Translations under genes and position numbers: made by a program
The notes under the pieces: generated by a model
Told to the model about the DNA's origin: nothing
Databases searched by the model: none
The model's input: the letters and a program-made list of their open reading frames with translations, nothing else
In this document: piece by piece, positions 1 through 32,553 of the stretch
How the letters are laid out: each line of letters starts with the position of its first letter
How positions within the stretch are numbered: position 1 is the stretch's first letter
From: Phycisphaerae bacterium
GTDB lineage: Bacteria > Planctomycetota > Phycisphaerae > Sedimentisphaerales > SM23-30
Assembly: GCA_016342495.1 (NCBI GenBank)
Contig: JAEIOG010000060.1
Location: forward strand, 1 to 32,553
Length of the DNA stretch: 32,553 bases
Direction of reading: 5' to 3'

Positions 1-298
1 AAAAAGTTTTTCAACCACGAAAAAGTGCAATATGCAAAAGCGGGGTAATTCACTTGTTTAATTGCCGGAGTAATAACCCCACCTATAACCGCAAACGATA
101 CCACTTGGACTCTTAGATCAGCCTGTAGATGGCGAACTTGTGTTGAGCGAAGGGGAGGCGTAAGAATATGCAAGGCGATATCATTCAGTAGAGTTTGCCG
201 AGTGATTAAAACACGATTTCAACTGTTGACGACAAGCGTATACTCATAATAATTGAGTTTGCCCATTTTGTCTGCTATAAGTTTATATGCTTCAAGGT
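1..298. other. Left-edge stretch with no supported gene
   Basis: This edge lies downstream of the metallophosphoesterase gene. Short open frames exist on the plus strand, but none has a ribosome binding site plus a recognisable protein. A small frame ending in TAA at about position 164 could be the degraded end of a gene that starts outside the window, but nothing supports this. Confidence 0.4.
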
Positions 299-1789
299 TT
301 AGTGTTGGTTCTGCAAGAAATTCACTGGTGCTATTTCCACCACGGTCGTGCTATCGGCGCTAAGGTCGATATTCATATCAATAATATGAAATTTATCGCC
401 ATCAAAGGTCTGGGTAATAGTTCCCTGTGAGACGGCATAATTATTTCCTTTCGGCATTACAAAACGCACTCGCGCATCGGGAATTACAAAATCAAATTTG
501 TTAATCAGAGTTGCGGTATTAGTTGGCACACTGCCATCGTTGTCATGTGCATAATCCAAAGTAAGATTATAAATCCATACAGAAGAATCCGGGTTATTTT
601 TTTCGCTATCATTTTCAAGAACCCTGTTACTTGCCGTTGAGAGCCCGTTACCATCTGTTTCAGGAAAGATGTTTTTATATCCTAAGGCAGTATAGGTTGC
701 GGCACTATCGTCAACTAAGTATAAGCTAAATTCAAAATGATCACGAACTGCACGGGCATAGTACATAATAAGCCTGTCATCCAGCTTGTATGGGTTTCTG
801 TCTCCCAAATGATGATTATGGCCAAGCAAATATAACCCCAGATCGTTCTTGCTTGCAAATGGATTCATTTCGTTTGGTTGGGAAATATGAGCGACGGCTA
901 CTTTGAATGTGCCACCTGAACCCTCACTATCAAGCCAATCGCTGGCTAGGTCTCTTTGCCAGCTCCAGTCATAATTACCATAATAGCTGTTGTTGAACAG
1001 CATAAAACGGCTGTTACCATATTTAAAAGAATGATATTGTAGTCCGTGATATTGATTCCAGTAATTCGCTTTTTGGTCATGATAACCCCCTTGTGGCAAA
1101 CCGTCAGTTCCTCCTTGCTGAAAGTCATGGTTACCTCTGACTACAAAGGTTGCAGCATTAAAATCGTGAATACCTTTCCAGCCCTTTGAATCATCCCCAA
1201 GATAAAAAAGATTCATTCTTTTCTGAAGATCAGATGGATTAGAATTATAATATACGACATCTCCAGCATTAATAACTATTTCAGGATTAATGATATTAGC
1301 TATATTCACATAAGCTGTGTGCTTTGCCTCTATCAATCCTTCAGGATTCGTTCGCTGTCCAAGATGGCTGTCGGCTATGTGGAAGATTTTATAATTTTTT
1401 TGGTATTGCCTGATCACCTTGACGGAACTGACAGAATTTACCTGACCTTGATTTGTGTTTAATATCAGGTCATAGCGGTCTTCCGGAATAGTTTTAGGCA
1501 CAGTAACCGTAAACCGCCTGTTATAGGTATTTCCAGAAACTGGATCGTATTTCCATTTACCTGTTACAAATTTTATCGAGGATGAGGGTATTTTAATCGT
1601 ATTGTATGGGCCACGTAATGTTATGGAGTCAACAACCTGATCCGGTTCGGCATTAAACCAAATCTCAAAACTTTCACCTGACTTTACGATTGAAGTAATG
1701 GCATTCCAAGGATAGATAATATTGCCAGCTGCACCGCAGATACCAATAAGACTAAAAAATAAAACTAATACTGCAACTATGCGTTTCAT
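299..1789 (-). CDS. Exported calcineurin-like metallophosphoesterase
   Basis: Predicted to hydrolyse phosphoester bonds with a two-metal centre outside the cytoplasm; the substrate is unknown. The 496-residue protein begins with a signal peptide (hydrophobic residues 4-20). A beta-rich N-terminal domain (about 25-125) follows, then a calcineurin-like domain. All five metal-binding blocks are visible: D140-x-H142, G176-D177, G219-N-H-D222, H301 and G323-H-N-H326. About 150 residues of beta-rich C-terminal sequence follow the last block. The start is the ATG preceded by AAGGGA at normal spacing. The gene is alone on its strand and diverges from the next gene. The fold call is firm. Whether it is a nucleotidase, a phosphatase or a phosphodiesterase cannot be told from the sequence. 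Confidence 0.88.
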   Translation of the reverse strand: MKRIVAVLVLFFSLIGICGAAGNIIYPWNAITSIVKSGESFEIWFNAEPDQVVDSITLRGPYNTIKIPSSSIKFVTGKWKYDPVSGNTYNRRFTVTVPKTIPEDRYDLILNTNQGQVNSVSSVKVIRQYQKNYKIFHIADSHLGQRTNPEGLIEAKHTAYVNIANIINPEIVINAGDVVYYNSNPSDLQKRMNLFYLGDDSKGWKGIHDFNAATFVVRGNHDFQQGGTDGLPQGGYHDQKANYWNQYHGLQYHSFKYGNSRFMLFNNSYYGNYDWSWQRDLASDWLDSEGSGGTFKVAVAHISQPNEMNPFASKNDLGLYLLGHNHHLGDRNPYKLDDRLIMYYARAVRDHFEFSLYLVDDSAATYTALGYKNIFPETDGNGLSTASNRVLENDSEKNNPDSSVWIYNLTLDYAHDNDGSVPTNTATLINKFDFVIPDARVRFVMPKGNNYAVSQGTITQTFDGDKFHIIDMNIDLSADSTTVVEIAPVNFLQNQH

Positions 1790-1872
1790 TTTTATTCCCT
1801 TAATAGTAAATATTAAATTAAAACTGTACTGATTCAGAGTGAACGGGACACGCTGGTATAGTTACTAATTGT

Positions 1873-1901
1873 GATATACTATATTATATGTGGTATGTCA
1901 A
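1873..1901 (-). promoter_or_regulatory. Candidate sigma-70 promoter for the metallophosphoesterase
   Basis: Read on the minus strand, a perfect -35 TTGACA (1896-1901) is followed after 17 bases by TATATC (1873-1878). The predicted leader to the start codon is about 75 bases. Confidence 0.5.
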
Positions 1902-2007
1902 GGGTGAAAGATAGTGTCAGCAGGGCTAACGCATGAAATTTTATCATTGATTTTGGCAAAATAACCAAGATAAGACAAAAAAGGAAATTGTTACCCACGC
2001 AGGAGGC

Positions 2008-2110
2008 TGTGTCGCAATTGGAATCCCATAAATTTTAATCGCTATCAACGGTTTTTACCTTAATTTTCTGAACAAAAATCAAGGTAAGCTGGCCGCTGTT
2101 TTGTTTGGGT
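2008..2110. repeat. Dispersed repeat, copy A
   Basis: Starts TGTGTCGCAATTGGAAT, continues ATAAATTTTAATC, and includes an imperfect hairpin in which CCTTAATTTT faces AAAATCAAGG. It ends near CCGCTGTTTTGTT. The same order of blocks recurs at 29482-29698 (copy B) with scattered substitutions, and the right half recurs near 10187. No open frame is conserved, so it looks like a non-coding mobile or structural repeat. Confidence 0.65.
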
Positions 2111-2116
2111 GAATTC

Positions 2117-2145
2117 TTGAAATTTTCGATTCCGATGAATACAAT
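2117..2145 (+). promoter_or_regulatory. Candidate sigma-70 promoter for the dockerin/PQQ protein
   Basis: TTGAAA (2117-2122), a 17-base spacer, then TACAAT (2140-2145). The predicted leader to the start at 2248 is about 95 bases. Confidence 0.5.
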
Positions 2146-2247
2146 AGTAAATATATATAGCGTTTGTCCTGAGTAGCTGGTGTGTCCAGTGGGATTCGTT
2201 AGCTATAAATTAAAACAAAATATTGAGTGTTGAGTGAGGAAATTGTT

Positions 2248-5200
2248 ATGAAGACTCTGGTGTTTTGGGGGCTATTGTTTGCTTTAGTGTTTACTGGCTC
2301 TGTTGCGTTTGGGGATTTGGATGTTACCTTGATTGAGCGTTATCCGCGTTATGATTATGACGCGGTCAAGAATAACCCTGAACCGGGCGATATTGTAACA
2401 TTTAAAGGCCATATTATTAACTGGTCCCAGCAGGCATCCGAAGTTGAATATGTGTGGCTGATCGATGGTGAATTAGCCCAGGAAGATGCCACAGAGATTG
2501 CAGGCGGGGCAGAAGAAGTTGTTGAATTGGAATGGATGTGGGCCGCTGGTGATCATACCGTTGAGTTGATAGCTGACCCTTATGATATGATCGCAGAGCT
2601 AAGCGAAGATAATAATTCTATTGAGGATCATATCAATGCGATCATCGCAGGGTTTTGGGTGGAGCAATCGGTCTATGATTATTTCCATGATTATCAGCAT
2701 GAGCTGGGCATCGGGGCTAATTCATGGCAGGACTGGATTCAGCGTCAGATGGCGATTCAAAATGAATTATATGAAAGTGCGATATGGGAATTATCACCAG
2801 ATGGGGTTTTGGATCGGGTGCGAATCGATAAAATTATTGTGGTGCCCGATGGCGCCTTGCCATTGAACGGTGGACTTGCAAGCAATAACCCGGATCTGTC
2901 AGATAAAACTGTAGATTTAATGTGGGGATTTTCCAAGACATTATTAAATGGAGATTTTTATGCCAGACATACCGAAGTCAGTGAGCATAATCCATTTTAT
3001 CTGGAAAGGTCATTGATTCATGAATTAGGCCATGCAAGATATTTAATTGATTGCTATGGTTTTGATATTTCAAATACTGAATCGCATCATGCGGTACAAA
3101 TTTGGGAAGGTGATACCTATGTCGCAGGAAGTGAGTATATGCCTTTTATCGCCTGGGATGTAGTTTTGTATTATAATAAAAGTGGTGGCGTAATGACTGG
3201 GCCTTATGATTTCAACTGGTCGCCTTATGAGGCGGCGGCCTTGAATTTGATTGCAGGCCAACGGGCAAAATGTGGTAATTGTAATGCACCATGCAATATC
3301 GGAGTTTTTCTACAGGATTTACCGCAAAATAATCATGTTCGTTTTGTCGATCAGGGTGGCAAACCATGGGCTGGGGCCAATGTGCGCATATATGAGGCAG
3401 AGGCCGGCCCCGGTTGGTATGGTAAAACGATCGATAATACCTGGGATCAGCAATATGGCACTGATGAGAATGGTTATATTCATCTGCCGCGAAATCCGTT
3501 TAACCCCGGCGGCAATATTATTCATACCTATGGCAATGCCAATAGTGTGATGGTATTGCGAATAGGATTTGGCGAACAAATATGGTACCGGGTAATGGAA
3601 GTTTCCGATTTCAATATGGAATATTGGCGGGGTAATACCGATGATGGTTATTATGAAATTGAATTGGAAGGATTAAATTATGTAGATGAAGAACCCCCAA
3701 CGGTACCGCAGGGGCTGGAAGCTTATAAGGTTCGATACGATGATATAACGCTGCGATGGCAGGAATCGACAGATGATATTGGTGTATTGAGATATAAAAT
3801 CTATCGTGATGGAGAATTAATTGGCGAATCGCAAGAAACTGTTTATCGGGATAAAACCGTTTCCAGTTGCATGAATTATTCGTATACGGTTAGTGCCTGT
3901 GATGCTTTTAATGAATCAGAACAAAGCCCGGCAGAAGTTGTCGCTGTCCCGGGACGACCTCAAAAATGTGATTTGAATGAAGATCATAAAATTGATTTGC
4001 TGGATTTTGGGATGATGTGTTGTTCATGGCTGGTATCGGGCTGTGAAGTTGTTGGCGACTTTGATGCTGATGGGGTTGTGAACTTAATAGATTATAAGTT
4101 ATTTTCGGATTATTACCTGACTCCTGTTGATGACGAATTTAACTGGCCTATGCGTCAACGGGATATGTTCCATACCGGCAGAGCTAATTATATAGTCCCG
4201 GCATCGCGAATGAACGATACCTTTTTTGATAATATCCAATGGCAAAAGCCCAGCCCAGGGAATTTATCAGCAACGTCGATGTCATTTTATGCCAATGTTG
4301 GCCCCGATGGCCAGGATGTGATTGTTGGCGGTTATCATTGGCCCAAAGGTGTCCAGGGGATGGATCGTGAAAGTGGAAAATTATTATGGCAAGACAATCC
4401 ATCCGGTGGTGAAACCATAGCACGAGTTACGCCAGCATTTAGCGCAGATGGCCAAACAATTTATGTTGTCAATGATTCCACCGGTGGTCATCCCTTGATG
4501 GCATTTGATACTCTGGCAGGCCCCGAGACATACTGGCATAATGGCGGCGATGTCGAGCCCGATCATTTGAGCAAGAATAATCCGACAATTGGCCCTGATG
4601 GGATGATTTGGCTGCACCAGTGGAATTCAAGACCTTATGCTGGTATGGATAATGGCGATAGTTTGAGTTTGAGCTGGTCGGCAGCCACTGGGATTCATAC
4701 TTGTTATAGTGATCCGACGCTTTATGAAGATGATGGAAATTTGATGGTTGTTTCCGGTGGCAGGGAATTTAGCGTCAAAGCCTGGGATGGCACAACTGGC
4801 GAGCAATTATGGAGTACCTATACTGGAATTGACACCGATGGTACAGCTACGATTGACCCTGACAATGGAAATATTTATTTAGGTGTCGGAATGGATAAAA
4901 TTAAAGTTGTTGGCTTGGATAAAAATGGTGAGCCATTGTGGGATAATCCTGTAATGGAAGTCTATAACTGGCCTGGAGGTACCGACAACCGCCAACGGGT
5001 ACAGTCCGCCGGATGTTTAAGCTATGATGGGGCGACATATTATTTCCAAAGCAATGCTAACGATGGCAGTGGCCAATTATATGCGATCAATACTGATGAT
5101 GGTTCAGTGAAGTGGAGTTTTGCTACCGGTAGCAGGGGCTGGGAAATTGACAGCTCATCGCCAATTGTAACGATTAATGGCGTAATAATTGTTGGTAATA

Positions 5201-5424
5201 ATTTTGGTGATAAATACTGGGCAATTTTGGATAATGGCAACTCGGGGCTGGAGTTGGATTCAATAGCAATTGATGAAGCTGGCAATGCCCAGGGCAGTGC
5301 TACCGTCAGTGCCGATGGCATGTTGTATCTGCCTCTGCGAACCCAATGGACTGTCAGCAATGGCGATGGTGATATACCTACTGGCCAGGTTGCAAATGTA
5401 TTCACCGCTTTTGATATAAATTAA
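2248..5424 (+). CDS. Secreted metalloprotease-like, FN3, dockerin and PQQ-propeller protein
   Basis: A 1058-residue exported protein of unknown target. In order: signal peptide (1-22); CARDB-like beta domain (about 23-125); a zinc-protease-like region with H258-E-L-G-H262 and D268, which fits HExxHxxxxxD with Asp as third ligand, as in snapalysin-type enzymes; a Cys cluster (352-359); a carboxypeptidase-regulatory-like beta region (about 370-475); fibronectin type III (about 484-568); two dockerin-type Ca loops (about 573-622, each with D-x-N/D-x-D spacing); and a PQQ-like beta propeller (about 632-1058). The start at ATG 2248 is preferred over the GTG at 2227 because GAGGA lies seven bases upstream and the signal peptide begins there. 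The domain order is unusual. The protease activity is inferred from the motif alone. Confidence 0.8.
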   Translation: MKTLVFWGLLFALVFTGSVAFGDLDVTLIERYPRYDYDAVKNNPEPGDIVTFKGHIINWSQQASEVEYVWLIDGELAQEDATEIAGGAEEVVELEWMWAAGDHTVELIADPYDMIAELSEDNNSIEDHINAIIAGFWVEQSVYDYFHDYQHELGIGANSWQDWIQRQMAIQNELYESAIWELSPDGVLDRVRIDKIIVVPDGALPLNGGLASNNPDLSDKTVDLMWGFSKTLLNGDFYARHTEVSEHNPFYLERSLIHELGHARYLIDCYGFDISNTESHHAVQIWEGDTYVAGSEYMPFIAWDVVLYYNKSGGVMTGPYDFNWSPYEAAALNLIAGQRAKCGNCNAPCNIGVFLQDLPQNNHVRFVDQGGKPWAGANVRIYEAEAGPGWYGKTIDNTWDQQYGTDENGYIHLPRNPFNPGGNIIHTYGNANSVMVLRIGFGEQIWYRVMEVSDFNMEYWRGNTDDGYYEIELEGLNYVDEEPPTVPQGLEAYKVRYDDITLRWQESTDDIGVLRYKIYRDGELIGESQETVYRDKTVSSCMNYSYTVSACDAFNESEQSPAEVVAVPGRPQKCDLNEDHKIDLLDFGMMCCSWLVSGCEVVGDFDADGVVNLIDYKLFSDYYLTPVDDEFNWPMRQRDMFHTGRANYIVPASRMNDTFFDNIQWQKPSPGNLSATSMSFYANVGPDGQDVIVGGYHWPKGVQGMDRESGKLLWQDNPSGGETIARVTPAFSADGQTIYVVNDSTGGHPLMAFDTLAGPETYWHNGGDVEPDHLSKNNPTIGPDGMIWLHQWNSRPYAGMDNGDSLSLSWSAATGIHTCYSDPTLYEDDGNLMVVSGGREFSVKAWDGTTGEQLWSTYTGIDTDGTATIDPDNGNIYLGVGMDKIKVVGLDKNGEPLWDNPVMEVYNWPGGTDNRQRVQSAGCLSYDGATYYFQSNANDGSGQLYAINTDDGSVKWSFATGSRGWEIDSSSPIVTINGVIIVGNNFGDKYWAILDNGNSGLELDSIAIDEAGNAQGSATVSADGMLYLPLRTQWTVSNGDGDIPTGQVANVFTAFDIN

Positions 5425-5545
5425 ACCCCACTTTCAAACGAGGGTAGCAATAGGATATGTAGAGTAAGCTTCCAGCTTGGATTTATTCCAACACTATATC
5501 AGTTTAGAAGCAAACGCAATTAATAACTATTAAGCCACACTTACA

Positions 5546-5575
5546 TGTAGAGACAAGGCATGCCTTGTCTCTACA
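5546..5575. repeat. 30-bp perfect palindrome, family TGTAGAGACAAGGCA
   Basis: TGTAGAGACAAGGCA is followed immediately by its exact reverse complement. A 22-bp perfect core of the same palindrome recurs at 26832-26853, and a half site (TGTAGAGACAA) lies at about 29871. A related hairpin with GGGCAG arms is at 9966-9986. It may act as a bidirectional terminator or a REP-type element. Confidence 0.8.
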
Positions 5576-5680
5576 ACCGTTCAAAACCCTATTGTCACCT
5601 CGTAACTAATACATCATTTCCAACCGCCCATCGATTAATCGCTTCTTATAGATAAAATGTCACAAATATAATTAAATAAC

Positions 5681-5709
5681 TTGGATTTAGCCGATAGATG
5701 AATTATTAT
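5681..5709 (+). promoter_or_regulatory. Candidate promoter for the flavin disulfide reductase
   Basis: TTGGAT (5681-5686), 17 bases, TATTAT (5704-5709), about 55 bases before the start codon. Confidence 0.4.
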
Positions 5710-5764
5710 GAGTATAAATGCCTGCAAACAATTATTTGGAAAATTTAGAAGAGTATAGTTAATA

Positions 5765-7180
5765 ATGAAATATGATTATGATTTGATTACCATCGGCCTT
5801 GGCCCAGCGGGGATGGCTGTTACAGTTATGGCCTCGGAAATGGGCCTTAAAGTTTGTGCTATCGAGAAAAATAAGGTTGGCGGCGAATGTATGAATGTTG
5901 GCTGTATCCCCAGTAAAGCATTGCTGCGCATTGGTAAACATCGGGCCGCTTTTGATAAGTTTGAAAAATTAGAGTTGGCCCAGACAGCCAAGCCCGATGT
6001 GCTGAGACCTTTTCAACGGATCGCCGAACATCTCAATTTCATTAGCGAAAAGAAAACCATGACCATGTTCAAAAAAGTGGACATGGTTTATCAGCAGGGT
6101 CCGGCAAACTTTGTCGACAAGCATACTATAGCTGTTGGCGATAAGAAATATACTGCCAAAAGAATTTTTATCGCAACAGGTACCCGACCAGCCATCCCGG
6201 ATTTTCCCGGGGTTGAAAATATCGATTATCTTACTAATGAGAATATGTTCAAACTTGACAAAGTCCCGGCAAGCATGATTGTAACCGGTGGCGGTGCGAT
6301 TGCCTGTGAGATGGCTCAGGGTTTTCAGCGGCTCGGCAGCAAAGTTACTATGATAATTCGTGGCCCTAGACTTATGTGGCGAGAAGATACCGAAGCGACT
6401 GATCTGGTCGAAGTAGCACTTGAAAAAGAAGGCGTTACAATCTTACGTCAGAGTAATCCTACCAGATTTGAAAATAAAGATGGTCTGGTTGTGATGTATA
6501 CCGATAAGGGCGATGTGATTGAAGCAGAAAAACTTTTGTTGGCCGCCGGTCGTATGACAGATTATAGTTCATTGAATCTTGCTAATGCTGGCGTTGATGT
6601 CAATGACCACGGTGAAATTATTGTTGATAAATATTTACGAACAACGGCAAAAAATATTTTCGCGGTAGGTGATTGCAATGGCTTTGCCCAATTGTCTCAT
6701 GCTGCGATGCATCAGGGTATGCTTGCTATTATGAATAGTCTGTTGCCGTGGCCCATGAAACGTAAATATCAGAATTATGCTGTACCCTGGACGGTTTTCA
6801 CCGAACCTCAGTTTTCCCATGTGGGCCTGAGCGAAACGCAACTGAAGAAAAAGGGTATAAACTATGAAACTATCAAAGTCAATTATAATGATTATGGTGC
6901 TGCGATTGCTGAAGTGATTGATGTTGGCTTTGTGAAAGTTTATGCCAGTGCCAGCGGACGAATATATGGCGCCGACATCATTGGCGAAGGTTCCGGTGAA
7001 ATGATTAACGAATGGGCCCTGGCTTATCAAAAGAAGATCCGTTTGCATGATATCATGTTGTTGCAACATTCATTTCCGACAATGGGTTTTATGTCCAAGC
7101 GTATAGCTGAAGTCTGGATGACCAATAAAATGAAATCAGAAAAAATTAAAAAAGTGTGCCGATTTATGTTTAGATTTTGA
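5765..7180 (+). CDS. FAD-dependent pyridine nucleotide-disulfide oxidoreductase
   Basis: A 471-residue flavoprotein of the dihydrolipoamide dehydrogenase / mercuric reductase class. It should move electrons from NAD(P)H via FAD to a redox disulfide. Visible: the FAD fold G11-L-G-P-A-G; the redox pair C42 and C47 in GGECMNVGCIPSK; a second nucleotide fold in VTGGGAIACEMAQGF; the FAD-binding stretch IFAVGDCNG; and a C-terminal dimerisation domain. The C-terminal HAHPTxxE motif of lipoamide dehydrogenase appears as HSFPTMGF, so the catalytic His and Glu are both Phe (F437, F442). No 2-oxoacid dehydrogenase genes are nearby, so the true substrate is probably not lipoamide. The last ~17 residues are a basic tail. 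The gene is monocistronic with its own promoter candidate. Confidence 0.85.
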   Translation: MKYDYDLITIGLGPAGMAVTVMASEMGLKVCAIEKNKVGGECMNVGCIPSKALLRIGKHRAAFDKFEKLELAQTAKPDVLRPFQRIAEHLNFISEKKTMTMFKKVDMVYQQGPANFVDKHTIAVGDKKYTAKRIFIATGTRPAIPDFPGVENIDYLTNENMFKLDKVPASMIVTGGGAIACEMAQGFQRLGSKVTMIIRGPRLMWREDTEATDLVEVALEKEGVTILRQSNPTRFENKDGLVVMYTDKGDVIEAEKLLLAAGRMTDYSSLNLANAGVDVNDHGEIIVDKYLRTTAKNIFAVGDCNGFAQLSHAAMHQGMLAIMNSLLPWPMKRKYQNYAVPWTVFTEPQFSHVGLSETQLKKKGINYETIKVNYNDYGAAIAEVIDVGFVKVYASASGRIYGADIIGEGSGEMINEWALAYQKKIRLHDIMLLQHSFPTMGFMSKRIAEVWMTNKMKSEKIKKVCRFMFRF

Positions 7181-7369
7181 TAAGACATAATCTATGGTTT
7201 CTGATGCATTTATAATGCTTAAATAATTTGTACTCAACTAATAACTATAATATTTGACCGTGACAAATCTCTGATATAAATAGTAACTATGAAAATTATC
7301 AGGAAGATTTTAAAATATTTTGGACATAATGCAATAATTCTTATATATTATAGTTCTGCCCTCTATTGC

Positions 7370-7397
7370 TTGCATTTCGTTCAGTGTTTACTATAAT
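7370..7397 (+). promoter_or_regulatory. Candidate promoter for the nucleotidyltransferase
   Basis: TTGCAT (7370-7375), a 16-base spacer, then a perfect TATAAT (7392-7397), about 70 bases before the start codon. Confidence 0.5.
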
Positions 7398-7467
7398 TAT
7401 CAGTAGGTATACTACTATTTGGCTCAAAAAGCCTCATTAGCATTAATTGAATAGAAAGGTTATTCAT

Positions 7468-8286
7468 ATGACGGAAAAAATGAAAAAAGCAGTTATTCTT
7501 GCCCGTGGCCTGGGAACTCGCATGCGTAAAGATGATGGTAATGCCAACGTTACTGGCGACCAGGCAGCCATAGCTGATCAGGGTGTAAAGGCCATGATCC
7601 CGATTGATCGCCCTTTTCTGGACTATGTAATGCATGCATTGGCTGAATCAGGTTATGAAAAAATTTGTTTGGTTATCGGCCCCGAACATGACGCGGTGCG
7701 TGATTATTACAATTCTATCGAATTGACCCGTCTTACCGTAGATTTTGCAATTCAGGCCAAGCCTTTAGGTACTGCCGATGCCGTTGCTGCTGCTCAGGAA
7801 TTTGCTGGTAATGACCCGTTTTTAGTCATTAATTCAGACAATTACTATCCAGTCTCAGCTTTCAAAGGACTCCGCAATATCGATGGACCAGGCCTGATTG
7901 GCTTTACCCGTGATGGTTTGCTATCGGGTGGCAATATCCCCGCTGACAGAATTAACGCTTTTGCCATCATTAAAACAGATTCCGAGGGTTTCATGGAAAG
8001 AATCGTTGAAAAACCTGATGATGCCACTATCGCTGCTATGCCCGAACCTCATTGCCTGAGTATGAATTGCTGGCGTTTTGGCCCGGAAATCTTTGAAGCA
8101 TGTAAAAATATCGAAAAGTCTGTTCGTGGTGAACTGGAAATTACCGATGCGGTAATGTACACCATCGAGAAATTGGGCCAAAAATACCATAATGTCATGG
8201 TTTCAGCCCCAGTTCTGGATCTTTCCAGTCGTGGCGATATCGCTTCGGTGGTTGACCAGCTAAAGGGCTCACCAGTTCAGTTATAG
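7468..8286 (+). CDS. Sugar-phosphate nucleotidyltransferase
   Basis: Predicted to join a sugar 1-phosphate with an NTP to make an NDP-sugar, in the cytoplasm. The 272-residue protein has the NTP_transferase fold with nucleotide loop LARGLGTRM (about 10-18), a lysine block GVKAMIPIDRPFLDYV, the PLGTADAV motif that holds the base and sugar, and the metal-binding block FLVINSDNYYP, where many relatives have NGD. The loop carries ARG in place of the common AAG. The start at ATG 7468 follows AGAAAGG at about eight bases; an in-frame TTG at 7447 is less likely. There is no C-terminal left-handed helix, so it is shorter than GlmU or GlgC enzymes. The sugar cannot be assigned. The gene is followed by a strong terminator and stands alone. 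Confidence 0.8.
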   Translation: MTEKMKKAVILARGLGTRMRKDDGNANVTGDQAAIADQGVKAMIPIDRPFLDYVMHALAESGYEKICLVIGPEHDAVRDYYNSIELTRLTVDFAIQAKPLGTADAVAAAQEFAGNDPFLVINSDNYYPVSAFKGLRNIDGPGLIGFTRDGLLSGGNIPADRINAFAIIKTDSEGFMERIVEKPDDATIAAMPEPHCLSMNCWRFGPEIFEACKNIEKSVRGELEITDAVMYTIEKLGQKYHNVMVSAPVLDLSSRGDIASVVDQLKGSPVQL

Positions 8287-8310
8287 TCTAATTCTAATCA
8301 AATAATTTTC

Positions 8311-8338
8311 AACCCCAGCTTCGAGTTGGGGTTTTTTA
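8311..8338 (+). terminator. Rho-independent terminator after the nucleotidyltransferase
   Basis: AACCCCA pairs with TGGGGTT, extended by three inner pairs around a TCG loop, and a run of T follows. It begins 24 bases after the stop codon. Confidence 0.88.
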
Positions 8339-8465
8339 TTTTAAAATAATATTTTGCTTCTTCCACGTCCTATATGAAAATGGTATTACCATTATTTGTC
8401 GCTTTTATCTTAGATAATGGCATATCTTGCCAAAATAAATAATACTACCATGCTTACTCCTAATC

Positions 8466-8494
8466 TTGCATGGTTAAAGTTACGATGATTTAAT
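8466..8494 (+). promoter_or_regulatory. Candidate promoter for cheD-cheY-cheX
   Basis: TTGCAT (8466-8471), 17 bases, TTTAAT (8489-8494). Confidence 0.4.
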
Positions 8495-8515
8495 TAACAG
8501 CGACTTTTTTGCTGA

Positions 8516-8531
8516 CATTCATTTATGAATG
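8516..8531. promoter_or_regulatory. Operator-like palindrome upstream of cheD
   Basis: CATTCAT-TT-ATGAATG is a perfect 7-bp inverted repeat with a two-base spacer. It lies about 20 bases past the candidate -10 box, a position where a bound repressor could block transcription. No specific regulator is recognised. Confidence 0.4.
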
Positions 8532-8587
8532 ATTAATGGGGGCCGGGGCTCATCCAACTTCTATTCCTTCTGTAGAAAGGATGTTAA

Positions 8588-9064
8588 GTGAAAATTATTG
8601 TAGATATATCAGACGCCAAATGCACCAATAAGGAACAAGATCAGATTATAACTTATTCTCTTGGGTCCTGTATTGGCGTAGCTGTATACGACTCCTCTGC
8701 AAAAATTGGTGGCATGCTTCACTATCAGTTACCTGATTCAAGGGCTGATGTCGAAAAAAGCAAAAAAAATCCCACGATGTATGCAGATACTGGAATGGCC
8801 TACCTGGTCAAGAAAATGATCGCTATGGGAGCTGAAAAGAAACGGATGAAAGTTAAAATTGCTGGCGGAGCTCAAATGATGAACGACGCTAAAGTGTTTC
8901 AGATCGGTAAAAGAAATTATGCCGCTATCAGGCAGGTGCTCTGGAAAAATGGGATGTTTATCGATGCTGAATCGATCGGAGGCGCTTTCGCAAGGACACT
9001 GTCGATGAATATGGCAGATGGCAGAGTTTGCGTAAAAGCTCAGGGCTCCGTTACTGACCTTTAA
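8588..9064 (+). CDS. cheD: CheD, chemoreceptor glutamine deamidase
   Basis: CheD deamidates glutamines in the methylation helices of chemoreceptors and, in several phyla, partners with CheC-type phosphatases. This 158-residue protein has the catalytic set at the expected spacing: T22, C28 (in SLGSCIGV) and H45 (in GGMLHYQLPDS), matching T21, C27 and H44 of the Thermotoga enzyme. Further on are the conserved IAGGAQM block and the EsiGG-type block (DAESIGGAFART). The start is GTG 8588, with AGAAAGG seven bases before it; the ATG at 8581 is out of frame. It leads a three-gene group with a CheY-like regulator and a CheX-like phosphatase. No receptor, CheA, CheW, CheR or CheB is in the window. Confidence 0.93.
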   Translation: MKIIVDISDAKCTNKEQDQIITYSLGSCIGVAVYDSSAKIGGMLHYQLPDSRADVEKSKKNPTMYADTGMAYLVKKMIAMGAEKKRMKVKIAGGAQMMNDAKVFQIGKRNYAAIRQVLWKNGMFIDAESIGGAFARTLSMNMADGRVCVKAQGSVTDL

Positions 9065-9089
9065 CATTAGTTATTTAATGGGGATAACA

Positions 9090-9476
9090 ATGGCTATGAA
9101 TATTTTAATTGTAGATGATTCAGCTGTTATGCGTGCCGTAATCAAACGAACCATCGGTATGGCTGATATTCAATATGACAAATTATATGAAGCTGGCTCT
9201 GGTAAAGAAGCTTTAAAGACCATGCGTGATGAAGAAATAAATCTTGTTTTAGCCGACATTAATATGCCGGAAATGACCGGTTTGGAAATGACCGAACGCA
9301 TGTTTGCTTGCCCTTCGGTCAAGGATATCCCAGTTATTATTGTTTCAACTGAAGCTTCAACAGCCAGAATACAGGATCTTAAATCCAAAGGTGTAAAAGG
9401 CTATGTACATAAACCTTTCACTCCGGAACAAATACGCGACGAAGTTTTAAAAGTAATAGGAGCTTGTAATGCTTGA
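9090..9476 (+). CDS. cheY: CheY-like single-domain response regulator
   Basis: A 128-residue receiver domain with no output domain. Acidic pocket D9-D10, phospho-acceptor D56 (VLADINMPEM), switch S86-T87 and K108 (HKPF) are all present, as are the GYVHKPF loop and a normal length. When phosphorylated it would bind the flagellar switch or another partner. The start is ATG 9090, with GGGGA just upstream; ATG 9078 and ATG 9096 are alternatives. The 3' end overlaps the next gene by eight bases, so the two are translationally coupled. The nearby phosphatase suggests it is the signal-terminated target of that protein. Confidence 0.92.
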   Translation: MAMNILIVDDSAVMRAVIKRTIGMADIQYDKLYEAGSGKEALKTMRDEEINLVLADINMPEMTGLEMTERMFACPSVKDIPVIIVSTEASTARIQDLKSKGVKGYVHKPFTPEQIRDEVLKVIGACNA

Positions 9477-9933
9477 TACAAATGAATTAACAACGATTTT
9501 AACTGATTCTCTTTCCCAAGCGTTAGAAACCATGGCTTTCATGGTCGCTATGCCTATGGAAGATGAACTGCCCGAACCGGAAAATTCTTTGCAGGCGACA
9601 ATGCAATTTCAAGGCCCACAATCCGGCAGACTTGAAATGACTGCTCCGGTTGAATGGGTAGAAATGTTTGCTGCTAATGTTATGGGCATCGAACCGGATG
9701 ATCCTGATACTGAAGAAAAATCAGTTGACGCTTTCAAAGAATTGCTCAATACCATCTGCGGCGTGCTTTTGCCCAGACTGGCTGAAGACCCAGCTGATAT
9801 TTTCAATGTTACTATTCCCCAATCGCAAGCATTTACCACTCTTGAACAATGGCAGCAGTATGTCGCTCAAGATGATGTTAATATCCTTGAAGTTGATTTC
9901 CATCCGGTGGCTATAAGAATGATTATGGAATAA
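9469..9933 (+). CDS. CheX/CheC-family chemotaxis phosphatase-like protein
   Basis: Predicted to dephosphorylate CheY-P. This 154-residue protein shows the single signature helix with E91-L-L-N94 (in DAFKELLNTICG), the E-x-x-N active-site pair of the CheC/CheX/FliY group. One such site is present, as in CheX and unlike the two in CheC. An N-terminal SLSQALETMAF helix matches the CheX start. The gene overlaps cheY by eight bases. The pairing with cheD resembles CheC-CheD partnerships, but the single site and length favour CheX. Family assignment is good; the precise partner is inferred. Confidence 0.78.
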   Translation: MLDTNELTTILTDSLSQALETMAFMVAMPMEDELPEPENSLQATMQFQGPQSGRLEMTAPVEWVEMFAANVMGIEPDDPDTEEKSVDAFKELLNTICGVLLPRLAEDPADIFNVTIPQSQAFTTLEQWQQYVAQDDVNILEVDFHPVAIRMIME

Positions 9934-9965
9934 AAGTATACTGAGCGTAAATGACAAACTTGTAG

Positions 9966-9986
9966 GGGCAGGCCTTGTGTCTGCCC
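9966..9986. repeat. TGTAGGGGCAG hairpin repeat
   Basis: GGGCAG (9966-9971) faces CTGCCC (9981-9986) across nine bases, preceded by TGTAG. Its outer sequence resembles the TGTAGAGACAAGGC palindrome at 5546. It lies 33 bases after cheX and may also end its transcript. Confidence 0.55.
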
Positions 9987-10099
9987 TTAACTATAACCAC
10001 AAACCCCAGCGATTAGACGATAAGAGCAGATTCCCCACCCACACGCCAAATAACACACAACTTCGTAAGATTTTAGCTATCTGAAGCAAAACAGCACGA

Positions 10100-10200
10100 A
10101 GCGGCAGCGCCGTGCTAAGGCATTATACCAGATTCCATGATGCTTAAAGCAATTTTAGCGTTAAACCACAATTTACGTTTTTTAGCTGGGCGCTGCCGCT
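10100..10200. repeat. Structured inverted-repeat element
   Basis: AGCGGCAGCGCC (10100-10111) is the exact reverse complement of 10189-10200, across 77 bases. The left arm also sits inside its own AGCAC/GTGCT hairpin. The right flank (GCTGTTTGTTGGC, later TCGCTAAA) matches the right part of repeat copy B at 29.5 kb. Confidence 0.55.
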
Positions 10201-10304
10201 ACCAGCTGTTTGTTGGCTAATTAACGCCATTTACTTCAAGTCGCTAAAGTGTTACACAACTTCTAACTTTCAAAACTCACTATCGGTCAGTTTGAGTTAT
10301 TAAT

Positions 10305-10348
10305 TTGACTTACACCTCATTTATGCTCTATCATCTATACAGAGGTGT
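10305..10348 (+). promoter_or_regulatory. Permease promoter with flanking inverted repeat
   Basis: TTGACT (10305-10310), an 18-base spacer, then TATCAT (10329-10334). ACACCTC (10312-10318) in the spacer and GAGGTGT (10342-10348) after the -10 form an exact 7-bp inverted repeat around the promoter. The right arm doubles as the ribosome binding site AGAGGTG. This is a plausible metal-responsive operator, but the regulator is unknown. Confidence 0.5.
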
Positions 10349-10357
10349 CTTAATAAT

Positions 10358-11404
10358 ATGCTCAAAGACTATATTGACAATCTGTGGGGTTTGATGATGG
10401 AGTTATCACCCTGGCTTTTCATTGGCCTGGCTATCGCCGGGATAATCCACATTTTCATGCCGGAAGGTTTTATAAAAAAACATCTGGGCCGCCGCCGTTT
10501 CACTTCGGTATTAAAAGCTGTTCTGGTTGGCATCCCTATGCCGTTATGTTCCTGTGGCGTGATTCCTACTGCTATGGGCTTGAAAAAAGAAGGTGCCTCA
10601 AACGGTGCCGCTGCCGGTTTCCTTATCAGTACCCCTCAAACTGGCGTCGATTCTATTCTTGTAAGTGCCACTTTTTTAGGGTGGCCTTTTGCGATTTTTA
10701 AGGTTTTTTCCGCTTTAGTCTCTGGCCTTACCGGTGGCATTCTTGTTAATCTCTTCGACAAAGAACAAAAAACAGAAATCAAACCAGAAAAAAAATCCTG
10801 CTGTTGTTCAGCAAAACAACCCGAACCGCCAAAACCATCCTGCTGTTCAGCCGAACCAAAAAACAAAATTGATATCAAAGAAGCTTTCCGTTTTGCTTTT
10901 GGCCAATTGCTCCGCGACATTTATCGTTGGCTGATTATTGGCATCCTCATCGCCGCTGCTATCACTACTTTTATCCCCAAAGGTTCCCTTGCCGACTATA
11001 CCGTAACCCAGGGCATTTGGGGCATGTTTACCATGCTGATAATTTCCATGCCGATGTACATCTGCGCCACAGCTTCGGTGCCACTGGCGGCTTCTCTGGT
11101 TATCGCCGGCATGTCGCCAGGTTCGGCTCTGGTTTTGCTGATGGCTGGACCAACAACAAATGTCGCTACCATGGGCGCAATCCTGCGTACCTTTGGCAAG
11201 AGAACATTAATGATATATTTGACAACGGTAGCATCACTGTCGATTATTTTGGGTACCATCTTTAATTGGGTTATTAATATTGAAGCTATTACAGAAAAAC
11301 ATGTCCACCCCATGCCCAGTGTTATAGGCAATGTCACAGCTATTTTGCTGACTGCTTCACTTGTATATTTTATCGTTGCCGATCTGAATAAGAAAAAGGT
11401 TTAG
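10358..11404 (+). CDS. SO_0444-type Cu/Zn efflux permease
   Basis: An inner-membrane permease of the DUF318/ArsP_1 superfamily, with best resemblance to the SO_0444 Cu/Zn efflux group. The 348-residue protein has about eight hydrophobic segments in two halves. The first half has P62-L-C64-S-C66-G (PMPLCSCGVIPTA) followed by FLISTPQTGVDS. The second half has the matching MYICATASVPLAASL and the MAGPTTNVAT motif. The two halves are joined by a soluble linker with Cys clusters C148-C149-C150 and C162-C163 amid Lys and Pro, a likely metal-binding loop. A 7-bp inverted repeat brackets the promoter. The transported ion is inferred from the family. Confidence 0.85.
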   Translation: MLKDYIDNLWGLMMELSPWLFIGLAIAGIIHIFMPEGFIKKHLGRRRFTSVLKAVLVGIPMPLCSCGVIPTAMGLKKEGASNGAAAGFLISTPQTGVDSILVSATFLGWPFAIFKVFSALVSGLTGGILVNLFDKEQKTEIKPEKKSCCCSAKQPEPPKPSCCSAEPKNKIDIKEAFRFAFGQLLRDIYRWLIIGILIAAAITTFIPKGSLADYTVTQGIWGMFTMLIISMPMYICATASVPLAASLVIAGMSPGSALVLLMAGPTTNVATMGAILRTFGKRTLMIYLTTVASLSIILGTIFNWVINIEAITEKHVHPMPSVIGNVTAILLTASLVYFIVADLNKKKV

Positions 11405-11419
11405 GCTTGAAGAAAACTA

Positions 11420-11446
11420 GCCAGACAATATTTTGTATTATGTGGC
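11420..11446. terminator. Possible bidirectional terminator between convergent genes
   Basis: GCCAGACAATA faces TATTATGTGGC around TTTTG, with two mismatches. It sits in the 55-base gap between two convergent genes. The T run is weak. Confidence 0.3.
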
Positions 11447-11459
11447 CTGTAAGGGAAAA

Positions 11460-12293
11460 TCATATTTTAAAACTATTGCGATATTCACGCGGGCTCAGCT
11501 TTTTTTTTCGGCGAAACTGACGATTGAAATTTGAAAGATTTTCAAAACCGCATTCCAGGCAAATTGCCGTAACGGGCTTATCTGTATCGCTTAATAATTC
11601 ACAAGCCTTACTGATCCGAATATTATTTAGATATGTCACAAATGTCAAACCAGTGGTCTTCTTGAAAAACTGGCAGAAGTTTGATGTACTCATATGGGCA
11701 ATGTTAGCAACTTGTTGTTGGGTTATTTTTTTATAAAAGTTGTTATTGATAAAATTGAAAACATTTTCGATACGCAACTGATCCTTTTTCAGTATATGTT
11801 CTGTGAAGATCTGGGTGGATATGAAAGATTTTTCCCTGGTTTCCGAAAGCTTGTGTAATATATCCAGAAAAGCGATTAGCTGTGGCAGGCCTTTCAGGTC
11901 AGGCAGGGTTTCGATTTGTTTAACTAGTTGGCCCGATTGAAACTGAAGTCCCCATTTTGCCTGGTCAAAAAGTTCGCGTATAACTTTTAATTCAGGATGA
12001 TCAAGAAAATCCTTACCTAAAAAGAAACGATCAAAATGAACCACAATCGCGGTATGATTTTGTCGACTGGATTCTGATTTCCACGCATGGGCAAGATTTG
12101 GCCCGGTAAGCACAAGCTCGCCATCACTATAGCTGGCTACATTATCTCCAATGTGCCTTGTGCCGCTGCTGTTCAATATCAGCACAAGCTCATATTCAGG
12201 ATGGTAGTGCCAGTTGAAGTCGAATTCCTTATCATCACGCAAAAAACAATGAAATGATGACAGGTCAGGTTTTATAACTTTTTCAAAATTCAT
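11460..12293 (-). CDS. AraC-family transcriptional regulator with cupin sensor
   Basis: A 277-residue regulator. The N-terminal half is a cupin-type ligand pocket, with NWHYHPEYELVLIL supplying H29, H31 and E33, followed by GDNVASYSDGELVLTGPNLAHAW. The C-terminal ~100 residues (about 175-275) hold two helix-turn-helix motifs, including QQQVANIAHMSTSNFCQFFKK and the AraC signature ending LSPREYRNSF. Proteins of this type usually sense a sugar or related small molecule and activate the neighbouring operon. Here the neighbour, read divergently 193 bases away, is a zinc-type methyltransferase followed by a Gfo/Idh oxidoreductase. Regulation of those genes is therefore likely but inferred. Confidence 0.88.
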   Translation of the reverse strand: MNFEKVIKPDLSSFHCFLRDDKEFDFNWHYHPEYELVLILNSSGTRHIGDNVASYSDGELVLTGPNLAHAWKSESSRQNHTAIVVHFDRFFLGKDFLDHPELKVIRELFDQAKWGLQFQSGQLVKQIETLPDLKGLPQLIAFLDILHKLSETREKSFISTQIFTEHILKKDQLRIENVFNFINNNFYKKITQQQVANIAHMSTSNFCQFFKKTTGLTFVTYLNNIRISKACELLSDTDKPVTAICLECGFENLSNFNRQFRRKKKLSPREYRNSFKI

Positions 12294-12407
12294 TATAGGA
12301 CCTCTAAATTATGCTATATTTAATCATTCTAAGCAAATATTGTATATTTTCAATAAAATAGTATCGGTTTATTGTAATATAAGCGTAGTGTAGGCTCTGG
12401 TTTGCAG

Positions 12408-12447
12408 TATAATAACTATGTCTTCTTCGAGATTATTCCAAAATCTC
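12408..12447 (+). promoter_or_regulatory. Possible promoter and leader hairpin before the methyltransferase
   Basis: A perfect TATAAT at 12408-12413 has only a poor -35 box, as expected for an activator-dependent promoter. A hairpin GAGATT (12429-12434) / AATCTC (12442-12447) follows in the leader. Confidence 0.3.
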
Positions 12448-12486
12448 ACGTAAATCATTAGGTCAAAACATAAGCAGGGTCTGCCA

Positions 12487-13485
12487 ATGAATAGCTATGA
12501 AAGATATATCGCAATGGTCAAAGGCCAAAAGGTCGATTTTGTCCCACGGATTCCTATATTGATGCATTTCGCTGCCGACCATATTAATGCTTCTTATGCA
12601 GATTTTGCCAGTGACCATAAAGTGATGTGCAAGGCAGGCATCGAATTAGCTAATGACTTTGGAATTGACCAGCTGGATATTTTAAGCGATCCTTATCGTG
12701 AGACCACAGCCTGGGGCGGCAACATCACTTATGTTCAGGATACCACACCTCGTTGCAGCTCACCTTTACATGACAATAAGGATTTTTCCCTGTTGGCAAA
12801 ACCCGATATTTACCAGTCGGAACGCTTGAAAAATGCCCTGGATGGCATAGACCTGTATAAAGAATCTGGCTATAAGAAATATTCGATTACTGGCTGGGTC
12901 GAAGGCCCTGCCGCCGAAGCTGCCGACCTCAGGGGTGTTCAAAATTTCCTGATGGATTTAATGCTGGATGAATCTTTTGCATGTGAGCTGATGGACAGGG
13001 CATTAATTTTAGCGATCAACTTTGCCAAAGCCCAGATCGCCCATGGCTGTGATACTATTGGCATTGGCGATGCCATTGCCAGCCAGGTTGGACCTGATTT
13101 ATATGAACGATTAATTCTCCCGCGCGAAAAAATTCTTATCGATGCTGTCCAGGCCGCCGGCGGTCTGGCTCGTCTACATATCTGCGGCAATGTTACCAAG
13201 CTCCTCCCGGCTATCGCCAGTCTTGAAATAGATATTATGGATTGCGACTGGATGGTTGATATGGTCCAGGCCAGAGAGATTCTAGGTTCAAAGGTAACAC
13301 TTACCGGCAATCTTGACCCGGTAAGTGATATTATGCGTTCGACACCAGCAAAAATACATGATAGTTTCAAACAGCTTTATGCCCAGATCGGTAACCCGTA
13401 TTTTGTCAATGGCGGCTGTGAAATCCCCAGGGGTACTCCGGTTGAAAATCTTAAGGCTGTTTGTGAACCAATTCCGGCACAATAA
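12487..13485 (+). CDS. UroD-superfamily zinc methyltransferase (MtaA/CmuA-like)
   Basis: A TIM-barrel protein of 332 residues from the uroporphyrinogen decarboxylase superfamily. It carries the zinc motif of corrinoid methyltransferases, H231-x-C233 (LHICGN) with C311 (NGGCEIPRGTPVEN), which true HemE lacks. It also lacks the HemE N-terminal signature. This points to methyl transfer between a methylated corrinoid protein and a thiol or other acceptor, rather than heme synthesis. No corrinoid protein or partner methyltransferase is adjacent. AAGCAGGG six bases before ATG 12487 supports the start. The gene lies 21 bases upstream of the Gfo/Idh gene and is probably cotranscribed with it under the divergent AraC regulator. 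The methyl donor is unknown. Confidence 0.8.
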   Translation: MNSYERYIAMVKGQKVDFVPRIPILMHFAADHINASYADFASDHKVMCKAGIELANDFGIDQLDILSDPYRETTAWGGNITYVQDTTPRCSSPLHDNKDFSLLAKPDIYQSERLKNALDGIDLYKESGYKKYSITGWVEGPAAEAADLRGVQNFLMDLMLDESFACELMDRALILAINFAKAQIAHGCDTIGIGDAIASQVGPDLYERLILPREKILIDAVQAAGGLARLHICGNVTKLLPAIASLEIDIMDCDWMVDMVQAREILGSKVTLTGNLDPVSDIMRSTPAKIHDSFKQLYAQIGNPYFVNGGCEIPRGTPVENLKAVCEPIPAQ

Positions 13486-13506
13486 AATCAAAAGAAAGGT
13501 TTAAAA

Positions 13507-14859
13507 ATGTCAAATAACAACCCAATCAACAGAAGGCAGTTTGTCAAAAAAGTCAGCACAGCGGCAGCAGTTTTCAGTATTGTTCCTCGTCATGTGCTCG
13601 GTGGAGATAATTTTACCGCTCCCAGTGAAAAGCTCAATGTCGCCGGTGTTGGTATTGGTGGCATGGGTGCATCAAATGTCAATAATTGCAAAGGCGAAAA
13701 TATCTACGCTCTCTGCGATGTGCATCATAATCATGCGGCAAAAGTTTTCAATGCTTATCCAAAAGCCAAAAAATATGTTGACTACCGTGAAATGCTTGCA
13801 AAAGAAAAAGATATCGACGCTGTCATAATCGCTACCCCTGACCATACCCATGCCGTCATCGCGATGGCCGCGATAAAAGCCGGCAAGCATGTTTATGTCC
13901 AGAAACCCATGACCCATAATGTCTATGAAACCCGAAAACTCACCGAAGCGGCAAAAGCTGCTGGCGTGGTAACTCAAATGGGTATACAAGGCCATTCTTC
14001 TAACGAAATACGCATTGTCCGGGAATGGATCGAAGATGGAGCTATTGGCGATGTCCGAGAAATCCATTCCTGGTGCTCGCTAACATATTATCCCTGGGGC
14101 TATGCTTACTGGAGTCCTTCGCATTCGGCGCGTCCGACTGAAACACCAGCGGTTCCTGATGGCCTTGACTGGGATCTCTGGCTCGGTCCTGCCCCGGTTC
14201 GTCCGTATCATCGTTGCTATCATCCTGGTTCATGGCGGGCATGGTGGGATTTCGGCAGCGGAATGATGGCCGATCGTGGCTGCCATACCCTTGACCCTGC
14301 TTACTGGATTCTAAAACTTGGCCAACCTATATCGGTTGAAGCTAACCGCACTGATATTAATAATGAGACTCATCCAGTTGCCGCTATCGTAAACTTTAAA
14401 TTCCCGGCCCGCGGCAAAATGCCTCCTGTTACTTTAACCTGGTATGATGGCTTGCGACCACCACTGCCCGATGAACTTACCGATGGCTGGATTCTGGGAT
14501 CAAGTGAAGGTGGATCGCTTTTTGTTGGTAATAAAGCAAAACTCATGCATGGCGTTTATGGCGAAAGCCCCAGACTCCTTCCAGAAACAACCATGAAATC
14601 ATATAAAAAACCTGCTAAAACCATACCAAGAGTCAATGGCACCCATGAGCAAAACTGGCTCGATGCTATAAAAAATGGGACCAGAGCCAATGCCGACTTT
14701 GAATATTCCGGGCCGTTTACCGAAATGATTCATCTGGGTAATATTGCGATAAAACTGGGCCGCAAGCTCTACTGGAATGCTGAGAAAATGGAATTCACCA
14801 ATGACCCCGAAGCTACAAAACTTTTAACCAGAGATTATCGCCAGGGTTGGTCACTTTAA
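13507..14859 (+). CDS. Tat-exported Gfo/Idh/MocA-family oxidoreductase
   Basis: A 450-residue NAD(P)-dependent sugar or polyol oxidoreductase of the type abundant in planctomycetes. The N-terminus is a twin-arginine signal, R9-R10-Q-F-V-K, with hydrophobic TAAAVFSIV. A Rossmann fold follows (GVGIGGMGASN), then the IATPDHTHA block, VYVQKPMTHN with the catalytic-type Lys, and GCHTLDPAYWIL in the C-terminal alpha/beta domain. GFO/Idh enzymes often carry tightly bound cofactor, which fits folded export by Tat. AAGAAAGG precedes ATG 13507. It follows the methyltransferase by 21 bases, so the pair probably form an operon. The substrate is unknown; processing of methylated or oxidised sugars is a guess from context. 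Confidence 0.88.
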   Translation: MSNNNPINRRQFVKKVSTAAAVFSIVPRHVLGGDNFTAPSEKLNVAGVGIGGMGASNVNNCKGENIYALCDVHHNHAAKVFNAYPKAKKYVDYREMLAKEKDIDAVIIATPDHTHAVIAMAAIKAGKHVYVQKPMTHNVYETRKLTEAAKAAGVVTQMGIQGHSSNEIRIVREWIEDGAIGDVREIHSWCSLTYYPWGYAYWSPSHSARPTETPAVPDGLDWDLWLGPAPVRPYHRCYHPGSWRAWWDFGSGMMADRGCHTLDPAYWILKLGQPISVEANRTDINNETHPVAAIVNFKFPARGKMPPVTLTWYDGLRPPLPDELTDGWILGSSEGGSLFVGNKAKLMHGVYGESPRLLPETTMKSYKKPAKTIPRVNGTHEQNWLDAIKNGTRANADFEYSGPFTEMIHLGNIAIKLGRKLYWNAEKMEFTNDPEATKLLTRDYRQGWSL

Positions 14860-14873
14860 TATACATTTGACTT

Positions 14874-14909
14874 GTGCTAATGGTTTGCCAGCCGGTAGAC
14901 CATTAGCAC
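14874..14909. terminator. Long inverted repeat between convergent genes
   Basis: GTGCTAATGGT (14874-14884) and ACCATTAGCAC (14899-14909) are perfect 11-bp arms around a 14-base loop. The element sits between converging genes and is probably a bidirectional terminator, although a U tract is missing on both sides. Confidence 0.6.
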
Positions 14910-14935
14910 TCCAAAATACCAACCCCCAAGTCAAT

Positions 14936-16744
14936 TTACAATGACAATACATATTCAGTTAGATCATTAATTTGTTTTTCAGTCAGGCCATTTGTATGCC
15001 CATGCTTATCATCATTATTATATTTGCTGAAAATTTCTTTGATGCTTGCAGCGCGGCCATCATATAAAAAAGGGCCCGTTCGCCAGACTTCTATAAGTGT
15101 TGGCGTATCGAAACGGAAATCCTTTTCCATGCCAATTCCTGTCCCTATATCATGACGTTTCATATCAGTAAACAGTGGCCCGCTATGGCATCTGCCGCAT
15201 CCGGTAAATGAAAATATTTCCTTACCGCGAATGGCCGATTCTGATAGTTTCCCATTCACCAGATATGGACTCGACAGTGGTTTAAGTGATTTTAGATACT
15301 CGTCAATCGCCTGGGCGTCTTCTTCTGGTCGACTGGCAAATTGTATAAATCTCAAACCTGCCCGTACAGCCGTTTGGGCATCGGGTCTTATCCCTGAAAC
15401 CATTACCGGTGGCGTTTGATGAGCATAGAGCATGCTCTTAGTGCTCTTAGGATTACCAATGCCGTCATTGAGCAAGTCCCAGTTTAAGCCATGTGTCCGC
15501 GCATCGGGATGGCAACTGGCACAGCTTTGCCATTGCTGAAAACATAAGGCCGCATCATTGAAAAACATCTCTCCGCGACGCTGGATAGTCACAGGCTTTT
15601 CCTTGCCAAGGGTAAATGATTGAACAACGGAATCATTAAGTGAGATTTCAACTTTTGCAAGTGAGCCACTGAAATATTCACTTGCATAAGCATTGTTACC
15701 TATGATTTCTAAATGTCTTGGCCCATTGCCTTTGAGTTTATGACGTTTTTTGATACCAGCCAAAAAACTCAGGTCATAAGGAACATTCTCTTTTGCCTGG
15801 TCAAGTTTCTTATGCATAGCGATTCGATCAATAACCGTTATTTCATGCGTACCTGATGATGTCACACACAAAAACTTACCATCGCCAGTGCATCCAACAG
15901 AAAATGGATTAGCGCATCCCAAATCAATATCGTCAAGCAAAACCGTATTGTAAAGTTGCTGATTTTCGATATCGATAATGCTGACGGCATTGGTGTTTTG
16001 CCACCCGCGTTCCAGTTGAGTCGTTGGCACCTGGTATCTTGCCAGTATATGAGTTACATACCCCCATTGCCCATCTGGACTCAGGCATATATCTTTAAGG
16101 TCAGTTACGCCGTTGAGCATCTCAATCGAATTAACCAGCTCATTTTTCTTAGTATCAATAATAGAAATGTTCGCCGCGATATGTTCTCTGTCCGATGAGC
16201 CATCCGGCATCTGATTTATCACAAACAGCCAGCGACCATCATTTGTCAAAACAGAATCAACCGGCTCCCGCACAACCGCTATGGTCTTAACCACCTTTTT
16301 GGTCTCCAGATCAATCACCGAAATATTATTGCTGAATCGATTGCACACATACATGACCTTGCCATCGGCACTGATTGTTGGCGATACCGGGGTATGATTT
16401 AATCTGACTTGCCACAACACCTCACCGGTCTCAATCTCAATGGCCATCATCCGCCCATCAGCTGCCAACTCCGTCACATAAAGCACCTTGCCATCTTTTG
16501 ACAAAGCCAACCCACCCGGTGAGATTTCCAGATATATATTATTTTTAACTTCGTCAGTCTTAGTGTCAAACATCGTGACACACCTGGCGGTGCTCTGGGC
16601 TATATACAATAATCCATTCTGGTCGTCAGCCATCGCTTGTGGCGAAAGATAATCATACTCATAAGCTTTTCCTGATTGTTCTGCTATGACATTATTTGTT
16701 ATCACAAAGCAAAATATTATTGCCAGCCATCTAAATGATCTCAT
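14936..16744 (-). CDS. YVTN-propeller diheme cytochrome (MauG/peroxidase-like)
   Basis: A 602-residue periplasmic protein. A signal peptide (1-21) is followed by a YVTN-type beta propeller (about 30-390) made of repeats such as DGKVMYVCNRFSNNISVID, and by a C-terminal cytochrome domain of the di-heme peroxidase/MauG type. That domain has two c-heme sites, C408-A-S-C411-H412 and C516-G-R-C519-H520, plus a TGPFLYDGRA block common in this family. It likely transfers electrons or oxidises a substrate carried by the propeller. AAGGA precedes the start. It lies 25 bases after the triheme HzsA-like gene on the same strand, so the two cytochromes probably work together in the periplasm. The substrate is unknown. 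Confidence 0.85.
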   Translation of the reverse strand: MRSFRWLAIIFCFVITNNVIAEQSGKAYEYDYLSPQAMADDQNGLLYIAQSTARCVTMFDTKTDEVKNNIYLEISPGGLALSKDGKVLYVTELAADGRMMAIEIETGEVLWQVRLNHTPVSPTISADGKVMYVCNRFSNNISVIDLETKKVVKTIAVVREPVDSVLTNDGRWLFVINQMPDGSSDREHIAANISIIDTKKNELVNSIEMLNGVTDLKDICLSPDGQWGYVTHILARYQVPTTQLERGWQNTNAVSIIDIENQQLYNTVLLDDIDLGCANPFSVGCTGDGKFLCVTSSGTHEITVIDRIAMHKKLDQAKENVPYDLSFLAGIKKRHKLKGNGPRHLEIIGNNAYASEYFSGSLAKVEISLNDSVVQSFTLGKEKPVTIQRRGEMFFNDAALCFQQWQSCASCHPDARTHGLNWDLLNDGIGNPKSTKSMLYAHQTPPVMVSGIRPDAQTAVRAGLRFIQFASRPEEDAQAIDEYLKSLKPLSSPYLVNGKLSESAIRGKEIFSFTGCGRCHSGPLFTDMKRHDIGTGIGMEKDFRFDTPTLIEVWRTGPFLYDGRAASIKEIFSKYNNDDKHGHTNGLTEKQINDLTEYVLSL

Positions 16745-16769
16745 GATATTTCCTTACTCAATCGCTGAA

Positions 16770-19679
16770 TTATTTCTTGTCATGCATTGTCACGGGATAA
16801 CGACTTTCATTTGCCCCTTTCGGGTCATACCACAAACTCTGCCAGTACAATTCATCCAGTTTATATACATTTACCCCATCTTTATCCAGATCAAATTCAC
16901 TCGGCAATACACCATATCTTTTCATCTCTCGAATATAGGCATCTCTTGGCCGGAAATTAGCCATGTCAAAACGTGTCACTTCTTCGAGCTTGTCTTTGCC
17001 GGCCTGAACCATGCCCAATATCGCCTGATAATCCTTATCCGTTTTATCTTTAAATACAATCGGATGCTCTTTTTTATCTTCGGTATCAATGGCATAGCCA
17101 CCTGCGGTTTTTGCCAGTGGTGCCAAAAGCATCAGCGACTTCTCCGGATGACTAAGATTAAACACCGTATGCCTCGACAGCATCAATGCCTTATCGTTCC
17201 AGTCTGGCCGCCAGAAACTGATACCTCTTTCATCGGAAAGTTTCGTTGGTAATCGTAAATGATCTTTATGGCATTCACTGCACCTGTTCTCAATTGCAGC
17301 AGCAGCCTTAATCGACTCTGGCCAGGAATAGTCTGCATTAATCCTCTGATAATTTTCCTGATAGCCACCAATCATCCCCGTGCCAAGTGCCGCATAAGTT
17401 CCTGGATACACCGCCGCCGACTCAATCCAGAATCTAATCTTTTTAATTTCATTTTCTGACAAGTTCACATCATGATGTTTGTTCAATACTTTTTTCATTA
17501 ATGGACTTGGATAAGCCCCCAATGAATAAGGTGGGAAATTACTTACCGGATTATTTCTCCCATCAATAAATTGCCTGTGCATTGTCAAAGTCATATAGCT
17601 ATGGCTGAACATCGGCCCATGATCCCCCGCCAAAAGTACCTTGGCATTGCGATTGTCCGGGTTATGGCATTTAACACAATGCTTATCCAGTATCGGCTGT
17701 ATATCCCTCGGAAAATCAAACAACTGCGGTATCCCGGCAATCGGCGTGGGCTTATTTGCCTGCTTCATCGCCGCCATCGGTGCCATCGCCGATACCCGGT
17801 CAGGCGTTGTGGTTCGTTCTTCATGGCATCCGATACAGCTGCTTAGTTCACCGGGAGCGACTGATGTAAAACTCTGCATCCTTTTAACTGCATTATCATC
17901 TTTATCCAAAGCTATAAAAAATACCGATCGATTCGCCGGCAGCTCCATATAAGCCGAACCATCTGCCTCTACCGGCACCGTCCCAAGAATTCTTTCAAGT
18001 GTAAAAGTCCCGCCATAGGTCAGCGGGTCCATTCCCCCGGTATAATTAATCGGCTTGGGCAGGGTTTCCATAATCAGCAGCTTTTTCACTGTCCCTTTTT
18101 CAACCTCTCCCATATTGCGCCCAATATAAACATTAGTCAACAGTAGTTTACCGGTCGCTTCTTCGAGATTTATCCGGTCAGGAATAATCGCTTCCCGTTG
18201 GCGTTTCATAATCGGTCTGGGCTCGTGGCATTGATAACCCAATTTCGACGATAGTAAATTTATCTTATACAGAACAATTGCGCTGCCATCACTACCCATT
18301 AGCTGAATAGTTCGGTCATTTGCCACGATAAATGCATCATCGGACAGCGGATAAGGATCGCGAAATCCCCATTGAGAATTAATGATTTTTTTCGCCCCAA
18401 TATTATCCGGCCCATATTTATCCGTTACCAAAGCCACATGTCCATTATGCTCGGTAGCTCCATGGCCCGGCGAATCTATCATCAGCACATCGCCAGTGCC
18501 CGGTATTGGTTTTGCATCAATGTAAACGCTACCCGGATGAAAATTACCATAATATACCGTTTGATTAGTCCCATCAGGATTAGTTGTCCACAAGTGATGA
18601 TAATGTACCTGGCTCCTGTCGATATATTCCCAGCGTGTATATAATATCCGGCCATCCGGCAAAACCCATGGCGTATTATCATGTTCGATATTAGCCGATA
18701 TCTGATGAATATTCTGCCCATCACCATCGCAGCGATAGAGAACCGCCACCTGTGTCAACCAGCAGTTCACCCATCGGTTTCCGCGACTGGATACAAACAT
18801 TATCTTGCCATCGGGCAGATACGTTGGCTCAAAATCATCATAAGGCCCATCAGTCAACTGCTTTAACCCGCTGCCATCAATATTGATTTCCCAAAGATGG
18901 AAATTGTTTTCATCACCTTTACGATATGAAAATAATATCTTTTTCGCATCATAATGAACGATAGGGTCTCTTACCGACCCTGCCGCATCATCAAGCAATA
19001 TCGTTAGTTCTTCCGTGTCCAAATTGTATTTGCAAAGCTGCCCCCCAGGCTTATGAGGTTTGCGGTTGGCGTCTTCTGCATAATAACCAAAATTTGCATA
19101 CCAGTGCGGATCATTTCCAACCCGGCGCTGGGCGAAAACTATTTCTTTACATCCGAGCTGTTCTCGCCGTTTTTTTATCGCCTGGCGTTTGCGAAGTTCG
19201 ATTTGTTTGAAATATCCTTGCAGCTTCTCATTTATTTCCTTACTGGCAAATGATACTTCCCATATCGAATAAAGTCCGTGTGGTCCTTTTTTTATACAGT
19301 TAATCCTGACATAGCGACCGTTGGCATTTATCCCTTTATGTTCAATCGCACCTTCTTTGCCATTGGTTTCCGTAGCGATCACTTGCCAGTCCGCATGATC
19401 AGCAGAAATTGCAATTTCATATTCCGCGGCAAAAGCAACTTCCCATTTAATTACCATATCTTTAACAGGCAGGACTTCGCCAAAGTCAACTTCCAGGTAG
19501 CTTTTTACCTCTTCTGATTTACTGGCCCAGCGCGTACCGCCATCACCATCAAATGAATTTTGTGCCTGAAATCCCCTATCATATTCACTTGATGAATTAA
19601 AAGTGATTTCGCCAGCATAACAAAGAGAATTTGAAATCCCAATCAGCCTCAAAATTAATATCGCCAACTTTACCTTCAT
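16770..19679 (-). CDS. Discoidin plus HzsA-like triheme c-type protein
   Basis: A 969-residue exported protein. A signal peptide (1-22) is followed by an F5/8 type C (discoidin) domain (about 23-145) likely to bind glycan. A six- or seven-bladed TolB-like propeller (about 180-480) resembles the middle domain of hydrazine synthase alpha subunit. Three c-heme motifs follow: C615-I-G-C618-H, C668-V-K-C671-H and C800-S-E-C803-H. Non-anammox planctomycetes carry many such paralogues, so hydrazine synthesis is not implied. The start is ATG 19679 (or ATG 19682), where GGAG lies seven bases upstream and the signal peptide begins. A longer frame to 19775 has no ribosome binding site. The neighbouring diheme cytochrome is 25 bases downstream. 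Confidence 0.85.
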   Translation of the reverse strand: MKVKLAILILRLIGISNSLCYAGEITFNSSSEYDRGFQAQNSFDGDGGTRWASKSEEVKSYLEVDFGEVLPVKDMVIKWEVAFAAEYEIAISADHADWQVIATETNGKEGAIEHKGINANGRYVRINCIKKGPHGLYSIWEVSFASKEINEKLQGYFKQIELRKRQAIKKRREQLGCKEIVFAQRRVGNDPHWYANFGYYAEDANRKPHKPGGQLCKYNLDTEELTILLDDAAGSVRDPIVHYDAKKILFSYRKGDENNFHLWEINIDGSGLKQLTDGPYDDFEPTYLPDGKIMFVSSRGNRWVNCWLTQVAVLYRCDGDGQNIHQISANIEHDNTPWVLPDGRILYTRWEYIDRSQVHYHHLWTTNPDGTNQTVYYGNFHPGSVYIDAKPIPGTGDVLMIDSPGHGATEHNGHVALVTDKYGPDNIGAKKIINSQWGFRDPYPLSDDAFIVANDRTIQLMGSDGSAIVLYKINLLSSKLGYQCHEPRPIMKRQREAIIPDRINLEEATGKLLLTNVYIGRNMGEVEKGTVKKLLIMETLPKPINYTGGMDPLTYGGTFTLERILGTVPVEADGSAYMELPANRSVFFIALDKDDNAVKRMQSFTSVAPGELSSCIGCHEERTTTPDRVSAMAPMAAMKQANKPTPIAGIPQLFDFPRDIQPILDKHCVKCHNPDNRNAKVLLAGDHGPMFSHSYMTLTMHRQFIDGRNNPVSNFPPYSLGAYPSPLMKKVLNKHHDVNLSENEIKKIRFWIESAAVYPGTYAALGTGMIGGYQENYQRINADYSWPESIKAAAAIENRCSECHKDHLRLPTKLSDERGISFWRPDWNDKALMLSRHTVFNLSHPEKSLMLLAPLAKTAGGYAIDTEDKKEHPIVFKDKTDKDYQAILGMVQAGKDKLEEVTRFDMANFRPRDAYIREMKRYGVLPSEFDLDKDGVNVYKLDELYWQSLWYDPKGANESRYPVTMHDKK

Positions 19680-19781
19680 CATCTCACTCCAAAATTTTAT
19701 AACTAACTCAAACTGACCTTGCCAGAAAAAACTTGAATGGTTTTTGAAATAGCATTTACCGAAGGTAAATACCACAACTTT

Positions 19782-20477
19782 TCACTTACTTTTTAACGCT
19801 TTCCTTATCTCTTTGGCCACCTGCTCGGCAATAATTTTATACCCTTCAGGTTTATAATGCACATTCCCCGGCCCGATAAAATATTCTTTATCCAGTTTAC
19901 TGGTTACTTCCCATATATCATTGATAGCTACGCCATTCCTTTTCATTACCGCTTCTGCTGCCTTATTATATTTAATATCATCACCAACAAATCTCCCCGC
20001 TTCACCTTCGGGCACCATCGAGATCGTCCCCCATATCAATTTGGCATTCGTCTGCTTCAGTCTTGCCACCAGCTTTTCCAGATTCGCGGCATATTCTTCC
20101 GGGGTTGCTGTTATCTTGCCATTTACTTTGTCGCGATTACCTTGAACTTTTGATTCAGGATGACGATAACATAAATCCCAAAGCCCCCAGTTAAAATGAA
20201 TCACATCCCATTTATGATCCCCCAGCCATTTATCAATATTTTCCACTCCCCGCTCTGTTGGCCCGCAATTAACAGAATACCCATCCAGGTCCCCCGGCCG
20301 CGCAACGATAGCTTCATCTTTGAGCATCTCCTTGACGAAGGGCTTATATCCAATTGAAATCGAATCACCAATAATCAAAACCTTCGCCGGCCCCACCCGC
20401 TTGACCGTCTTATTACCACAGCCAACCAAACAAAAACTCAAAACCAAAACCATCATAAAACCAAAAATCTTTTTCAT
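19782..20477 (-). CDS. SGNH/GDSL hydrolase-type lipoprotein
   Basis: A 231-residue envelope hydrolase-like lipoprotein. The N-terminal signal ends in lipobox LVGC20. Block I is IIGDSISIGY with S39 as nucleophile; FNWGLWD follows as the Gly/Asn block; and NVHYKPEGY contains H207. The residue three before that His is Gly204, where the catalytic Asp of DxxH normally sits, so the triad may be incomplete or the Asp supplied from elsewhere. Relatives deacetylate or de-esterify sugars. The start is ATG 20477 after GGAG; a longer frame to 20489 is less likely. The gene is upstream of the HzsA-like gene on the same strand, about 100 bases away. Confidence 0.82.
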   Translation of the reverse strand: MKKIFGFMMVLVLSFCLVGCGNKTVKRVGPAKVLIIGDSISIGYKPFVKEMLKDEAIVARPGDLDGYSVNCGPTERGVENIDKWLGDHKWDVIHFNWGLWDLCYRHPESKVQGNRDKVNGKITATPEEYAANLEKLVARLKQTNAKLIWGTISMVPEGEAGRFVGDDIKYNKAAEAVMKRNGVAINDIWEVTSKLDKEYFIGPGNVHYKPEGYKIIAEQVAKEIRKALKSK

Positions 20478-20496
20478 AATTATCTCCATCGGTACG

Positions 20497-20550
20497 GTGG
20501 GTCATGCCCACGCTGTTTTCCTATCCTGCAAATCCAGTTAATCCTGTCTA
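20497..20550. repeat. Short palindrome and AATCC-type repeat
   Basis: GTGGG (20497-20501) faces CCCAC across TCATG, within a GCTGTT-flanked element like others at 23448 and 29417. CCTGCAAATCCAGTTAATCC follows at about 20525, a motif that recurs widely in bacterial intergenic DNA. Confidence 0.45.
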
Positions 20551-20556
20551 AAAAAA

Positions 20557-21186
20557 TTACTCTTCTTTCACTCGCCAGCTCCAAAGCAGCCCGCCTAAAA
20601 ACAAAGCACCAAGATACAATCCGCCAGCTATAACAAAAAACAAAGTCGCAATCCCTTCTTCTAGTCCGCATTCCTTATTAAAAATTACCAGCCTTCCTTT
20701 CAGGTTTTCAAGTTCGCCTATTTCATTATCTAACAAAAATTCATACTTGTATCTTTTACCATATAATTTCATAGTCTGCAAAAAATAAACATCATTTCTT
20801 TCAGCGTACCGCATCATATTATTGTTCGGCTCGTTTTTCCGCAAATACCTGTATGGCTCATCTAAAATAACATCTTTCCCATCTCCGCCAACTTCTCTAA
20901 TGTCAAACTCATAAACCATTTGCTCCAGTACCTTTTCATCGGCACTGCCCGGCTCAATCAGTATCCCCAGATATTGCCCATGAAAACAACTGACATCAAT
21001 ATCAAATTCGCCACTATATTTCCCTTTTTCTCCCAGCTTGATTTCAACATCAATAAACTTTTTAGCATAGTTAGCCAAAGCCATATTCCTCAAATGTACC
21101 CCGCCAAAAACCGTATACGTCCCCCCAATAACCAGACCCACCACAACAATAATCCCCAGCCAATTTAAAATTAAACTTTTTTTCAT
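20557..21186 (-). CDS. Bitopic membrane protein of unknown function
   Basis: I do not recognise this 209-residue protein. It has two hydrophobic helices, at about 8-28 and about 180-203, enclosing an extracytoplasmic domain of about 150 residues that is rich in charged residues and probably beta-structured (SGEFDIDVSCFHGQYLGILI). The short C-terminal tail WSWRVKEE is cytoplasmic by charge. GGCAGG precedes the start. It lies on the same strand as the SGNH and cytochrome genes and about 80 bases upstream of the SGNH gene, so it may belong to the same transcript. Homology was not testable here. Confidence 0.6.
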   Translation of the reverse strand: MKKSLILNWLGIIVVVGLVIGGTYTVFGGVHLRNMALANYAKKFIDVEIKLGEKGKYSGEFDIDVSCFHGQYLGILIEPGSADEKVLEQMVYEFDIREVGGDGKDVILDEPYRYLRKNEPNNNMMRYAERNDVYFLQTMKLYGKRYKYEFLLDNEIGELENLKGRLVIFNKECGLEEGIATLFFVIAGGLYLGALFLGGLLWSWRVKEE

Positions 21187-21368
21187 TATACCTGCCTCTT
21201 GCTTTCCTACTCTCTTTCAGCCCGGTAGCCCCAGCCATACCCATGCTGTTTTTCTCCCATCATTTTCATCTGTCGGTAAATGATCATAATGACAAATTTC
21301 ACGCTTGACTACAAAACGATATTTTAAGCTTTTTCCACAGGCCAATACACAACCAACTCCCCGCCATA

Positions 21369-22841
21369 TTAATTATAGAAATCATGTATCAAAATATCAT
21401 AACCTCTCTTCCCGCCATCGTCTCTCTGGTTGTCCCCAACACTATATATTATATATCCTTTTCCTTCTGATAATTGTATATATTTAAGCTTTTTGCCATC
21501 ATATTGATCAACAGGTATTTTCTCAATAAATTCACCAACTAAATTTTCACTTTCAGTTGGCAGTTTATTATATTTAAGTTTATACTTCTCGATAGTAACC
21601 GTCATTTTTCCTAATGACAATATTGTTTCATAACGTCTGCAATGTTCAGGATATTCGTTAAAAAATCCACTCGAGTAACGGTATGGATATTTACTTATTA
21701 TTTTAGATTTTCCTAACAACTTTGTTTCTTTAATGTTTTCCGGATAATCCATTCCAGCAATTTTAATCTTTTTCTCTAAGATAAGCAATGCATTATAAAA
21801 ATCTTCATATTTGCCTTCGAACTTGTAATCGATTTCTCTGAGAGTACTTAATTCGAAAAAGTCATCCTCAAATAGGTTCGATGTACTCAATATGTCATCT
21901 TTTTCATCTATGATGCGTGCCTGCTCTGCTATTAAACCTTGCTGATAACCTTGAATATTATCATATCCCTCATTAATGATTTTTCCCAGTTTGTCCAGAT
22001 GTTCTTTATTGAAATCGCAAATTTTAAATAATTGATTTGCCAGTCTCACCGCTGTATTTCTCATTTCGTTGCCCTCTGATATTATATAAATATTGGTTGC
22101 GCCATTGAGAGTATTTGCCAGCAGAAACTTCATCTCAACTGCTTTGACCGCCTCGATATATTGGCCTTCCTGACCCATTACTATGCCATAAAGACCTATC
22201 AGCTCATCAGCTTTCCATAAATTCTCATATATATCAGATTCATTTATGTATGAGAGGTTTTGATATTTGTCTTGTCTATACAATATTTTTTCTATTTGTT
22301 TTAATGCTTTGGCATTATCACTTAAATAATCTTTGGCAGCTTTCATCTGGTATTTATTCAACTCATCTTTAATCTCGCTTGCCCCGCATATTACCAGCGT
22401 TGCATCGTTTTTTTCTTCCCAGTCTTCAGGGATTTTTGTGCGATATTTTTCTGGCAGGGGGGCTGAAATTCTTGTAGGCATCCCCATCCCCATACCCATA
22501 GGCATACCCATTCGTGTAGAATTAGCCTGAGCTGTACTAATTGGATAATAATCTTTTCGACGATCTTCTGGTATTGATTTGGTTTCCCACTCTATTATCA
22601 ATTTAATTGCTGCAATCAGGTCTTTTACTTTATTATTTTCAGCTTTGATTTTATTATTTTTAAGCTTAACTTCAGCAATGCTGATAGGGTATCCTTGCTC
22701 TTTAAGTTTTTCGATATGACTGTCTATCCGATATCTACTGATTTGCCGTTCACATAATCCGACAATCAGTACTAAGACGGGAAAGATGAAGAAAAATATT
22801 ATTGTTGCCCACCAAACTGATATTTTTGGTTTTTTGAACAT
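21369..22841 (-). CDS. Membrane-anchored protein with pseudopilin-like C-terminus
   Basis: A 490-residue protein of unknown role. One transmembrane helix (about 12-30) is followed by a long helical extracytoplasmic region. The C-terminal GKGYIIYSVGDNQRDDGGK resembles the calcium-loop tail of GspG-like pseudopilins, a motif also seen at the ends of other planctomycete membrane proteins. A Met-Gly tract (MGMPMGMGMGMP) sits in a poorly conserved segment near residue 113. The start is ATG 22841, with GCAGGTG just upstream; the GTG codon before it is a poorer choice. It heads the minus-strand group of envelope genes. Confidence 0.6.
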   Translation of the reverse strand: MFKKPKISVWWATIIFFFIFPVLVLIVGLCERQISRYRIDSHIEKLKEQGYPISIAEVKLKNNKIKAENNKVKDLIAAIKLIIEWETKSIPEDRRKDYYPISTAQANSTRMGMPMGMGMGMPTRISAPLPEKYRTKIPEDWEEKNDATLVICGASEIKDELNKYQMKAAKDYLSDNAKALKQIEKILYRQDKYQNLSYINESDIYENLWKADELIGLYGIVMGQEGQYIEAVKAVEMKFLLANTLNGATNIYIISEGNEMRNTAVRLANQLFKICDFNKEHLDKLGKIINEGYDNIQGYQQGLIAEQARIIDEKDDILSTSNLFEDDFFELSTLREIDYKFEGKYEDFYNALLILEKKIKIAGMDYPENIKETKLLGKSKIISKYPYRYSSGFFNEYPEHCRRYETILSLGKMTVTIEKYKLKYNKLPTESENLVGEFIEKIPVDQYDGKKLKYIQLSEGKGYIIYSVGDNQRDDGGKRGYDILIHDFYN

Positions 22842-23005
22842 CACACACCTGCTTTCATAATACTCCCCTCATATTTTATGACGCTTAAGAATATGAGATG
22901 TTCACCAAGTCTTAAAATTTATAAATTTCTACTTACACCTTGCCACTTGTCAATCACCCTAAAAACATTTATAATACCCAGCATAATCATGATTCAAAAG
23001 ACCCC

Positions 23006-23033
23006 TTATGCCTTTTGCCTTATGCCTTATGCC
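23006..23033. repeat. TTATGCC heptamer array, left copy
   Basis: Four tandem heptamers: TTATGCC, TTTTGCC, TTATGCC, TTATGCC. They end 40 bases before the YkgJ gene. A second array follows the gene. Confidence 0.85.
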
Positions 23034-23073
23034 TGAATAAAAACTATAACTCCCTATTTAACAGGAGCTTACA

Positions 23074-23439
23074 TTGTCAGACGAACCCCTATGCCAAAAA
23101 TGTGCAGGTCTTTGCTGCCGTTATATTGCTTTACCTATCGACACCCCCGAGGACTTCGATGAATTCGAAGATGTACGCTGGTATCTGGCCCACGAGGGCA
23201 TTTCTGTTTTTGTCGAAGATGACTTGTGGTATATCAATGTCGCTACTCGCTGCCGCTTCCTGGGTCGCGATAATCTCTGTGGCATCTACGAAGAACGCCC
23301 CAGAATCTGCCGGTCTTATACTGAAGCCAACTGTGATTTCCATTCCGGCGACTATGGCTATGACCAATACTTCACCAGTATTGAAGAAATCGACCAATAC
23401 ATGAAAGATAAAGATATAAAACCCAAAAAACGAAAATAA
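23074..23439 (+). CDS. YkgJ-family cysteine-cluster protein
   Basis: A 121-residue protein with the CxxC-x3-CC pattern typical of the YkgJ/zinc-iron chelatase group: C7-x-x-C10-x3-C14-C15, then C60, C69, C79 and C87. These Cys are likely to bind a metal or an Fe-S cluster. The start is TTG 23074, with AGGAG six bases upstream; no ATG fits. The gene sits between two TTATGCC arrays and upstream of hisS by 145 bases. Its role is unknown. Confidence 0.82.
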   Translation: MSDEPLCQKCAGLCCRYIALPIDTPEDFDEFEDVRWYLAHEGISVFVEDDLWYINVATRCRFLGRDNLCGIYEERPRICRSYTEANCDFHSGDYGYDQYFTSIEEIDQYMKDKDIKPKKRK

Positions 23440-23447
23440 CCGGTAGG

Positions 23448-23462
23448 ATGGGCTCTGCCCAT
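23448..23462. repeat. ATGGGC-TCT-GCCCAT palindromic repeat
   Basis: Exact 6-bp arms around three bases, flanked by GTAGG and GCTGAT. Related elements are at 20497, 26370, 26669, 26753 and 29417. It lies eight bases after the YkgJ gene and could also act as its terminator. Confidence 0.75.
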
Positions 23463-23475
23463 GCTGATATTAAAC

Positions 23476-23510
23476 TTATGCCTTATGCCTTATGCCTTAT
23501 GCCTTATGCC
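23476..23510. repeat. TTATGCC heptamer array, right copy
   Basis: Five perfect tandem copies of TTATGCC between the YkgJ gene and hisS. Copy number is likely to vary between strains. Confidence 0.9.
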
Positions 23511-23584
23511 TAAAATATATCCCCATGCTTAATATCACACAAACATAAAACTAAGCAGAACCAAAAATACTATAGGATAAAACA

Positions 23585-24880
23585 ATGTCAAAAGTATCAC
23601 CCGTTAAGGGAACCCGGGACTTCTACCCCGAACAGATGGCTATACGCAACTGGATTCTCGATGGCTGGAAAGCCTCTTCCATTCGCAATGGCTTCCTCGA
23701 ATATGATGGCCCAATTTTCGAACACCTCCAGCTTTTCACTCAGAAATCCGGTGAAGGTATCGCTTCGGAACTTTTCAGCTTCACCGACCGGGGTGACCGG
23801 GCGATGGCTATCCGACCAGAAATGACGCCAACTCTGGCACGTATGGTTAACCAGCAAATCAATGCATTGCCCAGACCTATTAAATGGTTTTCCATGCCAC
23901 GCTGCTGCCGGGCCGAAAAACCCCAAAAAGGACGTTTGCGTGAATTTTTCCAGTGGAATGTCGATATCATCGGCCCGGAATCTGTTTTAGCTGACGCCGA
24001 ATGTATTTTCACCGCGGTAGATTATCTCCGAAGCGTTGGCCTGAAGCCAGATGATATTCAATGTAAACTCTCTTCTCGCAAGATGTTAGCATTATTATTA
24101 GAAGATCAGGGATTCAGCGAAGATGAGCTGGAACCTTTATATGTACTATTAGACAAACGCCCCAAACTTTCCGATGCGGCTTTTAGTGAATTACTCGAAA
24201 AAACCGTACCCGATGCCGCTAAACGTGAAAAAATGATGGCTATTCAGGCATTGAAATCAGTTGATGAAATTGATGAATTAGCCACCGGTGATGCGGCTAA
24301 AGAGTCGGTTGCAGAATTGCGAGAGTTATTTAACTTCCTTGATAGCATGGGGATAGGGCAATATTGCACTTTTGATATTTCTATTGTTCGAGGCCTGGCA
24401 TACTACACTGGCCCGGTTTTTGAAATCCACGATATGAAAGGTTCGCTTCGGGCGGTTTGTGGTGGCGGACGCTATGATAATCTGCTTGCCGGCCTTGGTG
24501 GCCAAAAGGTTACTGGTACAGGTTTTGGTATGGGCGATGTGGTTTTGGAAATTCTGCTGACTGAACGAGGTTTACTGGATGTTAAAACACAAAATATGGA
24601 TTTTTTCATCATAGATGCAGATAAAGAGCGTTTTGAAGATGTTTTAAAACTTACTTTCCAACTGCGATCTCGAGGTTATTCTGCTTCATTTAGTTATAAA
24701 CGTGCCGCTATTGGCAAACAATTTAAGCAGGCTACCACCCAAAATGCCCGTTTTTCAATTATTATTGAGCCTGATTTCCCGGAAAATTCAAATATAAATA
24801 TTAAAAATCTTGCTGATGGTTCACAGCATCAGTATTTCCTGGAAGAATTCTTAGCTGATCCTACGATTGCGATGAATTAG
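23585..24880 (+). CDS. hisS: Histidyl-tRNA synthetase
   Basis: Charges tRNA-His with histidine in the cytoplasm. The 431-residue class II synthetase has the N-terminal GTRDFYP motif (about 9-15), motif 2 around R109 to R119, the histidine-specific block R269-GLAYYTG (usually RGLDYYTG), CGGGRYDNL (about 292-300), and a C-terminal anticodon-binding domain with AIGKQFKQA. The Ala in RGLAYYTG is an uncommon substitution, but the rest matches a bona fide enzyme and not the HisZ regulator. AGGAT precedes ATG 23585. The retron lies downstream on the same strand. Confidence 0.95.
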   Translation: MSKVSPVKGTRDFYPEQMAIRNWILDGWKASSIRNGFLEYDGPIFEHLQLFTQKSGEGIASELFSFTDRGDRAMAIRPEMTPTLARMVNQQINALPRPIKWFSMPRCCRAEKPQKGRLREFFQWNVDIIGPESVLADAECIFTAVDYLRSVGLKPDDIQCKLSSRKMLALLLEDQGFSEDELEPLYVLLDKRPKLSDAAFSELLEKTVPDAAKREKMMAIQALKSVDEIDELATGDAAKESVAELRELFNFLDSMGIGQYCTFDISIVRGLAYYTGPVFEIHDMKGSLRAVCGGGRYDNLLAGLGGQKVTGTGFGMGDVVLEILLTERGLLDVKTQNMDFFIIDADKERFEDVLKLTFQLRSRGYSASFSYKRAAIGKQFKQATTQNARFSIIIEPDFPENSNINIKNLADGSQHQYFLEEFLADPTIAMN

Positions 24881-25217
24881 AGACCGGGGGATATTGGGCT
24901 TTCCAAATTATGATTACATATTAGGCCATTTCGGTAAGGTTGGCCCATATTGATTGATTTAAGTAGTAGCTTGTTTAGGCATGTCGATAAATCGGGTACG
25001 CCAAAGGGTACCAAACGACACTTTTTCTACCAATAATTACACTTTTTCCGATAAAATGTCAGTTTTTTGCAGGCATAAAAACCGAAATTTTAGTTTTTTA
25101 CTATGCTATTTATTTAAAAACACCCATCTTGTAGGCCCAGAATTCCCATTGGTTTAGTCGGTGTTTTTTTTGGGTACTTCTATTTTATTATTGCATATCA
25201 AGTACAATGATCTTAAA
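24881..25217. other. AT-rich spacer between hisS and the retron RNA
   Basis: No gene. It includes a GGCCA/TGGCC inverted repeat (about 24923-24944) and the terminator-like structure at 25116-25171. A retron promoter may be here; TATTAT at 25186-25191 has no clear -35 box. Confidence 0.5.
25116..25171 (+). terminator. Long-loop terminator-like structure upstream of the retron
   Basis: AAAAACACC (25116-25124) pairs with GGTGTTTTT (25160-25168), and the T run extends to 25171. The 35-base loop is long for a terminator. It could shield the retron from hisS read-through. Confidence 0.4.
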
Positions 25218-25340
25218 CTGAATTCACCTTGGCGTTGCTCAAATGCAGAGCACAGAGAGCTGATGTTTCGTCAGCCGGGTTCCAATTTTGGTTCCTTAAA
25301 GTTTTTGTATGGAGTCGCACTCCATAGCAAGGTATTTCAG
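25218..25340 (+). ncRNA. Candidate retron msr-msd RNA
   Basis: A complete retron RNA layout of about 123 bases. a1 (25218-25231, CTGAA TTC ACCTTG) pairs with a2 (25328-25340, CAAGGT AT TTCAG): 11 pairs around a small internal loop. Right after a1 comes GGCG, which resembles the branch region TTAGCG of Ec86; G25232 is the likely branch base. The msr has hairpin TGCTC/GAGCA (25236-25252) and hairpin GCTGATG-TTT-CGTCAGC (25259-25275), a 7-bp stem with the UUU loop typical of retron msr. The msd region (about 25276-25327) ends in a perfect 8-bp hairpin TATGGAGT/ACTCCATA (25308-25326). It lies 52 bases before the RT gene. The predicted cDNA is short, about 50 bases. Confidence 0.75.
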
Positions 25341-25374
25341 ATGCGGGTTTATTTTTTCCTGCATCTGATTTTTT
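25338..25374 (+). terminator. Terminator-like hairpin between msr-msd and the RT
   Basis: CAGATGCGGG (25338-25347) pairs with CCTGCATCTG (25358-25367), ten pairs including one G-U, around a U-rich 10-base loop, followed by ATTTTTTC. Its first three bases are also the last three of a2, so full a1/a2 pairing and this hairpin compete. It could attenuate RT expression relative to the RNA. Confidence 0.6.
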
Positions 25375-25392
25375 CATTCGAGGGATAAAAAT

Positions 25393-26298
25393 ATGGGTTT
25401 ATTTGATAAGATTAAAGGTTTATTTGGTTCTGGTAGTTCTGGTGGGGTGTCGGGACTGACGATTGACGATTTGGCACAGCGGTTGGATATGCCAGTTGAA
25501 CGGCTTGAGGGTGTGGAAATATCATATCATAGTTTTACGGTTCCAAAATCTAATGGCCATCAAAGGCGGATAACTGCTCCTGATGATAAATTAAAACAGG
25601 TGCAACGTGCGATATTGAAGCGGCTGCTGAATAAGTTGGCGGTTCATCCTAATGCCACCGGTTTTCGCAAAGGATATTCAGTGGTTTCAAATGCGCGGCT
25701 GCATGTCGGGTCAGAGGTTATTGTAAAGCTGGATATCCGTAATTTTTTTGAGAGCACGAAAATTAATAGGGTGAACAAATATTTTAAGTTTATTGGCTGG
25801 GATAGAAAAACGGCAAATTTATTGACGGAGTTGACAACATATAAGGGCGGGCTGCCACAGGGGGCGCCGACGAGTTCGGCTTTGTCGAATTTATTGAATT
25901 ATAAGCTGGATAGCTCGCTTACTACGTTGGCGAAAAAAAAAGGGGCTCGCTATAGCAGGTATGCTGATGATATGACTTTTTCGCTGGATGGTTCTGATTC
26001 CAAGGTGATAAATTCGATTATCTGGGGAGCGGAATCTGCATTGCATGATTTGGGGTATCGGCTGAATAATCGCAAGACTAAAGTGATACGCAAGCATCGC
26101 CAACAGCGGGTGACGGGTTTGGTAGTTAATGAGAAGGTGGCGTTGCCGAGAAAAACGCGGAAGCTGATTCGGGCGATAGAGCATAGCCAACAAAATGGAA
26201 GGCCGAGTACGCATAGCGCAGATCAGCTTCGCTCGTTGAAAGCATATCAGGCGATGGTTGAAAAGCAGGGGGAAGATGGTGAATTGGATGAGGGTTGA
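25393..26298 (+). CDS. Retron-type reverse transcriptase
   Basis: A 301-residue RT that would use the upstream RNA as primer and template to make branched msDNA. Visible: the N-terminal RT0-like segment; the retron region X motif N100-A-R-L-H104; the RT2 motif with catalytic D114 (VKLDIRNFF); GLPQGAPTS (153-161); the active site Y190-A-D-D193; and the retron region Y motif V240-T-G242 leading into the thumb. NAxxH plus VTG distinguishes retrons from group II intron and DGR RTs. The first 12 residues (MGLFDKIKGLFG) could form an amphipathic helix. AGGGA lies upstream of ATG 25393. No fused effector domain is present. Codon choice looks richer in TTG and GCG than hisS, by eye. Confidence 0.93.
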   Translation: MGLFDKIKGLFGSGSSGGVSGLTIDDLAQRLDMPVERLEGVEISYHSFTVPKSNGHQRRITAPDDKLKQVQRAILKRLLNKLAVHPNATGFRKGYSVVSNARLHVGSEVIVKLDIRNFFESTKINRVNKYFKFIGWDRKTANLLTELTTYKGGLPQGAPTSSALSNLLNYKLDSSLTTLAKKKGARYSRYADDMTFSLDGSDSKVINSIIWGAESALHDLGYRLNNRKTKVIRKHRQQRVTGLVVNEKVALPRKTRKLIRAIEHSQQNGRPSTHSADQLRSLKAYQAMVEKQGEDGELDEG

Positions 26299-26369
26299 AT
26301 TTTGTAGTTTGACGGTGAAAAAGTGAGAAGGTGTGAGGTGTTCGCTTCGCTCATGAAATTTATATCAGC

Positions 26370-26384
26370 GTGGGCATGGCCCAC
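26370..26384. repeat. GTGGGC-ATG-GCCCAC palindromic repeat
   Basis: Six-base arms around ATG, preceded by ATCAGC, the inverse-orientation flank of the 23448 family. Confidence 0.7.
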
Positions 26385-26475
26385 CCTTGTTATCGCCGGT
26401 AGGTATGTTTGTTGTTCCGGCTACTTCGTATTTGCGATTGAGACAAAACATGATAACGGGATAGGTAGATGATTT

Positions 26476-26504
26476 ACCCAGCCTACCTGACTGGCGGGCT
26501 GGGT
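26476..26504. repeat. ACCCAGCC/GGCTGGGT hairpin
   Basis: Perfect 8-bp arms (26476-26483, 26497-26504) around 13 bases. The loop contains CTACCTGACT, which also follows the palindrome at 26669, linking the two elements. Confidence 0.65.
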
Positions 26505-26668
26505 TGCGGAGTTGCCTGCGGCAAAAGGTTTGGATTTTATTTTGCAGGTTGGGGCAGAGTCTGGGAAATGAATTTGCCCGCCCTTGGCTGACCGGCGATG
26601 TAAACGAAGCATTAAGCCTGCCACAGGAATATGATTGAAGATAAGGAAGAAAAGTTATTTTAAACAGC

Positions 26669-26689
26669 ATGGGCAGAGTAGCTGCCCAT
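26669..26689. repeat. ATGGGCAG/CTGCCCAT hairpin repeat
   Basis: Perfect 8-bp arms around AGTAG, preceded by CAGC and followed by CCTACCTGACT. It belongs to the 23448 family. Confidence 0.75.
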
Positions 26690-26752
26690 CCTACCTGACT
26701 AATAAATAAATTGGCAGAAATTAGTTGTTGGAGGAGATGGGATAAAATAGTG

Positions 26753-26765
26753 TGGGTACGGCCCA
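26753..26765. repeat. TGGG-TACGG-CCCA short palindrome
   Basis: A degenerate member of the ATGGGC/GCCCAT family with flank ATCGGGCT, as at 29417. Confidence 0.5.
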
Positions 26766-26831
26766 TCGGGCTATAGTTAGAAGCGACAGCGCGTGGGTGA
26801 AAAGGATAGAGTTAGCGTTTTGGGTGGGGAT

Positions 26832-26853
26832 GAGACAAGGCATGCCTTGTCTC
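26832..26853. repeat. GAGACAAGGCA palindrome, second copy
   Basis: A 22-bp perfect palindrome identical to the core of the element at 5546-5575, followed by TACA. Confidence 0.85.
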
Positions 26854-26901
26854 TACAGGGATTTAGTGTGAGTATGGGGCGTGATATTTTTTGTGTTTAT
26901 T

Positions 26902-27462
26902 TTAAGTATTGCGGGCATTGATGAAGTCTTTGAATTTACATGTCAGTTGTCGGAATATTTTTCGGGGCATGTTGACGGTTTGCCATTTTTCACTTCGGTC
27001 GGTCATGTGGCGGCAGTAAGCGGCTAGATCGAGTGTTGTGAAATAATAATATTTATTTTCATTTATAAAAAGGTCGCAAGCGGTTTGGGGGATAAAATCT
27101 TCAGGGATGTCAAAAATCCAGTAGGCAAAGACAAAAATCGCCAGGTAATCATCGGTTTTGTCGGCCCGGAAGATTTCCTGCCATTGTTGCATCGATTCGA
27201 TATCATCATTGGTGACCCAGTTTTCACCGTGTTTATTGTTATTGAAATCCTTGAAGGGTAATTTTCGGCCCTTGACATCAACTAAGATAATCGGCACACG
27301 ATTTTTGAAATGTTTTTTGGGGTAGACAATGAAGTCGAAACTTTTGAGGCTATTGCCAGCGAATAAGGCTTTATGTTGCTGGCTGACCGGGACATAGGGT
27401 AGCTGACAATGGTTTAGATAAGCTTCAAAGCTCTGTTCATAATGTTCGCCGCGTTTTGCCAT
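26902..27462 (-). CDS. HYExAFE-type protein with PD-(D/E)XK-like motif
   Basis: A 186-residue protein. The N-terminal GEHYEQSFEAYL matches the planctomycete HYExAFE family. D43 (SFDFIVYP) followed by V61-D62-V-K64-G-R looks like the D-Xn-(D/E)xK core of restriction-type nucleases, so a DNA-binding or nuclease role is possible. Function is unproven. No ribosome binding site is obvious at the start. It lies 38 bases downstream of tcdA on the same strand and convergent to the retron, about 600 bases from it. Confidence 0.65.
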   Translation of the reverse strand: MAKRGEHYEQSFEAYLNHCQLPYVPVSQQHKALFAGNSLKSFDFIVYPKKHFKNRVPIILVDVKGRKLPFKDFNNNKHGENWVTNDDIESMQQWQEIFRADKTDDYLAIFVFAYWIFDIPEDFIPQTACDLFINENKYYYFTTLDLAAYCRHMTDRSEKWQTVNMPRKIFRQLTCKFKDFINARNT

Positions 27463-27500
27463 ATTAATATTGTATTGGGCAGTGGCCTTATTGTTCCAGA

Positions 27501-28247
27501 TTATTTTGTAATTATTTTTATTGCTTCGTTGGCCAGGGTCAGGCCAAAGATTCCGGTTATGGTGGGGAGCGAACCCATCGAACGGCGGACGCGGCCCCGG
27601 CGTTTGTCCATGTGGTCGGTCAGATTGCCATCGACAATAGCATGATTGTTTTTATGCCAGACTTCTTCGGTTGAATAAACACAGTCAAATTCAATTGAGG
27701 CTTTTATTTTCCTGAGTTTTTTACGGACCAGTCGGGCAAGCGGGCAAGAATTGGTTTGTTTTAAAGGGCCAAATTTTATCTTGGTTGGATCATTGCGCAA
27801 GGCCGCCCCCATAGAAGAAATTATCGGGATGCCAGCTTCGGTGGCAAGCTCTAACAAAGCCAACTTAGGGTTAAGTGAATCAATACAGTCGATGATGAGT
27901 TGGGGCTTGGGGTTGAGAAACTGCTCGGCGGTGTCTGCATGAACGAAAAGATGCATGGGCGTGACATTGCAATCGGGGTTTATGTCTTTGACACGTTGAC
28001 AGGCGAGGTCGGCTTTTTTTTGGCCAATTGTGGAATGCAGGGCAAAAAGTTGGCGGTTGATGTTAGTTTCGCTGACGACATCGAAATCGATTAAGGTCAG
28101 ATTGCCAACTCCTGCCCGGGCGAGGGCTTCGGTAGCATAACTGCCAACGGCGCCGAGTCCTATGATTGTGACCTGGCCGGTGTGGAGTTTGTGCATAGCC
28201 TGGGAACCCAGAAGTAGTTCAGTTCGATAAAATTGTTCTTTACTCAT
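27501..28247 (-). CDS. tcdA: tRNA threonylcarbamoyladenosine dehydratase (TcdA/CsdL-like)
   Basis: An E1-like ThiF/MoeB superfamily protein of 248 residues. It should use ATP to cyclise t6A37 of tRNAs to ct6A. Visible: the nucleotide loop G30-L-G32-A-V-G35; the acidic DFD motif (D54, D56) and T61-N-I-N-R65-Q typical of E1-like adenylation; and the lysine block IGQKKADLA. Its length and lack of a UBL partner or rhodanese domain match TcdA better than MoeB or ThiF. The start overlaps the end of tatD by eight bases, so translation is probably coupled. Confidence 0.85.
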   Translation of the reverse strand: MSKEQFYRTELLLGSQAMHKLHTGQVTIIGLGAVGSYATEALARAGVGNLTLIDFDVVSETNINRQLFALHSTIGQKKADLACQRVKDINPDCNVTPMHLFVHADTAEQFLNPKPQLIIDCIDSLNPKLALLELATEAGIPIISSMGAALRNDPTKIKFGPLKQTNSCPLARLVRKKLRKIKASIEFDCVYSTEEVWHKNNHAIVDGNLTDHMDKRRGRVRRSMGSLPTITGIFGLTLANEAIKIITK

Positions 28248-29073
28248 TTTTGTCAGTGATTTTACTATAAAAGTTTGTACTGTTAAGCCACAGGGTTTGG
28301 GTGAGGGTTTCGGGGTTTATATTCAGTATCTCAGCTAAGCCAGCGACAATGGCCGGCAGATTCGCAGGTTCATTGAGTTTTTTGCCATCTTTATTTTTCA
28401 TTGGGGTATGGGTTCTAAACTTTTCCAGCGGCAGCATATCAGGGGAATCGGTTTCTACTAAGATTCTATCGAGGGGGATTTTCCGCAGAGTTTCGTGCAG
28501 TTGGCTTCGGTCGGGTCGCAGAGCATCGGCGGCGATAGAAAAGTAAGCATTGTAATCGAGCAGTTTATGCATCATTTCGGTTGATCCTGAAAAGGCATGG
28601 ATAAGTAAGCCATTTTCAAAAGGCGAATAATGTTTCAAAACCGCTAAGAGCTGATCCCAGGCTTTCAGGCAGTGAATGATAGCAGGGCGGGAAAGTTCGA
28701 TAGCCAAATCTAATTGTCTGATGAAAACTTCTGTGCGTAATTCTTCACGGAAAGGTTCTTTCCAGCGGTCCAGACCAATTTCGCCTATGGCCGAAGGTGT
28801 ATCGGTAAGGAATTTTTTTAAGGTGTCATGCCAGTTGTCGGGCAGATTCTGGACGAACCAGGGATGGACGCCAAAGCAGGGCAGGATGAAATCATATTTA
28901 TCAGCTAAGTTTTTTATTGCGGGCCAATCGTCTGGGCTGGTGCCGTTGCAGACCATTAATCGAATATTTACATCAATTGCACGCTGAATCATCGCAGTAT
29001 TTTCCAGTGGGTAGACTGGGTCCTGAAGGTGCAGGTGACTGTCGCAAAATGAAATTTCTGTTTTATCGATCAT
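28240..29073 (-). CDS. TatD-family metal-dependent hydrolase
   Basis: A 277-residue TIM-barrel nuclease/hydrolase of the TatD group, cytoplasmic. Metal ligands are in place: D11-S-H13-L-H15, E98 (GEIGLD), H134 (IIHCLKAWD), H159 (LIHAFSGS) and D209 (VETDSP). Relatives are 3'-5' DNases or D-amino-acyl-tRNA/DNA repair enzymes. It overlaps tcdA by eight bases. Confidence 0.9.
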   Translation of the reverse strand: MIDKTEISFCDSHLHLQDPVYPLENTAMIQRAIDVNIRLMVCNGTSPDDWPAIKNLADKYDFILPCFGVHPWFVQNLPDNWHDTLKKFLTDTPSAIGEIGLDRWKEPFREELRTEVFIRQLDLAIELSRPAIIHCLKAWDQLLAVLKHYSPFENGLLIHAFSGSTEMMHKLLDYNAYFSIAADALRPDRSQLHETLRKIPLDRILVETDSPDMLPLEKFRTHTPMKNKDGKKLNEPANLPAIVAGLAEILNINPETLTQTLWLNSTNFYSKITDKNE

Positions 29074-29179
29074 GGAAGGATTTTAGCAGATCAAGGTGAA
29101 GAAGTAAAGATTCGGCATGAGGTTGGGGCGATTAGAGGTGATATTTTTAGTGGCAGGGTGAAAATATAAGAATGGGACA

Positions 29180-29214
29180 CGGATTTTGACGGATTGAACG
29201 GATTTTCGCGGATT
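29180..29214. repeat. CGGATT phased repeat
   Basis: CGGATT occurs at 29180, 29190, 29199 and 29209, spaced about one helical turn. Similar ACGGATT runs are scattered in many bacterial genomes. Confidence 0.7.
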
Positions 29215-29416
29215 TGATTGGGGTGGAGATAACGATTATTTGAATGGTTTGTAATTTTTTTGCTGGCAGAGCCTTGTTTTTGGAGCAATTGGTTTTGATT
29301 ATCGTTATGAGTATAGAATTGATTATCACTGATTGAGGTGGGGGGGGATGGCTATTGGTGACTACGAACCAGGGATTGGTGATTTGGTTATCGCTATGCG
29401 ATGTGATTTTATCAGC

Positions 29417-29431
29417 ATGGGCAGAGCCCAT
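29417..29431. repeat. ATGGGC-AGA-GCCCAT palindromic repeat
   Basis: Exact 6-bp arms around AGA, preceded by ATCAGC: the inverted orientation of the element at 23448. Confidence 0.75.
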
Positions 29432-29481
29432 CGGACTAACTCAAATTATCATTAGGGGTTATGGATCCCCGCCTGCAAGAT

Positions 29482-29698
29482 TGTGTCGCAATTGGAATTT
29501 TATAAATTTTAATCATCCTCAGCGGTTGTTTTCCCTGATTTTCTGGACAAAAATCGAGGTTAGCGGGTCGCTACCGCTCGCCGCTGTTTGTTGGCGGCAT
29601 TGTGATGCTTCCTTATGTCTGTAGTACGCTATGTGGATAAAGAACTTTATTTCTTGCTAATAGCCATCGGTTGCTCCAGATCGCTAAAATTTTGTACA
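29482..29698. repeat. Dispersed repeat, copy B
   Basis: Shares the left block TGTGTCGCAATTGGAAT, the ATAAATTTTAATC block and the CTGxACAAAAATC hairpin with copy A (2008-2110). Its right part, GCTGTTTGTTGGC through TCGCTAAA, matches the element at 10187-10259. Confidence 0.65.
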
Positions 29699-29722
29699 AA
29701 AATCACTTTCCTCTAATAAAGT

Positions 29723-29751
29723 TTGACCTTTTCCTTTGCTTCAATTACAAT
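29723..29751 (+). promoter_or_regulatory. Candidate promoter for the L,D-transpeptidase
   Basis: TTGACC (29723-29728), a 17-base spacer, TACAAT (29746-29751). It predicts a leader of about 205 bases. Confidence 0.6.
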
Positions 29752-29765
29752 AAAGCCAAGAAAAA

Positions 29766-29842
29766 TCGCAAAGATTTGCGACAAACCTTCACGATAACAC
29801 CAATTTATACCCAAAGGGTATGATTTGCCTTGGCAGGGCCAA
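29766..29842 (+). promoter_or_regulatory. Structured leader of the L,D-transpeptidase
   Basis: Three local hairpins: TCGCAA/TTGCGA (29766-29781), ATACCC/GGGTAT (29807-29821) and TTGGC/GCCAA (29830-29842). The role is unknown; they do not match a riboswitch I recognise. Confidence 0.4.
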
Positions 29843-29962
29843 TGCTAAAGCCTTGCTGTAGATAAACTTATGTAGAGACAAAACGGGCAAACCCAAGTGT
29901 TATCAGTATACCATAAATGCTTATCAAATAAGTATATACATGAATTTGTAAAGGATTGCAAA

Positions 29963-31084
29963 ATGGCTAAACGTCGTTCTTACTATGGCCAAAGGAAAAC
30001 ACACACTACCCGTCGCCTGTTTTTAACGGGTATGCTTATTACCATGGTCGCCTATGGTTCTTATGTGTGGTTCAATAATAAAAAGGCCGCAGATAATATA
30101 ATCGACCCGGTTTCTGAAAATAGTGGTCTGGACATTACATCACTGGAAGATGAAACTACCAACCCAGTTGAGTCTCCAACTGTGCCAATAACTGTTGTCA
30201 ATAATGGCAATACTCCTTCACAGCCAACTATTGAGGAATCAGTCGCGATTGAACCTGTGAAAGAGCCAGAGATAGTTGAGATTCCAGAGAAACTAAATCC
30301 TTCTCCAGAGCCTAGCTCAAATGCTATTGGATTATATGAAAAAGCTGTTAAATCCTTTAATGACAAGTATTTTGTTACTGCCCGCAAGCAGCTCAGCGAT
30401 GCTATTGACCTGAAGTTGCCAGCAAAACTGGAAAAATCAGCTCGTGATTTGGTAAATAAGGCGTCAGATCAATGGCTGTTTTCAAAAAATGTATTCAGTG
30501 GCGACCAGTATTGCGAAAATTATCTGGTTGATGGGAATTTGTCTGCAATTGCCCCTAAATATGACATTACCTCAAAATTTATTATGCGTATTAATAACAT
30601 CAAAGATGATAGGAAAGTCCCGGCGGGAAAGAATATCAAGGTGGTCCAGGGGCCATTCCATGTTATTGTCCGTAAAACAAAATTTGAATTATCTGTTTAT
30701 ATTGGCCAGAATGCTGAAATGCTGGTGCGAACTTATCCGGTTACCATCGGTAAACCAGGTCGTGATACCCCGACTGGCCATTGGACGGTATCGCTGAAAC
30801 AGGAAGATCCAGCCTTTCCTGACCGGGAAAATAATATAGTTTACAGTTCAAATGACCCTAAAAACCCATTGGGTGAACGCTGGATTGCACTGAAATATGA
30901 TGAAAAGCATGGCGGTAACAATACATCATCATCCACCGATGGCATAGGAATTCATGGCACTATCGAAGAAAACCTTATCGGTACGGCGGCATCGCGGGGC
31001 TGTATCAGGATGAAAAATAAAGATGTTGAAGAACTCTATGATATGCTTTTGGTTGGTAAGTCCAGAGTGCAGATTATTGATTAA
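29963..31084 (+). CDS. LysM/YkuD L,D-transpeptidase
   Basis: A 373-residue envelope protein. One N-terminal transmembrane helix (about 19-36) is followed by a Pro/Glu-rich linker (about 50-120), a short helical repeat region, a LysM-like domain (about 183-228) that would bind peptidoglycan, and a YkuD catalytic domain (about 232-373). The catalytic motif is H331-G with S344-R-G346-C347-I-R, the HX14-17S[R/H]GC pattern. It should form 3-3 crosslinks or attach proteins to peptidoglycan. The start at ATG 29963 follows AAGGA; a longer frame from 29897 has no ribosome binding site. It has a good promoter and a long leader. Confidence 0.9.
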   Translation: MAKRRSYYGQRKTHTTRRLFLTGMLITMVAYGSYVWFNNKKAADNIIDPVSENSGLDITSLEDETTNPVESPTVPITVVNNGNTPSQPTIEESVAIEPVKEPEIVEIPEKLNPSPEPSSNAIGLYEKAVKSFNDKYFVTARKQLSDAIDLKLPAKLEKSARDLVNKASDQWLFSKNVFSGDQYCENYLVDGNLSAIAPKYDITSKFIMRINNIKDDRKVPAGKNIKVVQGPFHVIVRKTKFELSVYIGQNAEMLVRTYPVTIGKPGRDTPTGHWTVSLKQEDPAFPDRENNIVYSSNDPKNPLGERWIALKYDEKHGGNNTSSSTDGIGIHGTIEENLIGTAASRGCIRMKNKDVEELYDMLLVGKSRVQIID

Positions 31085-31130
31085 GTGTGTGTCTGAAAAA
31101 ATTATAGTGTTGGCATAATGAATGGAAAAC

Positions 31131-31149
31131 TTTATCCTGATTGGATAAA
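31131..31149 (+). terminator. Possible terminator after the L,D-transpeptidase
   Basis: TTTATCC-TGATT-GGATAAA hairpin followed by a weak AATTTAATT tract, 47 bases past the stop codon. Confidence 0.35.
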
Positions 31150-31204
31150 AATTTAATTAGCAGAATGTGATTTTTATGGCCAATCTTTCAGCTCAAGGGG
31201 ATGG

Positions 31205-31224
31205 ATTCCCGCCTGCGCGGGAAT
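31205..31224. repeat. dRS3-like palindromic element
   Basis: ATTCCCGC (31205-31212), CTGC, GCGGGAAT (31217-31224), flanked by GGGGATGG and GACA. It fits the ATTCCC-N8-GGGAAT pattern known as dRS3 in Neisseria; the resemblance is in form, not proven ancestry. Downstream, GTGTCGCT and TGTTGGCGG (31234-31264) echo dispersed repeat B. Confidence 0.65.
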
Positions 31225-31363
31225 GACATAGTCGTGTCGCTTGCGCTCCACGTTATATGTTGGCGGATGGATTATGTGTATACGTGGGGATTGGCATGAT
31301 ATTTGAAGAATGTTATGCAACAAAATTAATTATTAGTTACATGAATGGCCGATAACTATTTTT

Positions 31364-32371
31364 ATGGATCGCGTTAAACGACAATTAATTGCATTATCAA
31401 TACTGTTAATGGCCTTTATAGCGGGTGGCTGCTCGAATAGCATTATTTATACTCCTAAGCAGGAAGCTAAATTTGTTAAGCCCACCGTAGCGGTTGTCAG
31501 TTTTGTCAATCAGGCTCCGGTCGATACCAAGTGGATGCTGGGCGAGGGAATCGCCGATCTGTTGGTAAATCGGTTGATGGCTACCAAACGCTATGAAGTT
31601 CTGGAGAGAATCGACCTGAAAGCGGTCTTTAATGAGCTGAATTATGCCAAGGATGACCGTTTTAGTAAGAAAAACAGTCCTGCTCTGGGCCGTCTCAAGC
31701 ATGTTGACTATATTATCAAAGGTGTCATAACCGATTTTGGTCATGTTGAAACAGTTTCAGGTTTTTGGCGTTTGTTCGATTGGGGGCTTTTTGGTACGTC
31801 CTCTTATGCGATTGTAGCTGCTGATATTCGGGTTATTGATATTACCACCGGTCAAATTATCGCCTCAACTCATGTCGAATCTAAAATCAAAGACAAAAAA
31901 AATAAAGATAAAGTCCAAACTCCCCAAGGTAATTTTGGCTCATATACTTTTTACCAGACGACTTTAGGTCAGGCTACTGATAAGATGTTGGAAGAAGCCG
32001 TCCGGCAAATCGCTGCTATCATTGCCGAAATGCCATGGCATCCTTTTATTGCTGATAAACTGAATGGACAAATCATCATTAATGGGGGCGAAAATCGTCT
32101 TGTCGATCCAGAAACGATATATGTCGTTCGCAGTAAGCCCGAAGTTCTACGTGATCCGGAAACTGGAGATATGATAGGCCGACTCAGTGAATCTGTGGTA
32201 GGTAGCGTAAGAGTGATTCAGGTAGCCGACAAATATGCAGTTTGTGAGATTTTGCAGGGGACATTAGGTGATTTTGAGGTAGGCCAGGTTCTTTTTAAGG
32301 TAGATTCCAAAGATTCCGAGCAATATACCAACCCCCACAAGCTGGCCCCGTTGAGCAATACCTATAAATAA
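31364..32371 (+). CDS. CsgG-like lipoprotein
   Basis: A 335-residue predicted lipoprotein: lipobox AGGC23 after a hydrophobic signal. The core (about 38-220) resembles the CsgG/curli-assembly family: VAVVSFVNQ, GEGIADLLVNRLMATKRYEVLERIDL, DYIIKGVITDFGH and a later VVAADIRVIDITTGQIIAS. In other bacteria such proteins form outer-membrane or periplasmic assembly complexes. The C-terminal ~110 residues look like a beta-rich domain with INGGENRL and a DFEVGQVLF motif. No curli subunit gene is near. The start lacks a clear ribosome binding site. Confidence 0.8.
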   Translation: MDRVKRQLIALSILLMAFIAGGCSNSIIYTPKQEAKFVKPTVAVVSFVNQAPVDTKWMLGEGIADLLVNRLMATKRYEVLERIDLKAVFNELNYAKDDRFSKKNSPALGRLKHVDYIIKGVITDFGHVETVSGFWRLFDWGLFGTSSYAIVAADIRVIDITTGQIIASTHVESKIKDKKNKDKVQTPQGNFGSYTFYQTTLGQATDKMLEEAVRQIAAIIAEMPWHPFIADKLNGQIIINGGENRLVDPETIYVVRSKPEVLRDPETGDMIGRLSESVVGSVRVIQVADKYAVCEILQGTLGDFEVGQVLFKVDSKDSEQYTNPHKLAPLSNTYK

Positions 32372-32553
32372 AATCAAATTTTAGCTCCAATTCTTATCTA
32401 TTCACTTTTTGCAAGTGATTTAATCATTGCCATAATGCTATAAACTAATATAATAATTTTAATTATTGTTATATAAATTTTCACAACCATCCCATAGTCT
32501 AGGGAATAGGTGTGTTAAGCTGATTTGCGGTAGCAAAAATAGCTTTTTTTTGG
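32372..32553. other. Right-edge AT-rich stretch
   Basis: No gene. A small CACTT/AAGTG hairpin (about 32404-32418) followed by ATTTAATC may end the CsgG-like transcript. Confidence 0.35.

Follow-up and report, generated by a model that had tools for sequence, protein, structure and literature searches.

Hydrazine synthase (HZS) is the key enzyme of anammox bacteria. In a genome of the Phycisphaerae, a gene for a triheme protein resembling its alpha subunit (HzsA) stands beside a gene for a diheme propeller cytochrome, and this locus raises the question of whether the pair is a hydrazine synthase, a redox system of another kind or two neighbours with independent roles. We analysed the pair within a stretch of 32,553 nucleotides, hereafter the window. 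By sequence, the pair is characterised by homology to the three HZS subunits, five c-haem motifs, linkage, two fusions among relatives and the loss of HZS-specific catalytic residues. We consider that it is probably an exported alpha-betagamma cytochrome complex of the HZS superfamily and not a hydrazine synthase.

Sequence sets

Before tree building, homologues were sorted by eye into window-like, other and anammox sequences according to their scores and architecture. HzsBC sequences below 400 bits and partial duplicate loci (L001, L006, L008, L013 and L017) were dropped, as were HzsA sequences below 500 bits and those of loci L001 and L003-L006. The 93 window-like HzsBC sequences include one identical pair (L091, L142), and the 82 window-like HzsA sequences hold two genes of the window's own genome twice (L015/L019, L018/L020). 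For linkage, genome contigs were scanned and the best 80 of at least 538 relatives were kept; fractions of 80 given below thus describe the closest 80 loci.

Organisation of the gene pair

Both genes lie in tandem on the minus strand, HzsA-like first and HzsBC-like second:

16770..19679, minus strand: HzsA-like (alpha) gene, 969 aa, triheme, signal peptide by eye, MKVKLAILILRLIGISNSLCYA
14936..16744, minus strand: HzsB-HzsC fusion homologue (betagamma), 602 aa, diheme, signal peptide by eye, MRSFRWLAIIFCFVITNNVIA

The intergenic gap is exactly 25 bases (16745-16769); the preliminary description of the locus had reported the two genes with these coordinates and this spacing, without the strand, and was right on both. 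The HzsA-like gene starts at the ATG at 19679, with GGAG 7 bases ahead of it; an alternative start is possible at the tandem ATG 19682, and the mechanical ORF (1001 aa) opens at GTG 19775. The ATG of the HzsBC-like gene is preceded by AAGGA. Sec-type signal sequences were recognised by eye at the N-termini of both proteins, which agrees with the periplasmic location proposed earlier.

The HzsA-like protein

The first protein is composed of a discoidin domain, a TolB-type propeller, the HZS alpha middle domain and three CxxCH motifs:

19257..19598, minus strand: discoidin (F5_F8_type_C) domain (PF00754, E 2.7e-18; aa 60-173 of the 1001-aa ORF)
17820..18095, minus strand: HZS alpha middle domain (PF18582, E 4.1e-20; aa 561-652 of the ORF)
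17823..17837, minus strand: haem alphaI motif CIGCH, no Tyr at the alpha591 position
17664..17678, minus strand: haem alphaII motif CVKCH, candidate distal His retained in the later motif HHDV
17268..17282, minus strand: third haem motif CSECH, in a C-terminal extension past the part aligning with HZS alpha

The earlier reading of a discoidin and HZS-alpha-like protein with three CxxCH motifs is thus confirmed by both Pfam domains and by the motifs CIGCH, CVKCH and CSECH. Against PDB sequences, the protein matched the alpha chain of 5C2V, the HZS of Kuenenia stuttgartiensis (E 7.8e-18). An AlphaFold model (36 sequences, mean pLDDT 76.7) had the same chain as its top PDB match (VIA-align Z 35.4, rmsd 2.9, 552 residues aligned), the runner-up entries (TolB, Z 27.7) spanning the propeller alone, and the alignment to 5C2V alpha stops at model residue 776. 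The nearest solved structures to the discoidin part, by PDB sequence matches, are discoidin domains of glucanases and chitosanases. From its discoidin domain, the HzsA-like protein may plausibly bind carbohydrate.

The alphaI and alphaII motifs were present in all 82 window-like HzsA sequences. The candidate alphaII distal His motif was found in 68/82 with a loosened pattern, adopted after a first, too strict pattern had given 38/82 and the strict alignment column 37/82. Three CxxCH motifs occurred in 14 of the 82 sequences, 12 of which form one clade (support 100). The combination of discoidin domain, third haem and HzsBC was seen in three loci, i.e. the window, L138 and L094; the search for discoidin domains in relatives used a profile built on that of the window itself, which diverged ones may escape.

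The HzsBC-like protein

The second protein consists of a propeller followed by a diheme cytochrome:

15602..16621, minus strand: propeller half (HzsB-like), model versus 5C2V_B TM 0.86 by target length
15986..16045, minus strand: loop inserted in the propeller (aa 234-253), which aligns to the beta loop of HZS close to the alpha-gamma tunnel
15509..15523, minus strand: haem gammaI motif CASCH, proximal His412 by homology
15386..15400, minus strand: V449 to R453, with V449 at the gammaHis144 position, i.e. that of the MauG/CCP inter-haem Trp
15185..15199, minus strand: haem gammaII motif CGRCH, the second haem motif

Its best NCBIfam match was NF052342, the HzsB-HzsC fusion (E 9.8e-38, 129.8 bits), with separate matches to HzsB (9e-29) and HzsC (2.7e-24); against PDB sequences it matched the beta (E 1.6e-25) and gamma (E 2.8e-25) chains of 5C2V. 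The preliminary description had called it a propeller-MauG-type diheme protein: the propeller and the two haems stand, and the family is to be corrected to that of fused HzsB-HzsC. Since 5C2V alpha, beta and gamma are all matched among PDB sequences, the homology of the pair to HZS is not due to chance, and homologues of all three HZS subunits are therefore covered by the pair. The earlier statement that no other hydrazine genes are present must consequently be withdrawn. On the evidence of these matches, the pair belongs to the HZS superfamily, an HzsA homologue standing beside a fused HzsB-HzsC homologue, and betagamma is fused in Scalindua as well. All four HZS haem motifs (alphaI, alphaII, gammaI and gammaII) are present.

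Both haem motifs were retained in 93/93 window-like HzsBC sequences, and at least two CxxCH motifs were found in 111/111 HzsBC sequences; the earlier reading, which had named non-conserved haem motifs as a refutation, held on this point. The structure model, built from 5 sequences, cannot be relied on in its diheme half (mean pLDDT 67.3).

In HZS, the beta loop approaches the alpha-gamma tunnel, according to the available part of PMC12607021, and a corresponding insertion loop occurs in the window protein. Among window-like HzsBC sequences, no other 20-residue stretch in the propeller half is as well conserved as loop 234-253, in which R236, P240, Q243, R246, G247, W248 and T251 are conserved at 95% or more. 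It is no proof of contact with alpha, because conservation is equal in paired and unpaired HzsBC, i.e. also without a neighbouring HzsA; the loop may serve HzsBC itself.

Active-site residues and the anammox question

A first explanation is that the pair is a divergent hydrazine synthase of a novel anammox bacterium, as Dalcin Martins 2023 (PMC10732223), in the parts available, hypothesised for Phycisphaerae UBA1845 MAGs carrying hzsA and a fused hzsBC. The three subunit homologues side by side, with HzsB and HzsC fused as in Scalindua, speak for it, as do the printed precedent and one HAO-family octahaem protein (PF13447) in the genome. The catalytic residues speak against it. In 5C2V, as described in the available portions of PMC12758564 and PMC12607021, Tyr591 is a ligand of haem alphaI, His587 and Cys303 sit on zinc, haem gammaI has a third thioether to Cys165 with Asp168 by the iron, and gamma His144 takes the place of the CCP/MauG Trp. 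The window pair differs from HZS at each of five positions. Tyr591 is absent (CIGCHEERTT), this Tyr being found in 1/82 window-like HzsA sequences versus 4/4 anammox ones; alpha Cys303 is absent, with 0/82 window-like and 2/4 anammox sequences having it; gamma His144 is replaced by Val (V449); and there are no equivalents of gamma Cys165 and Asp168, the Cys and Asp of 4/4 anammox sequences. At window column 462, none of the 93 window-like HzsBC sequences has Cys; a Cys elsewhere within span 440-500 occurs in 9/93, the window not among them. The HzsBC column that has Cys in four of the other homologues (L128, L130, L133 and L134), and may correspond to the cysteine reported for clade I, is free of Cys in all 93 window-like sequences.

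The NCBIfam curated cutoffs were likewise far from reached (alpha, 90.5 of 800 bits; betagamma, 129.8 of 1250 bits). In the window's own genome, which is 95% complete, no protein reached the cutoff for hydrazine dehydrogenase, the HAO-family protein scoring 84.2 of 900 bits against that model, and the genome carries five paralogous HzsBC. Residues, scores and the lack of hydrazine dehydrogenase led us to reject the anammox reading: the preliminary statement that nothing indicates anammox is upheld, a novel anammox bacterium appears extremely improbable and, judging from these residues, the pair almost certainly does not synthesise hydrazine. Matches to hzsABC-like genes alone call for caution before a genome is called anammox.

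One HzsA paralogue of the same genome, C108, was considered separately, as a Tyr occupies its alpha591 position and HzsBC precedes HzsA there, an anammox-like order. Among 19 relatives of this protein fetched, one (L163) has Tyr and 12 have His, and the Tyr was accordingly treated as chance. The window pair itself has HzsA before HzsBC, unlike the anammox order, with betagamma first, given in the available text of PMC12758564.

The gammaI site and its relation to MauG and cytochrome c peroxidases

The C-terminal half of the HzsBC-like protein belongs to the diheme family of MauG and bacterial cytochrome c peroxidase (CCP), and the pair could be an enzyme of that type, in which the gamma half uses H2O2 as a peroxidase or protein-maturation catalyst and HzsA is the substrate or electron donor. 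The CCP_MauG match (E 1.5e-8) and the presence of CCP (6.4e-5) and, weakly, MauG (0.043) structures among the PDB matches of the gamma half fit this explanation. The inter-haem position does not: Val stands there in the window, and Trp is gone in 92/93 window-like sequences, which have Ile (35), Ser (24), Val (14), Ala (14) or others (6, including one Trp), whereas 14/14 other Planctomycetota homologues keep Trp and 4/4 anammox sequences have His. The MauG model TIGR03791 also gave only 37.1 of 443.85 bits, far under its cutoff. We therefore regard a MauG/CCP-like enzyme as unlikely, though it is the alternative we would retain first.

Near this position, R453 is invariant (93/93 window-like HzsBC sequences) and H442 is His in 84/93; the four anammox sequences have Thr and Arg at these two positions. 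Since the MauG-type Trp and the HZS-type His are both lost and another residue nearby is invariant, the sequences suggest a reaction unlike that of MauG or of HZS. A key gamma position sets the window-type branch apart from HZS as well as from CCP/MauG.

Linkage, fusions and co-occurrence

Of the best 80 of at least 538 loci, 44 have HzsA either close by on the strand of HzsBC or joined to it: within 1 kb upstream in 39, within 1.5 kb downstream in four and in the same ORF in one. In the same set of 80, HzsA stood elsewhere in the locus in three, 11 loci allowed no decision and HzsA was absent from 22 despite at least 2.5 kb of upstream DNA. One gene lies between HzsA and HzsBC in L031, L044 and L095. 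Two single-ORF fusions were identified, i.e. L082 (1416 aa) in a Spirochaetes MAG and L132 (1770 aa) in a Planctomycetota genome. Linkage in other genomes, whose failure had been named beforehand as a refutation, hence recurs but is not universal.

The window's own genome encodes five HzsBC and 13 HzsA, and four of the five HzsBC adjoin an HzsA, an adjacency with a chance of about 1e-8 under random placement; the fifth (C183) has no HzsA neighbour. No HzsBC was found in flanks of about 1.5 kb around the 19 relatives of the C108 HzsA, and HzsA genes often stand alone.

Across genomes, HzsA (scored at E 1e-20) was present in 14/21 genomes with HzsBC versus 0/20 without (Fisher 4.4e-6, kinship ignored). 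The HzsBC-bearing set comprised the 19 other matches among 199 Planctomycetota genomes plus G287 and G388, and the HzsBC-free set 20 listed of the 179 genomes without a match; the comparison first covered 16 genomes with and 15 without HzsBC (HzsA in 13 and 0), to which 5 + 5 were added (1 and 0). Seven of the 21 lacked HzsA at this threshold (G187, G146, G061, G052, G108, G121 and G138), and among these seven only G187 has an HzsBC above 500 bits. Own genome aside, 10/11 genomes with an HzsBC above 500 bits have HzsA. The HzsA profile also misses distant HzsA, because G138, which carries an anammox-type HzsBC, is among the seven.

These data bear on the explanation that the two genes are mere neighbours, drawn from two separately expanded families with independent roles. 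The many HzsA and HzsBC genes that stand alone are what it predicts; the two fusions and the co-occurrence (14/21 versus 0/20) oppose it, and we hold it to be quite improbable. From this linkage pattern, the alpha and betagamma proteins are likely to form a physical complex. The redox pair working together that was first proposed for the locus is likewise probable, given linkage or fusion in 44 of the best 80 of at least 538 loci, the two single-ORF fusions and the genome co-occurrence.

Phylogeny and distribution

Of 199 Planctomycetota genomes, 20 were matched by a strict HzsBC search; the genome of the window had the most copies (five). Judged by record name, the 80 loci (best 80 of at least 538) included 37 from Planctomycetota, 12 from Hydrogenedentota and nine that were unassignable. 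In a tree of 111 HzsBC sequences, the window pairs with L138, from a genome of the same order (support 100), and window-like sequences are split from the anammox and other sequences (branch support 86, under midpoint rooting only). The tree separates the window group both from anammox sequences and from those with the published clade I architecture (ten-haem betagamma). The window-type branch recurs in PVC and related MAGs, where it is often linked to HzsA and sometimes fused with it.

In 25 of the best 80 of at least 538 loci, HzsBC is directly followed by a Rid/chorismatase-like gene, and three of these genes were scanned with Pfam; none of the five HzsBC loci of the window genome has such a gene in that place.

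Accessory domains and electron transfer

Ten of the 12 HzsA paralogues of the window's own genome were scanned for accessory domains, some of which were combined: FGE-sulfatase was found on five, NPCBM on three, PA14 on one, dockerin on one and a ribose isomerase-like domain on one, and two had none. NPCBM, PA14 or dockerin thus occurred on five of the ten. Together with the discoidin domain, these domains make a link of the pair to carbohydrate reasonably probable.

They also fit the explanation that the pair is an electron-transfer module only, i.e. a five-haem surface wire passing electrons from polysaccharide oxidation to an outside acceptor, with gammaI non-catalytic. The extra haem of this variant and the glycan-binding-type domains would suit such a role, and the available part of PMC5615132 makes proposals of this kind for porin-linked and carbohydrate-binding-module-bearing cytochromes of Verrucomicrobia. 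The PSCyt proteins with such modules described there resemble the HzsA-like protein in joining a haem protein to a glycan-binding-type domain in PVC bacteria; they differ from it in that no PSCyt/PSD Pfam domain was found in the window HzsA at E 0.01. Conserved non-haem residues near gammaI (R453, 93/93; H442, 84/93) and the propeller loop would rather suggest catalysis, and we judge a mere wire improbable.

Proposed function

For an exported alpha-betagamma complex of the HZS superfamily, we propose the following scheme. HzsA and HzsBC would associate in the manner of alpha and betagamma in HZS. The gammaI haem, with proximal His412, would be a CCP/MauG-type site turning over a small oxidant or N-oxide. 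If the HZS plan is followed, electrons would enter at gammaII and pass singly to gammaI, where a small ligand would be reduced or activated. The conserved propeller loop would guard a passage to alphaI, the product may travel past it, and a second reaction step would take place at alphaI. The alphaII haem and the added third haem would carry electrons in or out, while the discoidin domain would anchor the complex on glycan. The weakest step concerns the physiological role, which may be redox chemistry in the periplasm or at the surface, in connection with the use of polysaccharides. Reductive or peroxidatic chemistry at gammaI is put forward tentatively, and no specific chemistry would be given more weight than that.

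A wider and more speculative idea, which we consider improbable, is that HZS is a specialised offshoot of PVC-wide two-site alpha-betagamma tunnel enzymes. The window-type branch would retain the layout of the reactor (gammaI, propeller loop and alphaI) for a different two-step reaction, run at glycan surfaces via a reactive intermediate; Arg453 would be an invariant pocket residue of its own, to which this variant adds a fifth haem. If so, the Rid/chorismatase-like neighbour seen in 25 of the best 80 of at least 538 loci would act in that pathway on a reactive compound resembling an imine or chorismate. One purified pair would reveal the chemistry of this scaffold outside anammox.

Relation to published homologues

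Neighbouring genes for homologues of HzsA and fused HzsBC are already published from non-anammox bacteria (PMC10732223; PMC12758564), and the available portions of these accounts state no reaction for such non-anammox relatives. The window pair is of the same gene-pair class as that of the UBA1845 MAGs (PMC10732223, partial text), with HzsA immediately upstream; the UBA1845 genes were proposed as possible novel anammox, and residue tests oppose this for the window pair. Haegglund et al. 2025 (PMC12758564, partial text) defined clades I-IV, with Anaerohalosphaera lusitana gene clusters in clade IV, and a fused diheme betagamma beside an HzsA homologue is common to these clades and the window. 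In the sections available, the residues discussed for clades I-III include Trp at the gamma144 position, where the window branch mostly has Ile, Ser, Val or Ala; in contrast to clade I, this branch also keeps the candidate alphaII distal His. The window group may correspond to clade IV. The genome of L138 (G287), the nearest sequence to the window, yielded two such clusters, and two are reported for A. lusitana in the available text of PMC12758564.

HZS, the closest system of known structure, lacks the discoidin domain and third haem that the window pair adds. Compared with what is available of PMC10732223 and PMC12758564, four features appear new: the third haem (one clade of 12 sequences; three loci with discoidin), the five HzsBC in one genome, the absence of an inter-haem Trp or His together with invariant Arg453 and the conserved propeller loop, and the Rid/chorismatase-like gene after HzsBC (25 of the best 80 of at least 538 loci). 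A literature search gave, among the matches listed, no Rid/chorismatase or discoidin partner of HZS homologues.

Other features of the window

The gene upstream of the pair was also considered:

19782..20489, minus strand: SGNH/GDSL lipoprotein gene (PF13472, E 9.2e-10), 102 bases upstream of the HzsA start

It was rejected as a conserved third partner, being absent beside the same-architecture relatives L138 and L094. No FG-GAP match was found in the window neighbours scanned, and the window contains no Rfam family above its gathering score and no tRNA. Promoter-like patterns numbered 33 in the window versus a mean of 24.7 (sd 5.4) in shuffles, and terminator-like patterns 11 versus 5.7 (sd 2.4); we build no claim on these counts.

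Neighbourhood of the pair

The genes around the HzsA-HzsBC pair were annotated as follows:
11460-14859, convergent with the pair: AraC regulator, MtaA/CmuA-type methyltransferase and Gfo/Idh/MocA protein
25393-26298 (+): reverse transcriptase near the retron St85 family (227.5 bits against a cutoff of 235)

The Gfo/Idh/MocA protein lies near the BT_2158 glycoside 3-dehydrogenase model (499 bits against 750). No msr-msd match was returned beside the reverse transcriptase gene by an Rfam scan.

Paralogues and anammox-related matches

A paralogous pair was found on contig C108 of the same genome (locus L102, 6316-10708, -), with HzsBC preceding HzsA, i.e. the anammox-like order. Its HzsA carries a Tyr four residues past the alphaI CxxCH motif, a residue that was not conserved among the 19 relatives inspected. 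The only PF13447 match in this genome was the following:
132-1511 (-), locus L106, contig C196: octahaem HAO-family cytochrome of 460 aa

In other genomes, two loci (L130 and L134) encode ten-haem HzsBC homologues with a two-haem HzsA nearby, a gene set that agrees with the published clade I architecture (PMC12758564). An in-frame TGA, which may be an error or a recoded codon, was noted in an anammox-type HzsB match (locus L110; genome G374, C22, 85364-86500).

Added domains and genes flanking HzsBC

Another HzsA paralogue of this genome (L019, 175-3549, -) and a LacAB_rpiB isomerase domain are encoded in the same reading frame, which may represent a genuine fusion. At L104 (9070-12969, -), L010, L011, L012, L014 and L036, an FGE-sulfatase domain is fused to the HzsA-like protein, and some of these proteins additionally bear NPCBM or PA14.

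Directly 3' of HzsBC, a Rid/chorismatase-like gene was present at 25 loci (including L031, L034 and L064) of the best 80 among at least 538 HzsBC relatives. Its product matches PF01042 and scores below the TIGR04444 cutoff; in the single protein inspected by eye (L031), no signal sequence was seen. Finally, a TlpA-like thioredoxin gene flanked by two HzsA genes lies 5' of HzsBC at L026 (6554-7363, +) and L094 (6005-6757, +), where its role is perhaps haem attachment.

What the first reader, a model, noticed from the sequence alone, without database searches (positions are those of the whole stretch)
25328..25374. Competing a2 arm and terminator hairpin: a possible RT switch
The end of a2 (TTCAG, 25336-25340) shares CAG with the 5' arm of a ten-pair hairpin followed by a T run. 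Full a1/a2 pairing and the hairpin cannot both form. A retron RNA that terminates before its RT could set the ratio of RNA to RT, or respond to a1/a2 being consumed during reverse transcription.
Basis: partly seen in the sequence, partly recalled or inferred. Interest (0 to 1): 0.6.

Follow-up and report, generated by a model that had tools for sequence, protein, structure and literature searches.

The report
Retron RNA with its own terminator

Summary
The hairpin is real: TCAGATGCGGG/CCTGCATCTGA (25337-25368, 11 pairs, one G-T) followed by six T, between a retron ncRNA (a1 25226-25231, a2 25328-25333) and its RT gene (ATG 25393). A covariance model of the a1-to-a2 part alone found further members across Planctomycetota. 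A downstream hairpin follows a2 almost directly (usually within 4 nt) and is significant in 46 of 50 ncRNAs (20 of 21 not used in training), with a T-rich tail (4.2 of 8 against 1.6 expected) and compensatory changes. So a terminator at the 3' end of the ncRNA is a conserved part of this retron clade. The competition is not conserved. In relatives the a1/a2 stem ends where the hairpin begins and both form together; the outer CTGAA/TTCAG helix is at chance, is energetically beaten, and probably lies in the -10 promoter box. No conserved antiterminator was found. Best model: an autonomous ncRNA unit (promoter at a1, terminator after a2) with the RT made by read-through, as in type III toxin-antitoxin and AbiF loci. 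The clade has no conserved neighbouring effector, and its RTs carry amphipathic or transmembrane N-termini. No expression data were available.

The parts
25191..25219 (+). Putative promoter of the ncRNA: TTGCAT (25191-25196), 17-nt spacer, TAAACT (25214-25219); predicted start near 25226
   Evidence: Weak by itself (3/6 and 4/6). Position supported by 52 upstream regions of relatives: TTGAC concentrated 45 to 38 nt before the GG that follows a1, -10-like A/T about 21-15 nt before it; the closest relative L091 has TATATT at the same offset as TAAACT. An alternative -10, TACAAT at 25203-25208, lacks a -35 and cannot be excluded.
25226..25231 (+). a1 (ACCTTG); its last G and the next base form the invariant GG, presumably including the branching G
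   Evidence: Covaries with a2 over 7 columns, 94.5% of cells paired
25226..25333 (+). Retron ncRNA (msr-msd) from a1 to a2: two msr hairpins and an msd hairpin TATGGAGTCGCACTCCATA
   Evidence: CM R1 hit 25224-25335, 81.5 bits, E 3.7e-13 (the window is a training member); RNAalifold with compensatory changes in every helix
25328..25333 (+). a2 (CAAGGT)
25337..25374 (+). Intrinsic-terminator hairpin (25337-25347 / 25358-25368) and T run (25369-25374)
   Evidence: dG -17.8 kcal/mol alone; conserved by position and structure in 46 of 50 ncRNAs
25380..25385 (+). Ribosome-binding site GAGGGA of the RT
   Evidence: Sequence; similar GA-rich sites before RT starts in relatives
25393..26298 (+). Retron reverse transcriptase, 301 aa, MGLFDKIKGLF N-terminus, NARLH, YADD and VTG motifs
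   Evidence: PADLOC RT_XIII 6.7e-81, RVT_1, solved Ec86 RT 2.5e-37

Best explanation
The hairpin is a constitutive Rho-independent terminator that ends a compact, autonomous ncRNA transcription unit. Transcription starts at or near a1 (inferred from a conserved promoter) and runs through msr and msd. Most polymerases stop at the hairpin directly after a2 (inferred from the conserved hairpin plus T tail). A minority read through into the RT gene, which starts about 20 nt further on with its own ribosome-binding site (inferred: no room for a separate promoter in most loci). The result is many RNAs per RT, with the a1/a2 stem and the terminator hairpin side by side at the RNA's 3' end. Shown by computation: conserved position, compensatory changes, T tail, compatibility with a1/a2, lack of an antiterminator. 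Inferred: termination efficiency, read-through, excess of RNA.
For: Hairpin almost directly after a2 (mostly within -2 to +4 nt), significant in 26/29 training and 20/21 independent ncRNAs (model R1 used only a1-a2). T content of the 8-nt tail 4.2 vs 1.6 expected, Wilcoxon p 1e-9. Hairpin helices covary in the unguided alignment (88-94% of cells paired, all 8 pairs with two-sided changes). Conserved TTGAC promoter upstream of a1. Tandem ncRNA copies, L106 (G079) and L148 (G509), each with its own downstream hairpin; in L148 each also has its own TTGAC. RT start typically 41-75 nt after a2. Same strict terminator test within 300 nt upstream of RT: 11/28 in this clade, 2/73 in other retron RT loci. 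Precedents for the layout: type III toxin-antitoxin operons (PMC5086642) and AbiF/RCd22, where RACE, qRT-PCR and a reporter support termination and read-through (PMC12373285).
Against: No RNA data. Many GC-rich relatives have weak T tracts (for example L152, L158, L159, L101), so termination may be inefficient or the hairpin may also serve another role. In L181/L098 (G400) the ncRNA is divergent from the RT yet keeps the hairpin, so the hairpin is not there only to throttle the RT, and the RT there must have its own promoter. L106 copies and L110 are weak by the statistical test.
Confidence: 0.77

Rival explanations
1. One reading: outer a1/a2 pairing (CTGAA/TTCAG) competes with the 5' arm of the hairpin, so the state of a1/a2 (for example its use in reverse transcription) controls termination before the RT.
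For: The two structures do overlap by four bases (TCAG) in this window. If transcription starts upstream of 25218, the outer helix can form before the hairpin is made.
Against: Outer helix at chance in 50 ncRNAs and absent from L091. It costs 4.5 kcal/mol against the hairpin state and has ensemble probability of 0.01 or less. CTGAA overlaps the predicted -10 box. In relatives a2 ends where the hairpin begins. No conserved antiterminator. Termination is decided within seconds of transcription, before an RT could act on that molecule (general knowledge).
Confidence: 0.03
2. The hairpin is mainly a 3'-end cap or RNP element (exonuclease barrier, RT docking, coaxial stack on a1/a2, processing site) and termination is secondary or done by Rho.
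For: Flush with the a1/a2 stem; kept where the T tract is poor; kept in the divergent locus L181. RCd22 3' ends lie mainly just upstream of its terminator hairpin, so processing there is precedented.
Against: T enrichment is strong. Hairpin sequence is not conserved among AT-rich members, which fits a terminator better than a protein site.
Confidence: 0.13
3. Insulator: ncRNA and RT are separate units, the RT having its own promoter inside the ncRNA or hairpin region.
For: Divergent arrangement in G400 needs a separate RT promoter; some loci have more than 100 nt between hairpin and RT.
Against: In most loci only about 20-40 nt lie between the hairpin and the RT start, largely the ribosome-binding site; no promoter-like site was listed there in the window.
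Confidence: 0.07

Closest known systems
Retrons with msr-msd-ret order such as Ec86 (Retron-Eco1)
   Same: Upstream ncRNA with a1/a2 and GG after a1, retron RT with NAxxH, YADD and VTG; closest solved relative is the Ec86 RT
   Different: Described as one polycistronic cassette (PMC6868368; PMC8867640); no terminator between ncRNA and RT described in the papers read. No effector gene in the present clade.
Type III toxin-antitoxin systems (ToxIN, CptIN, TenpIN)
   Same: One promoter, RNA, Rho-independent terminator, then the protein that binds the RNA (PMC5086642)
   Different: RNA here is a single retron ncRNA, not usually tandem repeats; the protein is an RT, not a ribonuclease toxin
AbiF_Cd / RCd22 of Clostridioides difficile
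   Same: ncRNA of about 100-130 nt with SigA promoter and terminator, protein gene made by read-through (PMC12373285)
   Different: Unrelated RNA and protein families; AbiF is toxic, nothing here suggests that
PADLOC retron type XIII (best HMM hit of the RT)
   Same: RT domain, 6.7e-81
   Different: No conserved or PADLOC-recognised partner gene beside this RT clade; RT_X and RT_III-A follow, so the type is not settled

Membership tests
Retron (msr-msd-RT element) | Retron-type reverse transcriptase | tested here: met
   PADLOC retron RT models, Ec86 RT 2.5e-37, motifs NARLH, YADD, VTG in the sequence
Retron (msr-msd-RT element) | Upstream structured ncRNA with a1/a2 inverted repeat and a conserved G at the end of a1 | tested here: met
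   Covarying structure with invariant GG at the end of a1
Retron (msr-msd-RT element) | Production of branched msDNA | not testable with these tools
   Needs RNA/DNA extraction and sequencing
Retron (msr-msd-RT element) | Linked accessory/effector gene (tripartite defence retrons) | tested here: not met
   In 19 loci with neighbourhood sequence only the RT itself recurs beside the ncRNA; nearest downstream genes are housekeeping or varied and the ten scanned do not hit PADLOC. An unlinked effector cannot be excluded.
Retron type XIII (PADLOC) | RT of the type plus its specific partner genes | tested here: not met
   Best RT model is XIII but no partner is shared or recognised
Intrinsic (Rho-independent) terminator | Stable GC-containing hairpin followed directly by a T run | tested here: met
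   11 pairs, -17.8 kcal/mol, TTTTTT
Intrinsic (Rho-independent) terminator | RNA 3' ends in the T run | not testable with these tools
   No transcript data
Riboswitch or attenuator with alternative structures | Conserved antiterminator that excludes the terminator | tested here: not met
   Upstream pairing of the 5' arm no better than shuffles in 48 loci; outer helix at chance
Type III toxin-antitoxin layout | Promoter - RNA - terminator - protein, in one operon | tested here: inconclusive
   Met as a sequence layout; that it is one transcript with read-through was not tested. Homology to ToxN is not implied; the protein is an RT.

The most novel reading that the evidence does not exclude
A distinct clade of two-component, effector-less retrons, mostly planctomycete, in which a separately promoted and terminated ncRNA accumulates in large excess over a membrane-attached RT made only by read-through. 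The dosage logic is that of type III toxin-antitoxin systems, and the RT itself (or an unlinked partner) would carry the output.
Probability: 0.4. Interest if true: 0.7.

Novelty: new variant of a known kind. Interest (0 to 1): 0.5.

Why it matters
Retrons are described as one polycistronic transcript, in current work with a linked effector. Here is a clade in which the RNA has its own promoter and terminator and the RT probably depends on read-through, with no linked effector. This gives a simple way to keep template RNA in excess, a clear 3' end for the ncRNA (useful when such retrons are built for DNA production), and a search rule (msr, a2, terminator, MGLF-type RT) for finding more. It also poses a testable question: what does a retron without an effector, apparently held at the membrane, do?

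Tried and rejected
Switch by a2/hairpin overlap: rejected. Pairing of a1 with the RT ribosome-binding site, seen in the minimum-energy fold of the read-through RNA: not clearly above shuffles in relatives (5.4 vs 5.0 bp), dropped. Rfam at gathering threshold: no match in the window. IMG/VR viral contigs gave only distant RTs, at most 39% identity, so the clade does not look phage-borne; the ncRNA model was run on only five of those loci, without a match. Other retron types searched with R1: clear match only in L013 (a member of the clade), weak matches in Chitinophaga retrons. Search for a shared effector: none. Paper searches for retron with rho-independent/intrinsic terminator or Planctomycetota found nothing on this clade; the library lacks most subscription papers.

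Full report
The locus. The window carries a retron reverse transcriptase at 25393-26298 (+). Its best PADLOC model is RT_XIII (6.7e-81), and the closest solved protein is the Ec86 RT (2.5e-37). Upstream lies a structured RNA. The core a1 is ACCTTG (25226-25231) and the core a2 is CAAGGT (25328-25333). After three unpaired bases comes the hairpin TCAGATGCGGG-loop-CCTGCATCTGA (25337-25368) and TTTTTT (25369-25374), then GAGGGA and the RT ATG.

Is the hairpin more than chance? Yes. No shuffle reaches its score, and the fold z-score of the region is -4.0. A scan of the whole window for stems of at least 10 pairs followed by T-rich tails finds three sites on both strands, against about 0.1 expected per strand.

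Relatives. Protein searches gave about 40 RTs that form one group against 74 other retron RTs (one change on the tree, SH-aLRT 91, quick tree). They come mostly from Planctomycetota, with members in Sumerlaeota, Myxococcota and Hydrogenedentota. Upstream of nearly all of them is the same kind of RNA. An unguided MAFFT alignment folded by RNAalifold gives a1/a2, two msr hairpins, an msd hairpin and the downstream hairpin together; 29 of 34 pairs show two-sided compensatory changes. Counting pairs on that structure gives 92.5% paired cells against 76% in shuffles and at most 48% in slid versions.

Independent test. I built a covariance model only from a1 to a2 and searched samples of 392 genomes of the phylum and 397 of the class. 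The new hits were then examined downstream of a2. A hairpin better than shuffles (p at most 0.05) is present in 20 of 21 of them and in 26 of 29 training ncRNAs. The 8-nt tail after the hairpin holds 4.2 T against 1.6 expected from local composition (p 1e-9). Hairpin sequences differ widely among AT-rich members (window, L091, L108, L148, L149, L156, L157), so the structure rather than the sequence is kept. The one independent ncRNA clearly without hairpin, L185 in G390, has no RT beside it and none of this kind in that genome.

No competition. In relatives the a1/a2 stem (mostly 6-10 pairs) ends where the hairpin begins. The outer helix seen in the window is no better than chance there (p 0.13) or elsewhere (3 of 50 loci at p<0.05). 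In the window the a1/a2 core and the hairpin form together with high probability in the terminated transcript (0.87-0.98 and 0.89-1.0). Forcing the outer helix costs 4.5 kcal/mol. The 5' arm has no conserved alternative partner in the ncRNA (mean -14.0 vs -14.2 kcal/mol in shuffles). So an attenuation switch of the usual kind is not supported.

Promoter. Aligned on the GG at the end of a1, 52 upstream regions show TTGAC concentrated at -45 to -38 and a weaker A/T-rich -10 near -21 to -15. This puts the start of transcription at or near the first base of a1. In the window TTGCAT-17-TAAACT has about the expected position, and the closest relative L091 has TATATT at the same offset as TAAACT. The CTGAA of the outer helix would then be promoter DNA and not RNA. 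The window's promoter is weak by consensus, and a second candidate (TACAAT, 25203-25208) would include CTGAA in the RNA, so this step is inferred.

Autonomous unit. Two genomes have tandem ncRNA copies, L106 (G079) and L148 (G509), each followed by its own hairpin; in L148 both copies have their own TTGAC. In G400 the ncRNA lies upstream of the RT in the opposite direction and still has the hairpin. The hairpin thus belongs to the RNA. In the common arrangement the RT starts 41-75 nt after a2 with a ribosome-binding site and no room for a separate promoter, so read-through is the likely source of RT.

Comparison. Reviews describe retrons as a single polycistronic cassette (PMC6868368; PMC8867640). 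The promoter-RNA-terminator-protein layout is known in type III toxin-antitoxin systems (PMC5086642) and in AbiF/RCd22, where it was examined by RACE, qRT-PCR and reporter (PMC12373285). As a rough control, terminator-like hairpins within 300 nt upstream of the RT occur in 2 of 73 other retron loci and in 11 of 28 of this clade under one strict rule; the ncRNA positions of the other loci were not determined, so this is only suggestive.

No linked effector. Across 19 loci with neighbourhood sequence, no gene family other than the RT recurs beside it. Nearest downstream neighbours include MnmG, CutC, a nitroreductase and a histidine phosphatase; ten downstream neighbours gave no PADLOC hit. The RT N-terminus is MGLF-type (29 of 39) or has a predicted transmembrane segment (8 of 39). 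Start codons were chosen partly by the MG motif, so the first count is biased upward; the transmembrane cases mostly do not depend on that choice.

Verdict. The switch is not. The result is a new variant of retron organisation; it still needs transcript mapping.

Noticed in passing
window 25393-25430 and RTs of relatives: RT N-termini are amphipathic (MGLFDFLKNLF-like, 29 of 39) or carry a transmembrane segment (8 of 39, e.g. L014, L107, L108, L110, L148, L155, L157, L161), suggesting a membrane-attached retron RT. L014 lies among MGLF-type RTs in the tree, so the anchor was probably swapped more than once.
   Followed up: partly
window 26299-27462 and 18 further loci: No effector gene is shared next to this RT clade; the window's next gene (26902-27462, -) is a HYExAFE family protein.
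   Followed up: yes
L106 (G079:C52:138236-138510) and L148 (G509:C212:13286-13649): Tandem ncRNA copies before one RT, each with its own downstream hairpin.
   Followed up: partly
L181 / L098 (G400:C288:2090-3148): ncRNA divergent from its RT, hairpin kept; short contig, so a misassembly is possible.
   Followed up: partly
L185 (G390:C44:7008-7114): Orphan ncRNA match without hairpin and without a related RT in a 99% complete genome, perhaps a relic.
   Followed up: partly
L199:9043-9591 and L207 (same genus): A 2'-5' RNA ligase superfamily (LigT-like) gene starts 5 nt after the RT; notable because retron msDNA has a 2'-5' branch, but it was seen in one genus only.
   Followed up: partly
window 25226-25392: In the predicted fold of the read-through RNA, a1 pairs with the RT ribosome-binding site instead of a2; not clearly enriched in relatives.
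   Followed up: yes
window 8311-8333 (+) and 13298-13327 (-): Other strong terminator-like hairpins; the first lies just after the ORF ending at 8286.
   Followed up: no
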